Shown here one piece after another: positions 1 to 61,846 of a DNA stretch of 61,846 nucleotides. Source of the stretch: Ignavibacteria bacterium. GTDB taxonomy: Bacteria; Bacteroidota; Ignavibacteria; Tepidaquicellales; OLB5. The position numbers and the translations under genes were made by a program. The stretch is from the NCBI GenBank assembly GCA_030835025.1, contig JAUQWS010000109.1:1-61846 (forward strand). Reading direction: 5' to 3'. Under the pieces are notes generated by a model. The model saw nothing but the letters and a program-made list of their open reading frames with translations. It searched no databases and was not told the DNA's origin. The first letter of the stretch is position 1; the number at the start of each line of letters is the position of its first letter.

Positions 1-126
1 TTTTCCTGTTTTTATACTGCAATTGTTTTCTCAATTATCAATATCTTTGTACTTAAGCGGCGCATTGCCGTTGAAGAAACCAAACTTGCTGAGCTTACTC
101 TCAGCGATAATAATATTACAGAATGA
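1..126 (+). CDS. C-terminal end of an isoprenylcysteine carboxylmethyltransferase-like membrane protein (partial)
   Basis: Only the last 41 codons are in the window; the reading frame is open from base 1 and stops with TGA at 124-126. The visible part is a hydrophobic helix (ending about IINIFVL) followed by a basic and acidic tail with RRIAVEE, the usual ending of the ICMT/PEMT-like methyltransferases, where a last membrane helix is followed by R-I-x-x-E-E. The stop overlaps the next start codon (ATGA at 123-126), so the two genes are translationally coupled. The family assignment rests on this short tail only, so it is tentative. A second ICMT-like gene lies at 12554. Confidence 0.5.
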   Translation, partial: FSCFYTAIVFSIINIFVLKRRIAVEETKLAELTLSDNNITE

Positions 127-473
127 ACGAAAGAATTGGGCACATAGAAATATTCGTTAAGGACCCGATAAGATCCAAAAAATTTTACACGGATGTTCTT
201 GGATTTGAATTGGTAGAAGTTCAGGGAGACAAGTTCGTATGGCTTAAGCTTGGTGAAGGCCTTGTACTCTTAAGGCCCGGCAAAGGTGTGGAAAGAGGAA
301 GCATGTATCAAAACGCCAACTCCGCTATTGTGATATATACAGATGATGCGGCTGCTGCTTTTGAGATGTATAAAGAAAGAGGTCTCAAGATAGCAGGTCA
401 TGATACAGGAATGCCCGTTTTCACCGATCTTGACGGGAACTGGTTCCAGCTAGTAAACCCTGCTGACCATTAA
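123..473 (+). CDS. VOC (glyoxalase/bleomycin resistance) family protein
   Basis: A 116-residue single-module vicinal oxygen chelate protein. The N-terminal strand GHIEIFV with His7, the helix with SKKFYTDVLGFEL and the C-terminal DLDGNWFQLVNP are the family landmarks. In metal-dependent members the last strand normally carries a Glu (DPDGNxxEL); here that position is Gln, so metal binding or the glyoxalase reaction may be altered. Two such modules, probably as a dimer, would form the active site in the cytoplasm. Its ATG overlaps the stop of the upstream membrane methyltransferase by 4 nt. The substrate cannot be read from the sequence; the superfamily call itself is secure. Confidence 0.85.
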   Translation: MNERIGHIEIFVKDPIRSKKFYTDVLGFELVEVQGDKFVWLKLGEGLVLLRPGKGVERGSMYQNANSAIVIYTDDAAAAFEMYKERGLKIAGHDTGMPVFTDLDGNWFQLVNPADH

Positions 474-526
474 AGTCTATTGAGTATTTATTTGTAAATT
501 GATTTTAATCTACCTCTTTTTAATTA

Positions 527-558
527 TTGTATATTAGTCTGACTGTTTGCTATATTTG
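527..558 (+). promoter_or_regulatory. Bacteroidota-type promoter for the 582 gene
   Basis: TTG at 527-529, a 21-nt spacer, then TATATTTG at 551-558, an exact match to the TAnnTTTG -7 element. It leads directly into an AGGGG ribosome-binding site at about 572-576 and a TTG start at 582. Confidence 0.5.
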
Positions 559-581
559 ATATTAAACTACCAGGGGATATA

Positions 582-1073
582 TTGAGAAAAATTCAATTCT
601 GTATTGTACTGTTGTTTTTGACATGTTACGGTGTTTTCTCGCAAACTGATCAATGCAGCATATTGTATAAGGACGGAAAGGGCATTCCCAGGACCAGGCT
701 CGTGGGTATACACGAGAACCTTATGCTGGTTTCCGATACCGGTGCTTATAAGATCGTAAATACTGACAGGATTGCGAGGATTAAATTTGATAATGGCAAA
801 TACTGGAAAACGGGAGCCGCTTTCGGTGCAGGTCTGGGGTTTGTTGGTGGTTTTATGGTGTACACAATATGGGGCAAGAAAAAGATAAAGTTCCTTCCCA
901 GGGATGCAACGCTTGGTGTATTGGGACTCTTCACTCTGCCATGTGCTGTGATAGGCGGACTTATTGGCATGGCTTTCAAGAATATTGATGTATACGAGCT
1001 TTCGAAGCTTAACTCTTTTGTAAAATCAAAAGAGATAAAATATATTATCAAAGATCACGCTCAGTATCAATAG
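582..1073 (+). CDS. Exported or membrane protein of unknown function
   Basis: A 163-residue protein I do not recognise. Residues 1-20 form a Sec signal peptide (MRKIQF then a hydrophobic core and cleavage after VFS). A small beta-rich part (25-72) resembles the short domains of exported Bacteroidota proteins that begin with a CxIxxKDG stretch. Two glycine-rich hydrophobic segments follow at about 78-97 and 110-131, likely membrane helices or a glycine-zipper hairpin, with a short polar tail. TTG at 582 is chosen because AGGGG lies about 6 nt upstream and a good promoter ends at 558. It appears to be its own transcription unit. No function is proposed. Confidence 0.6.
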   Translation: MRKIQFCIVLLFLTCYGVFSQTDQCSILYKDGKGIPRTRLVGIHENLMLVSDTGAYKIVNTDRIARIKFDNGKYWKTGAAFGAGLGFVGGFMVYTIWGKKKIKFLPRDATLGVLGLFTLPCAVIGGLIGMAFKNIDVYELSKLNSFVKSKEIKYIIKDHAQYQ

Positions 1074-1087
1074 CTGCATAATTTCCT

Positions 1088-1600
1088 TTGCATAATGAAC
1101 AATTTCTAGAAAGTGAGTTCCAATTGAAAAGTGATTTTAATATTCAGCTTAAGCCTGTTGCGTATGTGAAAAATTCGCGGAATGAGATAACCGATGACTA
1201 TTGGGGAGTCATAATTTCAGAAATTACACTTACCGAAGAATTCTCCGAAGACGCATTAAAAGGACTAGAGGAATTCTCTCATATTGAAATACTTTTTTAC
1301 TTTCACAAAGCAAGTGATTCTGAAATAGTTTTTTCGGGGCATCCCAGGGGCAATCCGGATTGGCCTGAAACAGGCATATTTGCAATGAGGAGGAAAGACC
1401 GTCCAAATCATTTTGGACTGACAATTTCAAAGATTTTAAAGTGCGAAGGCAAGACGATACTTGTCATGGGCCTTGATGCAATCAACGGAACACCAATAAT
1501 TGATATCAAGCCTGTTTTAAGGGAATTTCTTCCGCGCGAAGAGGTGAAGCAGCCCGCCTGGGCTGGTGAGCTCATGAAAGACTATTGGAAAAAATCCTGA
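1088..1600 (+). CDS. trmO: tRNA (N6-threonylcarbamoyladenosine-A37) N6-methyltransferase, TrmO/TsaA family
   Basis: TrmO uses S-adenosylmethionine to methylate N6 of t6A at position 37 of ANN-decoding tRNAs. The 170-residue protein shows the family order: the opening beta strand with LKPVAYVKN, then EITLTEEF, the LEEFSHIEILF helix, HPRGNPDWPETGIFAMR and the RPNHFG stretch, and the closing PIIDIKPVL strand with the LPRE tail. It is the short, single-domain bacterial form, without the C-terminal extension of E. coli YaeB. The TTG at 1088 gives a 13-residue leader; an alternative TTG at 1124 would start at MKSDFN and fits the family better, so the exact start is uncertain. The gene stands alone, converging on the 1613-2218 gene. 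Confidence 0.85.
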   Translation: MHNEQFLESEFQLKSDFNIQLKPVAYVKNSRNEITDDYWGVIISEITLTEEFSEDALKGLEEFSHIEILFYFHKASDSEIVFSGHPRGNPDWPETGIFAMRRKDRPNHFGLTISKILKCEGKTILVMGLDAINGTPIIDIKPVLREFLPREEVKQPAWAGELMKDYWKKS

Positions 1601-1612
1601 TAGCAATTGTCC

Positions 1613-2218
1613 TCATTTATCTAATTCTTCGAATCTGAAAAGGTCATAGTACATATCCAGGTACAGATCCGAAAATTTTCTGGTTACAACTGAAGTATTG
1701 ATCTCTTCTGCCGGGATTTCGCTGGATTTGTTGAAAAGCATAACTTTACCGTCCTCAAATATTTCTACCGCAAGGAGATCACTTCCCCTGTACCATTGTT
1801 TAAAGTAACGGTCACCGTATGCACCTTTTGAATCAAAAATACGGAATATTAGATTCCCGATCCTATCATGATAATAGGATATCCTTACATTTTGACTGGC
1901 GGCTATGTTGTATTCCACAAGTATTTTTAGAGGGGGATTGTAAACAGGGACAATTTTTACGCCGGCCGAATCCTCATAAACAATTTCTTCAGCCTGCATG
2001 AAGAAAAAGCTGATCCTGGTTTCCTGGAGACCGATAGCTCGGACAATTCTGCTTGTCGTTATTGTGTTGCAGCTGATTTCACCGGGGAGGCCGGTTGCTG
2101 TTGTGATTAATCCATCGATGCTGTCTACATACGAGTTTATTGATTCTAATTGATTCTGTGAAAATACCTCTGAAAAAAACGCGAGGATGAATACTAATGA
2201 AAGTGTTCTGATTGTCAT
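1613..2218 (-). CDS. Secreted protein of unknown function
   Basis: A 201-residue protein with a clear Sec signal peptide (MTIRTLSLVFILAFFSEVFS, cleavage before QNQLES). The mature part is acidic, alternates short beta strands, and has a central segment rich in aromatic residues (RISFFFMQAEEIVYED). No catalytic motif or lipobox is visible and I do not recognise a family. It starts at an ATG (2216-2218). Just upstream on the minus strand, TAATTTTG at 2248-2255 is a plausible -7 element, though no TTG lies at the right distance. It probably acts in the periplasm or outside the cell. Confidence 0.6.
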   Translation of the reverse strand: MTIRTLSLVFILAFFSEVFSQNQLESINSYVDSIDGLITTATGLPGEISCNTITTSRIVRAIGLQETRISFFFMQAEEIVYEDSAGVKIVPVYNPPLKILVEYNIAASQNVRISYYHDRIGNLIFRIFDSKGAYGDRYFKQWYRGSDLLAVEIFEDGKVMLFNKSSEIPAEEINTSVVTRKFSDLYLDMYYDLFRFEELDK

Positions 2219-2352
2219 TATGAAGTAAATTCATTTTTGAATGAGTACAAAATTAATCCAATTTAATCCAAAATACAGTGGGAATAAGAGATTCTTAACT
2301 AATAGTTGAATTATGACAAGCGGGATATACCCCTACACCATAGCCGGTTACA

Positions 2353-2383
2353 TTGACTTTAATGTAAAAAAGTGCTATTTTCG
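2353..2383 (+). promoter_or_regulatory. Promoter of the ribosomal protein operon
   Basis: TTG at 2353-2355 (within TTGAC), a 20-nt spacer, then TATTTTCG at 2376-2383, close to TAnnTTTG. The expected start of transcription is 10-15 nt before the rplM ATG, giving a very short leader. Confidence 0.45.
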
Positions 2384-2404
2384 TATTCTTTTTAGGAAAT
2401 TACA

Positions 2405-2860
2405 ATGAAAAAACAGCTAGAAAAATCGTTAAAACCTACCCATTTTACGCATAAAGATGAGGTAAACAAGAAGTGGTACATTGTTGATGCAAACGGGAAG
2501 ATTTTAGGCAGATTCGCATCTGAAATTGCAAAGATCATCTGGGGGAAGAACAATCCCCGTTTTACACCAAATGTTGATACCGGTGATTTTGTCGTCGTTA
2601 TTAATGCCGAAAAAGTAAGACTTACAGGTAAAAGGGAAAGTCTGAAGGAATATAAGCATCATTCACTATACCCGGGCGGACAGAAGACCAAAACATTTAA
2701 AGAACTTATAGCCAAGCATCCTGATAGGGTAATTACGAAGGCAGTAAGGGGTATGCTGCCGAAGACCAAGCTTGGCAACAAGCTAATAACCAAGCTTAAA
2801 GTTTATGCCGGTGATGTACACCCGCATGCTGCTCAAAATCCGATTTCAAAGAATATCTAA
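2405..2860 (+). CDS. rplM: 50S ribosomal protein L13
   Basis: L13 is an early assembly protein of the large ribosomal subunit that binds domain II of 23S rRNA. The 151-residue product has the usual core: WYIVDANGKILGRFAS, the NVDTGDFVVVINAEKVRLTG strand-loop, KEYKHHSLYPGG, and VRGMLPKTKLG in the second half. An N-terminal extension of about 20 residues precedes the core, as in other Bacteroidota. The ATG is preceded by TTTAGGAAATTAC. It is the first gene of rplM-rpsI-rpsB-tsf; rpsI follows after 16 nt, the near-universal L13-S9 pair. Confidence 0.98.
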   Translation: MKKQLEKSLKPTHFTHKDEVNKKWYIVDANGKILGRFASEIAKIIWGKNNPRFTPNVDTGDFVVVINAEKVRLTGKRESLKEYKHHSLYPGGQKTKTFKELIAKHPDRVITKAVRGMLPKTKLGNKLITKLKVYAGDVHPHAAQNPISKNI

Positions 2861-2876
2861 TATTATAATCATATAA

Positions 2877-3269
2877 ATGGCAGTAAACTATCATTTAGCA
2901 ACTGGCAGAAGAAAGACTTCAACTGCAAGAGTATTCCTGTACGAAGGCTCAGGAAACGTAACCATTAACGACAAATCAGGAAAAGACTTCTTCGGCAAGG
3001 AATCACTTGTTAAGGAAGCTTTGGAACCGTTATATATTGCCGAATTAAAGGACAGGTTTGATGTAAAGGTCAATGTTGCCGGCGGCGGAGTTACAGGTCA
3101 GATCGGAGCGATCAGGCTTGGTATTGCCAGGGCAATATTGAAGTATGATGCAAGCGTTAAGCCCGGACTGAAAAAAGCCGGATTGATGACACGTGACTCG
3201 CGTATGGTTGAAAGAAAGAAACCCGGACAGCCAAAAGCAAGAAAACGCTTCCAGTTCTCGAAGAGATAA
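2877..3269 (+). CDS. rpsI: 30S ribosomal protein S9
   Basis: S9 sits in the head of the small subunit, where its basic C-terminal tail reaches the P-site tRNA. The 130-residue protein contains ATGRRKTSTARVFL, VNVAGGGVTGQIGAIRLGIARAI and the ending KARKRFQFSKR, whose final Lys-Arg is the conserved tRNA-contacting tip. Length is normal. It lies 16 nt behind rplM and is co-transcribed with it. A weak hairpin follows the stop, and rpsB begins after a gap of about 156 nt. Confidence 0.98.
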   Translation: MAVNYHLATGRRKTSTARVFLYEGSGNVTINDKSGKDFFGKESLVKEALEPLYIAELKDRFDVKVNVAGGGVTGQIGAIRLGIARAILKYDASVKPGLKKAGLMTRDSRMVERKKPGQPKARKRFQFSKR

Positions 3270-3276
3270 TTTTCTA

Positions 3277-3299
3277 GCAGGTAAGTTTCCTGCATTTTT
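3277..3299 (+). terminator. Weak hairpin after rpsI, possible partial terminator
   Basis: A 5-bp stem GCAGG (3277-3281) with CCTGC (3289-3293), a 7-nt loop and the tract ATTTTT, starting 8 nt after the rpsI stop. The stem is short, so it would at most reduce read-through into rpsB. Confidence 0.35.
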
Positions 3300-3425
3300 A
3301 AGAGTATTTAATAAATCAATCATGTATCCGGATCTTACCCGACTCGTGTTCCGCAATGGAATGTTTAGGTAAGAAGTGAAAGATACAGAAGGGTGCAAAA
3401 AGCACCGCTAACAAAAGGAGAAAAA

Positions 3426-4208
3426 ATGAGAAATGTTTCAATAGAAGACCTGTTGTTATCAGGCGCCCATTTCGGGCACTTAACCCGCCGCTGGAATCCC
3501 AAAATGAAGAAATACATCTTCATGGAACGAAACGGGATCCATATCATCGATCTGAAAAAAACTCACGAATTGCTGCAGGAAGCACAGAACTCCGTTGCAA
3601 AGATCATTGCCGAAGGCAGAACTATTATGTTTGTAGGCACTAAGAAGCAGGCAAAGGAAGTTGTCAAGCAAGAGGCTTCAAGAAGCAGCATGCCGTATGT
3701 TACCGAAAGATGGCTCGGCGGAATGCTCACAAACTTTGTTACAATAAGAAAAAGCATTAAGAGATACAATAACATCGTAAAGATGGAAACCGACGGCACC
3801 ATCAATAATTACCAGAAAAAAGAAAGGCTTATGCTTTCACGCGAGAAAGATAAGCTGGAAAAGGTTCTTGGAGGAATTGTTGGAATGGTTAAATTGCCGG
3901 GGGCGATTTTCCTTATAGATGTAAAAAAAGAGCATATTGCTGTTGACGAAGCAAGGAAACTGGGAATTCCAATTTACGCTATTGTGGATACAAACTGCGA
4001 CCCAGATCTGGTGGATTACCCCGTACCGGCAAATGATGACGCAGTAAAGTCAATAGAACTTATAACGAGCGCTATTGCCGATACTATAATTGACGCAAAG
4101 CAGACAATGGATATGAAAAGAATGCAGCGTGAAGAAGAAGCTGAAGCTAACAAAAAAGAAGCAGCCTCTGCTGCATCTGACGAGAGCGAAGGAGTTGGTG
4201 TATCGTAA
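3426..4208 (+). CDS. rpsB: 30S ribosomal protein S2
   Basis: S2 bridges head and body of the small subunit and is needed for S1 binding. The ATG at 3426 is chosen over an upstream GTG at 3393 because AAAGGAG sits immediately upstream (3414-3420) and the protein then opens with the standard [18 protein letters not shown]. Family marks include [31 protein letters not shown] and [27 protein letters not shown]. The product is 260 residues with a Glu/Ala-rich C-terminal tail, a usual feature. It precedes tsf by 104 nt, as in most bacteria. Confidence 0.98.
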
Positions 4209-4312
4209 CAGCTTGAACGCTGGTGCGGTAATTATATTATTTTAAAACAAGTTAAAAGTGAAGTTCTGATGCCTTACATAGCAGCAGGACACGAATAATT
4301 AAGGAGCAAATT

Positions 4313-5179
4313 GTGGACGTTTCAATTGAACTAGTAAAGAAGTTAAGAGAAAAAACAGGAGCAGGAATTGCAGACTGCAAAAAAGCGCTGGTTGAGTCCG
4401 GCGGTGATTTTGATAAAGCAATTGAGTTCCTGAGAAAAAAGGGAGCTGCAACATCTCAGAAGAGAAGCGATAGGATCGCCAAGGAAGGCCTCGTGTTTGC
4501 CAGAGTGAACGAAGCAAGAAACGAAGCGGCTATCATTGAAGTAAACTGCGAAACTGATTTTGTTGCCAGAAGTGATAAATTCAACGATCTTGCAAATTCT
4601 GCTATTGAAGCTGTGTTTTCTGTCAAAAGCGGAGATGTTAACACTCTTTTAAGTACAAAAGTCTCAGGCGGAAGCACTGTTCAGCAGGTTATTGATGATA
4701 CTACTGCCAGCGTTGGTGAAAAAGTTGAACTGAAACGCGCTGAATATTTCAGCAGCGCTGATGGCTTTTTCTGTGATTATAATCACCCCGGCAATAAAGT
4801 TGCATCACTTATAGGATTAACCGGAAAGGTTACTGATGAAGGCGTGCAGCTGGGAAATGACCTCTCTATGCAGGTGGTAGCGATGAAACCGCTCACTATT
4901 GACAGGACCGGCGTAAGCAGCGAGATGATAGCAAAAGAAAAAGAGATATATAAGATCCAGGCAATAAACGAAGGAAAACCCGAGAATATTGCCGAGAAGA
5001 TATCCGGCAACAAGGTTGAGAAATTCTACGAAGAAAACTGCCTTGTTGAACAGGAATTCGTCAAAGAATCAGGTAAAACTGTCGGAGATGTAATTGCCGC
5101 GGTTTCAAAAGCCTCGGGGAACGACTATAAGGTCAAAACCATGGCTCGTTACCAGCTTGGCGAAACTTTAATTGCATAA
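4313..5179 (+). CDS. tsf: Translation elongation factor Ts
   Basis: EF-Ts exchanges GDP for GTP on EF-Tu. The 288-residue protein has an N-terminal UBA-like module with LVKKLREKTGAGIADCKKAL and the core signature EVNCETDFVARSDKF, the segment that contacts EF-Tu. The C-terminal half contains NEGKPENIAEKI, a second family mark. A GTG start at 4313 is supported by AAGGAG at 4301-4306. It closes the ribosomal operon: a strong terminator follows 13 nt after the stop. pyrH and frr continue the classic rpsB-tsf-pyrH-frr order but as a separate unit. Confidence 0.98.
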   Translation: MDVSIELVKKLREKTGAGIADCKKALVESGGDFDKAIEFLRKKGAATSQKRSDRIAKEGLVFARVNEARNEAAIIEVNCETDFVARSDKFNDLANSAIEAVFSVKSGDVNTLLSTKVSGGSTVQQVIDDTTASVGEKVELKRAEYFSSADGFFCDYNHPGNKVASLIGLTGKVTDEGVQLGNDLSMQVVAMKPLTIDRTGVSSEMIAKEKEIYKIQAINEGKPENIAEKISGNKVEKFYEENCLVEQEFVKESGKTVGDVIAAVSKASGNDYKVKTMARYQLGETLIA

Positions 5180-5192
5180 ATTATGAGAATTA

Positions 5193-5221
5193 GTCCCGGT
5201 AAAATTTGCCGGGACTTTTTT
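5193..5221 (+). terminator. Rho-independent terminator after tsf
   Basis: Perfect 7-bp stem GTCCCGG (5193-5199) with CCGGGAC (5209-5215), a 9-nt loop and six T residues. It separates the ribosomal protein unit from pyrH. Confidence 0.9.
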
Positions 5222-5266
5222 ATGTTTGTTTTTAGTATTTTTGTTGTAACATAATGCTTTAAATAC

Positions 5267-5989
5267 TTGGCTAAAGTGAAGTTAAAATACAAAAGAGTAT
5301 TGCTTAAGCTCAGCGGTGAATCTTTAAGCGGCGGAGCAGATGGCGGAATAGATGTAAAAATACTTAATTACCTTACCGGTGAGATCAAAAAAGTTCACGA
5401 TTTAGGTGTTGATGTGGGAATAGTTGTCGGCGGAGGGAATATCTACCGCGGATTATCTGCGCAGGAACAGGGCATTGACGCCGTTACCGGCGATTACATG
5501 GGAATGCTTGCGACTATAATAAACTCTCTTGCACTCCAGAATTCACTTGAAAAAGCCGGCATACCCACAAGACTTCTTTCTGCAATTGATATGAACAAGA
5601 TCGCAGAACCGTTTATTCGCAGGCGGGCGATGCGGCATTTTGAAAAAAGAAGGATCGTCATATTTGGAGCCGGTACGGGCAACCCGTATTTTACAACTGA
5701 TACTGCCGGAGCACTAAGAGCTCTTGAAGTATGCGCTGATGTAATACTGAAGGGTACACGGGTGGATGGTGTATTTGATTCAGATCCCGAAAAGAACAGG
5801 AATGCAAAGCTTTATCATAATGTTACTTTTGGAGATGCGCTGAACAAGAATCTGAAAGTTATGGATATGACTGCGTTTGCACTTTGCCGTGAGAATAATA
5901 TCCCTATCATAGTTTTTAATATGAACAAGAAAGATAACTTCAAAAAAATAGTTCTTGGAGATAAAGTCGGAACATTTGTTCACAATTGA
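5267..5989 (+). CDS. pyrH: UMP kinase
   Basis: PyrH phosphorylates UMP to UDP, the entry to UTP/CTP synthesis, as a hexamer of the amino-acid-kinase fold regulated by GTP and UTP. The 240-residue protein has the phosphate loop KLSGESL, VVGGGNIYRG, the UMP-binding DYMGMLATIINSLALQ and the GTGNPYFTTDTAGALRA region, and VDGVFDSDPEKN. A TTG start at 5267 fits the family N-terminus, with no clear Shine-Dalgarno sequence; a GTG at 5276 is the alternative. It lies after the tsf terminator and 46 nt before frr, so pyrH-frr is probably its own transcription unit. Confidence 0.96.
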   Translation: MAKVKLKYKRVLLKLSGESLSGGADGGIDVKILNYLTGEIKKVHDLGVDVGIVVGGGNIYRGLSAQEQGIDAVTGDYMGMLATIINSLALQNSLEKAGIPTRLLSAIDMNKIAEPFIRRRAMRHFEKRRIVIFGAGTGNPYFTTDTAGALRALEVCADVILKGTRVDGVFDSDPEKNRNAKLYHNVTFGDALNKNLKVMDMTAFALCRENNIPIIVFNMNKKDNFKKIVLGDKVGTFVHN

Positions 5990-6035
5990 GGACTTTTACT
6001 TTTAAAGAAGTTCAATTACAAAAAGAGATCCAGTT

Positions 6036-6593
6036 ATGATCAAGGAAATTATCAAGAATACAGATACAAAGATGCACAAAGCCACAGAGCATGTGCGGGG
6101 TGAGTTAATAAGAATAAGAACGGGCAAGGCAACAACAAACCTGCTTGACGGAGTCAAAGTCGATTACTACGGAACTCTTACACCGCTTAACCAGGTTGGC
6201 AATTTAAGCACACCTGATATTCACACTATCACAATACAGGTATGGGATAAATCAGCAATGCCGCTTGTGGAAAAGGCTATCCTGAATTCAAACCTCGGAC
6301 TCAATCCCATAAACGACGGAAATGCTATAAGAGTCCCTATACCTGCACTTAACGAAGAAAGAAGAAAAGAACTTGTTAAGCTTGTCAAGAAGTATGCAGA
6401 AGACGGCAAAATAGCCGTACGCAACGTGCGTCGGGATGAGATCGAAAAGCTGAAGAAAGCCGAAAAGGACGAGCATTTTTCGGAAGATGACAGGAAACAC
6501 GCCGAAACTGAAATTCAAAAGCTGACGGATAAACATATTAAGGAAATAGACCTCCTGATCCAGCAAAAAGAAAAAGAAATAATGGAAGTTTGA
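6036..6593 (+). CDS. frr: Ribosome recycling factor
   Basis: RRF works with EF-G to split post-termination ribosomes. The 185-residue protein is the usual length and has the three-helix bundle and hinge domain: HVRGELIRIRTGKATTNLLDG, VDYYGTLTPLNQVGNLSTPD, then LNEERRKELVKLVKKYAEDGKIAVRNVRRDE, and an acidic-basic final helix. The ATG at 6036 follows GAGATCC, a weak ribosome-binding sequence. It is downstream of pyrH. waaA follows after 39 nt and may be read from the same transcript. Confidence 0.97.
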   Translation: MIKEIIKNTDTKMHKATEHVRGELIRIRTGKATTNLLDGVKVDYYGTLTPLNQVGNLSTPDIHTITIQVWDKSAMPLVEKAILNSNLGLNPINDGNAIRVPIPALNEERRKELVKLVKKYAEDGKIAVRNVRRDEIEKLKKAEKDEHFSEDDRKHAETEIQKLTDKHIKEIDLLIQQKEKEIMEV

Positions 6594-6632
6594 TCCCGGG
6601 TAAAGTACTTCGGGAAAACAATTCCTTTTTAA

Positions 6633-7946
6633 ATGAAATATTTTTGGTCTATAGTTTATAACTCCTTATTCCTGCCTTTTTTCTGGCTCGGGGCTAAATT
6701 GCTGTCATTATTCAATAACAAGCTCAAGGCAGGTTTTAAGGGGAGGAAAGAACTGTACAAACTGCTTGAGTCGAAAGTCCGCGTACTTGACCCTAACAGA
6801 AAAAATATACTGATCCATTGTTCCTCGCTCGGAGAGTTTGAGCAGGCAAAACCTATAATTGACGAACTTGATAAAGCAGGCAAATTCAATTTTATCGTTT
6901 CATTTTTTTCTCCGTCCGGATTTAACCATTCCAAAGTTGATTCAAATCTCAATTCGAAAATTGTAAAAACTTATCTGCCCTTTGATACCCCGAACAAAAT
7001 GAGGAAGTTTCTAGATCTTGTTAAACCATCCTCAGTAATATTTATTAAATACGATCTCTGGCTTAACCTGCTGAGAGAACTGAATACGCGGAATATTTAC
7101 ACGCTTGTTGTTAACTCTGCATTTGATACAAGAAGGTTCAAATGGCGTTTCAAACCAAGCCTCTTATATAAGAAGAACATTTACCGGATGGTGGATGTAA
7201 TAGGTGTTACTGACGATGAGGACAGACAAAGATTTGAAAAACTCATGAACGGCGATTCAGAAGTTCTGGTTTTTGGAGATACAAAATACGAGAGAATAAA
7301 GAAAGCCAGAGAGATTTCAAGTGAAAAAGAACTCATTAACGGTGATATCTTAACCAGGAAGAATGTCTTTGTTGTGGGAAGCTCCTGGGACAAGGATGAA
7401 GACATAATATTCCCCGTACTGGATAAGATCGGTTCCAACGGACTTTCAGAAGAGCTGAATCTTGTAACTATTGTGGCGCCGCATGAACCTACTGAGGACA
7501 ATCTTGAGCATATTGAGTATGACCTGCACGTAAAATACCCCAACATCAAAAGCATAAGGTATTCAGAGCTTAATCATTACGATGATGAAAATATGATACT
7601 GATAGATAACATCGGAATGCTGATGGGTCTTTACAAATACGCAAATGTGGCTTATGTCGGCGGAGGCTTCCAGACAGGGATGCATAATGTTCTTGAACCG
7701 GCCGGATACGGGATTCCCGTACTGTTTGGTGATGAAAAACTCTCCGAAGACGCCGAACACCTTATGAAAAGCGGCGGGGGAATTGCAGTAGAGGATACTA
7801 AGGACCTGTTCAAGAACCTGATCAACCTGTTAAGGAAAAAAGATGTCAGAACAAATGTCGGCAGCAAGTCCTTATCTGTATTCGATAGCAGGAACGAAGC
7901 CTCAAAGAAGATTGCCGAACTTATAAACAAAAAAGTCCGGTCCTGA
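6633..7946 (+). CDS. waaA: 3-deoxy-D-manno-octulosonic acid (Kdo) transferase
   Basis: WaaA (KdtA, GT30) adds Kdo from CMP-Kdo to the lipid A precursor at the cytoplasmic face of the inner membrane. A hydrophobic N-terminal anchor (about residues 5-25) is followed by a GT-B fold: the ILIHCSSLGEFEQAKPII motif with the catalytic Glu (LGEFEQ), FIKYDLWLNL, a second domain with VVGSSWDKDED, VAPHEP and the donor site VGGGFQTGMHNVLEPAGYG. Length is 437 residues, slightly longer than the E. coli enzyme. The gene shows that the organism makes LPS. gmhA, another LPS sugar gene, follows. Confidence 0.95.
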   Translation: MKYFWSIVYNSLFLPFFWLGAKLLSLFNNKLKAGFKGRKELYKLLESKVRVLDPNRKNILIHCSSLGEFEQAKPIIDELDKAGKFNFIVSFFSPSGFNHSKVDSNLNSKIVKTYLPFDTPNKMRKFLDLVKPSSVIFIKYDLWLNLLRELNTRNIYTLVVNSAFDTRRFKWRFKPSLLYKKNIYRMVDVIGVTDDEDRQRFEKLMNGDSEVLVFGDTKYERIKKAREISSEKELINGDILTRKNVFVVGSSWDKDEDIIFPVLDKIGSNGLSEELNLVTIVAPHEPTEDNLEHIEYDLHVKYPNIKSIRYSELNHYDDENMILIDNIGMLMGLYKYANVAYVGGGFQTGMHNVLEPAGYGIPVLFGDEKLSEDAEHLMKSGGGIAVEDTKDLFKNLINLLRKKDVRTNVGSKSLSVFDSRNEASKKIAELINKKVRS

Positions 7947-8020
7947 TCACTCATCTTAAAACAATTGGTCCTAAATTTCATTGTCTTTGATCCCATAATC
8001 ATTAATCTTATAGTCAAATT

Positions 8021-8608
8021 ATGTTTAACAGAGCCAAATTCTACGAAGAATCACTTATTGAAAGCGCTGAAACCAAGCAGAATATTCTAAAATCCTGCAG
8101 AGATGATGTTTACAGGGCAATTGATTTGATCAAGGAAAGCATACAAAACGGCGGTAAGATAATGTTCTGCGGTAACGGCGGCAGTGCTGCTGATTCACAG
8201 CATCTTGCTACTGAGTTCGTTATAAGGCTCTCCCATGATATCAAACGCCCGGCAATCGGGGCAATTGCGCTTACTACGGATTCATCTATGCTTACTGCCG
8301 GAGCTAATGATATAGGCTACGATAATGTTTTTGCCAGACAGGTCGAGGGGCTCGGCAAGGCTGGAGATGTACTTGTAGGTATTTCAACCAGCGGAAATTC
8401 AGTTAGTGTTATCAAAGCATTTGAAATGGCAGTTTCAAATGGTATCAAAACAATTGCGTTTCTGGGAGGTTCAGGGGGAAAACTAAAGGGTATGGGTGAT
8501 TGTGATATAATTATTCCTTCTGCCAATACTCAAAGAATACAGGAAGGGCATATAACAGTCGGACATATTGTGTGTGAATCAGTGGAAAGAGAGCTTTACA
8601 GCAATTAG
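8021..8608 (+). CDS. gmhA: D-sedoheptulose-7-phosphate isomerase
   Basis: GmhA converts sedoheptulose-7-phosphate to D-glycero-D-manno-heptose-7-phosphate, the first step of ADP-heptose synthesis for the LPS core. The 195-residue SIS-domain protein has the phosphate-binding FCGNGGSAADSQHLATEF, GISTSGNSVSVIKAFE, and the C-terminal QRIQEGHITVGHIVCE that carries the catalytic Glu/His. Length matches the family. It starts 74 nt after waaA in the same direction, so both could be one LPS unit. An inverted AT-rich repeat lies behind it. Confidence 0.93.
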   Translation: MFNRAKFYEESLIESAETKQNILKSCRDDVYRAIDLIKESIQNGGKIMFCGNGGSAADSQHLATEFVIRLSHDIKRPAIGAIALTTDSSMLTAGANDIGYDNVFARQVEGLGKAGDVLVGISTSGNSVSVIKAFEMAVSNGIKTIAFLGGSGGKLKGMGDCDIIIPSANTQRIQEGHITVGHIVCESVERELYSN

Positions 8609-8623
8609 AAATTACAAATTAAG

Positions 8624-8667
8624 AATTACGAATTGGATACCGGATTTGATTACATTAATTCGTAATT
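8624..8667. repeat. AT-rich inverted repeat between convergent genes
   Basis: AATTACGAATT (8624-8634) is exactly inverted as AATTCGTAATT (8657-8667), with related AATT-rich words on both sides (8606-8690). It lies between gmhA and the minus-strand 8693-8929 gene. It looks like a small intergenic dispersed repeat; it has no T tract, so it is not a typical terminator. Confidence 0.55.
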
Positions 8668-8692
8668 GATAATTCCTAATTCGTGATTAGAT

Positions 8693-8929
8693 TCAGCTGC
8701 TATTAAACCCCATACCTCCATCAATCACAGCAATTCTTAGCATCAAAACGTTCAACCTCATATACATCACAACCTTATTCTTTAATATCTCGTTACTTGT
8801 CAAATCACGGGATTTATCTTCCTGCGTAAATTCTATCTTGTGCCTCAAAGTCTGTGCCAATACCTGAGTATTAGGCGAGATGAGGTTAAACGCCGCAAAA
8901 AGAATCAGTATTAAAAAAGCCTTTTTCAT
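8693..8929 (-). CDS. Small exported protein of unknown function
   Basis: A 78-residue product. Residues 1-25 are a strong Sec signal peptide (MKKAFLILILFAAFNL, cleavage near VLAQ). The mature part is only about 53 residues, basic and acidic, and ends IDGGMGFNSS. I do not recognise it. Support for it being real comes from the signal peptide and from a good minus-strand promoter (8935-8965) whose -7 element ends only 6 nt before the ATG, which implies an almost leaderless message. It diverges from the 8976 gene. Confidence 0.55.
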   Translation of the reverse strand: MKKAFLILILFAAFNLISPNTQVLAQTLRHKIEFTQEDKSRDLTSNEILKNKVVMYMRLNVLMLRIAVIDGGMGFNSS

Positions 8930-8934
8930 TCAAA

Positions 8935-8965
8935 CAAATCTAAATAAATTGCGTTAATTATTCAA
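8935..8965 (-). promoter_or_regulatory. Promoter of the 8693-8929 gene
   Basis: On the minus strand: TTG (complement of 8963-8965), exactly 20 nt, then TAGATTTG (complement of 8935-8942). It matches TTG-N20-TAnnTTTG and puts the transcript start at or next to the start codon at 8929. Confidence 0.55.
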
Positions 8966-8975
8966 CCTAAATACT

Positions 8976-9494
8976 GTGAATAAAATTTCTTACGCAATAC
9001 TTTCTCTTCTTCTGCCATTCAGTTTATCATCCCAGCAGCTTTCCGGTCAGAGCTTATATGAATCAGACTTTAAGTCATTTATTTCAGTAGGAATTGGAAC
9101 GGCTGTTGGCACTGATTATCAGCATGACTTAAGCTTCACTTTAAACACATATGCAGCTATTGAACCGCATTTGGGAAAAGGGTATTATGTTGGAGTGGGA
9201 CTTAATCATCACGGATTCCCAAGAAACACGGATAATATGGCTACTTACGCAATGCTTTACTTTACGAAGGGTTTCTATGTTGTGCGGAAGCTGGGATTTT
9301 ATGTTGGACTCGGCGGAACCATAGGTGTTTCTTCCAAAGGTCACCCCGGATGCTGCGTTGGGGGAGCTTACGTAGTCCTGAGTGCAATATTTGATGTTCA
9401 GAAGTACTTTGCATTTGGCCTCAATACACAATTCATTACGGACTTCGACGATCTGACAACAATCCCGGGCATTAGAATCTCTGTGAGGTTTTGA
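8976..9494 (+). CDS. Probable outer-membrane beta-barrel protein
   Basis: A 172-residue protein with an N-terminal signal peptide (MNKISYAILSLLLPFSLSS). The mature part is built of alternating hydrophobic and polar strands rich in Gly, Tyr and Phe (FISVGIGTAVG, YYVGVGLNHHG, LGFYVGLGGTIG) and ends with ISVRF, a terminal Phe as used for beta-barrel insertion. This suggests a small eight-stranded barrel in the outer membrane. A CC pair is present at about residue 125. A GTG start at 8976 is used; a specific function cannot be assigned. It is transcribed away from the small 8693-8929 gene. Confidence 0.6.
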   Translation: MNKISYAILSLLLPFSLSSQQLSGQSLYESDFKSFISVGIGTAVGTDYQHDLSFTLNTYAAIEPHLGKGYYVGVGLNHHGFPRNTDNMATYAMLYFTKGFYVVRKLGFYVGLGGTIGVSSKGHPGCCVGGAYVVLSAIFDVQKYFAFGLNTQFITDFDDLTTIPGIRISVRF

Positions 9495-9541
9495 CAAGTT
9501 TAAAGTTAAGATTAGAAATCATCCTTACCTCAATTTTACCC

Positions 9542-9569
9542 CCGTTGTTGGTGTTATCACCAACAACGG
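9542..9569. repeat. Perfect 12-bp hairpin, TTGTTGGTG repeat copy 1
   Basis: CCGTTGTTGGTG (9542-9553) pairs perfectly with CACCAACAACGG (9558-9569) across a TTAT loop. No T tract follows on either strand, so a terminator is less likely. The arm GTTGTTGGTG recurs at 14754-14763 in another inverted repeat. It lies 48 nt after the 8976 gene and about 80 nt before polA. Confidence 0.7.
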
Positions 9570-9613
9570 TTAAGGTTCCTTATCAACAATTCAAGTCACC
9601 CCAATTATTACAA

Positions 9614-9644
9614 TTGATAAATCACCCTAAGTTCATTAATTTGC
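9614..9644 (+). promoter_or_regulatory. Promoter of polA
   Basis: TTG at 9614-9616, exactly 20 nt, then TAATTTGC at 9637-9644, a near match to TAnnTTTG. The ATG at 9652 is only 7 nt beyond, so the message would be almost leaderless. Confidence 0.4.
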
Positions 9645-9651
9645 GTCATAT

Positions 9652-12504
9652 ATGGCTAAAAGACTATTCTTGCTTGACGGCATGGCGCTGGCGTTCAGGG
9701 CGTATTTTTCAATGATACGCACTCCTCTAATAAACTCTAAAGGAGTCAACACTTCGGCAGTTTTCGGCTTTGTTAATACGCTGAACAAACTGATAGATGA
9801 CGAAAAACCTGATTACATCGCAGTGGCATTCGATACTCCTGAGCCGACTTTCCGCCACAAGCAGTTTGCCGACTACAAAGCCCAGCGTGATGCAATGCCG
9901 GATGACCTGATTCCCCAGATAGGCAAGATAAAAGAAGTCATTTCAGCCTATAATATCCCCATGATCGAATCCAGCGGCTACGAAGCAGATGATATCATAG
10001 GTACTCTTGTAAAGCGCGCTGAAAAAGAGGGGGTGATGAGCTTTATGGTTACCTCCGATAAGGATTATATGCAGCTTGTGAACAAGAATATCAAAATGTA
10101 CAAGCCTGCACGGAGTATTTACGGCAATAAGGTAAGTGATGTTGAAGTGATTGGACCCGACGGTGTTAAAGAGAAATTCGGCGTTGGACCCGAGAAAGTC
10201 ACAGATATTCTGGCACTGATGGGCGATAAGGTCGATAACGTGCCCGGTGTCAAAGGAATAGGCGAAAAAACTGCTTCGGCACTCATACAGGAATACGGCT
10301 CGCTTGAAAATCTCTATAAAAACGTCGAAAAGATAACTAAGCCCAAGCTTAAGGAAAACCTTATTACTCACAAAGACGATGCTTTTATGTCCAAGGAGCT
10401 TGCGACCATACATACTTCAATGCCGCTTAAGATAGATTTCCACAAGCTAACTGCATCAGAGAAGAACATCGGTTTGCTTGAGAAATTATATTCAGAACTT
10501 GAGTTTAAATCATTACTTAAGAAGCTCTTAGGCTCTTCAGAGCAAAGTGTTTCAATCAAGGCTGTACCTGATGAATCACAGGTTGAAACTGCTCCCCAAA
10601 TGAGCTTTTCTCAGCCGATGCAGGATATAAAAACTTTCCCTCACAAGTACTATACTATCAAAACTGATGCAGATTTCAAAAGGCTATGCAAGAAGCTTAG
10701 ATCAACCGATGAGTTTGCATTTGATACAGAAACCACGTCCGAAAATTCAATGAATGCTGAGCTTGTCGGGTTATCATTCAGTTATGACGAAGCGGAAGCA
10801 TTCTACGTTCCTCTGAAGTTCAAGGAGAATCAGCAGAATACGGACCTGTTCGGAAAAGTCACACTGAAAAAAGGAGAGAAGCAATCAGACCTTCCACAAT
10901 TGGATGAAGAAGCTGTGCTTAAAGAACTTAAACCGGTTCTTGAAGACAGGAAGACCGCTAAGATCGGTCAGAACATCAAGTATGATATGCTTGTAATGAA
11001 GAATTACGGCATTGATCTGCAGAATGTTGGATTTGATACAATGATTGCAGCTTATGTGCTCAGACCTGAATCAAGTTACAAAATGGATACACTTTCAGAG
11101 CTCTACCTGAACTATAAGTGTGTCCCTATAAGCGAACTGATAGGCTCAGGCAAAGCAAGCGAACATATTACCATGGATCAGGTTCCGTTCCAGGTCGCAT
11201 CTGATTATGCCGCCGAAGATGCTGATGTAACATTAAGGCTATACCATAAGATCGAGTATGAGCTCAAGAAAATTAGTCTGGATAACCTTTGCAGGGAGAT
11301 TGAATTCCCTTTGATCGAAGTGCTGGCGGATATGGAATTCACGGGTGTTAGAGTTGATACTAAAATACTCGGTGATATCAATGAAGAACTTAAGAAAGCA
11401 GAGAAGAGACTTGAGAAAGAAATATATGATGTTGCCGGGGTGAAATTTAATATCAATTCCACCAAACAGCTGGCTGATGTTCTTTTTACCAAACTAAATC
11501 TGGCTGCCAAACGCAAGATCAAGACCGGTTTTTCGACCGATACCAAAGTTTTGGAGGAGCTTAAAAATGAACATCCTATTGCCATTAAGCTGCTTGATTA
11601 CAGAACTGTTACAAAACTGCGTTCAACCTATACTGAGGGTCTTCTTGAGATTATAAATAAACGAACAGGTAAGATTCACACGTCATATAATCAAACCGTG
11701 GCAGCTACGGGAAGACTCTCTAGTGCCAACCCGAATCTGCAGAATATTCCTATAAGGACGGAAATTGGCAGAAGCCTCAGAAAGGCATTCGTGCCGGAGA
11801 AGAAGGGGAATATTATTCTCTCAGCGGACTATTCTCAAATTGAGCTTAGAATTATGGCGCATCTCTCAGGTGATGAGAATATGATAAAGGCTTTCGAGAA
11901 GAAACATGATATCCACTCCGAGACCGCAGCTAAAGTATTCAAAGTGAAGCTGGATAAAGTCGACCCCAATATGCGCCGCAAGGCCAAGGAGGTCAATTTC
12001 GGGCTCATATACGGCATACAGGCGTTCGGATTGGCCCAGAGGCTCAATATCGATATGCGGGAGGCAAGGGATATCATAGGTTCATATTTCGCGAATTTCC
12101 CTACTATTAACGATTGGCTTGAGCGTACAAAGGAATTTGCACGGAAAAAGGGCTACACCGAGACCCTTGCCGGCCGAAGAAGGTATCTTCCCAATATCAA
12201 TAATCGGAATTCTGTCGTTAGGTCAAGGGATGAGCGAATTGCAATAAATATGCCGGTACAGGGAACTGCCGCAGATATGATCAAAATTGCTATGATAAAT
12301 ATCTTCGCAGAGTTCAAAAAGAAAAAACTTAAATCCAAGATGATATTACAGGTTCACGATGAGCTTGTGTTTGACTGCGAAAAGGCCGAACTTGAAACCG
12401 TTAAGAAGATAGTTCAGAATAAGATGAAGAATGCTCTAAAGCTTAACGTGCCGATTGATGTTGAAATGGGGCAGGGGATTAACTGGTATGAGGCTCATGC
12501 ATAG
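9652..12504 (+). CDS. polA: DNA polymerase I
   Basis: Pol I removes Okazaki primers and fills repair gaps. The 950-residue protein has all three modules. The 5'-3' exonuclease (about 1-290) shows LLDGMALAFRAYF, YKAQRDAMPDDL, EADDIIGTL and the helix-hairpin-helix NVPGVKGIGEKTA. The 3'-5' proofreading domain (about 335-530) keeps its acidic residues: FDTET, the NIKYD motif and YAAEDAD. The polymerase (about 550-950) has TGRLSSANPNLQNIP, DYSQIELR, the O-helix RRKAKEVNFGLIYG and QVHDELVFD. Length is typical. Retained proofreading residues distinguish it from Taq- and Bacillus-type enzymes. It is transcribed alone. Confidence 0.98.
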   Translation: MAKRLFLLDGMALAFRAYFSMIRTPLINSKGVNTSAVFGFVNTLNKLIDDEKPDYIAVAFDTPEPTFRHKQFADYKAQRDAMPDDLIPQIGKIKEVISAYNIPMIESSGYEADDIIGTLVKRAEKEGVMSFMVTSDKDYMQLVNKNIKMYKPARSIYGNKVSDVEVIGPDGVKEKFGVGPEKVTDILALMGDKVDNVPGVKGIGEKTASALIQEYGSLENLYKNVEKITKPKLKENLITHKDDAFMSKELATIHTSMPLKIDFHKLTASEKNIGLLEKLYSELEFKSLLKKLLGSSEQSVSIKAVPDESQVETAPQMSFSQPMQDIKTFPHKYYTIKTDADFKRLCKKLRSTDEFAFDTETTSENSMNAELVGLSFSYDEAEAFYVPLKFKENQQNTDLFGKVTLKKGEKQSDLPQLDEEAVLKELKPVLEDRKTAKIGQNIKYDMLVMKNYGIDLQNVGFDTMIAAYVLRPESSYKMDTLSELYLNYKCVPISELIGSGKASEHITMDQVPFQVASDYAAEDADVTLRLYHKIEYELKKISLDNLCREIEFPLIEVLADMEFTGVRVDTKILGDINEELKKAEKRLEKEIYDVAGVKFNINSTKQLADVLFTKLNLAAKRKIKTGFSTDTKVLEELKNEHPIAIKLLDYRTVTKLRSTYTEGLLEIINKRTGKIHTSYNQTVAATGRLSSANPNLQNIPIRTEIGRSLRKAFVPEKKGNIILSADYSQIELRIMAHLSGDENMIKAFEKKHDIHSETAAKVFKVKLDKVDPNMRRKAKEVNFGLIYGIQAFGLAQRLNIDMREARDIIGSYFANFPTINDWLERTKEFARKKGYTETLAGRRRYLPNINNRNSVVRSRDERIAINMPVQGTAADMIKIAMINIFAEFKKKKLKSKMILQVHDELVFDCEKAELETVKKIVQNKMKNALKLNVPIDVEMGQGINWYEAHA

Positions 12505-12553
12505 AGTTTTGTAGAAATATTTTATAGATTGACAAATTCATTTACAAATAACT

Positions 12554-13021
12554 ATGACATCAAAAACCAAAGGCTGGCTCTATGTGGGCATTCAGCTTGT
12601 GTTTTTTGTGCTCATTGCTTATTCATCCATTTTTGAGTGGAATCTGCTGAAGAATCCGCACAATGAATTCACAAAAGCAGCAGGAATTTTTTTGATAATT
12701 GCAGGGGCATTGGGTCTCCTTACCTCGATACTCAGTCTCGGGCGGTCACTCACTCCAAGTCCTGTTCCTTTGGAAAGAGCCGTACTTAAAACAACAGGTT
12801 TATACAGTATAGTCAGGCATCCTGTGTATTTCTTTGGGCTGATTTTCTTCACAGGTTTCATACTTTTTCACGCAGCTTATTTTTCCTCAGTGTTTCTGGT
12901 TTTGTTCTTCTTTTTTATCAATATGAAGTCGTCGTTTGAAGAAAAGCTGTTAATGGAAAAATTCCCCGAGTACCGTGCTTACATGAGCCGAACGAAGAAA
13001 TTAATTCCTTTTATATATTAA
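12554..13021 (+). CDS. Isoprenylcysteine carboxylmethyltransferase-like membrane protein
   Basis: A 155-residue integral membrane protein of the ICMT/PEMT-like methyltransferase superfamily. Three or four hydrophobic segments (about 7-25, 42-62, 88-125) surround the SAM-binding signature LYSIVRHPVYFFG, and a conserved tail follows with FEEKLLMEKFPEYRAYM, the E-E-x-x-L pattern that positions SAM. Related bacterial enzymes methylate small hydrophobic or lipid substrates; the substrate here is not evident. It starts 49 nt after polA in the same direction and could be read through from it. The next gene has its own promoter. Confidence 0.8.
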   Translation: MTSKTKGWLYVGIQLVFFVLIAYSSIFEWNLLKNPHNEFTKAAGIFLIIAGALGLLTSILSLGRSLTPSPVPLERAVLKTTGLYSIVRHPVYFFGLIFFTGFILFHAAYFSSVFLVLFFFFINMKSSFEEKLLMEKFPEYRAYMSRTKKLIPFIY

Positions 13022-13107
13022 GCTATTCTTTAGCTAATTAAGATAATAGGTATAGATATAAAGAGTTAACGTGATATCAATAAACTCTAAATACACCCTA
13101 TAACTAA

Positions 13108-13138
13108 TTGATATATTTACCATTTATCCTTATATTTG
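13108..13138 (+). promoter_or_regulatory. Promoter of the M23 peptidase-bactofilin operon
   Basis: TTG at 13108-13110, exactly 20 nt, then TATATTTG at 13131-13138. This is a complete match to TTG-N20-TAnnTTTG. Transcription would start near 13145, just before the folded leader at 13159-13252, and give a 5' untranslated region of about 130 nt. Confidence 0.6.
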
Positions 13139-13158
13139 CTTTCAATCCAATCACATAG

Positions 13159-13252
13159 TTTTTGGTTTCAGGAGGAGCCTTTTGGGGAAAAGGAAGAGTA
13201 GCATGCTCCGCGCGAATTTGTATTCGCGGTGACTTATTTCGATAACCAAAAA
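13159..13252 (+). promoter_or_regulatory. Structured 5' leader RNA upstream of the M23 peptidase gene
   Basis: Three nested or adjacent helices can be drawn by eye. P1 closes the element: TTTTTGGTT (13159-13167) with AACCAAAAA (13244-13252). P2 pairs GGAGC (13174-13178) with GCTCC (13205-13209) and contains a small hairpin CTTTT (13179-13183) with AAAAG (13188-13192) capped by GGGG. P4 is a perfect 7-bp hairpin CGCGAAT (13211-13217) with ATTCGCG (13222-13228), loop TTGT. No T tract follows, so it is not an ordinary terminator. It lies wholly inside the transcript predicted from the promoter at 13108. It does not match a riboswitch core that I know. A cis-regulatory role is inferred. Confidence 0.5.
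13182..13232 (+). CDS. Candidate leader peptide inside the structured leader
   Basis: A canonical AGGAGG (13170-13175) has no gene at the usual distance except a TTG at 13182, six nt downstream. That frame reads MGKRKSSMLRANLYSR and stops with TGA at 13230-13232. It spans the P2 and P4 helices, so ribosomes on it would open them. The peptide is very basic. This is a candidate only: the ORF is 16 codons, the start is TTG, and chance cannot be excluded. Confidence 0.25.
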   Translation: MGKRKSSMLRANLYSR

Positions 13253-13272
13253 AATGCTTTTATTCTGATTTA

Positions 13273-14103
13273 ATGAACAAACACAAATTTACCATAAAGA
13301 TCGTCGGAAAGAACAATAAAGTTCTTCATAAATTCAAGATCACCGATACCCTGATAAGCAATTTCAAACAATATTCACTTGCAGCAGCGGCTACATTTGT
13401 ATTTGCTTATGTTGTTCTTCTGAACTTGGTAGTATATTCAGTTAAAGTGAGCATTGACAAACGCTCGATCTCCAGCGACCTTGCTTCGGTTACACAAAAG
13501 CTGCAGAATATTGACAGCCTTCAGCTTCAGACAAAGCTGAACAGAATTGATAACAATCTTTCTTTGATAGACGGATATCTTCAGAACAGGGGGATTTTAA
13601 GGACTGAGAATGCAGGCGGTGAACTGCAGTACGATGTGGCAATCTCTCATACAGATAAGGTCTCTCATTTTGAGAAACAGTCTGATGTATTTCTAAATTC
13701 ACTAAGGGATCTTCCGATCGGCTATCCCTATTACGGGGTGAGGAGTTCTGATTACGGTTACAGGAGGAACCCTTTTGGAGGATTCACCAGCGAATTCCAC
13801 AGCGGAGTTGACCTCAAAGGTCCTGTTGGTGACCCGATTTACGCCACAGGAGACGGAATCGTTAACAGGTGTGATTATTATTCCGGATACGGCAATGCCG
13901 TGGTCCTGGATCACAATACCGGATACCAGTCATTGTATGGTCACTTATCATCTGTTAATGTTGTAAAAGGGCAGCAGGTCAAAGCCGGCGATGTAATTGG
14001 ATTTCTTGGCTCAACCGGCAGATCGACCGGTCCGCATCTTCACTACGAGATCAGAAAAGACGGGGAAGATATTTCTCCCGAACCTTTCTTAAGAGTATTT
14101 TAA
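13273..14103 (+). CDS. M23 (LytM-type) zinc peptidase, membrane-anchored
   Basis: Peptidoglycan endopeptidase of the lysostaphin/LytM family. Order of parts in 276 residues: a cytoplasmic basic N-terminus (1-33), one transmembrane helix (about 36-57), a coiled-coil-like linker (62-105), and a C-terminal peptidase domain (about 150-270). The zinc ligands are visible as H176 and D180 in HSGVD and H257 in HLH; H224 and H255 are the partner catalytic histidines. All are intact, so it should be active in the periplasm. It is followed after 43 nt by a bactofilin, a well-known pairing in which the cytoskeletal polymer guides cell-wall cutting. A promoter and a structured leader lie upstream. Confidence 0.92.
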   Translation: MNKHKFTIKIVGKNNKVLHKFKITDTLISNFKQYSLAAAATFVFAYVVLLNLVVYSVKVSIDKRSISSDLASVTQKLQNIDSLQLQTKLNRIDNNLSLIDGYLQNRGILRTENAGGELQYDVAISHTDKVSHFEKQSDVFLNSLRDLPIGYPYYGVRSSDYGYRRNPFGGFTSEFHSGVDLKGPVGDPIYATGDGIVNRCDYYSGYGNAVVLDHNTGYQSLYGHLSSVNVVKGQQVKAGDVIGFLGSTGRSTGPHLHYEIRKDGEDISPEPFLRVF

Positions 14104-14146
14104 TATGAAATTATAATAAAAAAACCTGAGAAAAAGGGGGTAAATC

Positions 14147-14629
14147 ATGTTTGGAAATAAAGAAAGACCAGAGACAACGGAAAGCAGCTACCAGCCTGTA
14201 AGCAAACCGGTCAATACAAAAGATGCAAGGACTCTAATTGGTGAGGGTGTCAGGGTAGAAGGTAATTTCTTTATACCTACACCAACCAGGGTTGACGGGG
14301 TTATTAAAGGTAATCTTACAGGAGATAGTGCACTTGTCGTCGGCGAAAAGGGATGGATTGAAGGCACGGTTTGCGCTTCAGAAGTTCTTTTGCTTGGAAC
14401 AATTGAAGGAAACGTTGAAGCCAAAAGGCTGGAAATGAAAAAAGGCTCCAGAATGATAGGTGATATACTCGTTGATGATCTTATAACCGAAATTGGATGC
14501 ACTTTCAACGGCAGATGTGCAATGAAACCGGAAGAACAGTCCAATATTCAGGAACTTAAGCCGCAGCTCGCACCCCCTGAAGAAGAACCAAGCGGAAACG
14601 TCAGAATAAAATCAAAATTGTCGGTTTAA
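14147..14629 (+). CDS. Bactofilin (polymer-forming cytoskeletal protein)
   Basis: Bactofilins polymerise without nucleotides into filaments at the cytoplasmic membrane and control local cell-wall shape. The 160-residue protein has the typical right-handed beta-helix core at about 25-130 with short repeats (TLIGEGVRVEGNF, RVDGVIKGNL, GWIEGTVCA, GTIEGNVEA) between disordered tails; the C-terminal tail is Pro- and Glu-rich. The ATG follows an AAAAAGGGGG tract. It is second in an operon with the M23 peptidase and ends at a strong terminator. The partner arrangement parallels bactofilin-M23 pairs known from Helicobacter and Myxococcus. Confidence 0.95.
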   Translation: MFGNKERPETTESSYQPVSKPVNTKDARTLIGEGVRVEGNFFIPTPTRVDGVIKGNLTGDSALVVGEKGWIEGTVCASEVLLLGTIEGNVEAKRLEMKKGSRMIGDILVDDLITEIGCTFNGRCAMKPEEQSNIQELKPQLAPPEEEPSGNVRIKSKLSV

Positions 14630-14709
14630 AGTATAACAGATTTGCTGAGTAATTCCTTCTATCGCCTGAATCATTCTGGGCATAGAATCAATATTGATCT
14701 ACGATTGAG

Positions 14710-14743
14710 CCGTCTTTGAATTAATTTCGAAGACGGTTTTTTT
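14710..14743 (+). terminator. Rho-independent terminator after the bactofilin gene
   Basis: An 11-bp stem, CCGTCTTTGAA (14710-14720) with TTCGAAGACGG (14726-14736), containing one G-T pair, a 5-nt loop and seven T residues. It lies about 80 nt after the stop codon. Confidence 0.92.
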
Positions 14744-14752
14744 ATTATCTTC

Positions 14753-14793
14753 TGTTGTTGGTGTAATTAATCCCTTTGGATTCATCAACAACA
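14753..14793. repeat. Inverted TTGTTGGTG repeat copy 2
   Basis: TGTTGTTGGTG (14753-14763) is inverted with one change as CATCAACAACA (14783-14793) around a 19-nt loop. The left arm shares GTTGTTGGTG with the perfect hairpin at 9542-9569. It lies between the bactofilin terminator and the 14816 gene. Confidence 0.5.
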
Positions 14794-14815
14794 ATATTTA
14801 ACACCATAAATATAT

Positions 14816-15334
14816 ATGAAAAATACTGAACTTCTCATCTACATGCTCGAAGATATCCGCGAGGTTACTTTAAAAGGCATTAGCGGACTTACAAAAGAAC
14901 AATTATTTCAGGAACCTGTACCCGGGGAATTCTGTATTGGCGCGTATTTGATGCATCTGGGGGAGTGCGATCTTGGCTGGTTAAGGAGCTTGACCGGAAA
15001 AGAGCAGCCGGAAGAACTTAAGAAGCGCTGCTACTATGATTCATGGTTTGACGTAGACGAAAAAGACTATAATCCTCCCAAGCAGCCGATCGAACCCGAA
15101 GAATACCTTAGGGCTATAGCCGAACCAAGAAAAATTCTCATTAACTATGTCAGGAGTATGCAAGATGAAGAACTTGAAACGATAGTAAAGAGAAAAAGAA
15201 GTGCTGATGTTGAAGTTGAATTATCAAAAAAATGGATGATTTATCACCTGATCGAACACGAAGCCCACACACGGGGACAAATTTTCATGCTTATCAGAAT
15301 GGCAGGATTTAGGAAGAAAGGGGAGAACAATTAA
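14816..15334 (+). CDS. DinB-family (four-helix, metal-binding) protein
   Basis: A 172-residue protein of the DinB/YfiT-like superfamily, whose members are four-helix bundles that hold a metal with three histidines and often act as thiol-dependent transferases or hydrolases. Visible marks are the helix with YLMHLGECDLGWL carrying the first His and the late LIEHEAHTRGQIFMLIR helix with the two others in the HEAHTRGQ pattern. This member is the longer type with a W-F-D-V-D insertion. Substrate and role are unknown. Its stop codon overlaps the next start by one base (TAATG), so it is co-translated with the DUF4260 gene. Two other DinB-family genes occur in this window. Confidence 0.85.
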   Translation: MKNTELLIYMLEDIREVTLKGISGLTKEQLFQEPVPGEFCIGAYLMHLGECDLGWLRSLTGKEQPEELKKRCYYDSWFDVDEKDYNPPKQPIEPEEYLRAIAEPRKILINYVRSMQDEELETIVKRKRSADVEVELSKKWMIYHLIEHEAHTRGQIFMLIRMAGFRKKGENN

Positions 15335-15690
15335 TGAAGAATATCCTGAAGATTGAAGAGCTTTTTATGTTTCTGCTTGGAATGTATCTATTTTCAATGA
15401 TTAACTACTCATGGTGGCTCTTCGCTGCATTGTTTTTAGCTCCGGATATTGGACTCCTGGGGTACATCTTTGGTGCAAAAACCGGTGCGCTGACGTACAA
15501 CCTTACTCACCATAAAGGTCTGGCAATAGCAGTTTACTTATGCGGAGTGTATTTCATTTCTCCCGTATTGATGCTAGTTGGAACTATAATGTTTGCACAT
15601 TCGTCCTTTGACCGCATATTGGGTTACGGTCTAAAGTACTCCGTGAACTTCAAGGAGACACATCTGGGGACGATAGGCAAAATATCATAA
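15334..15690 (+). CDS. DUF4260 family membrane protein
   Basis: A 118-residue protein with about four hydrophobic segments (10-28, 30-48, 65-80, 83-100). The motifs FLAPDIGLLGYIFGAKTGAL, YNLTHHKGLA and SSFDRILGYGLKY are those of the DUF4260 family. The family has no established function. It overlaps the DinB-family gene by one base and is probably in the same transcript. Its last codons are followed by an unrelated AT-rich gap before acsA. Confidence 0.8.
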   Translation: MKNILKIEELFMFLLGMYLFSMINYSWWLFAALFLAPDIGLLGYIFGAKTGALTYNLTHHKGLAIAVYLCGVYFISPVLMLVGTIMFAHSSFDRILGYGLKYSVNFKETHLGTIGKIS

Positions 15691-15829
15691 TAGACTTTCG
15701 CCCTCAAATATCCCACTTTTGAGTTAAAAATCAACAAAATCTGATATAAATCATATTTTAGTAAGATATACATATCTATTTTTGTATAGTGAACTTATGA
15801 TTTTTTGAGAATTACAAACGGAGAATACA

Positions 15830-17548
15830 ATGTTCAACTTTATGCATAACATGACCTCTTACGAAGATACTTTCAAAGATTTCACCTGGAAATCAGTTGA
15901 AGAAGAGCTTGGCTATAAGCCGGGTGATTTTATTAACATCGGTGATTACTGTACTGACAGGAATTGCAGGCTTGGCAGGGCTGAGAAAAAAGCTTTGATA
16001 TGGCAGGACCATCACGGTAATGTAAAGAACTACACATTTGATGATTTGCGCGTTTTGACAAACTCAATTGCACAGTATCTTAAGAGTCTTGGAGTTAAAA
16101 GCGGAGACAGAGTCTGTTTGTTCATGGATAAGGTTCCGGAACTGTATCTCGGATTTTTGGGAATACTGAAACTTGGTGCAATTGCCCAGCCGCTGTATTC
16201 TGCTTTCGGTTCAGAGTCATTATTCACAAGACTTGATGATGCCAAAACGACTGCCATAATAACCCAAAAGAAACATGTCCCAAAGATAAGAACAATATTG
16301 AAGGATATGGATTATTTGAAATATGTAATTGTAGTTGATGAAACCGATCCGACGCATTCAAAAGATAAAGAATACATTTTCAATCTTGATACATGCAAAA
16401 GAGTAGAATCTTTTGACATTTTTCCCTCAACTGCAGAAACGCCCTCAGTTCTGCATTATACTTCGGGGACTACCGGAAAACCAAAAGGTGCTCAGCATGT
16501 ACACTATTCCGTTATATCGCAATATATTACAACCAAGTACTCACTTGATGTAAAGGAAGACGACATTTATTGGTGCACGGCCGATCCGGGCTGGGTTACA
16601 GGAACGTCTTACGGAATAATAGGTCCATGGGCAAATGGAATTACTCAGTGTGTTCTTGATTCGGGCTTCACCGCAGATAACTGGTACTCATTCATAGAAA
16701 AACACAAGATAACAATATGGTATTCAGCTCCAACTGCGATTAGAGCACTTATGAAAGAAGGAGAAGAGACAATTAAGAAACATGACATGTCTTCTCTGCG
16801 ATATCTTGCAAGTATAGGTGAGCCTCTTAACGCTGAAGCTGTTTTGTGGTCAGATAAAGTATTCGGCATGAAGTTTCACGATACTTTCTGGCAGACTGAA
16901 ACAGGAAGTATGGTTGTGAGCAACTACCCGTGCATGAAAGTCAAACCCGGATCCATGGGAAAGCCATTCCCCGGTATGGAAGTGGGTTTGGTGGATATTA
17001 AAACACACAAGCCATTCGATAAAAAAGGAGTAGTTGGAATAATTGCAATTAAGCCCGGCTGGCCGGCAATGTTCAGAACATACTGGAATAATAAGGAAAC
17101 TTATGACAAGAAGTTCGAAAATGGCTGGTATCTATGCGGAGACAGGGCAAGCATTGATGAAGATGGTTATTACTGGTTTGTAGGAAGAGATGATGATGTT
17201 ATCAATACAGCAGGGCATCTGGTTGGACCTTTTGAAATTGAGTCAGCACTTCTCGAACATCCTGCAGTGGCGGAATCTGCTGCTGTAGGAAAGCCCGACC
17301 CCATGAACATGGAGGTTGTGAAAGCTTTCGTTGCTCTAAAAAAGGGAAGTGAACCTTCGAAAATGCTTGAGCTTGAAATTATGAATTTCATCAGGAAGAA
17401 ACTCTCGCCTCTGGCAATGCCTCAGGAAGTAGAATTCGTAGAAAGCCTTCCCAAGACCAGAAGCGGGAAGATCATGCGGAGAGTGCTTAAGGCTAAGGAA
17501 TGGGGTCAGGAGATAGGTGACATTTCGACCCTGGAAAATGATATGTAA
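15830..17548 (+). CDS. acsA: Acetyl-CoA synthetase (AMP-forming)
   Basis: Activates acetate, and possibly propionate, through acetyl-AMP to acetyl-CoA. The 572-residue protein matches the short AcsA type. Visible motifs: the P-loop YTSGTTGKPKG, ADPGWVTG, FWQTETGS with the Trp that narrows the acyl pocket to C2-C3 acids, the hinge CGDRASIDEDGY, and the catalytic Lys in TRSGKIMRR, the residue normally controlled by acetylation. TATTTTTG at 15777-15784 may be its -7 element, and CGGAG precedes the ATG. The next genes in the same direction are an acyl carrier protein (57 nt) and an alpha-oxoamine synthase (11 nt further), which suggests a specialised use of the activated acid. Confidence 0.92.
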   Translation: MFNFMHNMTSYEDTFKDFTWKSVEEELGYKPGDFINIGDYCTDRNCRLGRAEKKALIWQDHHGNVKNYTFDDLRVLTNSIAQYLKSLGVKSGDRVCLFMDKVPELYLGFLGILKLGAIAQPLYSAFGSESLFTRLDDAKTTAIITQKKHVPKIRTILKDMDYLKYVIVVDETDPTHSKDKEYIFNLDTCKRVESFDIFPSTAETPSVLHYTSGTTGKPKGAQHVHYSVISQYITTKYSLDVKEDDIYWCTADPGWVTGTSYGIIGPWANGITQCVLDSGFTADNWYSFIEKHKITIWYSAPTAIRALMKEGEETIKKHDMSSLRYLASIGEPLNAEAVLWSDKVFGMKFHDTFWQTETGSMVVSNYPCMKVKPGSMGKPFPGMEVGLVDIKTHKPFDKKGVVGIIAIKPGWPAMFRTYWNNKETYDKKFENGWYLCGDRASIDEDGYYWFVGRDDDVINTAGHLVGPFEIESALLEHPAVAESAAVGKPDPMNMEVVKAFVALKKGSEPSKMLELEIMNFIRKKLSPLAMPQEVEFVESLPKTRSGKIMRRVLKAKEWGQEIGDISTLENDM

Positions 17549-17605
17549 ATGAGTTTTACGGAGTGATTAAAAAAGATATCTAAATCAAATTTAAATTTAA
17601 TAGTA

Positions 17606-17857
17606 ATGGAAAATGCAAAAGATGCAGTATTGGATTATGTAAGAAAAGAATATCTTGAAGATGGTGATGACAGGGTAGTTGAATATGATACACCACTCAT
17701 TTCTGGCGGGATAGTAGATTCCTTTTCGATGGTCTCTCTGAAAGTTTTTCTTGAGACCAAGTATAATATTCAGATCCCTGACGCCAAGGCTACCCCCGAA
17801 GCATTTGACAGCGTGAATAATATTGTTGAACTGCTGAAAGGGTTTGGAGTAAATTAA
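17606..17857 (+). CDS. Acyl carrier protein
   Basis: An 83-residue stand-alone carrier protein. The phosphopantetheine attachment site is Ser39 in GGIVDSFSMVSL, a variant of the common DSL motif; the following acidic helix and the PD-containing loop (NIQIPD) fit the four-helix carrier fold. The divergent DSF motif and its place between an acetyl-CoA synthetase and an alpha-oxoamine synthase argue against the house-keeping fatty-acid ACP. The likely modifying enzyme, AcpS, is encoded at 39368. It may hold the acyl group for the 17869 enzyme or keep the amino-ketone product tethered; this is inference. Confidence 0.85.
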   Translation: MENAKDAVLDYVRKEYLEDGDDRVVEYDTPLISGGIVDSFSMVSLKVFLETKYNIQIPDAKATPEAFDSVNNIVELLKGFGVN

Positions 17858-17868
17858 GGAGAATATAT

Positions 17869-19116
17869 ATGTCATACACTCAGACAACAAGGAGTATTTA
17901 CGGAAATCAGCTTGAAGATCTAAGAAAACAGGGAATATTCAAAGAAGAAAGATCTATATACAGCCGGCAGAATTCTGATATCGAAGTCGCATTCCCCATC
18001 GGAGCTGAGCATAAGCATGTTATTAACATGTGCGCAAATAATTACCTCGGGTTATCATCACATCCGGACGTTATCAAAGCAGCCCATGAAGGACTCGATT
18101 CACGCGGTTACGGAATGTCTTCGGTTCGTTTTATCTGCGGAACACAGGATATTCACAAGGAACTTGAAAAGAAGCTAACAGAATTCCTTGGCACAGAAGA
18201 TACGATCTTATTCCCTTCATGCATGGATGCAAATGCAGGTGTATTTGAAGCAGTGTTAACGGATGAAGACGTAATGATAGCCGACAGGCTTGTTCACGCT
18301 TCAATTGTTGACGGAATGCGGCTTTGCAAAGCTCAGCAGGATACTTACAAGCATTCTGACATGGCTCACCTTGAAGAAAAGCTTCAGCTCCACCAAAATA
18401 AGAGAATTAGGCTTATCATTACGGATGGTTCATTTTCTATGGATGGCGATCTCGCAAAGCTTGATAAGATAGTTGAGCTCGCAGAAAAGTATAACGCAAT
18501 GGTGTTTCTGGATGACTCACACGCAACCGGATTTATCGGCAAAACCGGCAGGGGTACTCATGAACATTGTGGTGTTCTCGGAAAAATAGATATCATCACC
18601 ACAACTTTAGGAAAAGCTCTGGGCGGCGCATCAGGCGGATGTGTATCAGGCAGAAAAGAAATTGTTGAAATGTGCCGTCAGAAAGCAAGGCCCTACCTGT
18701 TTTCAAATACTGTGGCTCCTGTAGTAGTATCCGGTGCATTGGAAGTAATTGACCTTATTTCGAAAACAACTGAACGCCGCGATAAGCTGGAAAGAAATAC
18801 TGCGTTCTGGAGAAAAGGCTTAACTGAAGGCGGGCTTATCATTAAAGAAGGTGAAACTCCTATAGTGCCGGTAATGCATTTTAACGCAAAGCTGTCTCAG
18901 GATTTCGCCAAAACACTTTACGATGACGGTATTTATGCGGTCGGGTTCTTCTTTCCCGTTGTGCCCAAAGGGCAGGCAAGAATAAGAACACAGCTATCGG
19001 CAGCTCACGAAATGCATCACCTGGAAAAGGCACTTGATGCATTCCTTAAGGCCGGTAAGAGATTTGATATTTTACATAAGACCAAACAGGAAGTAATTGC
19101 TATGTATGGTCAGTGA
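17869..19116 (+). CDS. KBL-like alpha-oxoamine synthase (paralog in the ACP cassette)
   Basis: PLP enzyme of the alpha-oxoamine synthase family, closest in motif to 2-amino-3-ketobutyrate CoA ligase (glycine C-acetyltransferase): CANNYLGLSSHP, SSVRFICGTQDIHKELE and PVVPKGQARIRTQLSAAHE. The PLP lysine is K249 in TTTLGKALGG; H143, D215 and H218 are the cofactor-contacting residues. It has 415 residues, about 18 more than the second copy at 22107, with an extended N-terminus. It differs from canonical KBL in loops around the site (CMDANAG for CFDANGG, RLVHASIVDG for NHASIIDG). It starts 11 nt after the carrier protein gene behind AAGGAG. The direct substrate may be an acyl-ACP. A terminator follows. 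Confidence 0.85.
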   Translation: MSYTQTTRSIYGNQLEDLRKQGIFKEERSIYSRQNSDIEVAFPIGAEHKHVINMCANNYLGLSSHPDVIKAAHEGLDSRGYGMSSVRFICGTQDIHKELEKKLTEFLGTEDTILFPSCMDANAGVFEAVLTDEDVMIADRLVHASIVDGMRLCKAQQDTYKHSDMAHLEEKLQLHQNKRIRLIITDGSFSMDGDLAKLDKIVELAEKYNAMVFLDDSHATGFIGKTGRGTHEHCGVLGKIDIITTTLGKALGGASGGCVSGRKEIVEMCRQKARPYLFSNTVAPVVVSGALEVIDLISKTTERRDKLERNTAFWRKGLTEGGLIIKEGETPIVPVMHFNAKLSQDFAKTLYDDGIYAVGFFFPVVPKGQARIRTQLSAAHEMHHLEKALDAFLKAGKRFDILHKTKQEVIAMYGQ

Positions 19117-19167
19117 ACCCTGACGACTCCTGGGCCCTGATGATTTGGATTTTGTCCCTTTTCGAAT

Positions 19168-19216
19168 AGTGCTGGATTTATTACTGATGGGCTGACTGAA
19201 AAGTCAGCCTTTTTTA
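19168..19216 (+). terminator. Terminator of the acsA-ACP-synthase unit; repeat copy 1
   Basis: An 8-bp stem GGCTGACT (19190-19197) with AGTCAGCC (19202-19209), a GAAA loop and six T residues. The preceding 22 nt (from AGTGCTGGATTTATT at 19168) and the hairpin recur almost unchanged at 20769-20818, so the gene between is bracketed by direct repeats. Confidence 0.85.
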
Positions 19217-19255
19217 TTCTATTTTTGTAGTATCAACAATTCTGAAACATATATT

Positions 19256-20737
19256 ATGAAAAGAACTTCAGTATCATTCCTTTCTTTGTTGCTCGTTTCA
19301 GTATTTTATATCCTTGTTATAATAACAGTTTCTTTTTCTTGCGGTATTCAGGATGATGATTTTTGCACAAATCCTGATAGCGTAATTGCCGCAGAGATCA
19401 ACAAAAGCAAGATTGTTTTATTGGGTGAATCTCCGCACAGTGATTTCATCCTGTATAATGGATTGATCAATATTCTGCATAATTGGGTGCAAATGTGTGA
19501 AAAGGATAATTCTCAGGATTTCACACTTAACTTGGTACTTGAACTCGATTCTGCTACTGCAAGTTACATTGATCACTATAATAAAACAGGGATAGATTCG
19601 ATGTTGTATAATAATGTTGCACCATTTCTTAACTTGGAAGATATTGAGTTTTACAACAATCTGAGGAAACTCAGCTTAGATATTGAGAGACAAAATGAAA
19701 GAAGAACCAACAAAATTGAACTAAATGTTCTGGGATTTGAAGAAGCGGGATTGAATATGTATGAGTATTTGTTTCGGATGAATCAGCTTGAATCTGAGCG
19801 TTGGTTTGTAAATGAAAGAGATAAAAATGTTTCCCTGAAATTAATTGAATTCATTAAAAATCATAGTAGGGATCACTATTTGCTTAATTACGGCGCTGCT
19901 CATTTGCAGGGCGGTTATGTAAATAAAAACCTTGGATTTTCACTGCCCTTTGAGGAATCTTTCGGTTATTATTTGATTCATTACATCAAACAGGAATTTG
20001 GTGAAGATAGTATAATGTCTTTTGCACAGGGAATCTATATAGATAAAGTATTTGACAATACTTATTTAGAGAAATATTCACAGAAAGATGTTTTGATTCC
20101 CTCTGAAAGATTCTTCATTAAGGAAATTGAACCTGGTCCTAATTTGTTCAGAGTGATTAGGCATTTCGTAAAACCCTTCAGAAGGTACTATCCTCATTTA
20201 TTCCCAATAATTTTCAGCAGATTTGTGTTAGAGAAGCTCTCTGAAAAGATACCGATAATTGAAAATTACTTACCGGGATACAAAGCAACCCAGTTTTATA
20301 CAAGATACATGCAGAATATATTCTTCATTACCGGAGAGAGGCTTGAAAACTGCAGTAGCTTGAAGAGTTGGCTTGAAGATAATTCCGCATATGACGGACT
20401 TGCCAGAATTGATTCAGAAGAATATGCTTCATTTATTTTTCAGGTATTACAGGAATCAAAAGTAAACAATAGGGAGAAATTGCTGAACGAGCTTGGATTT
20501 TCACAAGAGGACTTAATTCAATACTCAAAGGACTCAGTTTCCTGGATGGAAAACTGGAAAACAATAAATCGAAAAGCAAAATTCATTAATTCAATGGGAA
20601 TTTACTGGATAGGTTATCCGGAAGAGAAACAAAAGGCTAAAGATTATCTAATTGAGTTTACCGGAGAAGATCATTCAGAACCGCAAGAATATCTGAAATG
20701 GATGAGGAAGAAATATTTCAACTATGAAGATGAATGA
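19256..20737 (+). CDS. Putative lipoprotein related to the erythromycin esterase/ChaN-like fold
   Basis: A 493-residue protein with a long hydrophobic N-terminus (about 7-29) ending in SFSCGIQ, a plausible lipobox. The segment NKSKIVLLGESPHSDF and the later LNYGAAHLQGG resemble the GExxH-type and HxL motifs of the EreA/ChaN/TIKI-like superfamily, whose members are hydrolases or haem-binding lipoproteins. Residues 250-490 match nothing I can name; they are helical and charged. The assignment is tentative. The gene is flanked by two near-identical terminator repeats, and its low-GC coding sequence differs a little in look from the neighbouring metabolic genes, so it may have been acquired or moved. 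Confidence 0.4.
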   Translation: MKRTSVSFLSLLLVSVFYILVIITVSFSCGIQDDDFCTNPDSVIAAEINKSKIVLLGESPHSDFILYNGLINILHNWVQMCEKDNSQDFTLNLVLELDSATASYIDHYNKTGIDSMLYNNVAPFLNLEDIEFYNNLRKLSLDIERQNERRTNKIELNVLGFEEAGLNMYEYLFRMNQLESERWFVNERDKNVSLKLIEFIKNHSRDHYLLNYGAAHLQGGYVNKNLGFSLPFEESFGYYLIHYIKQEFGEDSIMSFAQGIYIDKVFDNTYLEKYSQKDVLIPSERFFIKEIEPGPNLFRVIRHFVKPFRRYYPHLFPIIFSRFVLEKLSEKIPIIENYLPGYKATQFYTRYMQNIFFITGERLENCSSLKSWLEDNSAYDGLARIDSEEYASFIFQVLQESKVNNREKLLNELGFSQEDLIQYSKDSVSWMENWKTINRKAKFINSMGIYWIGYPEEKQKAKDYLIEFTGEDHSEPQEYLKWMRKKYFNYEDE

Positions 20738-20768
20738 AATTTGATTGATTTGGTAAGATAATTCAAAA

Positions 20769-20818
20769 AGTGCTGGATTTATTGCTATCGGGCTGACTGG
20801 AAGGTCAGCCCTTTTATT
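20769..20818 (+). terminator. Terminator after the 19256 gene; repeat copy 2
   Basis: An 8-bp stem GGGCTGAC (20790-20797) with GTCAGCCC (20804-20811), a 6-nt loop, then TTTT and more T residues. The block from AGTGCTGGATTTATT (20769) through the hairpin is a direct repeat of 19168-19216 with about eight differences. Confidence 0.8.
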
Positions 20819-20932
20819 TTTTGATTATTGACTTAAGTCAAATACTTTTGGCATTTTAGATATTAATTTTGGAACGGATGATAAATTATCACCGGATTAT
20901 TCAAAAAAAACTTAAATTCTAAAGGAGTTTTT

Positions 20933-21490
20933 ATGACAAAAATAGCAGTGCTAATTACCGTTCTGGCCTTTCTGTTATCTGCCTGCGGGAAAGAGGAACA
21001 AAAATCGACAGAAAAGCAAAACAAACAAACCGACCAGACGCTTGGAGGCCAATCAAATGTAAAGGATAATGTCTCAGAAAAGGACGTTGTAAAGATCGCA
21101 GCAGGATCACCGGACCATACAACGCTTGTTAAAGCATTAACGGCAGCCGAGCTTCTTGATGTGCTTTCAAATGCCGGGCCGTTTACAGTTTTTGCACCAA
21201 CAAATGCCGCTTTTGATAAGTTGCCGGCAGGTACACTCGACGACCTTATGAAACCCGAAAACAAAGGCAAGCTTACAGATATACTTCAGCATCACGTCGC
21301 CGTAGCTGTGTATACTCCTGATATTATGCAGAACGGTCAGGTTTTAAACATGGTTGACGGTTCAAACGCTACAATAACAAAGAAAGACAATTCAATATTT
21401 ATTGATAAGGGAAAGATTTCAGCATCAATTAAAGCCTCAAACGGCATGGTTCACGTAATTGATGAAGTAGTGTTGCCTCCTTCAAAATAA
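20933..21490 (+). CDS. Fasciclin-domain lipoprotein
   Basis: A 185-residue lipoprotein: signal peptide with lipobox LLSAC (Cys19), a charged linker of about 35 residues rich in Lys, Gln and Asp, then one FAS1 domain (about 55-183) with the H1 motif GPFTVFAPTNAAFDKLP and the H2-like region MVHVIDEVVLPP. FAS1 domains mediate adhesion to surfaces or matrix. AAAGGAG lies 7 nt before the ATG. TAATTTTG at 20864-20871 is a possible -7 element. It stands alone and ends in its own terminator. Confidence 0.92.
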   Translation: MTKIAVLITVLAFLLSACGKEEQKSTEKQNKQTDQTLGGQSNVKDNVSEKDVVKIAAGSPDHTTLVKALTAAELLDVLSNAGPFTVFAPTNAAFDKLPAGTLDDLMKPENKGKLTDILQHHVAVAVYTPDIMQNGQVLNMVDGSNATITKKDNSIFIDKGKISASIKASNGMVHVIDEVVLPPSK

Positions 21491-21512
21491 TCCATATTCT
21501 TTATGTGCTTTT

Positions 21513-21545
21513 AAGCAGGACTTTTTACAAAGGTCCTGCTTTTTT
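21513..21545 (+). terminator. Rho-independent terminator after the fasciclin gene
   Basis: A 9-bp stem AAGCAGGAC (21513-21521) with GTCCTGCTT (21533-21541), an 11-nt loop and a T tract. Confidence 0.9.
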
Positions 21546-21576
21546 GTTGTAGATTATGAATGTACACTCAAACTTC

Positions 21577-21918
21577 CTATATGTTTTTTCTTGCAGCCAA
21601 AAGCACAATGAAAATAATTAATGAAAACAAGGTACCAAATGGCAGATACCAAAGAGTAAGTACAGAAATTATGAGTCCAAGAACAATTGACCAGCTTAGG
21701 TCAGTCCAAATGGAGTAAACCCATACCAGCCATACAATACCGAAGAATATGAATAACAGTCCGAGGTTGAAAACATCAACATCAAGTTCATAAAGTAAAT
21801 TAGCCCATGGTCCGGGTCTTTTCGGGCCGATATATTTTCCCTTAAACTTAACAAAAACACTATCAGGGAGCATATAACCGTCATTTAGAATGCCAAGAAT
21901 AACAATCAGTATTTTCAT
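21577..21918 (-). CDS. Small membrane protein of unknown function
   Basis: A 113-residue protein with hydrophobic segments at about 1-14, 50-68 and 75-110, the last long enough for two short helices. The middle contains the motif PKRPGPWANLLY. No family is recognised. It is convergent with the fasciclin gene and transcribed away from the kbl gene at 22107. No ribosome-binding site is obvious. The ATG at 21916-21918 is preferred because it begins the first hydrophobic helix. It is likely an inner-membrane protein. Confidence 0.5.
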   Translation of the reverse strand: MKILIVILGILNDGYMLPDSVFVKFKGKYIGPKRPGPWANLLYELDVDVFNLGLLFIFFGIVWLVWVYSIWTDLSWSIVLGLIISVLTLWYLPFGTLFSLIIFIVLLAARKNI

Positions 21919-22106
21919 AAAACTTAGATTGCTTGTTGCATAAGAACAATTTTGAGGAACGAAAGTTACAAAATGCCCGGGATGATTTCAAGATAATATG
22001 ATCCACTTTATAGTCAATTAAAGCGTACAGTATTTATTTTTGGTATAACCATATTTCACATATTTCTTTATCTTTGTGAAAATTATTAATAGAAGGTCAA
22101 TTACTG

Positions 22107-23300
22107 ATGGCAAATTTTTTGGGTAAGCTTCGGGTTGAACTGGATAACATGAAAGTCGAAGGACTTTACAAACGTGAACGAGTTATAACATCGGTTCAGG
22201 ATGCTGAAATAAAACTGGATTCGGGAAAAGTGGTGATTAACTTTTGCGCAAATAATTACCTTGGATTATCTGCTCACCCTGTAGTCATCGAGGCTGCAAA
22301 AAGAACTCTTGATACCCATGGCTTCGGAATGTCTTCTGTCAGGTTTATCTGCGGGACACAGGATATACATAAGGAGCTTGAATCAAAAATAGCAGACTTC
22401 CATGGTACTGAAGATACGATATTATACGCTGCTTGTTTTGACGCTAACGGCGGGGTCTTCGAACCGATTCTGCACGATACAGATGTAATTATTTCTGATG
22501 AACTGAATCACGCAAGCATTATAGATGGCATAAGGCTTTGTAAGGCTACCCGCCACAGGTACAAGAACAATGATATGGATGACATGAGAAGGAAGCTGGA
22601 TGAATCAGTTAGAGACGGTGCAAAGAACATGCTGATAGTTACTGACGGAGTGTTTTCGATGGACGGCTACATTGCCAAGCTTGATAAGTTAGTAAAAATA
22701 GCAAAGGAGTATGAGGCTCTTACAATGGTGGATGAATGCCATGCAGCCGGATTTATGGGGAAACGAGGTAGGGGGGCGGCTGAATATTGCGGAGTACATG
22801 GAGAGATTGATATAATCACAGGAACTCTTGGCAAAGCACTTGGCGGAGCTATGGGAGGCTATACTACAGGCAGAAGAGAGATAATTGAAATGCTGAGACA
22901 GAGGTCAAGGCCATACTTGTTTTCTAATTCACTCGCTCCCAATATCGTTGGAGCCTCAATTGCTGTATTTGACTTGCTTTCATCTGATTCAGGACTTAGA
23001 GACAAGCTTGAAGAAAATACCGGATATTTCAGAAGTGAAATGGGTAAGCTGGGGTTTGATATTAAGGAAGGAACGCATCCGATAGTACCTGTAATGCTTT
23101 ATGACGCTAAATTATCACAGGATTTTGCGAACGCCCTGCTGAAGGAAGGAATCTATGTTATCGGTTTCTATTATCCGGTAGTTCCACAAAACCAGGCGAG
23201 GATAAGAGTTCAGGTTTCAGCTGCTCATTCCAAAGAACATTTAGATAAAGCAATTCGTGCGTTTGAAAAAGTCGGGAAGAAATTAGATGTATTGAAATAA
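22107..23300 (+). CDS. kbl: 2-amino-3-ketobutyrate CoA ligase (glycine C-acetyltransferase)
   Basis: Catalyses glycine plus acetyl-CoA to and from 2-amino-3-oxobutyrate, the second step of threonine breakdown after threonine dehydrogenase. The 397-residue protein is a close match to E. coli Kbl: NFCANNYLGLSAHP, SSVRFICGTQDIHKELE, CFDANGG, NHASIIDGIRLCKA, VDECHAAGF with D209 and H212, and the PLP lysine K243 in TGTLGKALGG. Length is normal. It is a single gene: no tdh is next to it in this window. TATCTTTG at 22069-22076 is a possible -7 element. It is the canonical copy, in contrast to the divergent paralog at 17869. Confidence 0.93.
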   Translation: MANFLGKLRVELDNMKVEGLYKRERVITSVQDAEIKLDSGKVVINFCANNYLGLSAHPVVIEAAKRTLDTHGFGMSSVRFICGTQDIHKELESKIADFHGTEDTILYAACFDANGGVFEPILHDTDVIISDELNHASIIDGIRLCKATRHRYKNNDMDDMRRKLDESVRDGAKNMLIVTDGVFSMDGYIAKLDKLVKIAKEYEALTMVDECHAAGFMGKRGRGAAEYCGVHGEIDIITGTLGKALGGAMGGYTTGRREIIEMLRQRSRPYLFSNSLAPNIVGASIAVFDLLSSDSGLRDKLEENTGYFRSEMGKLGFDIKEGTHPIVPVMLYDAKLSQDFANALLKEGIYVIGFYYPVVPQNQARIRVQVSAAHSKEHLDKAIRAFEKVGKKLDVLK

Positions 23301-23319
23301 GGTCTGCTGCTTGTCTCAA

Positions 23320-24000
23320 TTAAAGTGACCGTAATTTCGGTTTTAATAGTCGAAATATAATTACTTCATAACGCCCTTTTAAGATCCTGTATGACCTATC
23401 GGTCAGCAGATGTTTAATGGTTCTGTTTACAGGGACCTGTTTAATTCGATCGATCAAAAAGCCGGAATAATCAAATGCATTAAAATAATCTGTGAACTTA
23501 TGATGATAGATCTTTGATTCTTCCGCGAGAAAAAAGTTTGGCCTGTATTTCATTTCAAACCCTTCGAAATTAATTTCAGGATGGGTAACCGAAAAAATCA
23601 GTTTTCCTCCAGGTTTTAGAATTCTATAAAATTCAGCAAGTACCGGATTTAAACTTCTAATATGTTTTAACGTTTGTCCGCATGTAATCTTATCAAATCT
23701 CGAAGCTTTAAAGGGAAAACCTCTGTTTATATTATGTTTTAGAAATTCAATTTGTGGGTTTTTTCTCTTTGCTATTTCCAGCATTTCCGGGCAGAAGTCA
23801 ATTCCTATTACATCAGAACCTGCTCTGTAAAATTCTTCTGTGTATTTTCCCGTTCCGCAGCCAGCATCGAGTATCTTTTCATTTTTTTGAGGATCAGTTA
23901 GTTTCACAAAGTCCTGATGTTCTACCAGTATGTGAGGATTAGGATGGGTATCGTAATCCTTGGCCCATTTTTTGTAGGCTAATAAGGTATTTGGAGACAT
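23320..24000 (-). CDS. Class I SAM-dependent methyltransferase
   Basis: A 226-residue Rossmann-type methyltransferase. Motif I is ILDAGCGTGKYTE, followed by VIGIDFCPEML with the acidic residue that binds the ribose of SAM, FDKITCGQTLKHI, and LKPGGKLIFSV. The second half (LAEESKIYHHKFTDYF) resembles the UbiE/Coq5-like group that contains many small-molecule methylases; the substrate is not apparent. I use the ATG at 24000 (MSPNTLLAY) because a longer start at 24147 would run into the divergent permease gene and adds a hydrophobic stretch foreign to the family. It is convergent with kbl. Confidence 0.85.
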   Translation of the reverse strand: MSPNTLLAYKKWAKDYDTHPNPHILVEHQDFVKLTDPQKNEKILDAGCGTGKYTEEFYRAGSDVIGIDFCPEMLEIAKRKNPQIEFLKHNINRGFPFKASRFDKITCGQTLKHIRSLNPVLAEFYRILKPGGKLIFSVTHPEINFEGFEMKYRPNFFLAEESKIYHHKFTDYFNAFDYSGFLIDRIKQVPVNRTIKHLLTDRSYRILKGRYEVIIFRLLKPKLRSL

Positions 24001-24067
24001 TATTAGCTTTAATATTTTAGTTCTAAATGAAGAATTTAATTGATATATTTGTTGCGTTATTAATAAA

Positions 24068-25405
24068 ATGCTTATATACAGGTACATTTTAAAGGCACAT
24101 TTTGCTCCGTTTTTTATATCTTTTTTTATAATTATTTTTGTATTCACCTTTCAGTTTATCTATAAATACATAGATAACCTGGTAGGTAAAGGCTTAAGCT
24201 GGTGGGTTATATCCCAGCTTATCGTACTGAATCTGGCATGGATGGTGACCCTGGCGGGTCCCATGGCGGTTTTAGTCGCAACACTGATGGCCTTTGGTTC
24301 TTTGTCATCTACGAACGAAACAACTGTTATGAGGGCTTCGGGTCTGAGTACTTTGAAATTGATCTTTCCTGTACTATTGATCTCCGGGATATTGTGCTAC
24401 GGTTTGATCCTGTTCAACAACATAGTGCTTCCGGAGGCGAATCACAGAACAAGGATTTTGATGACTGATATCCAGCGTACCAGGCCGACTTTTGTTATTG
24501 AAGCAGGCAGGTTCACTGACGATATTAGCGGTTACAATCTGCTTGTAAAAAAGACATTTGAAAATTCAAATAAACTGGAAGGTGTGTTCATTATTGATAA
24601 CTCAAACCAGGTTTATTCAAATACTCTAACTGCTGATAGCGGCGAAATAAACTTCTCAAAAGATTATTCAAAAGTTGTTCTTGATCTTTACAATGGCGAA
24701 ATTCACCAGATCGAGAAGAAAAATCCAAAAGGAGACTACCGCAGGATCAAATTTACAAAGCATATAGTCAACATTGATGCCCAGGGTTTCGGATTCAACC
24801 GCTCTGAGGATAATGCGTTATCCAGGGGAGACCGGGAATTGAGCTCTGACTCAATGAGAAGTATCATATCTAACATCCAAAGGAATTTTGAAATGGATAT
24901 AAGCAGTTCTATTCTCCAGGTCCGGCAGCTTGCAAATGACTTCCGCAGCTTCAAGTATGATACTACAGTAACTGATACTATTGGTTTTAAGCAAACTCAA
25001 TTGACTATACAATCGCTTATGAACAGGTTCAAGGGTTTTAAAGGAAAGCTCTTGAGCCAGAAACAGGTCATAGCTGCAAACCGCAAACAAACTGATTCTC
25101 TGCTTGTAGAGATTTATAAGAAATACTCAATTCCGTTTGCCTGTGTTGTATTTGTAGTGATAGGGGCTCCTCTTGGGATATTGACAAAGAGAGGGGGATT
25201 TGGTGTAGCCGCTGGAATGAGCCTGGGATTTTTCCTGTTATATTGGGCTTGTTTGATAGGTGGCGAGAAACTTGCAGATAGAGAGTTGTTAAGTCCGTTT
25301 TTGAGTATGTGGGTTGCTAATATAGTTTTAGGTTTAGCAGGCATTTATTTGGTGTTCAGGGATAGCTTAAACATTAAGAGATTGTTCAGAGTGAAAACAA
25401 TTTAG
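24068..25405 (+). CDS. LptF/LptG-family LPS export permease
   Basis: Inner-membrane half of the Lpt transporter that moves LPS from the inner membrane to the periplasmic bridge. The 445-residue protein has the family layout: transmembrane helices at about 10-30, 45-75 and 97-117, a periplasmic beta-jellyroll (about 125-345), and three C-terminal helices (about 355-435). Motifs MLIYRYILKAHFAPF, AGPMAVLVATLMAFG and PLGILTKRGGFGVAAGMSLG are diagnostic. I cannot say if it is LptF or LptG. TATATTTG at 24044-24051 is a likely -7 element, which places the transcript start just before the ATG. The SRP RNA follows directly. Confidence 0.9.
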   Translation: MLIYRYILKAHFAPFFISFFIIIFVFTFQFIYKYIDNLVGKGLSWWVISQLIVLNLAWMVTLAGPMAVLVATLMAFGSLSSTNETTVMRASGLSTLKLIFPVLLISGILCYGLILFNNIVLPEANHRTRILMTDIQRTRPTFVIEAGRFTDDISGYNLLVKKTFENSNKLEGVFIIDNSNQVYSNTLTADSGEINFSKDYSKVVLDLYNGEIHQIEKKNPKGDYRRIKFTKHIVNIDAQGFGFNRSEDNALSRGDRELSSDSMRSIISNIQRNFEMDISSSILQVRQLANDFRSFKYDTTVTDTIGFKQTQLTIQSLMNRFKGFKGKLLSQKQVIAANRKQTDSLLVEIYKKYSIPFACVVFVVIGAPLGILTKRGGFGVAAGMSLGFFLLYWACLIGGEKLADRELLSPFLSMWVANIVLGLAGIYLVFRDSLNIKRLFRVKTI

Positions 25406-25412
25406 TTATTTT

Positions 25413-25509
25413 AAGTCAAGTCCCGGGCAACAGTCTTTTGCCCAACTCCGCCAGGTCTGAAAGGAAGCAACGGTAAGCAAAAGATTGTGTGATCCGGGAT
25501 ACTTGACTT
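25413..25509 (+). ncRNA. ffs: Bacterial small SRP RNA (4.5S RNA)
   Basis: The RNA scaffold of the signal recognition particle that binds Ffh and targets membrane proteins. The conserved apical motif is present (CCAGGTCTGAAAGG followed by AAGCAACGG at about 25451-25473). The outer stem is perfect: AAGTCAAGT (25413-25421) with ACTTGACTT (25501-25509), continued by CCCGGG/CCGGG pairings. The final T run (25508-25514) serves as terminator. It is the short form without an Alu domain, about 97 nt. Confidence 0.96.
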
Positions 25510-25542
25510 TTTTTATGTCATCATCTTATAGTAAATTATAAT

Positions 25543-26547
25543 ATGGATAAATCAAGAGTATTAATATCGGGATTGGGCGGTATTGCACAGATTGCTCATC
25601 TCCCAATTCTGTCAAGAATGCCGGATATTGAAATAGCAGGTGTTTGCGATATTGATAAATCAAAAGCAAAATCTGTGGCTCAGAAATACGGCGTCAAGAA
25701 CTGCTTTTCTGATTATGACAAAATGCTCGATGAAACAGAAGCCGATTGTATCGTCATTACTTCTCCCAACAGCGTGCATAAAGAGCAGGCGCTTAAAGGT
25801 TTCGAACGCGGTTTGAATATTCTTGTCGAAAAGCCGGTTGCAAGGAATTATGAAGAGGCGAAGACCATAGTTGAAGCTTCAAAAAAGTCCGGGAAGGCAC
25901 TGATGATCGGTATGAACAACCGATTTAGACCGGATCTAATGATGCAGGAAAGCTTTGTATCAGCCGGAGAGCTCGGAGAAATATTCTATATCAAAACCGG
26001 TTTTCTTAAGAAAAGAAGCACTGTTGAGAAGTGGTCAGTTAACAAAGCTGAATCCGGTGGCGGCGTGTTCATTGATCTTGGAATAGTTATGCTTGATATA
26101 GCATTGTGGATAATGAAATTCCCGAAAGTGAAGAGTGTCACCGCTGTTAATTATTATCATACATTTAAAGATGTGGAGGACTCATCATTTGTATTGCTTC
26201 GTTTTGCCAATGATGCAACGGTAACGATAGAAACAAGCTGGACTCTTCACAGGGAAAATGATCTCTTCTACTGTAATGTTTACGGAAAAGAGGGAAGTGC
26301 GAACATCAATCCCTTAAGTATTTACAAGCATATGCACGGAACACTTGTGAATGTTACTCCCTTAAAGATGGAAAAACCGGCCAATATCTTCAAAAGATCG
26401 TACGAATATGAGCTGAGCCATTTCATTAATTCAGTACGCAACAATACTAAGATCGTATCCGATGGAAATGAAGCGCTGGAAAGAATGAGGATTGTTGACG
26501 CTGTTTATAACTCCGCAAAACTAGGCAAAGAGATTGTATTCAAGTAG
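25543..26547 (+). CDS. Gfo/Idh/MocA family oxidoreductase
   Basis: A 334-residue NAD(P)-dependent sugar or inositol dehydrogenase-type enzyme. The N-terminal Rossmann fold begins with VLISGLGGIAQIAHLPIL, and CDIDKSKAKSVAQKYG follows; the family motif EKPVARNYEEA carries the active-site Lys of EKP. The C-terminal domain (about 125-334) has the GGGVFIDLGIVMLDIALWI motif, which keeps the catalytic His position as Asp/Leu rather than the usual H, so activity may be altered. The substrate is not evident. It is 34 nt after the SRP RNA and 8 nt before the 26556 gene, an operon pair. Confidence 0.9.
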   Translation: MDKSRVLISGLGGIAQIAHLPILSRMPDIEIAGVCDIDKSKAKSVAQKYGVKNCFSDYDKMLDETEADCIVITSPNSVHKEQALKGFERGLNILVEKPVARNYEEAKTIVEASKKSGKALMIGMNNRFRPDLMMQESFVSAGELGEIFYIKTGFLKKRSTVEKWSVNKAESGGGVFIDLGIVMLDIALWIMKFPKVKSVTAVNYYHTFKDVEDSSFVLLRFANDATVTIETSWTLHRENDLFYCNVYGKEGSANINPLSIYKHMHGTLVNVTPLKMEKPANIFKRSYEYELSHFINSVRNNTKIVSDGNEALERMRIVDAVYNSAKLGKEIVFK

Positions 26548-26555
26548 ATTTATAT

Positions 26556-27422
26556 ATGAAGGATAAGTCAGATAACAAGACAATAGGAGTTATAGGTTCT
26601 GGGACAATGGGAAGCGGAATAGCTTCTGCCTGCGCAATAAGTGGTTACAGGACTCTGATCTATGACATAAATGCTGATATCCTGAACAGATCTAAGGCTT
26701 CCATTGAAAAGGAATTTGCCAGGCTTAAAGAAAAGGGCAAGATTGATAATGCAAGATTTAATTCTGCATTAAGAAATCTTGAGTTTACTGTAGGATTTGA
26801 CAAACTTTCAGAATGTGATATCATTATTGAGGCTGCCATTGAAAATATTGATCTTAAAAAGAAATTATATAAGGATCTGAACGATCTGTGCAACCCCGAT
26901 ACGATCCTTGCCACAAATACTTCGTCACTTTCTGTTACGTCAATATCCACTGCAGTTGTAAACAATCCCTCGAGAGTAGTTGGAATGCACTTCTTTAACC
27001 CGGCAAATATAATGAAGCTGGTTGAAGTTGTGAAAGGAGAGTTTACTTCTGAAACAGTGTTGAAAACCGTTTCTGAGTTCTGCATAACGCTTGGCAAAGT
27101 ACCGGTAATGTGTAAGGATACTCCGGCATTTATAGTAAACAGGGTGGCACGTGCGTTTTATGGCGAGTCTCTTAAGATTATGGGTGAAGAGAATATCGGT
27201 CCGAAACTTATTGATGAAATTATGAAAGATGAGGGTGGTTTTGCAATGGGTCCGTTTGAACTGATGGATCTGATCGGGATTGACGTTAATCTCTCGGTAA
27301 CAAAGTCAGTTTATGAAGCGTTCTTTTACGACCAGAAATATAAACCCAGCCCGATTCAGCAGAAGATGGTTGATTCAAGTTTACTGGGCAGAAAAACAGG
27401 TCAGGGATTTTACAGATATTAA
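26556..27422 (+). CDS. hbd: 3-hydroxybutyryl-CoA dehydrogenase-like enzyme
   Basis: NAD-dependent oxidation or reduction of 3-hydroxyacyl-CoA, as in butyrate or poly-hydroxybutyrate metabolism and beta-oxidation. The 288-residue protein has the NAD motif GVIGSGTMGSGIASA, the catalytic His in VVGMHFFNPANIMKLVEVV, and a C-terminal domain beginning around CKDTPAFIVNRV. Length matches the single-domain enzyme rather than FadB. It is co-directional with the upstream oxidoreductase (8-nt gap). The etfBA genes at 54238 and the acsA gene are other acyl-CoA functions in the window but are not linked. Confidence 0.93.
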   Translation: MKDKSDNKTIGVIGSGTMGSGIASACAISGYRTLIYDINADILNRSKASIEKEFARLKEKGKIDNARFNSALRNLEFTVGFDKLSECDIIIEAAIENIDLKKKLYKDLNDLCNPDTILATNTSSLSVTSISTAVVNNPSRVVGMHFFNPANIMKLVEVVKGEFTSETVLKTVSEFCITLGKVPVMCKDTPAFIVNRVARAFYGESLKIMGEENIGPKLIDEIMKDEGGFAMGPFELMDLIGIDVNLSVTKSVYEAFFYDQKYKPSPIQQKMVDSSLLGRKTGQGFYRY

Positions 27423-27581
27423 CCTGTTCATCACTTTACCCTTCCTCAACAAAAAAGTTTTCTGAAAGATAAAATACGTTTTGATTGTGATAATGGTTAG
27501 ATTGATTCTTCGTTCTTCGGATTTTCCAATTTCTTAAGTACATTAATTTCATTATCTTTACTGTAAATAAAGGCAAATTAA

Positions 27582-27896
27582 ATGCAGACATTTCTTAAGA
27601 TATTAGGATTCATAACAATATTCATCGGAATAATTGCAGGGATCTACGTAATCTCTGATGCACTGAGCCTTTACGCTAGCCTTAAGGGAGCACCTAATCC
27701 CTATATGGAGCAGGTTTACATGATAAAGATAGTTGCCGGGGGTGCGATTATACTTACATCAATCGTTTCGGGAATGCTGTATTTGAGCTTTGGAATTGTG
27801 ATAGAACTTCTTGACAGCCTTAATCATCGTATTATAATGTTCCTGGATGCCGTTGAAAAATCAAAGAATCCTGATAAAGACGAGTTCAGTTATTAA
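27582..27896 (+). CDS. Small membrane protein of unknown function
   Basis: A 104-residue protein with two hydrophobic segments: about 5-28 and 47-72. Between them is a short loop with ASLKGAPNPYMEQ, and the tail is charged (EKSKNPDKDEF). Both ends are probably on the same side of the inner membrane. No family is recognised. The ATG at 27582 follows TAAAGGC, a weak ribosome-binding sequence. It stands alone between hbd and a convergent SRPBCC gene. Confidence 0.55.
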   Translation: MQTFLKILGFITIFIGIIAGIYVISDALSLYASLKGAPNPYMEQVYMIKIVAGGAIILTSIVSGMLYLSFGIVIELLDSLNHRIIMFLDAVEKSKNPDKDEFSY

Positions 27897-27913
27897 TACA
27901 CTGTTTGATGCAA

Positions 27914-28336
27914 TCACAGTTCTTCAGTGTACTTTTTAAAGTTGTCAAGAATGGACTGCCAGCCCTGTTTTTGCATTTCAACTGGATTTGTGTCTTCAGC
28001 TTCGAAAACCGTTTTCACTTTTGTTTGATTCCCGTTAGATTCAAAAGTTACATTTACTTTTCTGCCGTCACCCATAGTGTATGAAATCAGTTCATTTTTC
28101 CTTACGTCATCATAAATACCTTCAAAATCAAATCCGGCACTGCCATCCTTAGCCTCCATTCTGGATTGAAATCTTCCGCCTTTTCGAAGATCATTCTCAG
28201 CTCTCGGTGTATGCCAGTCTTCCGAAGCACTATTCCATTTTACAATATGTTCGGGAGCCGTCCAAAAATTCCATACCTTTTCGACGGGAGCGTTTACTGT
28301 TGTACCTATTGAAATTTTCGTTTTTTCGTTTGACAT
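27914..28336 (-). CDS. SRPBCC (AHSA1-like) family protein
   Basis: A 140-residue single-domain START/Bet v1-like protein of the Aha1 C-terminal type. The opening ISIGTTVNAPVEKVWNFWTAPEHIVKWN is the family signature; then FDFEGIYDDV, ISYTMGDGRKVNVTFE, and the last helix WQSILDNFKKYTEEL. Such proteins bind hydrophobic ligands; many small bacterial members are of unknown role. It is complete and ends 17 nt from the convergent membrane-protein gene. It lies in the same direction as the DinB-family gene at 28479 but is separated from it by 142 nt. Confidence 0.92.
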   Translation of the reverse strand: MSNEKTKISIGTTVNAPVEKVWNFWTAPEHIVKWNSASEDWHTPRAENDLRKGGRFQSRMEAKDGSAGFDFEGIYDDVRKNELISYTMGDGRKVNVTFESNGNQTKVKTVFEAEDTNPVEMQKQGWQSILDNFKKYTEEL

Positions 28337-28478
28337 AGCTGTTAATTGATTTGATGTTCTTTTAAAAATAGCAATTACAGTTTGAATTTTAATTAGTAAT
28401 TACGTCAATCGTCTGTGTAGTATAGGGAATCTCCGGGGTTTAGAATTATCCGTTGTTTTGTGACCATTGACAATATCC

Positions 28479-29021
28479 CTACAGTTGTACATTAGTTTGG
28501 GATACCCATATCGGTAAATCATGGTTAATCCTGCCCAGCATCATATTTAACTGTCCGGTGTGATGCATAACATGCCTCATATTGTACATTGTTATTTCAA
28601 ACATGCTGTAATCTCTCCACTGATTTTTCCATCTGTGAGCAGCTTTGGCTTCATCCATATCCATTAACAGCAATCTTAATTTATTCCTGCAGTGAGTAAC
28701 ATATTCCAGTAAGTCCTCTTTTGAAAATATGTTTTCAGGCAGTACATCGTCAATTTCTTCTTCCTTTATCTTGAATTTGTCAGGGGTTTTAAAATTTGCC
28801 GGGTCAGTATCAAGGTAATAATCTGTAAAGAATAATGTATGAAAAACTATATACCAGTAGCTGCTTCTTACTTCATCAATGTGTTTTGCATCTTTTGAAT
28901 CCTTTCCCGTAGAATAATTAAAGGTCCACAATTCATCGGGACATTTTTGAACGGCATTTTCAAACATATCAATTGCTGCGCCAAACTGTCTCCAGAGTTC
29001 CGTGTTAATTCTATTGATCAT
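28479..29021 (-). CDS. DinB-family protein
   Basis: A 180-residue four-helix-bundle protein of the DinB superfamily. Helix marks are LWRQFGAAIDMFENAV, YWYIVFHTLFFTDYYL with the His that supplies the first metal ligand, and the late NMRHVMHHTGQLNMMLGR with the paired histidines. This is the second of three DinB-family genes in the window. Function in thiol-linked detoxification is known for some family members and only possible here. CAAATATA at 29057-29064 (TATATTTG on the minus strand) is a plausible -7 element. Confidence 0.85.
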   Translation of the reverse strand: MINRINTELWRQFGAAIDMFENAVQKCPDELWTFNYSTGKDSKDAKHIDEVRSSYWYIVFHTLFFTDYYLDTDPANFKTPDKFKIKEEEIDDVLPENIFSKEDLLEYVTHCRNKLRLLLMDMDEAKAAHRWKNQWRDYSMFEITMYNMRHVMHHTGQLNMMLGRINHDLPIWVSQTNVQL

Positions 29022-29094
29022 TTACCTGAGTTTTAGGATTTGATTATTAATAAATGCAAATATAAAACATTTTATTTTCTATTTCACAGTCCAA

Positions 29095-29119
29095 TAAAAA
29101 AGCCCTGTAGAACAGGGCT
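29095..29119 (-). terminator. Terminator of the 29141-31165 gene
   Basis: On the minus strand: AGCCCTGT (29119-29112) with ACAGGGCT (29108-29101), a 3-nt loop, then six T residues (29100-29095). It sits 21 nt after the stop codon. Confidence 0.92.
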
Positions 29120-29140
29120 CTTAACAGAAATTAATAGAAT

Positions 29141-31165
29141 TTACTTAACCAATATCATTTTTCTGATATAGGTATAATCTTCGCTTTCAAGTTTATAGAA
29201 ATAAACTCCACTTGAGAGTTCCGAAGCATTAAAGTCATATGAATAACTCCCTGCCCCAAGGTTCCCATCGACCAGAGTTGATACAACCTTTCCGGTAATA
29301 TCATAAATATTCAGGGTTACATTCCCGGTCTTGGGAATATCGAACTTTATATTTGTAGTTGGATTAAACGGATTTGGATAATTCTGATACAGGTAATATG
29401 CAGTAGGCGTTTGGTTATTATTCTGCAAGCCAAGAAGACCTACGTTCACTGTCACAAATCTTACGTGAACAGGTGTTCCATTAGGTCCGTTACTTTGTAT
29501 TCGGACATTATATAATGCAGCAGGTACGCCCCCTGAAGTTCGTATTCTCAGCCTGAGAGAATCAGGAAACGATGTCAGTGAACTCTGCGGAATGTTTGTA
29601 GTTTTGTTAAGAAATGTTAACGTAATGGAGCCTAATCCGGGGTTAGGTACAGTTGCTGTAAAATTAACTGTATCACTGTACAGTTTGACTGCCGGAATGC
29701 TAACATTTACAAACTGACTGTCATTAGTCCCGTTCATTGAGACAGAAGCGGGATTGACCGTCATTGCATAATCAGGAAAATATCCCCCCATCGTCAAAAA
29801 CGTACAGTTTCTTCCGTCATACCAGGTAGCAAATCCGACTTTTGGATTAGCAGTTATCGCATCGTAATCACCCCTATAGCAAACACCGCTTCCGCAAGTG
29901 GGACAGGGGTATGAGAATGAGGAGTTTGAGACTTTTTGGCTGGTAGCCCAAGTCGTTCCCCCAGTTGTTGAGTAAGATGCCCAGACACTGGTCAGGAAAG
30001 CTGCAGGATTTTCTCTGTCGTCATACCACTTTACATACAATTTGCCTGTATTCCTTTCACACCAAACTGCCGGGAACCACTGGTCGCTTAATTGCGGGTT
30101 TGGATTATCATTAACCACGATGAAACTTGACCATGTAGAGCCCATGTCAGTTGAATACTGTAATTTTATATCAGGTTTGTTTCCATCGCCCGCAGGTATG
30201 TTAGATGAATAAACCAGGTATAATCTGCCTCTGAACGGGCCGTTGCTGTTATCCATTGCAATCATCGGGTAAGTACGATGCCTGCCGAAATTCACATGCA
30301 GTCTTCCTGAGGAAGAGCTCCATGAACCGCTGTACCCAGCAACTGTCAGGCTTGAAGCGGTTGCAAAAGTCATTCCTCCGTCAGTTGAGCGATGAAATGT
30401 ATATGTGGCTCCGGTTGCCGGACCGGTCGTGGTAACGGCAATTACGCAGCCACCATTGGTGGTTCCGTTTGGACCCACTGCGATCATAACTCCGGGTGCA
30501 GTGTGAGGAGATAAAGTAGCAGTAGTAGCCCAGGTTGCTCCATTATCAGTGCTTCTTGCAAACGGTGCACCTCCACTGCCGGTTATTGCGGCATAAACAA
30601 AATTTGCAAAGGGGCCTGTTCCGGTCTGCTCTGATGCCAGAGTATTCCTGTCAAATCCATTTACTGAAAGTACGGGTGCCATCCATGAAAGTCCGTTGTT
30701 TGTTGAACGGTGAACATATTGACCTGATACTCCGGAGCCGTATATCAATGTTCCGTTACTTAAGTAAGTGGACCACGGGTCACAGCACGTGCCGCTTGGG
30801 TAAGAGGGGTTGGTTACAGTCCAGTTAATCCCACCGTTAGTTGTTCTGTATCCGTTCTGAGGTGTTCCAGAGCCGTTCACGCTAGTGAAGATCCAAAGCG
30901 GGTTATTTGGATTTGTCACAACATTTGTTTCACAATTATCTATTCCCATATCGTAGTTATCAAAGCCCTGCAGGTCTGTGATAACATCATATTCCCCGCT
31001 TTGCTGATTTGCACTGAAATGAGTATGTGACTCTCTTGTTGGTTTATCTATGTTTGGATTGTCATCATATTCAAAATTATAACCATTATAATCCTGCGCC
31101 TGAAAAAGTATTATCCCGCAAATAGTAGTAATGCAAAGCAATAAAACTTTTGTAAGATTTTTCAT
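29141..31165 (-). CDS. Secreted Asp-box (BNR/sialidase-like propeller) protein with T9SS sorting domain
   Basis: A 674-residue extracellular protein. After a signal peptide (about 1-23, cleavage before QDYNGY) comes a beta-propeller with at least six Asp-box-like repeats (RSTNNGLSW, RSTDNGATW, RSTDGGMTF, YSTDMGSTW and two more), the fold of sialidases and other glycan-binding exo-enzymes. A paired-cysteine patch (CPTCGSGVCYRGDYD) lies at about residue 420. A linker of Ig-like character precedes the C-terminal Por sorting domain (about 592-674; NYPNPFNPTTNIKF, GVYFYKLESE, ending KMILVK), which directs export by type IX secretion. No sialidase Arg triad or RIP motif is evident, so the enzyme activity is open. 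It has its own terminator. Confidence 0.85.
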   Translation of the reverse strand: MKNLTKVLLLCITTICGIILFQAQDYNGYNFEYDDNPNIDKPTRESHTHFSANQQSGEYDVITDLQGFDNYDMGIDNCETNVVTNPNNPLWIFTSVNGSGTPQNGYRTTNGGINWTVTNPSYPSGTCCDPWSTYLSNGTLIYGSGVSGQYVHRSTNNGLSWMAPVLSVNGFDRNTLASEQTGTGPFANFVYAAITGSGGAPFARSTDNGATWATTATLSPHTAPGVMIAVGPNGTTNGGCVIAVTTTGPATGATYTFHRSTDGGMTFATASSLTVAGYSGSWSSSSGRLHVNFGRHRTYPMIAMDNSNGPFRGRLYLVYSSNIPAGDGNKPDIKLQYSTDMGSTWSSFIVVNDNPNPQLSDQWFPAVWCERNTGKLYVKWYDDRENPAAFLTSVWASYSTTGGTTWATSQKVSNSSFSYPCPTCGSGVCYRGDYDAITANPKVGFATWYDGRNCTFLTMGGYFPDYAMTVNPASVSMNGTNDSQFVNVSIPAVKLYSDTVNFTATVPNPGLGSITLTFLNKTTNIPQSSLTSFPDSLRLRIRTSGGVPAALYNVRIQSNGPNGTPVHVRFVTVNVGLLGLQNNNQTPTAYYLYQNYPNPFNPTTNIKFDIPKTGNVTLNIYDITGKVVSTLVDGNLGAGSYSYDFNASELSSGVYFYKLESEDYTYIRKMILVK

Positions 31166-31360
31166 TTGTGATATATTTTGGTTCGTAAAATCTGTTATTA
31201 TAACATTAATATAATGAAATTAACTTTAAAAAAATTTCTGAAAAATTGTGTGTCGCCTATGGGTTTTATTCATATCTTTAATATTTGCCCAAATATCACT
31301 ATTTTTGTAATTCTATAAAATTGCAAGTTCTCCTTTTTGCGGGGGGTGCGCAGAATTATT

Positions 31361-31434
31361 GCCCACGTAGCTCAGTAGGATAGAGCGTCGGTTTCCTAAA
31401 CCGCAGGCCACAGGTTCGACTCCTGTCGTGGGTA
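31361..31434 (+). tRNA. tRNA-Arg (anticodon CCT)
   Basis: A 74-nt cloverleaf: acceptor GCCCACG with CGTGGGT, D stem GCTC/GAGC, anticodon loop TTCCTAA with anticodon CCT (decodes AGG), and T arm ACAGG-TTCGACT-CCTGT. The base after the acceptor stem is A, and CCA is not encoded. The bottom anticodon-stem pair is a T-C mismatch. TATTTTTG at 31300-31307 may be its -7 element. Confidence 0.95.
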
Positions 31435-31543
31435 CAATGAAAATGATCAGTTATCGAAGCGCAAATGGCAAATAATTGTCATTTCTTAACAAAAATGACC
31501 TTATATATTTTCTAAATCCGCAAATAGGGATAAGCAAGGTTCC

Positions 31544-32272
31544 ATGAATAAAGTCGCAGTAATCACGGGTGGAGTAAGAAGATTAGGAAGGCATATTTCG
31601 TACTATTTTGCATCGAAAGGATATGACCTTGCCGTTATCTACAATTCAAGTAATAAGTCTGAACTCGAAAAAACTTCGGATCATATTAGCTTGCTGAACA
31701 CAAAATTCAAGTTCTACAAATGCAATCTCGAAAATGTCAGTTCCGTTAAGAAGACTATCGAAAAAATAGGAAAAGATTTTGGGAAAATCGATGTATTGGT
31801 GAATAACGCCGGAATAATTAACAGGATAAAGCTGGAGGATTTAACGGAGAAACTCTTCAATAAGACAATCAATATAAATTTGAGGGCTCCGCTATTTGTA
31901 TCGCAAAGCGCGGTAAGATACCTGAAGAAATCCAAGAGTCCGGTGATTATAAATATTGCGTCACTTGGCGGTTTGCAGAACTGGAGCCGGTTCATTCCTT
32001 ATAGCGTTTCAAAAACTGCTCTGATAAAGTTGACGTATTTGCTTGCCCGCAGCCTGGCTCCGAAAATCAGAGTGAATGCAATAGCACCGGGCACAATAAT
32101 TATTGAAGGTGAAGAAGCAGGTACACCATCAAAGATTGATGTTTCAAAAATACCACTCAAAAAATACGGGAGTCCCGGGGACATAATTTCAGCGGTAGAT
32201 TTTATAGTGAATTGCGATTATCTGACGGGCCATGTGATACCAATAGACGGCGGAAGACTGATTAATAATTGA
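31544..32272 (+). CDS. SDR-family oxidoreductase, pteridine-reductase-like
   Basis: A 242-residue classical short-chain dehydrogenase. The cofactor loop is ITGGVRRLGRHI; the R-R in this position is the NADPH-type and recurs in FolM/PTR1-like pteridine reductases. NNAGIINR, the catalytic Ser (INIASL), and Tyr-Lys in PYSVSKTAL follow; the C-terminus has TGHVIPIDGG. Fatty-acid or sugar reductases remain possible. It begins 109 nt after tRNA-Arg and is the first gene of a long tight operon to DUF1460 (SDR-LOG-yicC-gmk-rpoZ-coaBC-udg-dnaB-DUF1460). Confidence 0.88.
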   Translation: MNKVAVITGGVRRLGRHISYYFASKGYDLAVIYNSSNKSELEKTSDHISLLNTKFKFYKCNLENVSSVKKTIEKIGKDFGKIDVLVNNAGIINRIKLEDLTEKLFNKTININLRAPLFVSQSAVRYLKKSKSPVIINIASLGGLQNWSRFIPYSVSKTALIKLTYLLARSLAPKIRVNAIAPGTIIIEGEEAGTPSKIDVSKIPLKKYGSPGDIISAVDFIVNCDYLTGHVIPIDGGRLINN

Positions 32273-32297
32273 ATGAAAGTTATATATTGCAATTGAA

Positions 32298-33122
32298 ATG
32301 AAAAAAGCTCCTAAGGCATATAACGATGAGAAGTTTCTTAACAGTCCTGCTGCAAGATCTTTAAGGATCCTTGCAGAATATATCGAACCTCAGTTAAGAT
32401 TCAGAAAAGAAAAGGTTAAAGACACAATTGTATTCTATGGTTCAGCCAGATTGCTATCCAAAAGAGCTGCAAATGGAAAGTTTAAAGATCTGATGAGGCT
32501 TAGGAAACCATCCAAAGAAAGAATTGAAGATGCAAAGATCGATATGGAAATGTCCCGATATTACGAAGATACAGTTGAGCTTGCCAGTTTAATTACTGAG
32601 TGGTCCATGAAACAGCATCCTGCAAACAGGTTTGTAGTTTGCTCCGGCGGGGGACCCGGCATTATGGAGGCATCAAACAAAGGTGCAAAGAAGGCAGGCG
32701 GCAAATCGGTTGGACTCAACATTAGTCTTCCTTTTGAACAAACGCCGAATCCTTATATTACTCCTTCGCTTAATTTTGAATTCCACTACTTTTTCATGCG
32801 TAAATTCTGGTTCGCTTACCTGGCAAAGGCATTAGTAATAATGCCGGGGGGATTTGGCACTATGGATGAATTGTTTGAACTTCTGACACTGGTTCAAACA
32901 AAGAAGATCAGAAAGAAGATGCCTATTGTAATATATGACAGCAAATTCTGGGAGAAGGTATTCAATTTTCAGGAACTTGTACGAACGGGACTCATTGCAA
33001 AAGAAGATATGAAGCTGTTCTATGTTGCAGATTCAGTTCAGGAAGCATTCCGTTACCTTAAAAATGAATTAAGCAAAATATACCTGATGAAACCCGTTAG
33101 TTTGTTCAATCACATTAAATAG
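32298..33122 (+). CDS. LOG family protein (lysine decarboxylase-like Rossmann protein)
   Basis: LOG proteins hydrolyse nucleoside 5'-monophosphates at the N-glycosidic bond, releasing cytokinin-type bases; many bacterial members have other or unknown targets. The 274-residue protein has both signature motifs: CSGGGPGIMEASNKGAK and MPGGFGTMDELFELLT, and the Rossmann core between. An N-terminal extension of about 50 residues is present, as in the longer TIGR00730-type members. It lies 25 nt after the SDR gene and 28 nt before yicC. Confidence 0.9.
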   Translation: MKKAPKAYNDEKFLNSPAARSLRILAEYIEPQLRFRKEKVKDTIVFYGSARLLSKRAANGKFKDLMRLRKPSKERIEDAKIDMEMSRYYEDTVELASLITEWSMKQHPANRFVVCSGGGPGIMEASNKGAKKAGGKSVGLNISLPFEQTPNPYITPSLNFEFHYFFMRKFWFAYLAKALVIMPGGFGTMDELFELLTLVQTKKIRKKMPIVIYDSKFWEKVFNFQELVRTGLIAKEDMKLFYVADSVQEAFRYLKNELSKIYLMKPVSLFNHIK

Positions 33123-33150
33123 AAATTTAAAAAAAACATAAAGAGAAATA

Positions 33151-34032
33151 ATGATAGTCAGCATGACGGGTTTTGGCAAAGCTTCCAGAACTGTTAAGAA
33201 AATAAATATCAGCGTAGAAATCCGCAGCATTAACAGCAAGTATCTTGAAGTTTCTTCTAGGCTTCCAATGGCTATAAGTGATAAAGAGTCTGAGATAAAA
33301 GAAATTATAGGACAAAAAATCACCCGGGGAAAAGTTGCTGTACTGCTTTCTGTGGACAGAAATCCGGATAAAAATGTAACATTGCAGATCCAGCCAGGTG
33401 TAATAAGAGATTATTATAAGTTACTTGCCGGTATCAAAAAAGCAACTGGCATAAAAGAAGAAATTAAACTGGAACATATCCTGAAGTTCTCCGAAATATT
33501 CAAGGGTGAAGAAACTGATGAGCTTGCAGAGTTATGGCTTGAAATCAAAAAGGTCTTTCAGGCAGCAGTGAATGATCTGTACAAAATGAAGCTGAAAGAA
33601 GGTAAGATCCTTGAAAAAGACATATTGAACCGTGTAGGTTCAATTGAAAAAAAGCTTGATTATGCAGAAAAGCAGTCACAAAAGAATGTAAAAGAAACAA
33701 AACAAAGGATGCTTGAAAGGGTCAATAAGCTTATCACAGAAGCCGGAATTCAGCCCGATAATAACAGGCTTGAGTATGAGCTGATCATGATAAGTGACAG
33801 ACTTGACATAACCGAAGAAGTCCTCAGAGCAAAATCGCATATTACTTATTTTAAAAACAATGTAAAGGAAAAAGAGCTCTCGGGACGCAGATTGAACTTC
33901 CTTATTCAGGAAATTAACAGAGAGATTAATACAATTGCATCAAAATCGAACAGTTCGGGTATATCTCAGCATGTTGTAGAAATGAAGGAAGAGCTCGAAA
34001 AGATAAAAGAACAGCTTCAAAACATAGAATAA
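33151..34032 (+). CDS. YicC/YloC-family endoribonuclease
   Basis: YicC-type proteins are RNA-binding endoribonucleases, in E. coli acting on small RNAs such as RyhB. The 293-residue protein shows the N-terminal MTGFGKAS, VEIRSINSKYLEVSSRLP, and the C-terminal half with SRRLNFL-type motif (here SGRRLNFLIQEINREINTIASKS) and the final acidic helix. Length is typical. It is directly upstream of gmk, an arrangement conserved in many bacteria, and is translated as part of the operon. Confidence 0.92.
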   Translation: MIVSMTGFGKASRTVKKINISVEIRSINSKYLEVSSRLPMAISDKESEIKEIIGQKITRGKVAVLLSVDRNPDKNVTLQIQPGVIRDYYKLLAGIKKATGIKEEIKLEHILKFSEIFKGEETDELAELWLEIKKVFQAAVNDLYKMKLKEGKILEKDILNRVGSIEKKLDYAEKQSQKNVKETKQRMLERVNKLITEAGIQPDNNRLEYELIMISDRLDITEEVLRAKSHITYFKNNVKEKELSGRRLNFLIQEINREINTIASKSNSSGISQHVVEMKEELEKIKEQLQNIE

Positions 34033-34084
34033 TTATCGGCTTTTAAGAAATCAAAAAAATGGCGATATTCAGGGTTAAAGAAAA

Positions 34085-34633
34085 ATGCTCTTTGTAATAA
34101 GTGCTCCCAGTGGTGCGGGTAAGACTACCATAATTAAGGAACTCCTTAAATCCATGCCGGAATTGGCCTTTTCTGTCTCTGCAACCACCAGAAAGAGAAG
34201 AGAGAATGAGACCGATGGCAAAGACTATCATTTTATCAGCGTGGAAGAGTTTAGTAAGAAGATAAGCAATGAGGAGTTTGCGGAATATGAAGAAGTTCAC
34301 GGCAATTATTATGGTACGCTAAAGTCAGAAATTGAGAAGTTTATTAATGGGAGCAAGCATCTTGTTTTTGATGTTGATGTAAAAGGGGCGATTTCAATTA
34401 AGAAACTGTATCCAGAGGCAGTATTGATATTCGTTGATGTTCCTGTTGATGAACTTATGAAGAGATTGAAAAACAGGAAAACTGAATCTGATGCTGAAAT
34501 TGAAAAAAGAGCGTCAAGGATCATGCTTGAGATCGGGATGAAAAACAAATTTGACCATATTGTTGATAACAGCACAAACCTTGACGAGGCAGTGAGAAAC
34601 ACAAAAGTGATAATAGAAAAATATAATAAATAA
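34085..34633 (+). CDS. gmk: Guanylate kinase
   Basis: Phosphorylates GMP to GDP. The 182-residue protein has the P-loop ISAPSGAGKTTI near the N-terminus, the GMP-binding SVSATTRKRRENETDGKDYHF, EYEEVHGNYYGTL, DVDVKGAISIKKLYP, and the LID region with RLKNRKTESDAEIEKRA. The start at MLFVISAPSG leaves no N-terminal extension. A gap of 52 nt follows yicC, and rpoZ follows after 20 nt, so gmk and rpoZ are closely coupled as in many bacteria. Confidence 0.96.
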   Translation: MLFVISAPSGAGKTTIIKELLKSMPELAFSVSATTRKRRENETDGKDYHFISVEEFSKKISNEEFAEYEEVHGNYYGTLKSEIEKFINGSKHLVFDVDVKGAISIKKLYPEAVLIFVDVPVDELMKRLKNRKTESDAEIEKRASRIMLEIGMKNKFDHIVDNSTNLDEAVRNTKVIIEKYNK

Positions 34634-34653
34634 AAAATAAAAGGAGTTAACAA

Positions 34654-34956
34654 ATGCCGATTAAACCACTTGAGATTGAAGAAGTCGAATCCAAAGCGGG
34701 CAACATATATGAAGCAGTTGTTGTTGCTGCGAAAAGGGCAAGACAGATCAACGATGAACAGAAACTGGAATATAACCAGCGTGTTGAGCCGCTGATAAAA
34801 ACAGATGAAGATAACGATGATACAGTTGTAAGCAAAGATAAGATGAATATTAGCGTTGAGTTTGAAACCAGAATGAAAACTACTGAAAGGGGTCTGAATG
34901 AGCTGCTGAATGACCAGCTTGAATTCAGAGTAAGAAGCGAAGAAACAGAAGACTAA
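34654..34956 (+). CDS. rpoZ: RNA polymerase omega subunit
   Basis: Omega promotes assembly of the beta-prime subunit. The 100-residue protein has the omega motif KAGNIYEAVVVAAKRARQINDEQK, which places it in the Bacteroidota-like form with LEIEE before it and a variable acidic C-terminus. AAAAGGAG lies 8 nt before the ATG (34654). It follows gmk by 20 nt and precedes coaBC by 29 nt, the widely conserved gmk-rpoZ-coaBC order. Confidence 0.9.
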   Translation: MPIKPLEIEEVESKAGNIYEAVVVAAKRARQINDEQKLEYNQRVEPLIKTDEDNDDTVVSKDKMNISVEFETRMKTTERGLNELLNDQLEFRVRSEETED

Positions 34957-34985
34957 AACATTTGTTTTGACGGCAGCTGTCTTAT

Positions 34986-36209
34986 ATGTCACAATTACTA
35001 AAAGGAAAGAAAATACTGCTTGGCGTTTCCGGAGGCATAGCTGCTTACAAAATTTGTGAGCTTGTAAGATTATTCAAGAAAAGTGAGGCAGAAGTTAGAG
35101 TGATTATGACTCCTTCTGCCTTAAATTTTGTATCACCTGTTACCCTTTCTGCACTTTCAGGAAACGAAGTACTTGTAAATATGTTTCCCGAAACTGATCA
35201 GGATAAGATTACTGCTGTAGAAACAAAGACATGGCATGTTTACACCGGTCTTTGGGCTGATGTTTTCCTGATTGCCCCCGCAACTGCCAATACTGTTGCA
35301 AAGCTTGCTAACGGTATAAGCGATAATTTTCTTACGGCAACTGTGCTATCGTCAAGATGTCCTGTAATTGTATCTCCGACAATGGACGAAGATATGTACA
35401 GGAATGAAATTACAACTTCTAATATTACCAGGATCAGAGAATCCGGCTATTGGGTTATTCCGCCGGTTATTGGTGAACTTGCCAGCGGACTTGTTGGAGT
35501 AGGCAGAATGCCAGAGCCGCAGAGTTTGTTTGATTATACTGTAAATTTTTTAAATGGCCATAAGTTTGACCTGAACGGCAAAAAAGTTCTTATAACAGCG
35601 GGACCTACATACGAACCAATTGATGATGTCCGGTTTGTGGGAAATCAATCTACTGGCAAAATGGGATTTGCCCTGGCAAAAGCTGCCTCACAAAGAGGCG
35701 CCGAAGTTACGCTGATCTCTGGTCCGACGATGCTGCAAACTCCAAGAAATATAAATAGAATTGATGTAACAACCGCTGAAGAAATGTTCAGCGCAGTTGA
35801 TAGAGAGTATCTCGGACAGGATTTCATCATTATGTCTGCAGCAGTTGCAGATTACAGGCCAAAGAGCAGGTTCAGAGGGAAGATCAAGAAAACAGATGAT
35901 GATACAATGACACTTGTACTTTCAAGAACAACAGATATACTGGAGCATCTTGGCAGGAACAAAAGGGGATTCAAGCTTATAGGTTTTGCCTTAGAGACTG
36001 AAAATGAAATAGATTACGCAATGGATAAGATCAGAAGGAAAAATCTTGATTTGATTGTTGTAAACAACCCCAGAAATTATGGTGCGGGTTTCGGTACTGA
36101 AACCAATGTTGTGACTCTAATAGATAGCACCGGTAAGCAGAACATATACGAAAAAATGCATAAGTTTGATGCCTCCAATTTGATACTCGACAGAGCTTTG
36201 ACGTTATGA
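34986..36209 (+). CDS. coaBC: Bifunctional phosphopantothenoylcysteine decarboxylase/phosphopantothenate-cysteine ligase
   Basis: CoaB joins cysteine to 4'-phosphopantothenate with CTP; CoaC decarboxylates the product to 4'-phosphopantetheine using FMN. The 407-residue protein has the CoaC part at about 1-190 (LGVSGGIAAYK, WHVYTGLWADVFLIAPATANT with the catalytic His, PTMDEDMY) and CoaB at about 195-407 (VLITAGPTYEPIDDVRFVGNQSTGKMG, AAVADYRP). A small motif insertion is not seen; length is typical. It precedes the uracil-DNA glycosylase with a 4-nt ATGA overlap. CoaX at 56674 supplies the preceding kinase step. Confidence 0.96.
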   Translation: MSQLLKGKKILLGVSGGIAAYKICELVRLFKKSEAEVRVIMTPSALNFVSPVTLSALSGNEVLVNMFPETDQDKITAVETKTWHVYTGLWADVFLIAPATANTVAKLANGISDNFLTATVLSSRCPVIVSPTMDEDMYRNEITTSNITRIRESGYWVIPPVIGELASGLVGVGRMPEPQSLFDYTVNFLNGHKFDLNGKKVLITAGPTYEPIDDVRFVGNQSTGKMGFALAKAASQRGAEVTLISGPTMLQTPRNINRIDVTTAEEMFSAVDREYLGQDFIIMSAAVADYRPKSRFRGKIKKTDDDTMTLVLSRTTDILEHLGRNKRGFKLIGFALETENEIDYAMDKIRRKNLDLIVVNNPRNYGAGFGTETNVVTLIDSTGKQNIYEKMHKFDASNLILDRALTL

Positions 36210-37006
36210 GCAAGGAAAAGCTAAATAATATCATATCAGATACAGAGGGCTACCTGAAAAAGATGCAGAGTTTTTATTCAGACAGGCTATACATAGAAAA
36301 TAACGTTGATTCTGCAGTCCCTCACGCTCAGAAACCGTCTAAAAGAGATTCGGCAATAAATGCAAGTGATAAGCAGACTGTTGCAGAAATTGATCTTTTC
36401 GGGAACGAAACCATAAAAAAAGAAGAATGGGAATTCGCAGAATCACTTGAAGAGCTTAACTTAAAGATAAAGGACTGCAAAAAGTGTGATCTGTGGAAGA
36501 CAAGAACGAATTTTGTTTTTGGCGTGGGTAATCCAAATGCAGATATTGTAGTTATTGGCGAAGCACCGGGGGCTGATGAGGATATGCAGGGCGAGCCCTT
36601 TGTGGGCAGGGCGGGACAGCTGCTTAACAAGATACTTATTGCCACAGGGTTTCAAAGAGAAGAAGTATTTATTTGTAATATTTTGAAGAGCCGCCCGCCG
36701 GGAAACCGCAACCCGCTGCAGGAAGAGGTCGACGTATGCAAACCATACCTGGATAAGCAATTGAAATTAATTAACCCAAAGCTTATTTTATTGCTGGGCA
36801 AAGTTGCAGCTGAATCCCTCCTGAAAACCAGGGAACCATTAAATAAAATACGTGGCAAAGTGCATGATTATAAAGGATGGAAAGTTATGGTTACATTTCA
36901 TCCGGCTGCACTCCTTAGGAATCCGAACTGGAAGCCTCCCTGCTGGGAAGACATGAAACAATTCAAAAAGATGTATGAAGAAATTTTAGAGAGCAGATCT
37001 CAGTAA
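36206..37006 (+). CDS. Uracil-DNA glycosylase, family 4 (iron-sulfur)
   Basis: Removes uracil from DNA. The 266-residue protein has a non-conserved N-terminal extension of about 80 residues, then the family-4 core: [10 protein letters not shown] with the first two Fe-S cysteines, [24 protein letters not shown] as motif A, the [12 protein letters not shown] strand, [15 protein letters not shown], and motif [10 protein letters not shown]. Further cysteines in VDVCKPYL and PPCWEDM complete the four cluster ligands. The extension is unusual and its role is unknown. It overlaps coaBC by 4 nt and is followed by dnaB after 5 nt. Confidence 0.92.
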
Positions 37007-37011
37007 TACAA

Positions 37012-38466
37012 TTGGCAAAGCAGAAGAATAATATTACAGAGTTAAAAAACATTTCCGAGGAAGTACTCTATGGTGGTAAAGTGCCGCCGCACAGCAGAGA
37101 ACTTGAAATGAATATCCTTGGAGGCATGATCATCGATAACACTCTGATCGATGCAGTAACTACTATCCTTAAACCCAAACATTTTTACGTTAATGCTAAT
37201 TCACTTATTTACAGGGCTATTTCTGACCTAAGGGATAGGAACGAACCCGTTGACCTTATTACATTGACTGAGGAACTCAAGACAAGGGCTGAGCTTGAAG
37301 CAGTCGGCGGACCGTTCTACCTGGCAGAGCTGTCTACTGCGTTTTCATCTCAGGAAAGCATCATATTTTCAGCAAACAAAGTTCTTGAGAACTGGATCAA
37401 GCGTGATATGATCTTGCTCACATATTCGCTTAATGAACAATGCTACGATCCCACAATAAACACAGAGAGCCTGCTTGATAAAGCTCAGCAGGAAATACTT
37501 GAAGTCACTAATTACCTGCAGAAGAAGAATTATACTCACATAAAAGATGAAGTCAAAGATACGATGGAGTATGTTGAGCTGATTCACGAAAGGCATCAAT
37601 CGGGTACAAGTGTATTTGGAGTTCCTTCGGGTTATGACGACCTGGATGCGCTTACCGGCGGTTTCCAGAAATCCGAACTGATAATTATTGCGGGCCGGCC
37701 ATCCCACGGTAAGACAGCCCTTGCACTTAATATTGCCAGAAATGCTGCTGTTGAACATAATAAGAATGTAGGGATTTTTTCGATTGAAATGTCAAACAGG
37801 GAGCTTGCATTGAGATTCATTTGCCTTGAGTCAAGGGTCGATATATCAAAGCTTAAAACTGGCAGACTGCCCGAAAGCGATTGGGCAAAAATAGCCAAGC
37901 AGACTCCACGCCTTATGAATAACAAGATTAACATCATAATCGATGATTCATCTCCCCTTAGCCTGCTCGAGCTTCGTTCCAAAGCGCGAAGAATGAAAGC
38001 TTTGCATGGTATTGATATGGTAATGGTGGATTACCTCCAGCTTATGGAAGTTTCAAACAAAGGGAATCTGGACAGGCATCTGGAAATTGCCTATATAACA
38101 CGCGGTTTAAAGCAGCTTTCTAAGGAACTTGATATTCCAGTGGTAGCGTTATCTCAGTTGAGCCGAAAGGTAGAAGACAGGGCAGGCAAAGAAAAACGCC
38201 CGCAGCTTTCTGACCTTAGGGAGTCCGGTGCAATTGAACAGGATGCTGACGTTGTTATTTTCATTAATAGACCCGAGGTATATATCAGCAGAGATGACCC
38301 TAAATTCAATGAGGTTCAGGGACTTGCGGAGGTTATTATTGGCAAACAGCGTAACGGTCCAATTGGTGAGGTCAAGCTGACATTCATTCATAATTATGCC
38401 AAGTTTGAAGCCAGGTCAAAAGAACAGGAGCCCACTTATTATGCTCCCCACGATGAACCATTTTAA
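37012..38466 (+). CDS. dnaB: Replicative DNA helicase
   Basis: Hexameric 5'-3' helicase that drives the replication fork. The 484-residue protein has the N-terminal DnaB domain (VPPHSRELEMNILGGMIIDN), a linker helix, and the RecA-like motor with Walker A AGRPSHGKTALA, Walker B MVMVDYLQLM, ALSQLSRKVEDR and DLRESGAIEQDADVV. No intein is present in the P-loop or DnaB box, a common insertion site. It starts with TTG at 37012, 5 nt after the glycosylase gene. Its place in a gmk-rpoZ-coaBC-type operon rather than with rplI is notable. Confidence 0.96.
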   Translation: MAKQKNNITELKNISEEVLYGGKVPPHSRELEMNILGGMIIDNTLIDAVTTILKPKHFYVNANSLIYRAISDLRDRNEPVDLITLTEELKTRAELEAVGGPFYLAELSTAFSSQESIIFSANKVLENWIKRDMILLTYSLNEQCYDPTINTESLLDKAQQEILEVTNYLQKKNYTHIKDEVKDTMEYVELIHERHQSGTSVFGVPSGYDDLDALTGGFQKSELIIIAGRPSHGKTALALNIARNAAVEHNKNVGIFSIEMSNRELALRFICLESRVDISKLKTGRLPESDWAKIAKQTPRLMNNKINIIIDDSSPLSLLELRSKARRMKALHGIDMVMVDYLQLMEVSNKGNLDRHLEIAYITRGLKQLSKELDIPVVALSQLSRKVEDRAGKEKRPQLSDLRESGAIEQDADVVIFINRPEVYISRDDPKFNEVQGLAEVIIGKQRNGPIGEVKLTFIHNYAKFEARSKEQEPTYYAPHDEPF

Positions 38467-38469
38467 AAT

Positions 38470-39351
38470 ATGCAAACACGCAGAAAATTCTTAAGGAACA
38501 CGGCTTTAACATCTTTATTTTTAATAGGGTTACCATCACTTGCTAAAACGAATATATCCTCATTCTTCGATGATTACGACGAAGCTTTGTGCAGGAAAAA
38601 ATTTAAGCTTTTTGTGAGTGACGGACTCAGTTCTCTACCGATTGGTGATGCAATAGTTAAGATCGGTGAATCATTCGAGGGAACAGAGTATGTTGCAGGA
38701 ACTCTTGATAAGAACATGTCGGAAAGCCTGGTTATTAACCTTACCGGACTTGATTGCGTAACTTTCGTAGAAAATTGCCTTACATTTGCCCGCTGCATTA
38801 AGCAGGGAAAAACGAGTTTTGATGATTACAAGTCTGAATTGAAGAAAATACGCTATCGCGGTGGTTCAATAGACGGATATGCAAGCAGGCTCCATTACTT
38901 TTGTGACTGGATAACCGATAATGAGGAAAAAGGGATTGTAAAGAACATTACGGCTGAAATAGGTGGTGTGGAGTACAGCAAAAAGATCAATTTCATGTCA
39001 ACACATACCGGATCTTATAAACAAATGGCTGACCAGGATAATATTAATGGAATAGCTGCTGCCGAAGAGGCAATTAACTCAAGATATTATTACTATATAC
39101 CAAAAAAAGATATTTCATCTGTTTATGATTCACTACAAAACGGAGATATAATTGCAACTACAACCAGTATTGGTGGACTTGATGTAACGCACACCGGATA
39201 TGTCGCAAAAGGCACAGATGGCGGTACTTATTTCCTGCACGCATCATCAAAGAACAAACAGGTTATAATGTCAACAAACCAGCTTGCAAGTTATGTCTCA
39301 GAGGATTCGAAAAAAACGGGCATAATGGTAGCAAGGCCGTTAGAAGCATAA
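38470..39351 (+). CDS. DUF1460 family cell-wall amidase-like protein
   Basis: A 293-residue exported protein of the DUF1460 family, an NlpC/P60-like fold related to bacterial N-acetylmuramoyl-L-alanine amidases. The N-terminus MQTRRKFLRNTALTSLFL looks like a twin-arginine signal (RRKFL). The core motif LTGLDCVTFVENCLTFAR carries the predicted catalytic Cys; a His in DVTHTGYV is the likely partner. The role in peptidoglycan recycling is inferred from the family. It starts 3 nt after dnaB and ends the operon, close to the convergent acpS. Confidence 0.88.
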   Translation: MQTRRKFLRNTALTSLFLIGLPSLAKTNISSFFDDYDEALCRKKFKLFVSDGLSSLPIGDAIVKIGESFEGTEYVAGTLDKNMSESLVINLTGLDCVTFVENCLTFARCIKQGKTSFDDYKSELKKIRYRGGSIDGYASRLHYFCDWITDNEEKGIVKNITAEIGGVEYSKKINFMSTHTGSYKQMADQDNINGIAAAEEAINSRYYYYIPKKDISSVYDSLQNGDIIATTTSIGGLDVTHTGYVAKGTDGGTYFLHASSKNKQVIMSTNQLASYVSEDSKKTGIMVARPLEA

Positions 39352-39367
39352 AAACCATGTAAAATAA

Positions 39368-39730
39368 CTACTCTTCACAAACTACAACTGCACAACCGTA
39401 ATCTTTGGTATGTGAGATGCTTATTTCAAATTTGAGTTTTGAATATTCAGTATCTTTCGTATGATTAATATAAGGTTTTCCGCGCTCATCGTTCAGAATT
39501 TCAATATCCTTCCATCCAAAATCTTTTGATATTCCTGTACCAATGGCTTTGCTGTAAGCTTCTTTCGAGGCAAATCTGCCGGCAAAATGCACTTCGGGGT
39601 TTGTGAACCTCTTGCAGTAAGCAATTTCATTTTCGGTCAGTATTCTTTGAAAGAATTTATCGCCGTACTTTTCCATTATTCCTTTTATTCTGGATACTTC
39701 AATGATATCGATTCCCAATCCTTTAGTCAT
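39368..39730 (-). CDS. acpS: Holo-[acyl-carrier-protein] synthase
   Basis: AcpS transfers 4'-phosphopantetheine from CoA to Ser of acyl carrier proteins. The 120-residue protein has GLGIDIIEVSRI, ILTENEIAYCKRF, and FAGRFASKEAYSKAIGTGI with the metal and CoA-binding residues, plus FEISISHTKDYGCAVVVCE at the end. Length is typical. It is the enzyme expected to modify the ACP at 17606 as well as the fatty-acid ACP. It is convergent with the DUF1460 gene, 16 nt away. The segment upstream of its start holds the GIY-YIG unit. Confidence 0.95.
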   Translation of the reverse strand: MTKGLGIDIIEVSRIKGIMEKYGDKFFQRILTENEIAYCKRFTNPEVHFAGRFASKEAYSKAIGTGISKDFGWKDIEILNDERGKPYINHTKDTEYSKLKFEISISHTKDYGCAVVVCEE

Positions 39731-39739
39731 AAACTATTA

Positions 39740-39761
39740 TTCCCTCGAAGGAGGGAATCTC
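39740..39761. repeat. Left palindromic end of the GIY-YIG unit
   Basis: TTCCCTC, loop GAAG, GAGGGAA, then TCTC facing inward. Read on the opposite strand, the right end (40113-40134) has the same layout with five changes. Two of the changed positions per arm are compensatory, so the hairpin is kept. Confidence 0.65.
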
Positions 39762-39763
39762 TA

Positions 39764-40108
39764 TTATTGATCATTCCCATTCTTAAATAGTAATTCTAAA
39801 ATTTCTAAACCCGTTAATTTTTCATTAAAATACACTGATAAATCTTTCCAATCCGGGTTCAGATTATTTATCAAATTATTCTTCCAATTTCTGTTCCATT
39901 TTTTCAATTGCTTTTCTCGCTTCATAGTTTCTTCAACGGTACCATGCTTTTCGAAATATACTAATCTGTTTACATTATAGAATTTAGTGAATCCTTCATA
40001 TTTTCTATTTTTATGCTCTTGTATCCTTCTTATTATATCATTTGTGAAACCCACATACAAAACTGTTTTATTGATATTTGTTAATATATAAATAAAATAT
40101 GTATTCAT
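39764..40108 (-). CDS. GIY-YIG endonuclease domain protein, possible mobile unit
   Basis: A 114-residue stand-alone GIY-YIG domain of the YhbQ/UPF0213-like kind common in Bacteroidota. Visible are FIYILTN, LYVGFTNDIIRRIQEHK with the catalytic Tyr and Arg, and EETMKREKQLKKWNR with the catalytic Glu. It is AT-rich and lies between acpS and a HAD gene on the same strand. Matching palindromes flank it, 3 nt before and 5 nt after, in inverted orientation. This suggests a repeat-associated unit rather than a host gene; other members of this group occur next to such palindromes in related bacteria. A UvrC role is excluded by size. Confidence 0.85.
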   Translation of the reverse strand: MNTYFIYILTNINKTVLYVGFTNDIIRRIQEHKNRKYEGFTKFYNVNRLVYFEKHGTVEETMKREKQLKKWNRNWKNNLINNLNPDWKDLSVYFNEKLTGLEILELLFKNGNDQ

Positions 40109-40112
40109 AATT

Positions 40113-40134
40113 GAGATACCCGCATTCGCGGGTA
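40113..40134. repeat. Right palindromic end of the GIY-YIG unit
   Basis: On the plus strand GAGA, TACCCGC, loop ATTC, GCGGGTA. It is the inverted counterpart of 39740-39761: TACCCGC in place of TTCCCTC, with each stem change matched in the opposite arm. Confidence 0.65.
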
Positions 40135-40138
40135 AAGT

Positions 40139-40819
40139 TTAGGTATTCTCCTTCTTTACAATTCCTATTAACTCAGATATATCATGAATTTCATAATCAG
40201 CTCCATGCACCTGTGTATTAAAAGTATCACCATATCTTGCGAAAGCAGTCTTCATTCCAACACTTTTCGCACCAACCACATCCCGTTCTGCCCAGTCACC
40301 AAGCATAAGAGCAAACTTCGCATCAACTCCGAGCCTATCAAGCACCAGGTTAAAGGGAACAGGGGACGGCTTGCGCTCTTTTGAATCATCAAAAGTTACA
40401 ATGGCATCGAACATGTGATGCAGCCCGATATACGAAAGTCTTAACCATGCTTCTCTTGATGGAGCATCGGAAACAACGCCGAGCTTTATTCCCATTTTGA
40501 TGAGTTTAATGAGCGTCGGGAAAACCTTAGGGTAAGTATTGAGTTCAGCTTCCCGGGCAGTCCTATAGGCAACAATGCCTGCTGAAAGGATTTTATGATC
40601 CATTCTGCCTATGAAATGATTCAGAAGGAGATCAAATACCTGCTGGTATTCAATGCCCCGTTCATTGTAGATTTCGTCAATTTTCTTTCTGATCTCGGCA
40701 TAGGGAAAGTCCAGCCCGGCATCGATCATAGCCTTTGTGGCAGCCTCTACCGCCGTATTTTTCATGCGCATGAAATCGATTAGCGTGTTATCAAGATCAA
40801 AAACTATAGCTTTTATCAT
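40139..40819 (-). CDS. HAD-superfamily hydrolase
   Basis: A 226-residue phosphatase of the HAD superfamily, subfamily IA. Motif I is VFDLDNTLIDF with two catalytic Asp; motif II is VVSDAPS; motif III has the Lys in ERKPSPVPF; motif IV is MLGDWAERDVVGAK. A helical cap lies at about 20-85. The ATG at 40819 (MIKAIVFDL) is used because a longer start adds only eight residues outside the fold. The substrate is unknown; phosphoglycolate-like or pyrimidine-nucleotide substrates are possible. It is the upstream gene of the minus-strand run HAD-GIY-YIG-acpS. Confidence 0.88.
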   Translation of the reverse strand: MIKAIVFDLDNTLIDFMRMKNTAVEAATKAMIDAGLDFPYAEIRKKIDEIYNERGIEYQQVFDLLLNHFIGRMDHKILSAGIVAYRTAREAELNTYPKVFPTLIKLIKMGIKLGVVSDAPSREAWLRLSYIGLHHMFDAIVTFDDSKERKPSPVPFNLVLDRLGVDAKFALMLGDWAERDVVGAKSVGMKTAFARYGDTFNTQVHGADYEIHDISELIGIVKKENT

Positions 40820-40959
40820 TACCGAGTTAGTTTTATACTGCAAAGTTAAGCTTTATTAATAAATAATAAACATAATCATATTTACCCTAATCATTGCTTA
40901 TTTTCATAGATTTTGCCGATAACTAAAATTATATTGCATGATAATATGACAGGGTATTA

Positions 40960-42210
40960 ATGAAATTCAGAAGGCCAAAAGGTACAAAAGATGTATTGCC
41001 AAAGGATATTGCAAAATGGCATTATGTCGAGAGGATTATCCGCGAAACGACTGAATTATTCGGTTTTGCGGAAATAAGAACCCCTACTTTTGAGAATACA
41101 GAACTTTTCAAAAGGGGAGTTGGCACCGATACTGATATTGTGGGTAAGGAAATGTACACCTTTGAAGATAAAGGCGGTGACTCGCTTACACTTAGGCCCG
41201 AAGGTACAGCACCGGTAATGCGCGCATATGTTGAAAACGGAATGCAGTCGGAATCACCAATACACAAACTCTATTACCTTACCAGTATGTTCCGCCACGA
41301 AAAGCCTCAGGCAGGCAGATACAGAGAACATACGCAGTTCGGAGCAGAAATTGTTGGCAGTGACCACTATTACTGTGATGTCGAGCTTATTCTTCTTGCT
41401 AAGGAGGTTTATAACAGGTGCGGTATTCAGGATTTTAGGCTCAAACTTAACTCTATCGGAAAAGCTGAAGAAAGAAGAAACTATGTTGAAATCCTTAAGA
41501 GTTATTTGAACAGTAACATTGAGCATCTATCGGAAGAAAGTAAACGGAGGCTTGAAACAAATACTTTGCGTGTATTGGATTCAAAGGATATGAACGATAG
41601 AAAAGTAACTGATTTAGCTCCCAAAATACTTGATCATTTGGGGTCTGAATCCAGGACTCGCTTTGATAATGTTGTAAATGAGCTTAGCAGACTAGGTGTT
41701 AAACATGAAGTGGATTTCCGAATTGTCAGGGGATTAGATTATTACACCGATACAACTTTCGAATTCCTATCGGATGATTTGGGCTCTCAGGATGCTTTAG
41801 GAGGCGGCGGTAGGTATGACGGGCTGATCGAACAGCTGGGTGGAAAGCCAACTCCCGGAGTGGGTTTCGGCAGCGGAGTTGAAAGATTGATAATTGTCGC
41901 AGAAAAAAACGGTTTTGCTTTTGGAGAACAAAAGGCCCCGTTGGTTTATTTCATAGCTTTAAGTGATGAGGCAAGGAAGATTTGTTACGGAATAATGAGA
42001 GATCTTCGTAAGCTGGATGTCTCCTGTGAAACCGATCTATTGGGAAGGAGCTTTAAAGCTCAAATGAGAGAGGCTAACAAACTTAATTGCAGATATGTTT
42101 ACATTATTGGTGATGATGAATTGCAGAAGAAAAAAGGTCAATTAAAGAGCATGGCAACAGGTGACCAGGTAGAAACGGAATTCGGAAAAATAAAAGAAAA
42201 CATAGAATAA
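40960..42210 (+). CDS. hisS: Histidyl-tRNA synthetase
   Basis: Class II synthetase that charges tRNA-His. The 416-residue protein has the N-terminal FRRPKGTKDVLP, motif 1 and TLRPEGTAPVMRAY, motif 2 SMFRHEKPQAGRYREHTQFGAE, the histidine-specific RGLDYYTDTTFEF and motif 3 PGVGFGSGVERLI. The last 95 residues form the anticodon-binding domain. ATG at 40960 is supported by the family start. It begins the unit hisS-unknown-lgt-capA and is transcribed away from the HAD gene, sharing the region 40820-40959. Confidence 0.97.
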   Translation: MKFRRPKGTKDVLPKDIAKWHYVERIIRETTELFGFAEIRTPTFENTELFKRGVGTDTDIVGKEMYTFEDKGGDSLTLRPEGTAPVMRAYVENGMQSESPIHKLYYLTSMFRHEKPQAGRYREHTQFGAEIVGSDHYYCDVELILLAKEVYNRCGIQDFRLKLNSIGKAEERRNYVEILKSYLNSNIEHLSEESKRRLETNTLRVLDSKDMNDRKVTDLAPKILDHLGSESRTRFDNVVNELSRLGVKHEVDFRIVRGLDYYTDTTFEFLSDDLGSQDALGGGGRYDGLIEQLGGKPTPGVGFGSGVERLIIVAEKNGFAFGEQKAPLVYFIALSDEARKICYGIMRDLRKLDVSCETDLLGRSFKAQMREANKLNCRYVYIIGDDELQKKKGQLKSMATGDQVETEFGKIKENIE

Positions 42211-42630
42211 TTGCGGACCAAGAAAGTAAAACCCCCGCCGAAAAAATACGAGTACAGACTGAACATTTCAAAGGAGTATGACGAGATTTCGAAAAGAGAT
42301 TATATTTCCTTCCGTTTTCAGACCACTAAAGTATTTCTTACTTTCAATTATATACTCAAGATCGAAAGTAAAGTAGAAGACAAGAATATTGTATTTAATC
42401 TGCTCGGGTTCACTGCTCCGATCGGCGAACTTTCAAATTATGGGACTGCAGGTTTTGAATACAGGTTTTATGACTACAGATACATGGAATATAATGTTGT
42501 AATTGACAAAAAAGATTCAGATAAAAGTAGATTCAAGCTTGCATTACAGAAACTGAAATCCAAACCCATAAAACTCTCCGGCATACCAAGAAAAAGCTTT
42601 ATAGAAATTAAGACTGATAATGATACCTAA
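42211..42630 (+). CDS. Conserved-looking protein of unknown function
   Basis: A 139-residue basic protein between hisS and lgt. It starts with TTG at 42211, immediately after the hisS stop, so the two are co-translated, and its last 11 nt overlap the lgt start (42620). The sequence is beta-rich (FRFQTTKVFLTFNYIL, AGFEYRFYDYRYME) with an N-terminus rich in Lys and Pro. There is no signal peptide or membrane segment. No family is recognised. The tight coupling suggests it is a real gene. Confidence 0.6.
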   Translation: MRTKKVKPPPKKYEYRLNISKEYDEISKRDYISFRFQTTKVFLTFNYILKIESKVEDKNIVFNLLGFTAPIGELSNYGTAGFEYRFYDYRYMEYNVVIDKKDSDKSRFKLALQKLKSKPIKLSGIPRKSFIEIKTDNDT

Positions 42631-43486
42631 ATTGTTTCAGCTTGGCCCGATTCCTGTTTACAGCTACGGGCTTATGCTCGGCATTTGCTTTATTGTTGCA
42701 AGCTGGCTGCTGAATAAGGAATTCAAGCGAAGAAAACTGGATGAAAATGCGGCAATAAATGTCACGTTCATTGCCCTCATTGGGGGAGTAATTGGCTCGA
42801 AACTGCTTTATGTTATCGAAGAGTGGAAATCAATCACTTCAATGCCGCTCACAAAGGTATTTTCAACAGACGGGCTCTTTTCACCTGCAGGTTTAACGTT
42901 CTATGGCGGACTTATACTGGCAACTGGACTGATATATTTCTACACACGCTCTAAGAAGATTCCTTTTTTGAGAGTATGTGATTCTGCGGCACCTTCGCTT
43001 GCCATAGGTTACGGTATTGCAAGGATCGGCTGTCATCTTTCAGGTGATGGCGATTACGGACTGCCCGTTTCGGAGTTTATGTCATGGGTTCCCTGGGGAA
43101 CGAATTATTCATACGGTACTTTGCCTCCATCAATTGCCTTCCGGGGTACGGAATTAGCTCAGAAATTCGGGGGAGTTGTACCTGATGCAACACTTTGCCA
43201 TCCGACACCGATGTATGAACTGGTTTTTGCTGTTATCATTTTTTCGGTACTTTGGGCAAAAAGAAAAGTATTTAAGGTCGATGGCAAGCTTTTTGGTCTA
43301 TATCTTATTCTCTCCGGTGCAGCAAGATTGCTTGTTGAGTTTATCAGACTAAATCCAAGACTCATATTTGGACTCTCTGAAGCGCAGATAATTTCAGTGG
43401 TATTAATTATACTTGGCATATATTTGTATGTCAAGATACCGGTCTCGAAAGCTGAACAGAAAAGCCAAAACACTAAGAAGAAATAG
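42620..43486 (+). CDS. lgt: Prolipoprotein diacylglyceryl transferase
   Basis: Transfers diacylglycerol from phosphatidylglycerol to the lipobox Cys of prolipoproteins at the inner membrane. The 288-residue protein has seven membrane segments (about 15-33, 50-75, 90-110, 120-138, 195-212, 222-240, 250-268). The signature GYGIARIGCHLSGDGDYG, the HPTPMYEL motif and RLLVEFIRLNPRL with the conserved Arg are present. It overlaps the upstream unknown gene by 11 nt, and its stop overlaps the capA-like lipoprotein start, so an Lgt substrate is encoded next in the operon. Confidence 0.94.
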   Translation: MIPKLFQLGPIPVYSYGLMLGICFIVASWLLNKEFKRRKLDENAAINVTFIALIGGVIGSKLLYVIEEWKSITSMPLTKVFSTDGLFSPAGLTFYGGLILATGLIYFYTRSKKIPFLRVCDSAAPSLAIGYGIARIGCHLSGDGDYGLPVSEFMSWVPWGTNYSYGTLPPSIAFRGTELAQKFGGVVPDATLCHPTPMYELVFAVIIFSVLWAKRKVFKVDGKLFGLYLILSGAARLLVEFIRLNPRLIFGLSEAQIISVVLIILGIYLYVKIPVSKAEQKSQNTKKK

Positions 43487-44604
43487 TGTATTACCTAAGA
43501 AGTTTAATTTGGTTTCTTCTGCTGGGGATTATAATTCTTTCCTGCACTAAGGATAATAGCAGTAAAAAGAATGTTCAAAAACAAAATGAAGTTTCCCTTA
43601 ATGATAAATCAAATAAAAAAGATCCGGATTCACTGATTGCCATAATCATGGTCGGTGATATCATGATGGGGACAAACTATCCCTCCGATTACAGCCTGCC
43701 GCCGGATGACGGCAAGGAACTCTTCAGTGAAGCAAAGGAATTTCTCGAGTTATCTGATGTAACCATCGGAAATCTAGAAGGTACTTTATTGAACAAAGGT
43801 GGTACACCAAAGGAATGCCTTAACCCGGAGAATTGTGTTTCGTTCAGAATGCCGGAACATTATGCGTCGTATCTAAAAGATGCAGGATTCGATATTATGA
43901 GCTCAGCAAATAATCATAGCGGCGATTTTGGTGAAAAGGGAAGAAGCTCAACTGTAAAGACACTTGACGAATACGGGATTAAACATGCAGGTTATGAATT
44001 TGATAAGACTGCAATTTTCGAAAAGGACGGAATCAAGTTTGGGTTTACAGCTTTTGCGCCCAATAACGGAACACAAAACCTGCTGAATCTGAAAGATGCT
44101 GTAAAAACAGTTAAGGATCTCAGGACTAAATGTGAGATATTGATAGTCTCATTTCATGGCGGAGCGGAAGGATCGGGAGCGACAACAGTTGGCAGAAACA
44201 GAGAGTATTATCTTGGTGAAGATAGAGGTAACATCTACGATTTTTCACATGCTATGATCGAAGCCGGAGCTGATATTGTGTTCGGGCACGGTCCGCACGT
44301 ACCCAGAGGGATTGAACTTTATAAGGACCGAATCATTGCATACAGCCTGGGAAATTTCTGCACGTATGGCAAGTTTGGATTATCGGGCAACCTGGGACTC
44401 GCGCCAATTCTGAAGGTTTATATCAGAAAAAACGGAGAGTTTGAAAAAGGAAGGATATTCCCTTTTAAACAGGTAAGGAAGGGATTCCCTGTTTTTGATG
44501 AAGAATACAGAGTTGTGGAACTCATGAAACACCTTTCAGCAAAGGACTTTCCTGAAACTCAAATTGAAATCGAGGACGATGGCAAAATCGTAAGAAAACA
44601 GTGA
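43486..44604 (+). CDS. CapA/PgsA-family metallophosphatase-like lipoprotein
   Basis: CapA-type proteins belong to the calcineurin-like metallophosphatase superfamily and take part in poly-gamma-glutamate capsule synthesis or other wall functions. The 372-residue protein is a lipoprotein: hydrophobic stretch and lipobox IILSC at about residues 16-20, then a charged linker. The fold motifs MVGDIMMGTN, IGNLEGTLLNKGG, SSANNHSGDFGEKG, SFHGGAEG, FGHGPHVPRG and AYSLGNFCTYG are visible. A GTG start (43486) overlaps the lgt stop. No other capsule gene is nearby, so the capsule role is uncertain. Confidence 0.9.
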   Translation: MYYLRSLIWFLLLGIIILSCTKDNSSKKNVQKQNEVSLNDKSNKKDPDSLIAIIMVGDIMMGTNYPSDYSLPPDDGKELFSEAKEFLELSDVTIGNLEGTLLNKGGTPKECLNPENCVSFRMPEHYASYLKDAGFDIMSSANNHSGDFGEKGRSSTVKTLDEYGIKHAGYEFDKTAIFEKDGIKFGFTAFAPNNGTQNLLNLKDAVKTVKDLRTKCEILIVSFHGGAEGSGATTVGRNREYYLGEDRGNIYDFSHAMIEAGADIVFGHGPHVPRGIELYKDRIIAYSLGNFCTYGKFGLSGNLGLAPILKVYIRKNGEFEKGRIFPFKQVRKGFPVFDEEYRVVELMKHLSAKDFPETQIEIEDDGKIVRKQ

Positions 44605-44646
44605 CAGTATTGCATTTTGCTGCAAAGTTGAAGAATTTTCTCATCC

Positions 44647-44677
44647 TTGAAAGTTTTTGATTTTTTGGCTATTTTGC
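44647..44677 (+). promoter_or_regulatory. Promoter of rpmH-rnpA-yidD-yidC
   Basis: TTG at 44647-44649, exactly 20 nt, then TATTTTGC at 44670-44677, seven of eight consensus bases. It lies between capA and rpmH, 37 nt before the rpmH start. Confidence 0.45.
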
Positions 44678-44714
44678 AGGCTAATTTAATGGAATATATT
44701 AAACAGGAGTATAA

Positions 44715-44873
44715 GTGAAACGTACATTTCAGCCAAGCAACCGTAAACGGAAGAATAAACACGGTTTTAGGGAAAGAATGGCAACAAAGAACGGCAGAAG
44801 AGTAATTGCCAGCCGCAGGGCTAAGGGCAGAAAAAAACTCACAGTCAGCGATGAGACGAAGTTTACCAGGTAA
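44715..44873 (+). CDS. rpmH: 50S ribosomal protein L34
   Basis: A 52-residue protein of the large subunit, too short for most ORF lists. GTG at 44715 is preceded by AGGAG at 44705-44709, and the protein begins [20 protein letters not shown], continuing [20 protein letters not shown], the family hallmark. The C-terminus has a short extension. It is followed 9 nt later by rnpA. It lies in the canonical rpmH-rnpA-yidD-yidC block, but dnaA, often upstream, is absent from this window. Confidence 0.97.
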
Positions 44874-44882
44874 ATCCCGCAA

Positions 44883-45316
44883 GTGGTGAATAAACGATTT
44901 ACATTGAGACGCGAAGAAATACTGAGGGGATTCGGACTTTTTGAAAGTATCCTTTCAGATTCAAAAAGAATTGATTGCAGAAATTTGACGGCTTTTTTGA
45001 GTTATTCAGATCTGGAAACCGACTTTCCTGTTAAGGTCGGTTTTTTGTTGTCAAAAAAAAAATCAAAAAAGCTCACGATCGCAATCGCCTGAGAAGGTTA
45101 TTGCGAGAAGCTTACAGGCTGAACAAGTTAGAATTGCTTGATGAAGTAGAGTCAGGAAGTGTTAAGTTAAGAATATTGTTATCCCTTTCTAATAAAGCTT
45201 ACGCTGAATATGACAAGATTGAATTTGCTGAAGTATCCCGTGATATGATTGAGATCCTCCAAGTAATAAAGAATGAATATTCAAAAACCGGAAAGGTCAT
45301 TTCCGGAAATAAATAA
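44883..45316 (+). CDS. rnpA: Ribonuclease P protein component, split by a -1 frameshift
   Basis: RnpA assists the catalytic RNA of RNase P in tRNA 5' maturation. The N-terminal part reads in one frame from GTG 44883 (alternative GTG 44886) to [13 protein letters not shown] and would stop at 45090-45092. The essential signature [16 protein letters not shown] is in the -1 frame, ending at 45316. Joining the frames at TCA AAA AAG (45063-45071) gives about 144 residues of intact RnpA. The upstream A run (45053-45062) has ten As; one extra A would also restore the frame, so assembly or sequencing error is possible. The position between rpmH and yidD leaves no doubt of the identity. Confidence 0.9.
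45065..45106 (+). other. Candidate -1 frameshift signal in rnpA
   Basis: A AAA AAG at 45065-45071 is the dnaX-type slippery heptamer and is in the right zero frame. Seven nt further, TCGCAAT (45079-45085) pairs perfectly with ATTGCGA (45100-45106), a 7-bp hairpin with a 14-nt loop at the usual stimulator distance. The run of ten As at 45053-45062 could also permit polymerase slippage. Confidence 0.4.
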
Positions 45317-45540
45317 TGAAATATCTTAACCCTAAATACTTACTCATTATCCTGATAAAGATATACAAGTATGCAATTTCACCTCTTTTCCCGCCATCCT
45401 GCCGGCACTATCCAACATGCTCGCAATATGCAATTGAGGCTCTTGAAAGGCATGGATTTTTCAAGGGAGGTTATCTTGGGGCAGTAAGGATCCTCAAATG
45501 CAATCCGTTCTTTAAAGGCGGGTACGACCCCGTTCCGTAA
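45316..45540 (+). CDS. yidD: Membrane protein insertion efficiency factor YidD
   Basis: A 74-residue amphipathic protein that helps insertion of inner-membrane proteins. The motifs [44 protein letters not shown] and [13 protein letters not shown] are those of YidD. Its ATG overlaps the rnpA stop by one base (TAATG). yidC follows after 36 nt. The tight coupling to the frame-2 end of rnpA means that yidD translation would be linked to ribosomes that have shifted frame; this is inference. Confidence 0.95.
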
Positions 45541-45576
45541 AAAACAATTTTATTAAGATCCGAAAAACAATTTTAA

Positions 45577-47388
45577 ATGGATAGAAATTCGATAATAGGT
45601 TTTGTTTTAATAGGTGTAATCCTGATAGTATGGCTGTATTTCCAAAATCAGAATTCTCAGCAAAAACAGCTGGAAGAACAAAAGAAGAAACAGACCGAAC
45701 AGCAGATACAGGTTCCGGATACAACTAAAAAGAACATTCCGCCAGTAGACACGGTAAAAAAGTCAGTACAAGCTGATACAGTTACCAAAAATGCAGTTGT
45801 ATCTGAAAAGTACGGTTCGCTTTTTGGCAGATTTGAAAAAGGTGAAGATAAAGTTATTATTATCGAAACTGACAAGTACCATGCGGAATTCTCTACCAAA
45901 GGCGGAGCACTGATCAAATATGAAGTTAAGGGATTCAAAACATGGGATGGATACCCGGTCCAGTTGTTAAAACTCGAGAAAGGCGGACAGCTTAACCTTA
46001 TTTTTACTTCGACTGAAGGTAAATTAATAAACACAAAAGAACTTTATTTTAACACCGATTATAAACCCTGGGAAAGAGTCGATTTGACCCGCGGTGCAAG
46101 AGAATTCAAGTTGGTTTACGAAATGCCAATTGATTCCGGCGGCGCAAGAATTGTGAAGACATTTACATTCACAAATGACTCCTACATGTTTGGGGCTGAA
46201 GTTGACCTTCAGAATTCTTCAAAATACGTTTCAAACTTTGAATACCAATTTGCTTTCGAGAATTCACTTAAGCTCACGGAATACCGCAGCGACGGTGAAG
46301 GCAGTCATGCAGATGCATTTGCCGAAATGGGTGATGAGCTGGAAGTACTGAACGTTACTGACAAGGATGAACCTATCAAATCAGATCTTAACGGTACTAC
46401 GAACTGGGTGAGTTCCAGGATTAAGTATTTTACAGTGTTTCTAATTCCTGAGGGAAAGAAGGGCGACGGCTCGTATATCACCGGAACATATTATGAATTA
46501 CCGCAAAAAGGATTTGAGAAGGATTATTCAATTGCGGTTAAAATGTCTATCAAAAATGAAAATGCCGCAAAAAGCAAGTTCAATATATACTTAGGTCCGG
46601 TTGATTACGAGATATTGAAAAGCTACGATATGAACCTCCAGTCAACAATGAGGTTTTCTCTTGATTTTCTTGTCAGACCTATTGCACAATATGCAATATT
46701 ACCGTTTTTTCTTTTCATCCATAAATTCATTTCAAACTGGGGAATTGTTATCATAATATTCTCAATTGTGATGAAGATCGTTTTAACGCCTTTTACGCGT
46801 TACCAAATGAAATCCATGAAAAAAATGGGTGAATTGCAGCCGAAGATGAATGCGCTTAGGGAAAAGTATAAAGATGAGCCGCAGAAACAACAACAGATGC
46901 TTATGAAGCTGTACAAGGAGGAGAAGATCAATCCTGCAGGCGGCTGTTTGCCTATGCTGCTTCAATTACCGATACTGTACGCACTCTTTGGAGTATTCAG
47001 TTCAACTATTGAGCTAAGGCAGGCTTATTTCGGTTTATGGATACACGATTTGGCTGTTCCCGACGTAATTGTGCAACTGCCGTTCCAGATCCCTTTGTTC
47101 GGGATTGATTATCTTTCGGGTTTGGCTTTATTAATGGGAGTAACGATGTTCATTCAGCAGAAAATGACAGTCAAAGACCCCAAGCAAATGGCTATGGTTT
47201 ATATAATGCCGATCATGCTGACTTTTCTTTTCACTACATTGCCGGCCGGACTTAACCTGTATTATTTTATGTTTAACCTGTTTTCAATAATAGAGCAGTA
47301 CTTTGTTACAAAAAAGGGTAAGAAACTGGGTGAAGAAGAAGCAGTTATTGAACAGCAGAAACAATTGAAATACAAAGGCAAGAAATAG
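45577..47388 (+). CDS. yidC: Membrane protein insertase YidC
   Basis: Insertase and foldase for inner-membrane proteins, working alone or with SecYEG. The 603-residue protein begins MDRNSIIGFVLIGVILIVWLY (first helix), followed by a Gln/Lys-rich linker and a large periplasmic P1 domain (about 75-350). The conserved core (about 365-585) has LTPFTRYQMKSMKKMGELQPKM, CLPMLLQLPILYALFGVF and a last membrane segment FSIIEQYFVTKKG. The basic C-terminal tail KGKKLGEEE to KYKGKK probably contacts ribosomes. It ends at a bidirectional terminator. Confidence 0.96.
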   Translation: MDRNSIIGFVLIGVILIVWLYFQNQNSQQKQLEEQKKKQTEQQIQVPDTTKKNIPPVDTVKKSVQADTVTKNAVVSEKYGSLFGRFEKGEDKVIIIETDKYHAEFSTKGGALIKYEVKGFKTWDGYPVQLLKLEKGGQLNLIFTSTEGKLINTKELYFNTDYKPWERVDLTRGAREFKLVYEMPIDSGGARIVKTFTFTNDSYMFGAEVDLQNSSKYVSNFEYQFAFENSLKLTEYRSDGEGSHADAFAEMGDELEVLNVTDKDEPIKSDLNGTTNWVSSRIKYFTVFLIPEGKKGDGSYITGTYYELPQKGFEKDYSIAVKMSIKNENAAKSKFNIYLGPVDYEILKSYDMNLQSTMRFSLDFLVRPIAQYAILPFFLFIHKFISNWGIVIIIFSIVMKIVLTPFTRYQMKSMKKMGELQPKMNALREKYKDEPQKQQQMLMKLYKEEKINPAGGCLPMLLQLPILYALFGVFSSTIELRQAYFGLWIHDLAVPDVIVQLPFQIPLFGIDYLSGLALLMGVTMFIQQKMTVKDPKQMAMVYIMPIMLTFLFTTLPAGLNLYYFMFNLFSIIEQYFVTKKGKKLGEEEAVIEQQKQLKYKGKK

Positions 47389-47420
47389 ATTAATTCGTGA
47401 AAAATTACTTCTTAAAGATA

Positions 47421-47451
47421 AAAAAAGGGCTCCTAAGTGAGCCCTTTTTTT
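47421..47451. terminator. Bidirectional terminator between yidC and the DinB-family gene
   Basis: GGGCTC (47427-47432) with GAGCCC (47439-47444), loop CTAAGT, flanked by six As on the left and a T tract on the right. Active for yidC on the plus strand and for the convergent 47468-47989 gene on the minus strand. Confidence 0.9.
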
Positions 47452-47467
47452 ATTCCCTTCTTAATTA

Positions 47468-47989
47468 TTACTTTGTAAGGATCGGAAGGTATTCAACCCA
47501 TGGCCCTGTTTCAACTTTGTACTGTTTAGCCATTACTCTTGATATTTGTGCGATGTGACTCAAGTCATGAACAACACTTGTTGAAAGAAGCTCTCTTATT
47601 GTGACATCACCAAATGAGGGGTGAATTCCTTTGAATCCGAGCATATCACAAGTCAATTCAAGACCCTTAAGAACAGCAATGTTTTTCTCCCGAAGAGTTC
47701 TGAACTCCAAAAGCAGGTCATTAATTGATTTACCTTTACTCTCAGAAAGTTGCGCAAATCTGTCAAACGGTTTGAAATGTTTATCTTCCTCGAAAAGGAT
47801 AATTTTCAGTCTAACCATCCAGTCAGTTTTTTCGCAATGCACCAAGTGGCCAACAATATCAAACGGGTTCCAGGTATCAAGACCTTCGTTTGAATATAGC
47901 CATTCATCGCTTAAATTGCGGAGAAGTGATTCCAAAACTGAAGGTGTATTGGTCAGAATTCCAATTGATTCAGACAGATCAAAATTCAT
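47468..47989 (-). CDS. DinB-family protein
   Basis: A 173-residue member of the DinB superfamily. Marks: the WNPFDIVGHLVHCEKTDWMVR helix with the first metal His, the DRFAQLSESKGKSINDLL stretch, and the final SVVHDLSHIAQISRVMA with the paired histidines in HDLSHIAQ. The late GPWVEYLPIL tail is common in this subgroup. It is the third DinB-family gene here. It is convergent with yidC and shares a bidirectional terminator with it. Substrate unknown. Confidence 0.88.
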   Translation of the reverse strand: MNFDLSESIGILTNTPSVLESLLRNLSDEWLYSNEGLDTWNPFDIVGHLVHCEKTDWMVRLKIILFEEDKHFKPFDRFAQLSESKGKSINDLLLEFRTLREKNIAVLKGLELTCDMLGFKGIHPSFGDVTIRELLSTSVVHDLSHIAQISRVMAKQYKVETGPWVEYLPILTK

Positions 47990-48043
47990 AAATTAAATAT
48001 AAAGTGTTTTGAGGGCAAAAGAAGTAATTCTTTATAGTGATAC

Positions 48044-48416
48044 TGGTGGAGATGCGGGGAGTCGAACCCCGGTCCGAAAACAAGACCATCAAGACGCCTA
48101 CATTCATAGTCTGCGTTTAGGATTCGGTTACATGCAGCGTCGCAAACTTAGCGGCATATGACCTACACTTGATGTTTTCTCACCGTTTGGCTCAAGTAAA
48201 CCTTGCGGCCAGCCCACAATATTGGCGTTTGTTACCTTCCATGTGAGCGGTGGAGGCGATAACAAACGAGCGGCTTATTTATTAAGCAGCTAAAGCGTAA
48301 TTATAGTTGTCGTTTATTTTGACTTTCAGCCTTTTTAACGTGCTTGCTGAGAACACGGAATGCAATCCTGAACATCTGTATTTCCGTCGAAACCATGTTC
48401 ATCCCCATTAAAAGAA
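48044..48416 (-). ncRNA. ssrA: Transfer-messenger RNA
   Basis: Rescues stalled ribosomes by tagging the nascent chain. On the minus strand the RNA begins GGGGATGAACATGGTTTC (5' end 48416) and ends with TTCGACTCCCCGCATCTCCACCA (CCA at 48046-48044), so the acceptor stem GGGGATG/CATCTCC forms with one G-T pair. The tag frame follows AGTC (48324-48321): resume codon AAA at 48320-48318, then KINDNYNYALAA and TAA TAA. With the charged Ala the tag is AKINDNYNYALAA, ending in the ALAA degron. Length about 373 nt including CCA. A perfect promoter lies upstream. Confidence 0.96.
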
Positions 48417-48428
48417 CAATATGCTTTG

Positions 48429-48459
48429 CAAAGTTATAACAAATAAGGGCAGTAAACAA
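48429..48459 (-). promoter_or_regulatory. Promoter of tmRNA
   Basis: On the minus strand: TTG (complement of 48457-48459), exactly 20 nt, then TAACTTTG (complement of 48429-48436), 12 nt before the mature 5' end. Confidence 0.6.
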
Positions 48460-48464
48460 TTCCA

Positions 48465-48938
48465 TTATGCTTTCAAATCCAGCTCCATATAAAGCGTATG
48501 CGGGGTCGGATTATCGTAATAAGCTTCAATTTCCTTAAATCCATGATCATAATAGATTTTGATAGCGCTCCCCATTCTTTCCCTGATCGTATCCAGTCTC
48601 ATTTTGTCGTATCCAATGGACTTTGCTTCTTCAATTATTCGCTCCACTAGTGCTTTGCCAATTCCTTTCCCGCGAGATTCTGTCCTTACATAAAGCCTCT
48701 TCATCTCACAAATACCGTCTGAGAATTTTCTGAGACCGATACAACCCGCATTTTCGCCATCAACTGTGACAAGATACAGCCTGCCTTCAGGAGGTGAGTA
48801 TTTGCCGGGAAGTGTTGCCAGCTCTTTGTCAAATCCCTGGAAACACAGTGGTAAGCTAAGCCATTCTGCGTATTCCAAAAATAATGTCTGAATGGATTTT
48901 ATATCATCTTTTGAAGTGACTTCTTTGATCTCGTACAA
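48465..48938 (-). CDS. GNAT-family N-acetyltransferase
   Basis: A 157-residue acetyl-CoA-dependent acyltransferase. The core GNAT motif A appears as MKRLYVRTESRGKGIGKALVERIIEEAKSIGY, with the R-G-K-G-I-G pyrophosphate loop; IKIYYDHGFKEIEAYYDNPTPHTLYMELDL is the final strand-helix. The substrate is unknown, although such short members act on small amines, amino acids or protein N-termini. It is in the same direction as tmRNA and ends 6 nt before the tmRNA promoter. It diverges from queD. Confidence 0.9.
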   Translation of the reverse strand: MYEIKEVTSKDDIKSIQTLFLEYAEWLSLPLCFQGFDKELATLPGKYSPPEGRLYLVTVDGENAGCIGLRKFSDGICEMKRLYVRTESRGKGIGKALVERIIEEAKSIGYDKMRLDTIRERMGSAIKIYYDHGFKEIEAYYDNPTPHTLYMELDLKA

Positions 48939-48986
48939 TTATTAATCCTTTAAATTACCCGTAAATTTACTTAACTTTGTTGAAAT

Positions 48987-49424
48987 ATGAAAATATCAAA
49001 GGAATACCGCTGGGAAATGGGTCACCGTCTGCCTTTCCATAAAGGACTCTGTAAAAACATTCACGGCCATTCATATAAAATGTCTGTCGAGATCACAGGT
49101 TCTGTTAACAAAAACGGGATGATTATTGATTTTTTTGATTTGAATAAAATTATCAAACCCATAATCAGCAAATATGACCATGCATTTCTATGCTGGGAAG
49201 GTGACAAGAAGGTAAGAGAATTCCTTAAACGAAATAAGCTCAAGAGTGTAATTGTCAAGTATCAGTCGACTGTCGAGAATATATGCTCGGATTTCCTTGA
49301 AAAAATTGGCACTAAGCTCCTAAAATCTAAAGGACATGGATTTGAAGAACTAACAATAAAGATATATGAGAGTCCGAATTCATATGCAGAAAAGTCCAGA
49401 ATTCTACATGGAGAAATTTTATAA
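48987..49424 (+). CDS. queD: 6-carboxytetrahydropterin synthase
   Basis: Converts dihydroneopterin triphosphate to 6-carboxy-5,6,7,8-tetrahydropterin, the first committed step to preQ0. The 145-residue QueD/PTPS-fold protein has the zinc ligands H13 and the pair in NIHGHSY, the catalytic Cys in GLCKNIHGH, DFFDLNKIIKPII and YDHAFLCWEGD, and the Glu in IKIYESPNSYAE. TAACTTTG at 48972-48979 may be its -7 element, so the message would be nearly leaderless. It is first in queD-queE-queC. GTP cyclohydrolase is not encoded here. Confidence 0.93.
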   Translation: MKISKEYRWEMGHRLPFHKGLCKNIHGHSYKMSVEITGSVNKNGMIIDFFDLNKIIKPIISKYDHAFLCWEGDKKVREFLKRNKLKSVIVKYQSTVENICSDFLEKIGTKLLKSKGHGFEELTIKIYESPNSYAEKSRILHGEIL

Positions 49425-49444
49425 TTCCCGCCAACGAGTTTTCT

Positions 49445-50086
49445 GTGCTTAAGGTCAACGAAATATTTTATTCAATACAGGGTGAATCGACCCATGCAGG
49501 ATTGCCATGTGTATTTGTAAGGCTTACTTACTGCAATTTGCGGTGTGTGTATTGCGATACTGAGTACGCGTTTTACGAAGGTAAGGATATGGAAATTGAA
49601 GAAATTATCAGTGAAGTGGGCAAATTTGACTGTAAGCTTGTTGAAATAACAGGCGGAGAACCATTGATGCAGGAAGAAGTTCATACTTTAATGAAGAGTC
49701 TTTGTGATATGGGTTATGAATTGATGATTGAAACCGGGGGCTCTTTACCCATACAAAATATTGATAAACGCGTGAAAGTAATAATGGATATTAAGACGCC
49801 GTTCAGCAAAATGGAAAAAAAGAACCGGTACGAAAATTTTGAGCACCTTAAAACAACGGATGAAGTGAAGTTCGTAATTGGCTCAAGAGAAGATTATGAC
49901 TGGTCAAAGAAAATCATAGAGAAGTATGAATTGACAAAGAAGGTCAAACAAGTTCTTTTTTCACCTGTATTTGATCAGATTGAGAACATTCAGCTCGCAG
50001 AATGGATACTTGAAGACAGGCTTAATGTCAGGTTTCAGCTTCAGATGCATAAGTATATTTGGCATCCTGAAACCCGCGGAGTGTGA
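49445..50086 (+). CDS. queE: 7-carboxy-7-deazaguanine synthase
   Basis: Radical-SAM ring contraction of carboxytetrahydropterin to 7-carboxy-7-deazaguanine. The 213-residue protein starts with GTG at 49445 and reads [24 protein letters not shown]; the cluster motif [11 protein letters not shown] holds the three cysteines that bind [4Fe-4S] in a C-x3-C-x2-C pattern. [12 protein letters not shown] and MIETGG contain SAM-binding residues. The DIKTPFSKM strand matches QueE. It is 20 nt behind queD and 31 nt before queC, so the three-step route to preQ0 is one operon. Confidence 0.93.
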
Positions 50087-50117
50087 TTCTTTCAAAAAAG
50101 CAAATGCTAACATTCAT

Positions 50118-50819
50118 TTGAATAAGGAAAAAGCTGTTATTCTGGTGAGCGGCGGTATGGATTCGCTTGTTACAGCTGCAATAGCTGCTCAGGACCACGA
50201 TCTTTGTTTCCTTCACATTAATTACGGACAAAAGACGGAAAAGCGTGAGCTTAAAGCATTCAACGATATTGCTGAGTTTTATTCCGTAACACAGAGTCTT
50301 GTTGTTGATATAAGGTATTTGGCACAAATTGGAGGTTCATCTTTAACTGACAAGTCGATTACAGTAAGTAAGGCAAACTTGAACTATGAAGGCGTCCCGA
50401 GTTCATACGTTCCTTTCAGGAATGCCAACATACTGGCAATTGCAGCCAGCTGGGCAGAGGTCATTGGTGCAAGCCGCATCTTCATCGGAGCCGTAGAAGA
50501 GGATTCAAGCGGTTATCCGGATTGCCGTAAGGTGTTTTATGATGCTTTTAACATAGTCATTGAGCTTGGCACAAAGCCGGAAACTAAAATAGAGATCGTC
50601 ACCCCCATAATTCACCTGAAGAAGCATGAGATAGTTTTAACGGGCAGAAAATTGCAAGCACCGTTTGAACTTTCATGGTCATGTTACATTAACGAAGATA
50701 AGGCTTGCGGAGAATGTGATTCATGCGCTTTGAGACTTCGTGGATTTGAGCTTGCAGGGTTGAAGGATCCAATCGATTACTTCAAAAGGCCTGAATATCA
50801 GAAAACAATATCAAATTAA
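50118..50819 (+). CDS. queC: 7-cyano-7-deazaguanine synthase
   Basis: Uses ATP and ammonia to turn carboxydeazaguanine into preQ0. I use the TTG at 50118 ([17 protein letters not shown]), which gives 233 residues; an upstream ATG at 49971 would run inside queE and adds sequence foreign to the family. The PP-loop [40 protein letters not shown], the [15 protein letters not shown] motif and the zinc cysteines in [10 protein letters not shown] are visible. No obvious Shine-Dalgarno precedes the TTG. The queF or preQ1 transfer genes are not in this window, so the fate of preQ0 is unresolved. Confidence 0.93.
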
Positions 50820-50837
50820 TTAAATAGGAACTATAAC

Positions 50838-51620
50838 ATGAAAAAAATAAAGATAATTACGTTCAAACCATTAAACTTGTTTTTACTGAGCTTACTTGCT
50901 TTAACCTTGATGATCGGATGCGGAAAAAAGGATTCAACATCCGGTGACAACAAAGATGAAAAGACCGAATCAAAAGAGGATAATAAGTCCGGAAGCTTCA
51001 GCAAGGATAAACCGTTTTCAGTAGAATTTGAAATTACCGGCAAAGAAAAAGGAAACGGTACTGTTACCGCAATCTATGCAGGAAACAGATGCCGTTCTAC
51101 CAGCAGCTTTGATATTGATGGCAAGAAAATGTCAGCAACTGCTTATTTTGACGGAGGGGATATTGTTTATACTGTGACCGAAGCTGCCGGAATGAAAATG
51201 GGCTTCAAGTTTGACAAAAAGAAATTTTCTGATGCAAAGGATAACGTCGACGTGAATTCATTCCGTGATTATCTTGACCAGATGGAAAAAACGGGTGAAG
51301 AAGAAATATTAGGTTATAAGTGCGAGATTTACAAACATAAGGAAAAAAACATAACTGTAAGCCTCTATGAAAAGACAGTTCCCCTTAGAATGGGCTCAAC
51401 CGACGGCAAAACGTACATGAAAGCTACTAAATTTGAAAAGAATGTGGCTGTGACTGACGATATGTTTAAGGCTCCGCAGGATGTGAAATATACCGACATG
51501 AGTAATATGATGGAAGATATGAAGAAACTTGGCCAGGACAAAGATTTCGATAAGAAAATGGAAAATCTGAAGGATAAGACCAAAGAAATGGAAGATGTAA
51601 TGAAAAACTATAAAAAATAG
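50838..51620 (+). CDS. Lipoprotein of unknown function (DUF4412-like)
   Basis: A 260-residue lipoprotein: signal peptide and lipobox LMIGC (Cys28), a Lys/Asp/Ser-rich linker to about 58, and a beta-rich domain with GNGTVTAIYAGNRCRS, YFDGGDIVYTV and EEILGYKCEIYKHK. This arrangement resembles DUF4412 and LolA-like exported proteins, but I do not assign it to either. The C-terminal 60 residues form a long Lys/Asp/Met-rich helix, probably a coiled coil. Its ATG is 18 nt after queC, and a terminator follows its stop by about 25 nt, so it ends the que operon transcript. Confidence 0.65.
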   Translation: MKKIKIITFKPLNLFLLSLLALTLMIGCGKKDSTSGDNKDEKTESKEDNKSGSFSKDKPFSVEFEITGKEKGNGTVTAIYAGNRCRSTSSFDIDGKKMSATAYFDGGDIVYTVTEAAGMKMGFKFDKKKFSDAKDNVDVNSFRDYLDQMEKTGEEEILGYKCEIYKHKEKNITVSLYEKTVPLRMGSTDGKTYMKATKFEKNVAVTDDMFKAPQDVKYTDMSNMMEDMKKLGQDKDFDKKMENLKDKTKEMEDVMKNYKK

Positions 51621-51643
51621 ACATAATAGGTTAAAATTAGAAG

Positions 51644-51676
51644 GACCGCTGTTCTTAAATGTTCAGCGGTCTTTTT
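51644..51676 (+). terminator. Rho-independent terminator after the que operon and lipoprotein gene
   Basis: An 8-bp stem GACCGCTG (51644-51651) with CAGCGGTC (51664-51671), a 12-nt loop and five T residues. Confidence 0.9.
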
Positions 51677-51817
51677 ATATGTAGATTTCAGGTCACAAAT
51701 AGAAAGAGCAAAATGGATTTAAATATTGAATAAAAACTTGTATGTTTCCTGAATAATTCAAATTGAGAAAATCCGGTTACCGGCTCAATTCATCCGTAAA
51801 TATTAATTAATTGATTT

Positions 51818-54079
51818 ATGATCAAGATCAAGTACATTTTCACAAACCTCATAGTTTTACTGATGTTTGTACATTTTCAGATACTCTCCCAGAACAATTC
51901 GGGAGGATTGCCGATAAGTTCTCTGATGGATATCGGCAGTAATATCCAGTTGAAAACTATGCCTTCATTTGACGTAGAAAAGATGCTGAATGAAGACAGA
52001 ATAACTCTGGGTAAGACCGATGTTCCTTATCGTTATGGAAAAGTATTTGAAGTGAATTACAATCTCGATAATTCAGGTACATGGTTTACCCTTAATGACG
52101 GCAGCAGGGTCTGGAGACTGGCATTGAAATCTGAGAATGCGAAATCAATTAACCTGTTTTACAAAGCGTTTTATATGCCAAATGGAGGAATGTTCTATCT
52201 TTATAATGAAGATAAGTCCGAGGTACTTGGGGCATTTTCGGAACTAAACAACACCTCAGACAAGTATTTTGCAACTGCACCGACTTATGGAGAAACTACA
52301 ATACTCGAATACTATGAGCCTGTTTATTCAAAAGGTAAAGGGAGTTTGAATATTTCACAGGTGGTTCATGCTTACAGGGATGTTTACGGTTTTCTAAGCG
52401 TTGCTGAACTTTCATGCAACATCAATATAAATTGTCCCATTGGTGCTCCTTGGGTTGAGCAGAAACGCTCAGTATCAAGGATAACATTTATACAGGGCGG
52501 CAACGGTTATCTTTGCACCGGTTCACTTGTTAACAACACATTGCAGAATAGAAGTTTAATGTACCTGACTGCCGAGCATTGTGCTCCGGATAATCATGCT
52601 AGTATGGTGTTCTATTTCAATTACGAGAATCCGACATGTTATGGGTCGACAGGCTCTCTTAATCAGACATTATCCGGTGCAACTTTGAAGGCAGCAAATT
52701 ACGCTACTGATTTCAGATTGGTACAGATCAACGGTACGTTACCTGCTTCTTATAATGCGTTCTTTAACGGCTGGGATAGATCCGGAAATCAGCCAACCAA
52801 TGAAGTTGCTATCCACCATCCGGGAGGAGCTAACAAGAAGATCTCGTTTGATAATAATCCTGCAACAACATCCAGCGGATTTGGCGGAAGGCTTGTCAAC
52901 GGATTTTGGCAGGTTATTTGGGACATGGGAATGACAGAAGGCGGCTCATCAGGCTGTCCCCTATATGACCAAAACAAGAGGGTAATAGGGCAAAATCTAG
53001 GTGGAGTAGCGTCTCAATGTGAAAATCCACAGGCAGTCTACAAAGTATTTGGCAAATTCTCTGAGTCATGGGGTTATGGTGGTTCTTCTACCAACCAGTT
53101 AAAAGACTGGCTTGATCCGAATAATTCAAATGTGATGACACTCGACGGAATTAACGATCAGTCAGGAATTGCTCCTATCAGCTATTTTACTGCAGATACA
53201 CAATATCTGCCCATCACCGGTGGCAGCATCAATTTTTATGATATGACAACAAATGTTCCGACATCATGGAGCTGGAGCTTCCCGGGTGGAAACCCTTCGA
53301 CTTCGAACGTACGAAACCCAACAAACATCAGCTATACACAAACCGGAGCGTACACGGTTAGTTTAACTGCAACTAATCAATATGGTTCAAATACTTATAC
53401 GGCAGTAAACTATATAATTGTTGCAGGTGTACCCCTCATTCCTTTTTCACTAATATCTCCTCCTTCCGGCACAACACTATTGGTTGCGTCAAATGATACA
53501 AGCAGAATTGATTTTCTGTGGGGTAGGTCAGCTGCGGGGAACACAATTAAATACTTCATGAAACTCAAGAAACTTGGCAGCGGAACTGAATATGGTTTTT
53601 CTTCAAACAACACGGGTCTTGATACAGTAGCATCCCTCAAAAAGAGTACTCTTGATAGTCTTGGTACTTTGTTGGGATATACCGGTGACTCAGTTAGATG
53701 CACATGGAGGGCCGGCGCAACAAACGGTGTAGATACTCTCCACACATCGGGTGTGTTCCTGGTCACTATCCGCAGGACAACTATCGGAATAACGCAAATC
53801 GGCAGCAGCGTTCCGGGTTCATTTATGCTTTACAATAACTATCCAAACCCGTTCAACCCAAATACTATAATAAATTTTGATGTCCCGAAAAAGAGCAATC
53901 TAAGAATTAAAATATATAATACTTTGGGTGAAGTTGTAAGCGTACTTGCTGACAGGAGTTTTGATGCCGGAAAATACAGCATAGATTTTAGCGCCTCAAA
54001 TCTTGCTTCCGGTATTTATTTCTACTCCTTGGAAACAGAAGGAGTGCTTCAGGTTAAGAGAATGGTACTAATAAAATAG
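51818..54079 (+). CDS. Secreted trypsin-like serine protease with PKD and T9SS domains
   Basis: A 753-residue extracellular protease. Signal peptide (about 1-25), an N-terminal propeptide-like part, then an S1-type domain (about 205-445) like lysyl endopeptidase. The triad is visible: His in TAEHCAP, Asp in YATDFRLV, Ser in GGSSGCPLYD. A PKD-like domain (about 455-545; NFYDMTTNVPTSWSWSFPGG) follows, then a further beta domain, and the Por sorting domain at the end (NNYPNPFNPNTIINF, GIYFYSLETE, MVLIK), which would send it through type IX secretion. The lone gene has its own terminator. The cleavage preference is not evident from the sequence. Confidence 0.9.
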   Translation: MIKIKYIFTNLIVLLMFVHFQILSQNNSGGLPISSLMDIGSNIQLKTMPSFDVEKMLNEDRITLGKTDVPYRYGKVFEVNYNLDNSGTWFTLNDGSRVWRLALKSENAKSINLFYKAFYMPNGGMFYLYNEDKSEVLGAFSELNNTSDKYFATAPTYGETTILEYYEPVYSKGKGSLNISQVVHAYRDVYGFLSVAELSCNININCPIGAPWVEQKRSVSRITFIQGGNGYLCTGSLVNNTLQNRSLMYLTAEHCAPDNHASMVFYFNYENPTCYGSTGSLNQTLSGATLKAANYATDFRLVQINGTLPASYNAFFNGWDRSGNQPTNEVAIHHPGGANKKISFDNNPATTSSGFGGRLVNGFWQVIWDMGMTEGGSSGCPLYDQNKRVIGQNLGGVASQCENPQAVYKVFGKFSESWGYGGSSTNQLKDWLDPNNSNVMTLDGINDQSGIAPISYFTADTQYLPITGGSINFYDMTTNVPTSWSWSFPGGNPSTSNVRNPTNISYTQTGAYTVSLTATNQYGSNTYTAVNYIIVAGVPLIPFSLISPPSGTTLLVASNDTSRIDFLWGRSAAGNTIKYFMKLKKLGSGTEYGFSSNNTGLDTVASLKKSTLDSLGTLLGYTGDSVRCTWRAGATNGVDTLHTSGVFLVTIRRTTIGITQIGSSVPGSFMLYNNYPNPFNPNTIINFDVPKKSNLRIKIYNTLGEVVSVLADRSFDAGKYSIDFSASNLASGIYFYSLETEGVLQVKRMVLIK

Positions 54080-54104
54080 GTTTTGCTGAATTCTGGTTGA
54101 AAAA

Positions 54105-54128
54105 GGAACAGCTCGGCTGTTCCTTTTT
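54105..54128 (+). terminator. Rho-independent terminator after the protease gene
   Basis: GGAACAGC (54105-54112) with GCTGTTCC (54116-54123), a TCG loop and five Ts; five As precede the stem, so it can also work on the minus strand. It lies 25 nt after the stop. Confidence 0.9.
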
Positions 54129-54162
54129 CATTTATTTACAGTATTATTGCGAAATTTCGTAA

Positions 54163-54193
54163 TTGAACATTTGCCAAAATATCGTTAAATTTG
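54163..54193 (+). promoter_or_regulatory. Promoter of etfBA
   Basis: TTG at 54163-54165, exactly 20 nt, then TAAATTTG at 54186-54193, a full consensus match. The etfB ATG is 44 nt downstream and has AGGAAGG before it. Confidence 0.55.
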
Positions 54194-54237
54194 TAAATAA
54201 AAGCAAAAAACACCACATTTGACAGGAAGGAAAACCA

Positions 54238-54984
54238 ATGAAGATCGCTGTTTGTGTTTCTCAGGTCCCGGATACCACTACGAAAGTTAAAATTGGATCT
54301 GACGGAAAAACGATTGACCCTGCAGGAGTGACTTACATAATCAATCCATACGATGAATTTGCTGTTGAAGCCGCTCTGCAACTGAAGGAGAAGCAAAGCG
54401 GTGAAACTATTGTAATATCGGTCGGAAAAGATTCCAATAAAGAAGCAATAAAGAAATCATTTGCGATGGGTATTGAAAAAGGCATACTTGTAAAAACAGA
54501 TGCTGAACTGGATTCGTACGCAGTCGCAAGAAACCTGGCTGATGTATTGAAGGAAATAAACCCTGATATAATTCTTTTCGGGAAGCAATCAATTGATTAT
54601 GACGATTCGCAGGTTGGGCAGATAACTGCCGAACTTCTGGGAATTCCTTCAATAAGTGTTGTTGTTGGTATGACAGTTGAAAGCGGTAAGATCACTTGTG
54701 AACGCGAAATTGAAGGGGGCAAGGAAGTTGTTGAATCAACTCTGCCGGTTTCAGTGACCGCACAAAGAGGGCTGAACAATCCCCGTTATCCCAACTTAAA
54801 AGGCATTATGGCTGCAAAATCAAGACCTATAGAAGAAAGACAGCCTACATACACTGAAAACAAAACAGAAATTCTCTCTATGAAGCTTCCCAAATCCAAA
54901 CCAAAGGGAAAAATAGTTGGCGAGGATGTTTCTGCAGTTCCCGAACTTGTGAGATTGTTGAGAGAGGAGGCTAAAGTAATCTGA
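54238..54984 (+). CDS. etfB: Electron transfer flavoprotein subunit beta
   Basis: ETF collects electrons from acyl-CoA dehydrogenases and passes them to the quinone pool or a bifurcating partner. The 248-residue beta subunit has MKIAVCVSQVPDTTTKVKI, INPYDEFAVEAALQLKE, the AMP-binding FGKQSIDYDDSQVGQITAELL, and the recognition-loop region VSVTAQRGLNNPRYPNLKGIMAAK. AGGAAGG precedes the ATG. Its stop and the etfA start overlap (TGATGG). It shares the acyl-CoA theme with hbd and acsA but is not linked to an acyl-CoA dehydrogenase here. Confidence 0.96.
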   Translation: MKIAVCVSQVPDTTTKVKIGSDGKTIDPAGVTYIINPYDEFAVEAALQLKEKQSGETIVISVGKDSNKEAIKKSFAMGIEKGILVKTDAELDSYAVARNLADVLKEINPDIILFGKQSIDYDDSQVGQITAELLGIPSISVVVGMTVESGKITCEREIEGGKEVVESTLPVSVTAQRGLNNPRYPNLKGIMAAKSRPIEERQPTYTENKTEILSMKLPKSKPKGKIVGEDVSAVPELVRLLREEAKVI

Positions 54985-55961
54985 TGGCTAAAATACTCGC
55001 ATTCATTGAATCAAGAGACAATAAGTTAAAGAACTCCGGTTATGAAACTGCCTCCACTGCCGTAAGACTTGGTAATGAACTCGGAGCAGAGGTTGAAGCA
55101 CTGATGATCGGCAGTTCAGTTTCCGGAATTGCATCAGAGCTTGGTTCATATGGTATAAAGAAAGTGCTCCTGGCCGAAGAACCGAAATTTGAGAAGTATT
55201 CGACAACTGCATACTCAAAAATTGTTGCAGATGTCTGCAGAATGCAGGCAGCGGATGTCCTGATAATTTCTGCCACTGCAATGGGCAAGGATATGGCTCC
55301 GCCGCTATCAGCAAAACTGGAAGCAGGGCTTGTATCGGACTGCACAGAAATAAGAACTGTGGGCGGAAACATTATAGCCACACGTCCTGTTTATGCCGGT
55401 AAAGCTCTGATAGATGTCAAGGTCAGTTCCGCAATCAAGATATTTGCTTTAAGACCGAATGTATTTAAACCCGTTAAGGTTGATGGAATTACTTCTGCTA
55501 TTGAAAAAGTGAATACTGGTATTAGTGATGAAGACTTTATAGTGCAGGTAAAAGAAGTTGTAGTTAGCGATGAGAAACAGGATGTGACCGAGGCAAATAT
55601 TGTGGTTTCTGGGGGCAGGGGACTTAAAGGGCCTGAGAACTTCCATCTTGTTGAAGATCTAGCAAAAGTGCTTGGGGGAGCAGCCGGTGCATCAAGGGCG
55701 ATAGTTGATGCAGGCTGGAGGCCGCACTCGGAGCAGGTTGGGCAGACCGGAAAAACGGTATCTCCTTCGCTCTATATAGCAATAGGCATCAGTGGTGCTA
55801 TTCAGCATCTTGCCGGAATGTCTTCTTCAAAATGTATTGTAGCTATAAATAAAGATAAAGATGCCCCCATATTCCAGATAGCGGATTACGGTATTGTTGG
55901 GGATGCGCTTGAAATAGTACCTGCACTCACAGAAGAGTTCAAAAAGGTATTATCAAATTAA
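54984..55961 (+). CDS. etfA: Electron transfer flavoprotein subunit alpha
   Basis: Partner of EtfB that holds FAD. The 325-residue protein has an N-terminal domain like EtfB (about 1-190) and the C-terminal FAD domain with SGGRGLKGPENF, GAAGASRAIVDAGWRPHSEQVGQTGK and YIAIGISGAIQHLAGM, KCIVAINKDKDAPIFQIADYGIVGD. All marks of a classical alpha subunit are present. Translation is coupled to etfB. After a 38-nt gap the bifunctional-nuclease family gene follows in the same direction. Confidence 0.96.
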   Translation: MAKILAFIESRDNKLKNSGYETASTAVRLGNELGAEVEALMIGSSVSGIASELGSYGIKKVLLAEEPKFEKYSTTAYSKIVADVCRMQAADVLIISATAMGKDMAPPLSAKLEAGLVSDCTEIRTVGGNIIATRPVYAGKALIDVKVSSAIKIFALRPNVFKPVKVDGITSAIEKVNTGISDEDFIVQVKEVVVSDEKQDVTEANIVVSGGRGLKGPENFHLVEDLAKVLGGAAGASRAIVDAGWRPHSEQVGQTGKTVSPSLYIAIGISGAIQHLAGMSSSKCIVAINKDKDAPIFQIADYGIVGDALEIVPALTEEFKKVLSN

Positions 55962-55999
55962 AATAAATTTCTTATATTGGGTTCAGGGTGAGGTAATAT

Positions 56000-56614
56000 A
56001 TGGATAACGATAAAATTCAGGTAGATATTTTGGGTCTCTCGCCGACGCCAGCTCCGGGCGGTGGAGGTTATGCACTGATTTTAAAGGAGATAGGAGGCGA
56101 AAGAAGGCTGCCGATCATAATCGGAAGTTTCGAAGCACAGCACATAGCACTTGAGCTTGAAGGAATAAAACCTCCAAGGCCATTAACACATGACCTGATA
56201 AGGAATATCATAGAACAGCTGGGTTTCTCGATTTCTCATGTCTACATTAATGAGCTTCGGGATGGAACATTTTTTGCAAAGATAAAAATGGACGTCGGGA
56301 GCATTGATGAAATAGATTCAAGGCCCTCGGATGCAATTGCACTTGCACTTAAATTTGCAGTCCCGATTTACGTTTCAGAAGAAGTTATGAACGAAGTTGC
56401 ATTTGTTCCTGATAAAGAATCTGATGAAGAAGGCGCCGAAGATGATATTTTCAGGCAGGCAGAATCTGCAGGCCTGGGAGAAGAAGTAGTTGACCCCTAT
56501 ACAAAAAAGATCAATAAGCTGCAGACAGATCTTAAAACTGCAATTGACAGCGAAGACTACGAAAAAGCAGCTTCTATAAGGGACGAGATCAAGAAACTTG
56601 AGCTTAGCAGATGA
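56000..56614 (+). CDS. Bifunctional nuclease (DUF151) family protein with UVR motif
   Basis: A 204-residue protein. The N-terminal DUF151 domain (about 1-135) shows LPIIIGSFEAQHIALELEGIKPPRPLTHD and IDEIDSRPSDAIALALKFAVPIYV, marks of the bifunctional DNase/RNase family known from plants and Mycobacterium. Near the C-terminus a UvrB/UvrC motif is present (EDYEKAASIRDEIKKLE), so it may contact a partner in the manner of UvrB-UvrC or McsA proteins. It is probably a cytoplasmic nucleic-acid or stress protein. It is followed by a terminator and then coaX. Confidence 0.88.
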   Translation: MDNDKIQVDILGLSPTPAPGGGGYALILKEIGGERRLPIIIGSFEAQHIALELEGIKPPRPLTHDLIRNIIEQLGFSISHVYINELRDGTFFAKIKMDVGSIDEIDSRPSDAIALALKFAVPIYVSEEVMNEVAFVPDKESDEEGAEDDIFRQAESAGLGEEVVDPYTKKINKLQTDLKTAIDSEDYEKAASIRDEIKKLELSR

Positions 56615-56641
56615 TCTTAAAATATGAAAAGTATGAACTTT

Positions 56642-56668
56642 AACGCCTGTATTCTCTCAGGCGTTTTT
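56642..56668 (+). terminator. Terminator directly before coaX
   Basis: An 8-bp stem AACGCCTG (56642-56649) with CAGGCGTT (56658-56665), an 8-nt loop and a T tract. The coaX ATG is at 56674, so the T tract ends only about 5 nt before the start codon. Confidence 0.85.
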
Positions 56669-56673
56669 ATTAT

Positions 56674-57438
56674 ATGGCAAATCTTGCAATTGATATAGGG
56701 AACACGAACGCACACTTGGCAGTTTACAGTAACAGCAAGAAAGTGCGCAATTCAGTTTTTCCGACAGCAAATGTAATAGGATTCAATCGACTCATTCAAG
56801 TCCTTGGGAAACACAGGAATTCTGTTACCGGTATCGGTATTTCCTCTGTAAACCCGGCAGTGAACCGCAAATGGATAGATGTTTGCAGGAAGACTTTAAG
56901 GATCAGTCCGTTAATAATAAGCAGCCGAACAAAGCTGCCGATTGGAATCAAGATCAGGAATTCCCGGACTCTGGGGTCAGACAGAATCTGTAATGCTGTA
57001 TATGGTTTTACAAAATACAAAGGCCGTAAAAACGTGATCATAGTCAGTCTTGGTACTGCAATTACAATTGATGTTGTTTTAAGAAATGGTGATTTCATAG
57101 GTGGGATAATTGCGGCCGGTTTGTCAATCTCTGCTAAAGCCCTGAATGAATTTACAGGTAAACTCCCGTTACTGAAAGAAAATCAATTGAAGTATAACAA
57201 GAGGATTATTGGAGTTAATACAAAGGATTCGATTCGTGCCGGCATTGTCAATTACAGTATCCACGCAATAAACGGGATAATATCGGAAATAGAAAAAAAG
57301 ATCGGCTCAGAATTTGGAGTTATTCTCACCGGCGGTTCTGCGATAAAAGTGAAGAGATTTCTCAGCCACAGGAACCAGAGTGTTGAAAATGCAGTACTTG
57401 AAGGTATAAACATCATTCTTAATTCCGGTGCAAAATGA
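56674..57438 (+). CDS. coaX: Type III pantothenate kinase
   Basis: Phosphorylates pantothenate in the first step of CoA synthesis, in the ASKHA-fold form that is not inhibited by CoA. The 254-residue protein has the ATP motif AIDIGNTNAHLAVY, the middle LGSDRICNAVYGFTKY, VSLGTAITIDVV with the catalytic Asp, and GGIIAAGLSISAKALNEFTGKLP. Length is usual. It starts just after a terminator (56642-56668), so its promoter must lie inside the upstream gene or the hairpin, or expression depends on read-through. Its end overlaps the next gene by 4 nt. Confidence 0.94.
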   Translation: MANLAIDIGNTNAHLAVYSNSKKVRNSVFPTANVIGFNRLIQVLGKHRNSVTGIGISSVNPAVNRKWIDVCRKTLRISPLIISSRTKLPIGIKIRNSRTLGSDRICNAVYGFTKYKGRKNVIIVSLGTAITIDVVLRNGDFIGGIIAAGLSISAKALNEFTGKLPLLKENQLKYNKRIIGVNTKDSIRAGIVNYSIHAINGIISEIEKKIGSEFGVILTGGSAIKVKRFLSHRNQSVENAVLEGINIILNSGAK

Positions 57439-57854
57439 AGGTCATAACAACTACACATACTATTAGAACAAAAGGTAACTGTGACATTATTGATATTAGC
57501 ACTGATGTAAGGGAAGATATTGGCAAAGCCGGACTAAAAAACGGCAATGCAACAGTGTTTGTTGTCGGTTCAACAGCTTCCATTAGCACAATTGAGTATG
57601 AACCGGGACTAAAAAAGGACCTCCCTGAAGTTCTAGAAAAGTTTATTCCTGCCGGGAAGAAATATCATCACAATGCAACATGGGGAGACCATAACGGCCA
57701 CTCACATCTTAGATCAACACTTTTTGGCTGCTCACAAACCATACCTTTTGTGAATGGGGAACTTCTCCTTGGAACTTGGCAGCAGATAATCTTGATAGAT
57801 TTTGATGAAAGGCCAAGAAACAGGAAAGTTATTGTCCAGTTTATAGGGGAATGA
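57435..57854 (+). CDS. YjbQ family protein (secondary thiamine-phosphate synthase-like)
   Basis: A 139-residue protein of the UPF0047/YjbQ family, of which E. coli YjbQ shows weak thiamine-phosphate synthase activity. Family motifs are THTIRTKGNCDIIDIS, NATVFVVGSTASISTIEYEPG, and the metal-binding HNATWGDHNGHSHLRSTLFG followed by LLLGTWQQIILIDFD. The three to four His/Asp residues in DHNGHSHL probably bind metal. The physiological role is not settled. It overlaps coaX by 4 nt and the GT39 gene by 4 nt, so three genes are coupled. Confidence 0.9.
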   Translation: MKVITTTHTIRTKGNCDIIDISTDVREDIGKAGLKNGNATVFVVGSTASISTIEYEPGLKKDLPEVLEKFIPAGKKYHHNATWGDHNGHSHLRSTLFGCSQTIPFVNGELLLGTWQQIILIDFDERPRNRKVIVQFIGE

Positions 57855-59338
57855 CCAAAAAACCGGAAAAGATACTGTTATTGCTGTTCTTTTTCCTCTG
57901 CTTGGCTCTCAGGCTTATAAATATTACTCAAAAGAACCTCTGGTTTGATGAAGTGTTTTCGTGGCATTTGAGCATTGAATCCTTGTACACAATATCCGTA
58001 CAGACTGCAAATGATATTCATCCGCCGCTTTTTTATTTTGTACTTAAGTCCTGGAATTGGTTTTTAGGGGATTCTGTACTTGCAATGAGGCTTTTACCCG
58101 CGCTGCTTGGCAGTTTTTCAGTTTTCTTTGTGTATTTTATCAGCAGAAAAGTCCTTAACTCGGCGTTTTCCTTCGTAGTATTGCTTCTTTATTGTATTTC
58201 ACCGCTGAATATCTACTATTCCCAGGAAGTTCGAATGGCGGGAATGAACCTTTTTCTTAATCTCGGTTCCATGTACTTCCTTTTTAAGATGTCAGAGGCA
58301 GAATTTAACCGCAGTTTCATGAAGGGTTTGTCTGAAATATTCAGAAGCGGGGTATTTTGGGGATACGTATTATTTACTTCGGCAGCTCTTTATACTCACT
58401 ATTTTTCTTTCTTTATTCTTTCCGGTCAAGTTATTTATATTATTGCAGTTAACCGAAAGACTTTAAACAAATATATACCATATCTGTCTGCCTTCATTAT
58501 AATTTTCATAATTTACATTCTGTGGATTCCCGTATTCCTTGAACACATCAGCAGGGGACAATCATGGAGAAGTCCCCAAACTTTTACACGGGTTATTACA
58601 GAATATGTTAATTATCTCAAGGACCTGAATCTTGGGTTATATTATCACTATTCAGACTTAAGAATTGTTAAATATATTGCGATTTTTTTGGGTTTATGCT
58701 GGGTTATTTCTATTGCCGGTATGTTTTTGAAGAGGAGAATCAGAAAGGACAATTTTATCCTAATTTTGCTGGTAACGTTTGTTCCATTGATACTTGCCGG
58801 GGTGATTTCATTCAAACAAAGGGTGGAGTTTTACCGATACCTAAGTATCCTGGTGCCATATCTTCTTATCCTGCTAGTCTATGGTTTAGCCGGATATAAG
58901 CATAAGGTCATCACTTTTTCGCTCATTGGGCTGATATTATTAATTAATGTGTACGGATTCACTATTCAGAACAGCTTTATTTTTAAGAATGATGATTACA
59001 GGCCGCTCATAGAGAAATTGAATGAGGAATACCGGGAGGGTGACAGAATTTACGTTGAACCCCATTATTACGGATGGCTCATTGACTACTATAAGAAACA
59101 GGAAAGTCTCGAAATTCCGAAGACAGCTTATATTAGGTACGGATGGAGCGAAATATTGGATTCTATTAATGTTCAGAACCCGCAACGATTTTGGATTGTA
59201 TTGGACTACAGTGCTGTAGACACAACTTTTTTCAATCAATACAAAGCACAAATGGATTCGCTTTACACAAGGGAGTTCAATATGACTTATTATATGGCTC
59301 CGCTGAGAGCGGAACTTTTCAGATACTCACAGAAATAA
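57851..59338 (+). CDS. GT39-like membrane glycosyltransferase (ArnT/PMT superfamily)
   Basis: An integral membrane glycosyltransferase that uses a polyprenyl-phosphate sugar. The 495-residue protein has about eleven hydrophobic segments and the diagnostic NLWFDEVFSWHLS motif near residue 30, in which DE is the catalytic pair, followed by DIHPPLFYFVLKSW. The C-terminal 100 residues are periplasmic (PLIEKLNEEYREGDRIYVE). Its acceptor could be lipid A, a protein or another envelope component; the sequence does not say. It is the last gene of coaX-yjbQ-GT39 and converges on the minus-strand activase gene. Confidence 0.88.
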   Translation: MTKKPEKILLLLFFFLCLALRLINITQKNLWFDEVFSWHLSIESLYTISVQTANDIHPPLFYFVLKSWNWFLGDSVLAMRLLPALLGSFSVFFVYFISRKVLNSAFSFVVLLLYCISPLNIYYSQEVRMAGMNLFLNLGSMYFLFKMSEAEFNRSFMKGLSEIFRSGVFWGYVLFTSAALYTHYFSFFILSGQVIYIIAVNRKTLNKYIPYLSAFIIIFIIYILWIPVFLEHISRGQSWRSPQTFTRVITEYVNYLKDLNLGLYYHYSDLRIVKYIAIFLGLCWVISIAGMFLKRRIRKDNFILILLVTFVPLILAGVISFKQRVEFYRYLSILVPYLLILLVYGLAGYKHKVITFSLIGLILLINVYGFTIQNSFIFKNDDYRPLIEKLNEEYREGDRIYVEPHYYGWLIDYYKKQESLEIPKTAYIRYGWSEILDSINVQNPQRFWIVLDYSAVDTTFFNQYKAQMDSLYTREFNMTYYMAPLRAELFRYSQK

Positions 59339-59366
59339 AAAAAGCCGGATATTTTACACCCGGCTT
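59336..59366 (-). terminator. Terminator of the activase gene
   Basis: On the minus strand: AAGCCGG (59366-59360) with CCGGCTT (59348-59342), an 11-nt loop and then seven Ts (59343-59336 as As in the plus strand). The plus-strand side lacks a clean T tract, so it serves mainly the minus-strand gene but may also stop GT39 transcripts. Confidence 0.85.
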
Positions 59367-59387
59367 CTGTATTGTAAATCTGATTCC

Positions 59388-61846
59388 TCAGGCTATCATG
59401 TCTTCGGTTTGTTTGACTTCACCCTGACCGGTATTCTGCTTAACTTTGCTCAAGTCAATATCAACAGCGTTGCCGTTTAAGCTTCCATTGTGATACTGCC
59501 CTGTACCCTGCCTTTTGTGAATTACATCAAGCCTTTCCTGAAGCTCATACTGCCTGCGGATCTTCGCTTCGAATTCCTTCATCTTTTCTTCAATAGTCAA
59601 GATCTTCTTTTCCTTTGCTATCATATCTTCCCTGTAACGTTTCAGGAAGTAATGGATAGTCTCAACACGTATCTTTATTGATCCGGTAGGCTTATTCTCA
59701 TCAATATCTTTGAATGAGAAGTATGGTGTACCGCTATCGGAAACGATTTCTTCTACAACAGTATAAATCGGAGCGTCATGGCCGCATTTAAATGATGAAA
59801 GCTCAAGCGCAACCAGATTCGGGTGGCGTGCAGTATATTTGGCTGCCCAGACCTTCCGGGTTGTATTCTCGCTGTATGAATTCTTCCAAACATCGCTAAC
59901 ATCCATACCACCTTTTATGATACCGGCTTTTACTTCATCTCCGAACAGTCTTTCAAGGATATCATCATCCGTTGGAAGAGCATCCTGGTTGAAGACAGGA
60001 TAACCAAGCTTCTGGAATTCCTCAAGTATTTCGTGGTTCAGGCCCGGATCGTTGTGATACGGCCTTGCAAGAACAACAATACCTATCTTGTTTTCTTTTT
60101 CAAGCTCCTCAAGGGCAATACGTGCTTTCTTGCGCATATTCACCGTGTATAAATCAAGGGCTTTATAGGCTTCATCAATCGCACGGTCATTTTCCTCTTT
60201 GCTTAAACCAAGCTTTGGACCCCATTCTTCAAGCATCTGCTTTGCGCAAAGTTTCGGCTCGGTCATATACAAATACGGGTTAACATATTCTATGCCTGCT
60301 TCTTTGAACATATCGCTTTCTTTGATAAATGCAGCCTTGGCAGCCTCAACTGTTGCCGTTACTGTAGGGCATGCATGATGCTGTTGAGCATAGATAAGGT
60401 CTGAAGGTATTGTATCAACAATAGGGAAGAAGATATAATCAATTTTCTTCTTCTTATGTATTTTGTAGATAAGGTTATGAATATGCGGGATTCCGATCTT
60501 TGACGGGAAACACGGGTCAATTGAACCGCGCTTTGCCCCTTCTTTGTACATCTCTTCGCTTGTGTACTCGGAAAACACAATATTCCCAGGGTTTATTCCT
60601 AGCGATTCAAAGTATGCAGTGTAAAAAGGCGCCTGAGCATACATATTCAGCACCCTGGGCATTCCAATAACCACTTTCTCTCTTCTTTTCATCAGTTCAA
60701 CGCGTTTTTCAAACTCTTCCTTAGCCTTTTTATCGAATTTCATCTTAAGTTCTTCGATCTTTGTCAGTACCGGAACATCATCCTTCACTTTTTTGGGTGA
60801 GTGAGACTTCCAGACCTCAACTGCCGCATATTCAACAAGGTTTGGCGTAACATCTTTTATAGCATCCAATCCTTTTTTGATGTCTTTCATAGAACTGAGG
60901 TCTTCAACTGTTCCTTTTTCACATGTGGCAATTATCAGGCGCTGTGTGCCATCAACTAATGGCACCTTGGAATCCGGATTAACTATCTTTTCCTTGGGTA
61001 ATTCAATTGATTCATCCTTTACAAACGGTATAGCCTTTGCATCTGTTGCAACATCAATGAACGTCCTCAGGCATTTGTTTTTGCAGAAATAACATCTTGT
61101 TGATTCATTCCTGGTGGTCTTGAACACTATCTTTGCAACTTTATCAAGTCCAATGAATTGAGTCCGCATACCGTTTTCGTAAAGCCTTGCAGCTTCAATT
61201 CCGCAGCCTATTGCTCCGGCTTCACCAGTATGTTTGTGAACAAACACGTTTGGTTCTATTCCGCTGCCTTTAAAACGGTCAGTTATGAAATCAACCTGTG
61301 TTTTAACTGCTGCGAGGTTGTGCTGAGTGCCGCCCTGAAGGACAAAGTTCTCGCCAAGCTTAGCAAGGTTGGGGATTTGTGAAACATAAAGCCAGATATT
61401 CTTAGGCAGTACGTTCGCCAGACCGGCCATAATTTCTTCAGGTTTCCATCCCTGGCGCTGGAAGTCAACAATATCAGACTGCATAAATACAGCACAGCCG
61501 TAACCAAAACTCGGATACTGCTTAGCTGAAAATGCAATATCTGCGAAGTCTTCAACAGCGTAGCCGAATCCCTGTGCCGTTGACTGGAGGAAATAACCGT
61601 TACCCGCAGAGCATTGTGTATTCAGCTTGAAATCAGTTACACGCCCCTGATCAAGAATAATAAGCTTAATATCCTGGCCGCCAACATCAACTATTACATC
61701 AGTATCGGGATAGAAATGCAAAGCTGCCTGCGTATGCGCGACTGTTTCAACGAGCGCAACATCACCGTGCAATACATCTTTCAAAATATCTTTTGCATAA
61801 CCTGTTGTTCCGATACCGAGTATTTCAAGCGTTGCTCCCTGTCCTT
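59388..61846 (-). CDS. Acyl-CoA dehydratase activase-related fusion protein (partial, 5' end beyond window)
   Basis: C-terminal 818 residues of a large protein that combines a BadF/BcrA/HgdC-type ATPase with a 2-hydroxyacyl-CoA dehydratase-related part. The frame is open to the window end, with the preceding residues LEILGIGTTGYAKDIL. The ATPase half (about first 240) has VDVGGQDIK and, with NTQCSAGNGYF, the Cys that binds the bridging [4Fe-4S] cluster. CYFCKNKCLRTF, further cysteines, IGMPRVLNMYAQAPF and PCFPSKIGIPH belong to the DUF2229/dehydratase-like half. These giant proteins are thought to drive ATP-dependent low-potential electron transfer; their substrates are mostly unknown. A terminator follows the stop. 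Confidence 0.88.
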   Translation of the reverse strand, partial: GQGATLEILGIGTTGYAKDILKDVLHGDVALVETVAHTQAALHFYPDTDVIVDVGGQDIKLIILDQGRVTDFKLNTQCSAGNGYFLQSTAQGFGYAVEDFADIAFSAKQYPSFGYGCAVFMQSDIVDFQRQGWKPEEIMAGLANVLPKNIWLYVSQIPNLAKLGENFVLQGGTQHNLAAVKTQVDFITDRFKGSGIEPNVFVHKHTGEAGAIGCGIEAARLYENGMRTQFIGLDKVAKIVFKTTRNESTRCYFCKNKCLRTFIDVATDAKAIPFVKDESIELPKEKIVNPDSKVPLVDGTQRLIIATCEKGTVEDLSSMKDIKKGLDAIKDVTPNLVEYAAVEVWKSHSPKKVKDDVPVLTKIEELKMKFDKKAKEEFEKRVELMKRREKVVIGMPRVLNMYAQAPFYTAYFESLGINPGNIVFSEYTSEEMYKEGAKRGSIDPCFPSKIGIPHIHNLIYKIHKKKKIDYIFFPIVDTIPSDLIYAQQHHACPTVTATVEAAKAAFIKESDMFKEAGIEYVNPYLYMTEPKLCAKQMLEEWGPKLGLSKEENDRAIDEAYKALDLYTVNMRKKARIALEELEKENKIGIVVLARPYHNDPGLNHEILEEFQKLGYPVFNQDALPTDDDILERLFGDEVKAGIIKGGMDVSDVWKNSYSENTTRKVWAAKYTARHPNLVALELSSFKCGHDAPIYTVVEEIVSDSGTPYFSFKDIDENKPTGSIKIRVETIHYFLKRYREDMIAKEKKILTIEEKMKEFEAKIRRQYELQERLDVIHKRQGTGQYHNGSLNGNAVDIDLSKVKQNTGQGEVKQTEDMIA

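Follow-up and report, generated by a model that had tools for sequence, protein, structure and literature searches.

The window, that is, the whole 61,846-nt stretch of DNA analysed here, carries the RNase P protein gene rnpA in two reading frames (Table 1). RnpA is normally essential and is made from one frame. The gene order is rpmH, rnpA, yidD and yidC, all on the plus strand; the three neighbours are named after their sequences. The frame -1 stop of rnpA and the start of yidD share one base. The frame-0 ORF ends 37 nt past the first A of a run of ten As (A10), which is the sole run of nine or more As or Ts in the 61.8-kb window.

Table 1. Features of the rnpA locus, in window positions.
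Feature	Position	Strand	Remarks
rpmH (ribosomal protein L34)	44715-44873	+	52-aa ORF; upstream neighbour of rnpA
Whole two-frame rnpA	44883-45316	+	frame 0 plus frame -1
rnpA frame-0 ORF, N-terminal half	44883-45092	+	GTG start, 69 aa; stop at 45090-45092
Upstream hairpin, 5' arm AACCGACT	45017-45024	+	upstream of A10; fold and covariation
Upstream hairpin, 3' arm GGTCGGTT	45035-45042	+	upstream of A10; fold and covariation
rnpA frame -1 ORF, C-terminal half with RNR motif	45035-45316	+	open frame; PF00825
T6 tract 3' of the upstream hairpin	45041-45046	+	terminator-like layout; partly paired in the fold
A10 run, invariant putative slippage site joining frame 0 to frame -1	45053-45062	+	conservation
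A6 run after T[TC], also invariant	45065-45070	+	makes A_AAA_AAG in the window
Downstream hairpin TCGCAAT/ATTGCGA	45079-45085 / 45100-45106	+	perfect in the window, unconserved
yidD	45316-45540	+	downstream neighbour of rnpA
yidC	45577-47388	+	downstream neighbour; used for fetching relatives

The frame-0 half alone scores 16.2 bits against the PF00825 profile (profile positions 1-53), under the cut-off of 22.3, and the frame -1 half scores 37.7 bits (positions 45-105). Joining the halves at the A run raises the score to 56.0 bits over positions 2-104 of 109, with the RNR motif included. Against TIGR00188 the joined product reaches 34.9 bits, slightly below that profile's own cut-off of 38.35. 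The initial annotation had placed the N-terminal half in one frame and the RNR half in the -1 frame, and these scores, together with the same split in all 15 family genomes examined, bear this out. Two further details that it gave are also correct: A AAA AAG lies at 45065-45071 in the zero frame, its first A being at the third codon position, and the arms of the downstream hairpin pair at 7/7 positions in the window.

The same split is found throughout the family. A PF00825 match is present in 13/13 genomes of the genus, mostly starting at profile positions 45-48 or crossing stops, and each of the 13 genus loci read has exactly A10, which is where the frame changes. Both further genera of the family have A10 and the split too, bringing the count to 15 of the 15 family genomes examined. 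The sister family has rnpA in one stop-free frame in 28 of 29 genomes, the 29th being without a match. The split of rnpA in the window, with its -1 frame change, is confirmed as real, and it goes beyond chance because A10 is the only run of nine or more in the window and the same break recurs in all 15 genomes. Since every family gene is split and the sister-family genes are not, the break most plausibly dates from the base of the family, where it would have arisen once and then been kept. An A run can exist without a split, because an A11 run sits inside the intact rnpA frame of one sister-family gene (L030, G031:C225). This in-frame A11 could possibly slip away from the full product.

A search of the class for rnpA matched 279 of 294 genomes. 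When the 22 low-scoring genomes were re-examined, 21 were stop-free in the match and one, G174, had a stop; among the matches listed, at least this one split rnpA lies outside the family. The G174 gene (L240, G174:C6:42500-44500, minus strand) is split at A9, at the same Lys motif and in the same direction. G174 is the sole genome examined of its family.

The 15 family genes have 46% to 91% nucleotide identity, with a median of 62%. Read in frame 0, the part before the upstream hairpin differs by 0.333, 0.259 and 0.520 at the three codon positions; read in frame -1, the part after the slip differs by 0.443, 0.279 and 0.619. Each side therefore evolves as coding sequence in the frame in which it is read. 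At the slip columns the differences are 0, 0 and 0.035. Lysine columns 60-62, which form A10, and 64-65, which form A6, are AAA in 15/15 genes each, and the codon of Ser 59 is TCA in 15/15. Among the seven other lysine columns that hold 8 or more Lys, six contain both AAA and AAG, and the seventh, column 77, is invariably AAG (9/9). By parsimony there are 17 AAA/AAG changes in 78 leaves elsewhere and none in 75 at the slip site, where 16.3 would be expected; the probability of none is about 8e-8, a rough value, as the tree was built from rnpA itself, excluding the hairpin and slip columns, and its position for row L015 conflicts with the genus assignment. The run is thus conserved beyond the demand of the protein, and a run of at least nine As stands at the frame junction in every gene, as in programmed transcriptional realignment. 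The heptamer A_AAA_AAG is present in 6/15 genes, including those of both other genera, and A_AAA_AAT in the remaining 9/15, so that the constant element is A10, not A_AAA_AAG, although A6 is invariant too. The frame-0 stops lie 25 to 67 nt past the first A of A10, at 37 nt in 11/15 genes.

The full rnpA product very probably depends on recoding at A10, by one route or the other. The initial annotation had likewise held that the full protein needs recoding, and this is supported by the lineage-wide split, the single locus per genome and the lack of an alternative start. There is somewhat better than an even chance that RNA polymerase is the main slipping machine. It would slip on A10, giving some rnpA mRNAs a run length that fuses the frames, for example by one extra A. 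Ordinary translation of these mRNAs would produce whole RnpA (..SKKKIKK..RNR..), and the remaining mRNAs would produce a truncated product lacking the RNR motif. Ribosomal -1 slippage on A_AAA_AAA within A10 would lead to an identical protein and may contribute as well. Taken as a whole, a two-frame rnpA whose complete product is obtained by recoding at A10, presumably through polymerase slippage, is the best explanation and a probable one. A remark made in passing in the initial annotation, that the ten-A run offers transcriptional slippage, has proved to be the better lead. Nothing in the analysis points to the regulated synthesis of an RNase P subunit that it had also proposed.

Run lengths were compared between 346 ORFs (378 kb) of the window's genome and within-gene synonymous shuffles. 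Runs of A7 number 76 against 103.5 expected and are reduced in all three frames. The deficit is also found for A8 (22 against 43.1), A9 (2 against 9.9) and A10 or longer (0 against 6.1), as well as for T8 (5 against 12.3) and T9 or longer (0 against about 4.6). The in-frame heptamer A_AAA_AAG is hardly reduced (48 against 56.6 expected, sd 6.9), and A6G beginning at the first codon position is more frequent than expected (98 against 82.6). Because long A and T runs are avoided in every frame, a slipping polymerase, of RNA or of DNA, is indicated rather than the ribosome; avoidance independent of frame is also what replication slippage would be expected to give. The whole genome, both strands included, has 52 runs of A9 or longer (46 A9, 5 A10 and 1 A14), 23 of them within long open frames. 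A10 is thus no rarity genome-wide, which counts against the slippage explanation. What stands out is its fixation across the family in a lineage that otherwise avoids long A runs. A split pattern is flagged at 4 of the 52 runs, of which rnpA was judged the only convincing case: in two of the other three a long open frame lies opposite, and the third has several overlapping open frames, so these were left uncounted. A general loss of frame fidelity in the genome was rejected, as rnpA is the sole convincing split. Seven of the 52 runs lie near the start of one contig, within its first 13 kb (G000:C69, about 3.1-13.1 kb), perhaps a foreign island.

Ribosomal -1 frameshifting as the main route is a less likely reading but a serious one. 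Slippage of tandem tRNA-Lys on A_AAA_AAA would join the frames, and the A6 heptamer would offer a second chance. Both A_AAA_AAA registers of A10 are in the zero frame, the complete A_AAA_AAG extends to both other genera, and the invariance of A6 in all 15 genes, unneeded for slippage on A10, fits a second ribosomal slip site. The window also resembles E. coli dnaX in having the A_AAA_AAG heptamer in the right frame, and a dnaX-type layout had been claimed for it in the initial annotation. The relatives do not uphold this layout. The final G of the heptamer is lost in 9/15 genes, and no AGGAG-like stimulator or other Shine-Dalgarno sequence, such as dnaX has, was seen by eye at 45030-45065 of the window. 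The downstream hairpin, which pairs at 7/7 positions in the window, pairs at 6/7 and 5/7 in two relatives and at 2-4/7 in 12, and was rejected as a stimulator, being complete only in the window among the 15. In the fold test described below, the strongest windows other than the upstream hairpin are those of the family at +15 and +60 downstream, with mean z of -1.14 and -1.01 and 6/15 genes below -1.5 in each, a weak signal. The slight reduction of in-frame A_AAA_AAG beside the avoidance of long runs in all frames also argues against the ribosome. Of the findings by which the initial annotation could have been refuted, neither another A count nor an uninterrupted rnpA occurs within the family, where the A10 split is present in 15/15 genes, although the sister family is uninterrupted; the heptamer and hairpin are not conserved.

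It is very unlikely that two polypeptides made from the two frames assemble as a split RnpA. Both halves are conserved, and in frame -1 an ATT or ATC, a rare start codon, is found at +9 in 15/15 genes. Between the upstream stop and the RNR motif, however, this frame has no ATG, GTG or TTG in any of the 15, and a separate start for the second half was ruled out on this account. The halves moreover join within one motif (SKKKIKK..RNR), and a start codon would not require the site to stay fixed as a run of As, as it has. A second intact rnpA was not found in the family genomes; each has a single locus, the two matches in G014 overlapping at one locus. RNase P RNA (rnpB) is present in 14/15 family genomes, the exception being a genome that is 75% complete. 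One family genome, G011, has two full-length RNase P RNA matches (G011:C214:2897-3332 and G011:C117:14151-14549), which may be contamination or a real second rnpB.

Phase variation, in which changes in the DNA run length would switch cells between an intact and a broken rnpA, is still less likely. With a normally essential RnpA the consensus should show the intact length, and instead it shows A10 in 15/15 genomes. The reading draws on the tendency of A10 runs to replication slippage (PMC1088944). An error made in sequencing or assembling the homopolymer, which the initial annotation had regarded as the main alternative, could account for one genome, as single-base errors of this kind are common; it is excluded as a general explanation and has hardly any probability left, as exactly A10 is found in 15/15 genomes from separate records, two of these assemblies comprising only 2 and 10 contigs, and no such break occurs among 28 sister-family genes. 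For the family the error reading is refuted; in G174, a lone genome, an error is possible. Decay of an rnpA no longer needed, of which a frameshift would be the usual first sign, is just as improbable in view of the open and conserved C-terminal frame with its third-position bias and the retention of rnpB.

No report of rnpA recoding was found in the open-licence literature searched. Slippage on A runs is of a kind already known, and rnpA is a new gene for it. According to PMC3711429, nine species have a two-ORF dnaX with A10, attributed to programmed transcriptional realignment (Antonov et al. 2013). This dnaX is, like rnpA, a housekeeping gene in adjacent ORFs with a -1 shift at the DNA level, joined at A10; its short product is used too (tau/gamma), whereas the short rnpA product lacks the RNR motif and has no known use. 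In the family itself dnaX is a single frame of 567-593 aa in 14/15 genomes, the 15th giving no match, and was rejected as a parallel split. The dnaX of Thermus thermophilus, as described in PMC5009743, slips on A9, with mixed mRNA lengths and about half of the product full-length. It shares with rnpA a run of at least nine As; the full-length Thermus product is in frame, whereas the templated length of rnpA leads to the truncated product. In Citrobacter rodentium tssM1, A11 precedes a premature stop and As added to the mRNA restore the full protein (PMC4256274), but tssM1 is an accessory secretion gene and rnpA an essential one, split in a whole family. PMC3017870 describes A-tract frameshifts in Blochmannia and Buchnera, some in essential genes (dnaX, dnaG, pth), which are proposed to be corrected by transcriptional slippage; some of the poly-A frameshifts are conserved between species, and an earlier study is cited there for 30% full-length transcripts. 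Those are reduced symbiont genomes with 114-153 coding tracts of A9 or longer, unlike the 3-Mb genome here, which avoids such runs.

Evolutionarily conserved cases of recoding in non-mobile chromosomal genes are few in the account of PMC5009743. With a family that apparently depends on slippage for its RnpA, a core RNA-processing gene would join them. If so, an essential gene can remain dependent on slippage for as long as a family has existed. Its members are exposed to mis-annotation of rnpA as broken.

The upstream hairpin is followed by T6 and ends 10 nt before A10. The minimum-energy fold extends its stem to 13 pairs. T6 is present in 14/15 family genes, the exception being L014, and its Ts fall partly inside the stem. 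Folding of 48 nt at the hairpin was compared with synonymous-codon shuffles in both families. The mean z is -2.21 for the 15 family genes, 12 of which fall below -1.5, and -3.25 for the 28 sister-family genes, of which 24 do so. In these fold tests some sister-family windows began one codon early; the arm-pairing counts used the corrected anchor. In 14 other windows along rnpA the mean z ranges from -1.14 to 0.66 (family) and from -0.80 to 0.33 (sister family). When the 3' arm is kept constant, the best-matching 5' arm pairs at 7.80 of 8 positions in family genes, where shuffles give 6.63, and at 7.46 in sister-family genes, where shuffles give 6.10. Among 25 distinct arm pairs, 92.5% of the cells are paired, a percentage that leans high because best pairing was the criterion for choosing the 5' arms, and 6/8 pairs change on both sides. 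Covariation of the arms is 0.555, compared with 0.298 in shuffles (none of 500 reached it), and does not exceed 0.151 when the arms are slid. This is a GC-rich stem kept by compensating changes, as expected of an intrinsic terminator or attenuator. A consensus terminator scan did not flag the hairpin, whose Ts fall within the stem.

On our reading the upstream hairpin is present in 39 of the 43 rnpA genes of the order, unsplit ones included; it is absent from L014 in the family and from L032, L036 and L040, which belong to one sister-family genus. Because unsplit genes carry it, the hairpin predates the split. Hairpin and frameshift are separable, since unsplit genes have the hairpin and the split L014 is without it, and a role as a dedicated frameshift signal was rejected on the same grounds. 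A slippage site in a Roseiflexus insertion sequence also has a hairpin upstream of the slip run, but that hairpin is adjacent and required (PMC5009743), unlike the one in rnpA, which is 10 nt away, absent from a split gene and present in unsplit ones. No adjacent, required 5' hairpin of this type is thus found in rnpA. The hairpin (45014-45045 in the window; in L017-L044, the 48 nt before the SKK codons) seems to dictate Ser-Pro or Thr-Asp before KVGF.

With its U-rich tail, the upstream hairpin resembles an attenuator. It most likely acts on transcription, although the chance of this is put a little short of even. Situated within rnpA and downstream of rpmH, for which the need is far greater, it might serve as a pause, an attenuator or a weak terminator. 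Hairpin, U tract and A10 could conceivably form one transcriptional device, in which the attenuator would set passage and slippage the fraction of whole RnpA, so that supply is throttled; this reading, drawn from the arrangement of the three elements, is doubtful. If it is true, RnpA supply is perhaps adjusted to the speed of the polymerase or to the availability of ATP, and slippage-dependent rnpA arose at least twice (A10 in the family, A9 in G174). The covarying hairpin within rnpA across the order is a separate and testable candidate regulatory element.

A hairpin at this position is not general outside the order and is strong in a few loci. In the wider class, 40 of the 50 loci fetched through yidC could be scored and have a mean z of -0.62, with 10 below -1.5; 22 of the 27 loci from the rnpA search could be scored, with z from -1.6 to 1.3. 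Two more distant Ignavibacteria MAGs have strong hairpins of other sequence in the same place (L124, z -6.0; L095, z -3.4).
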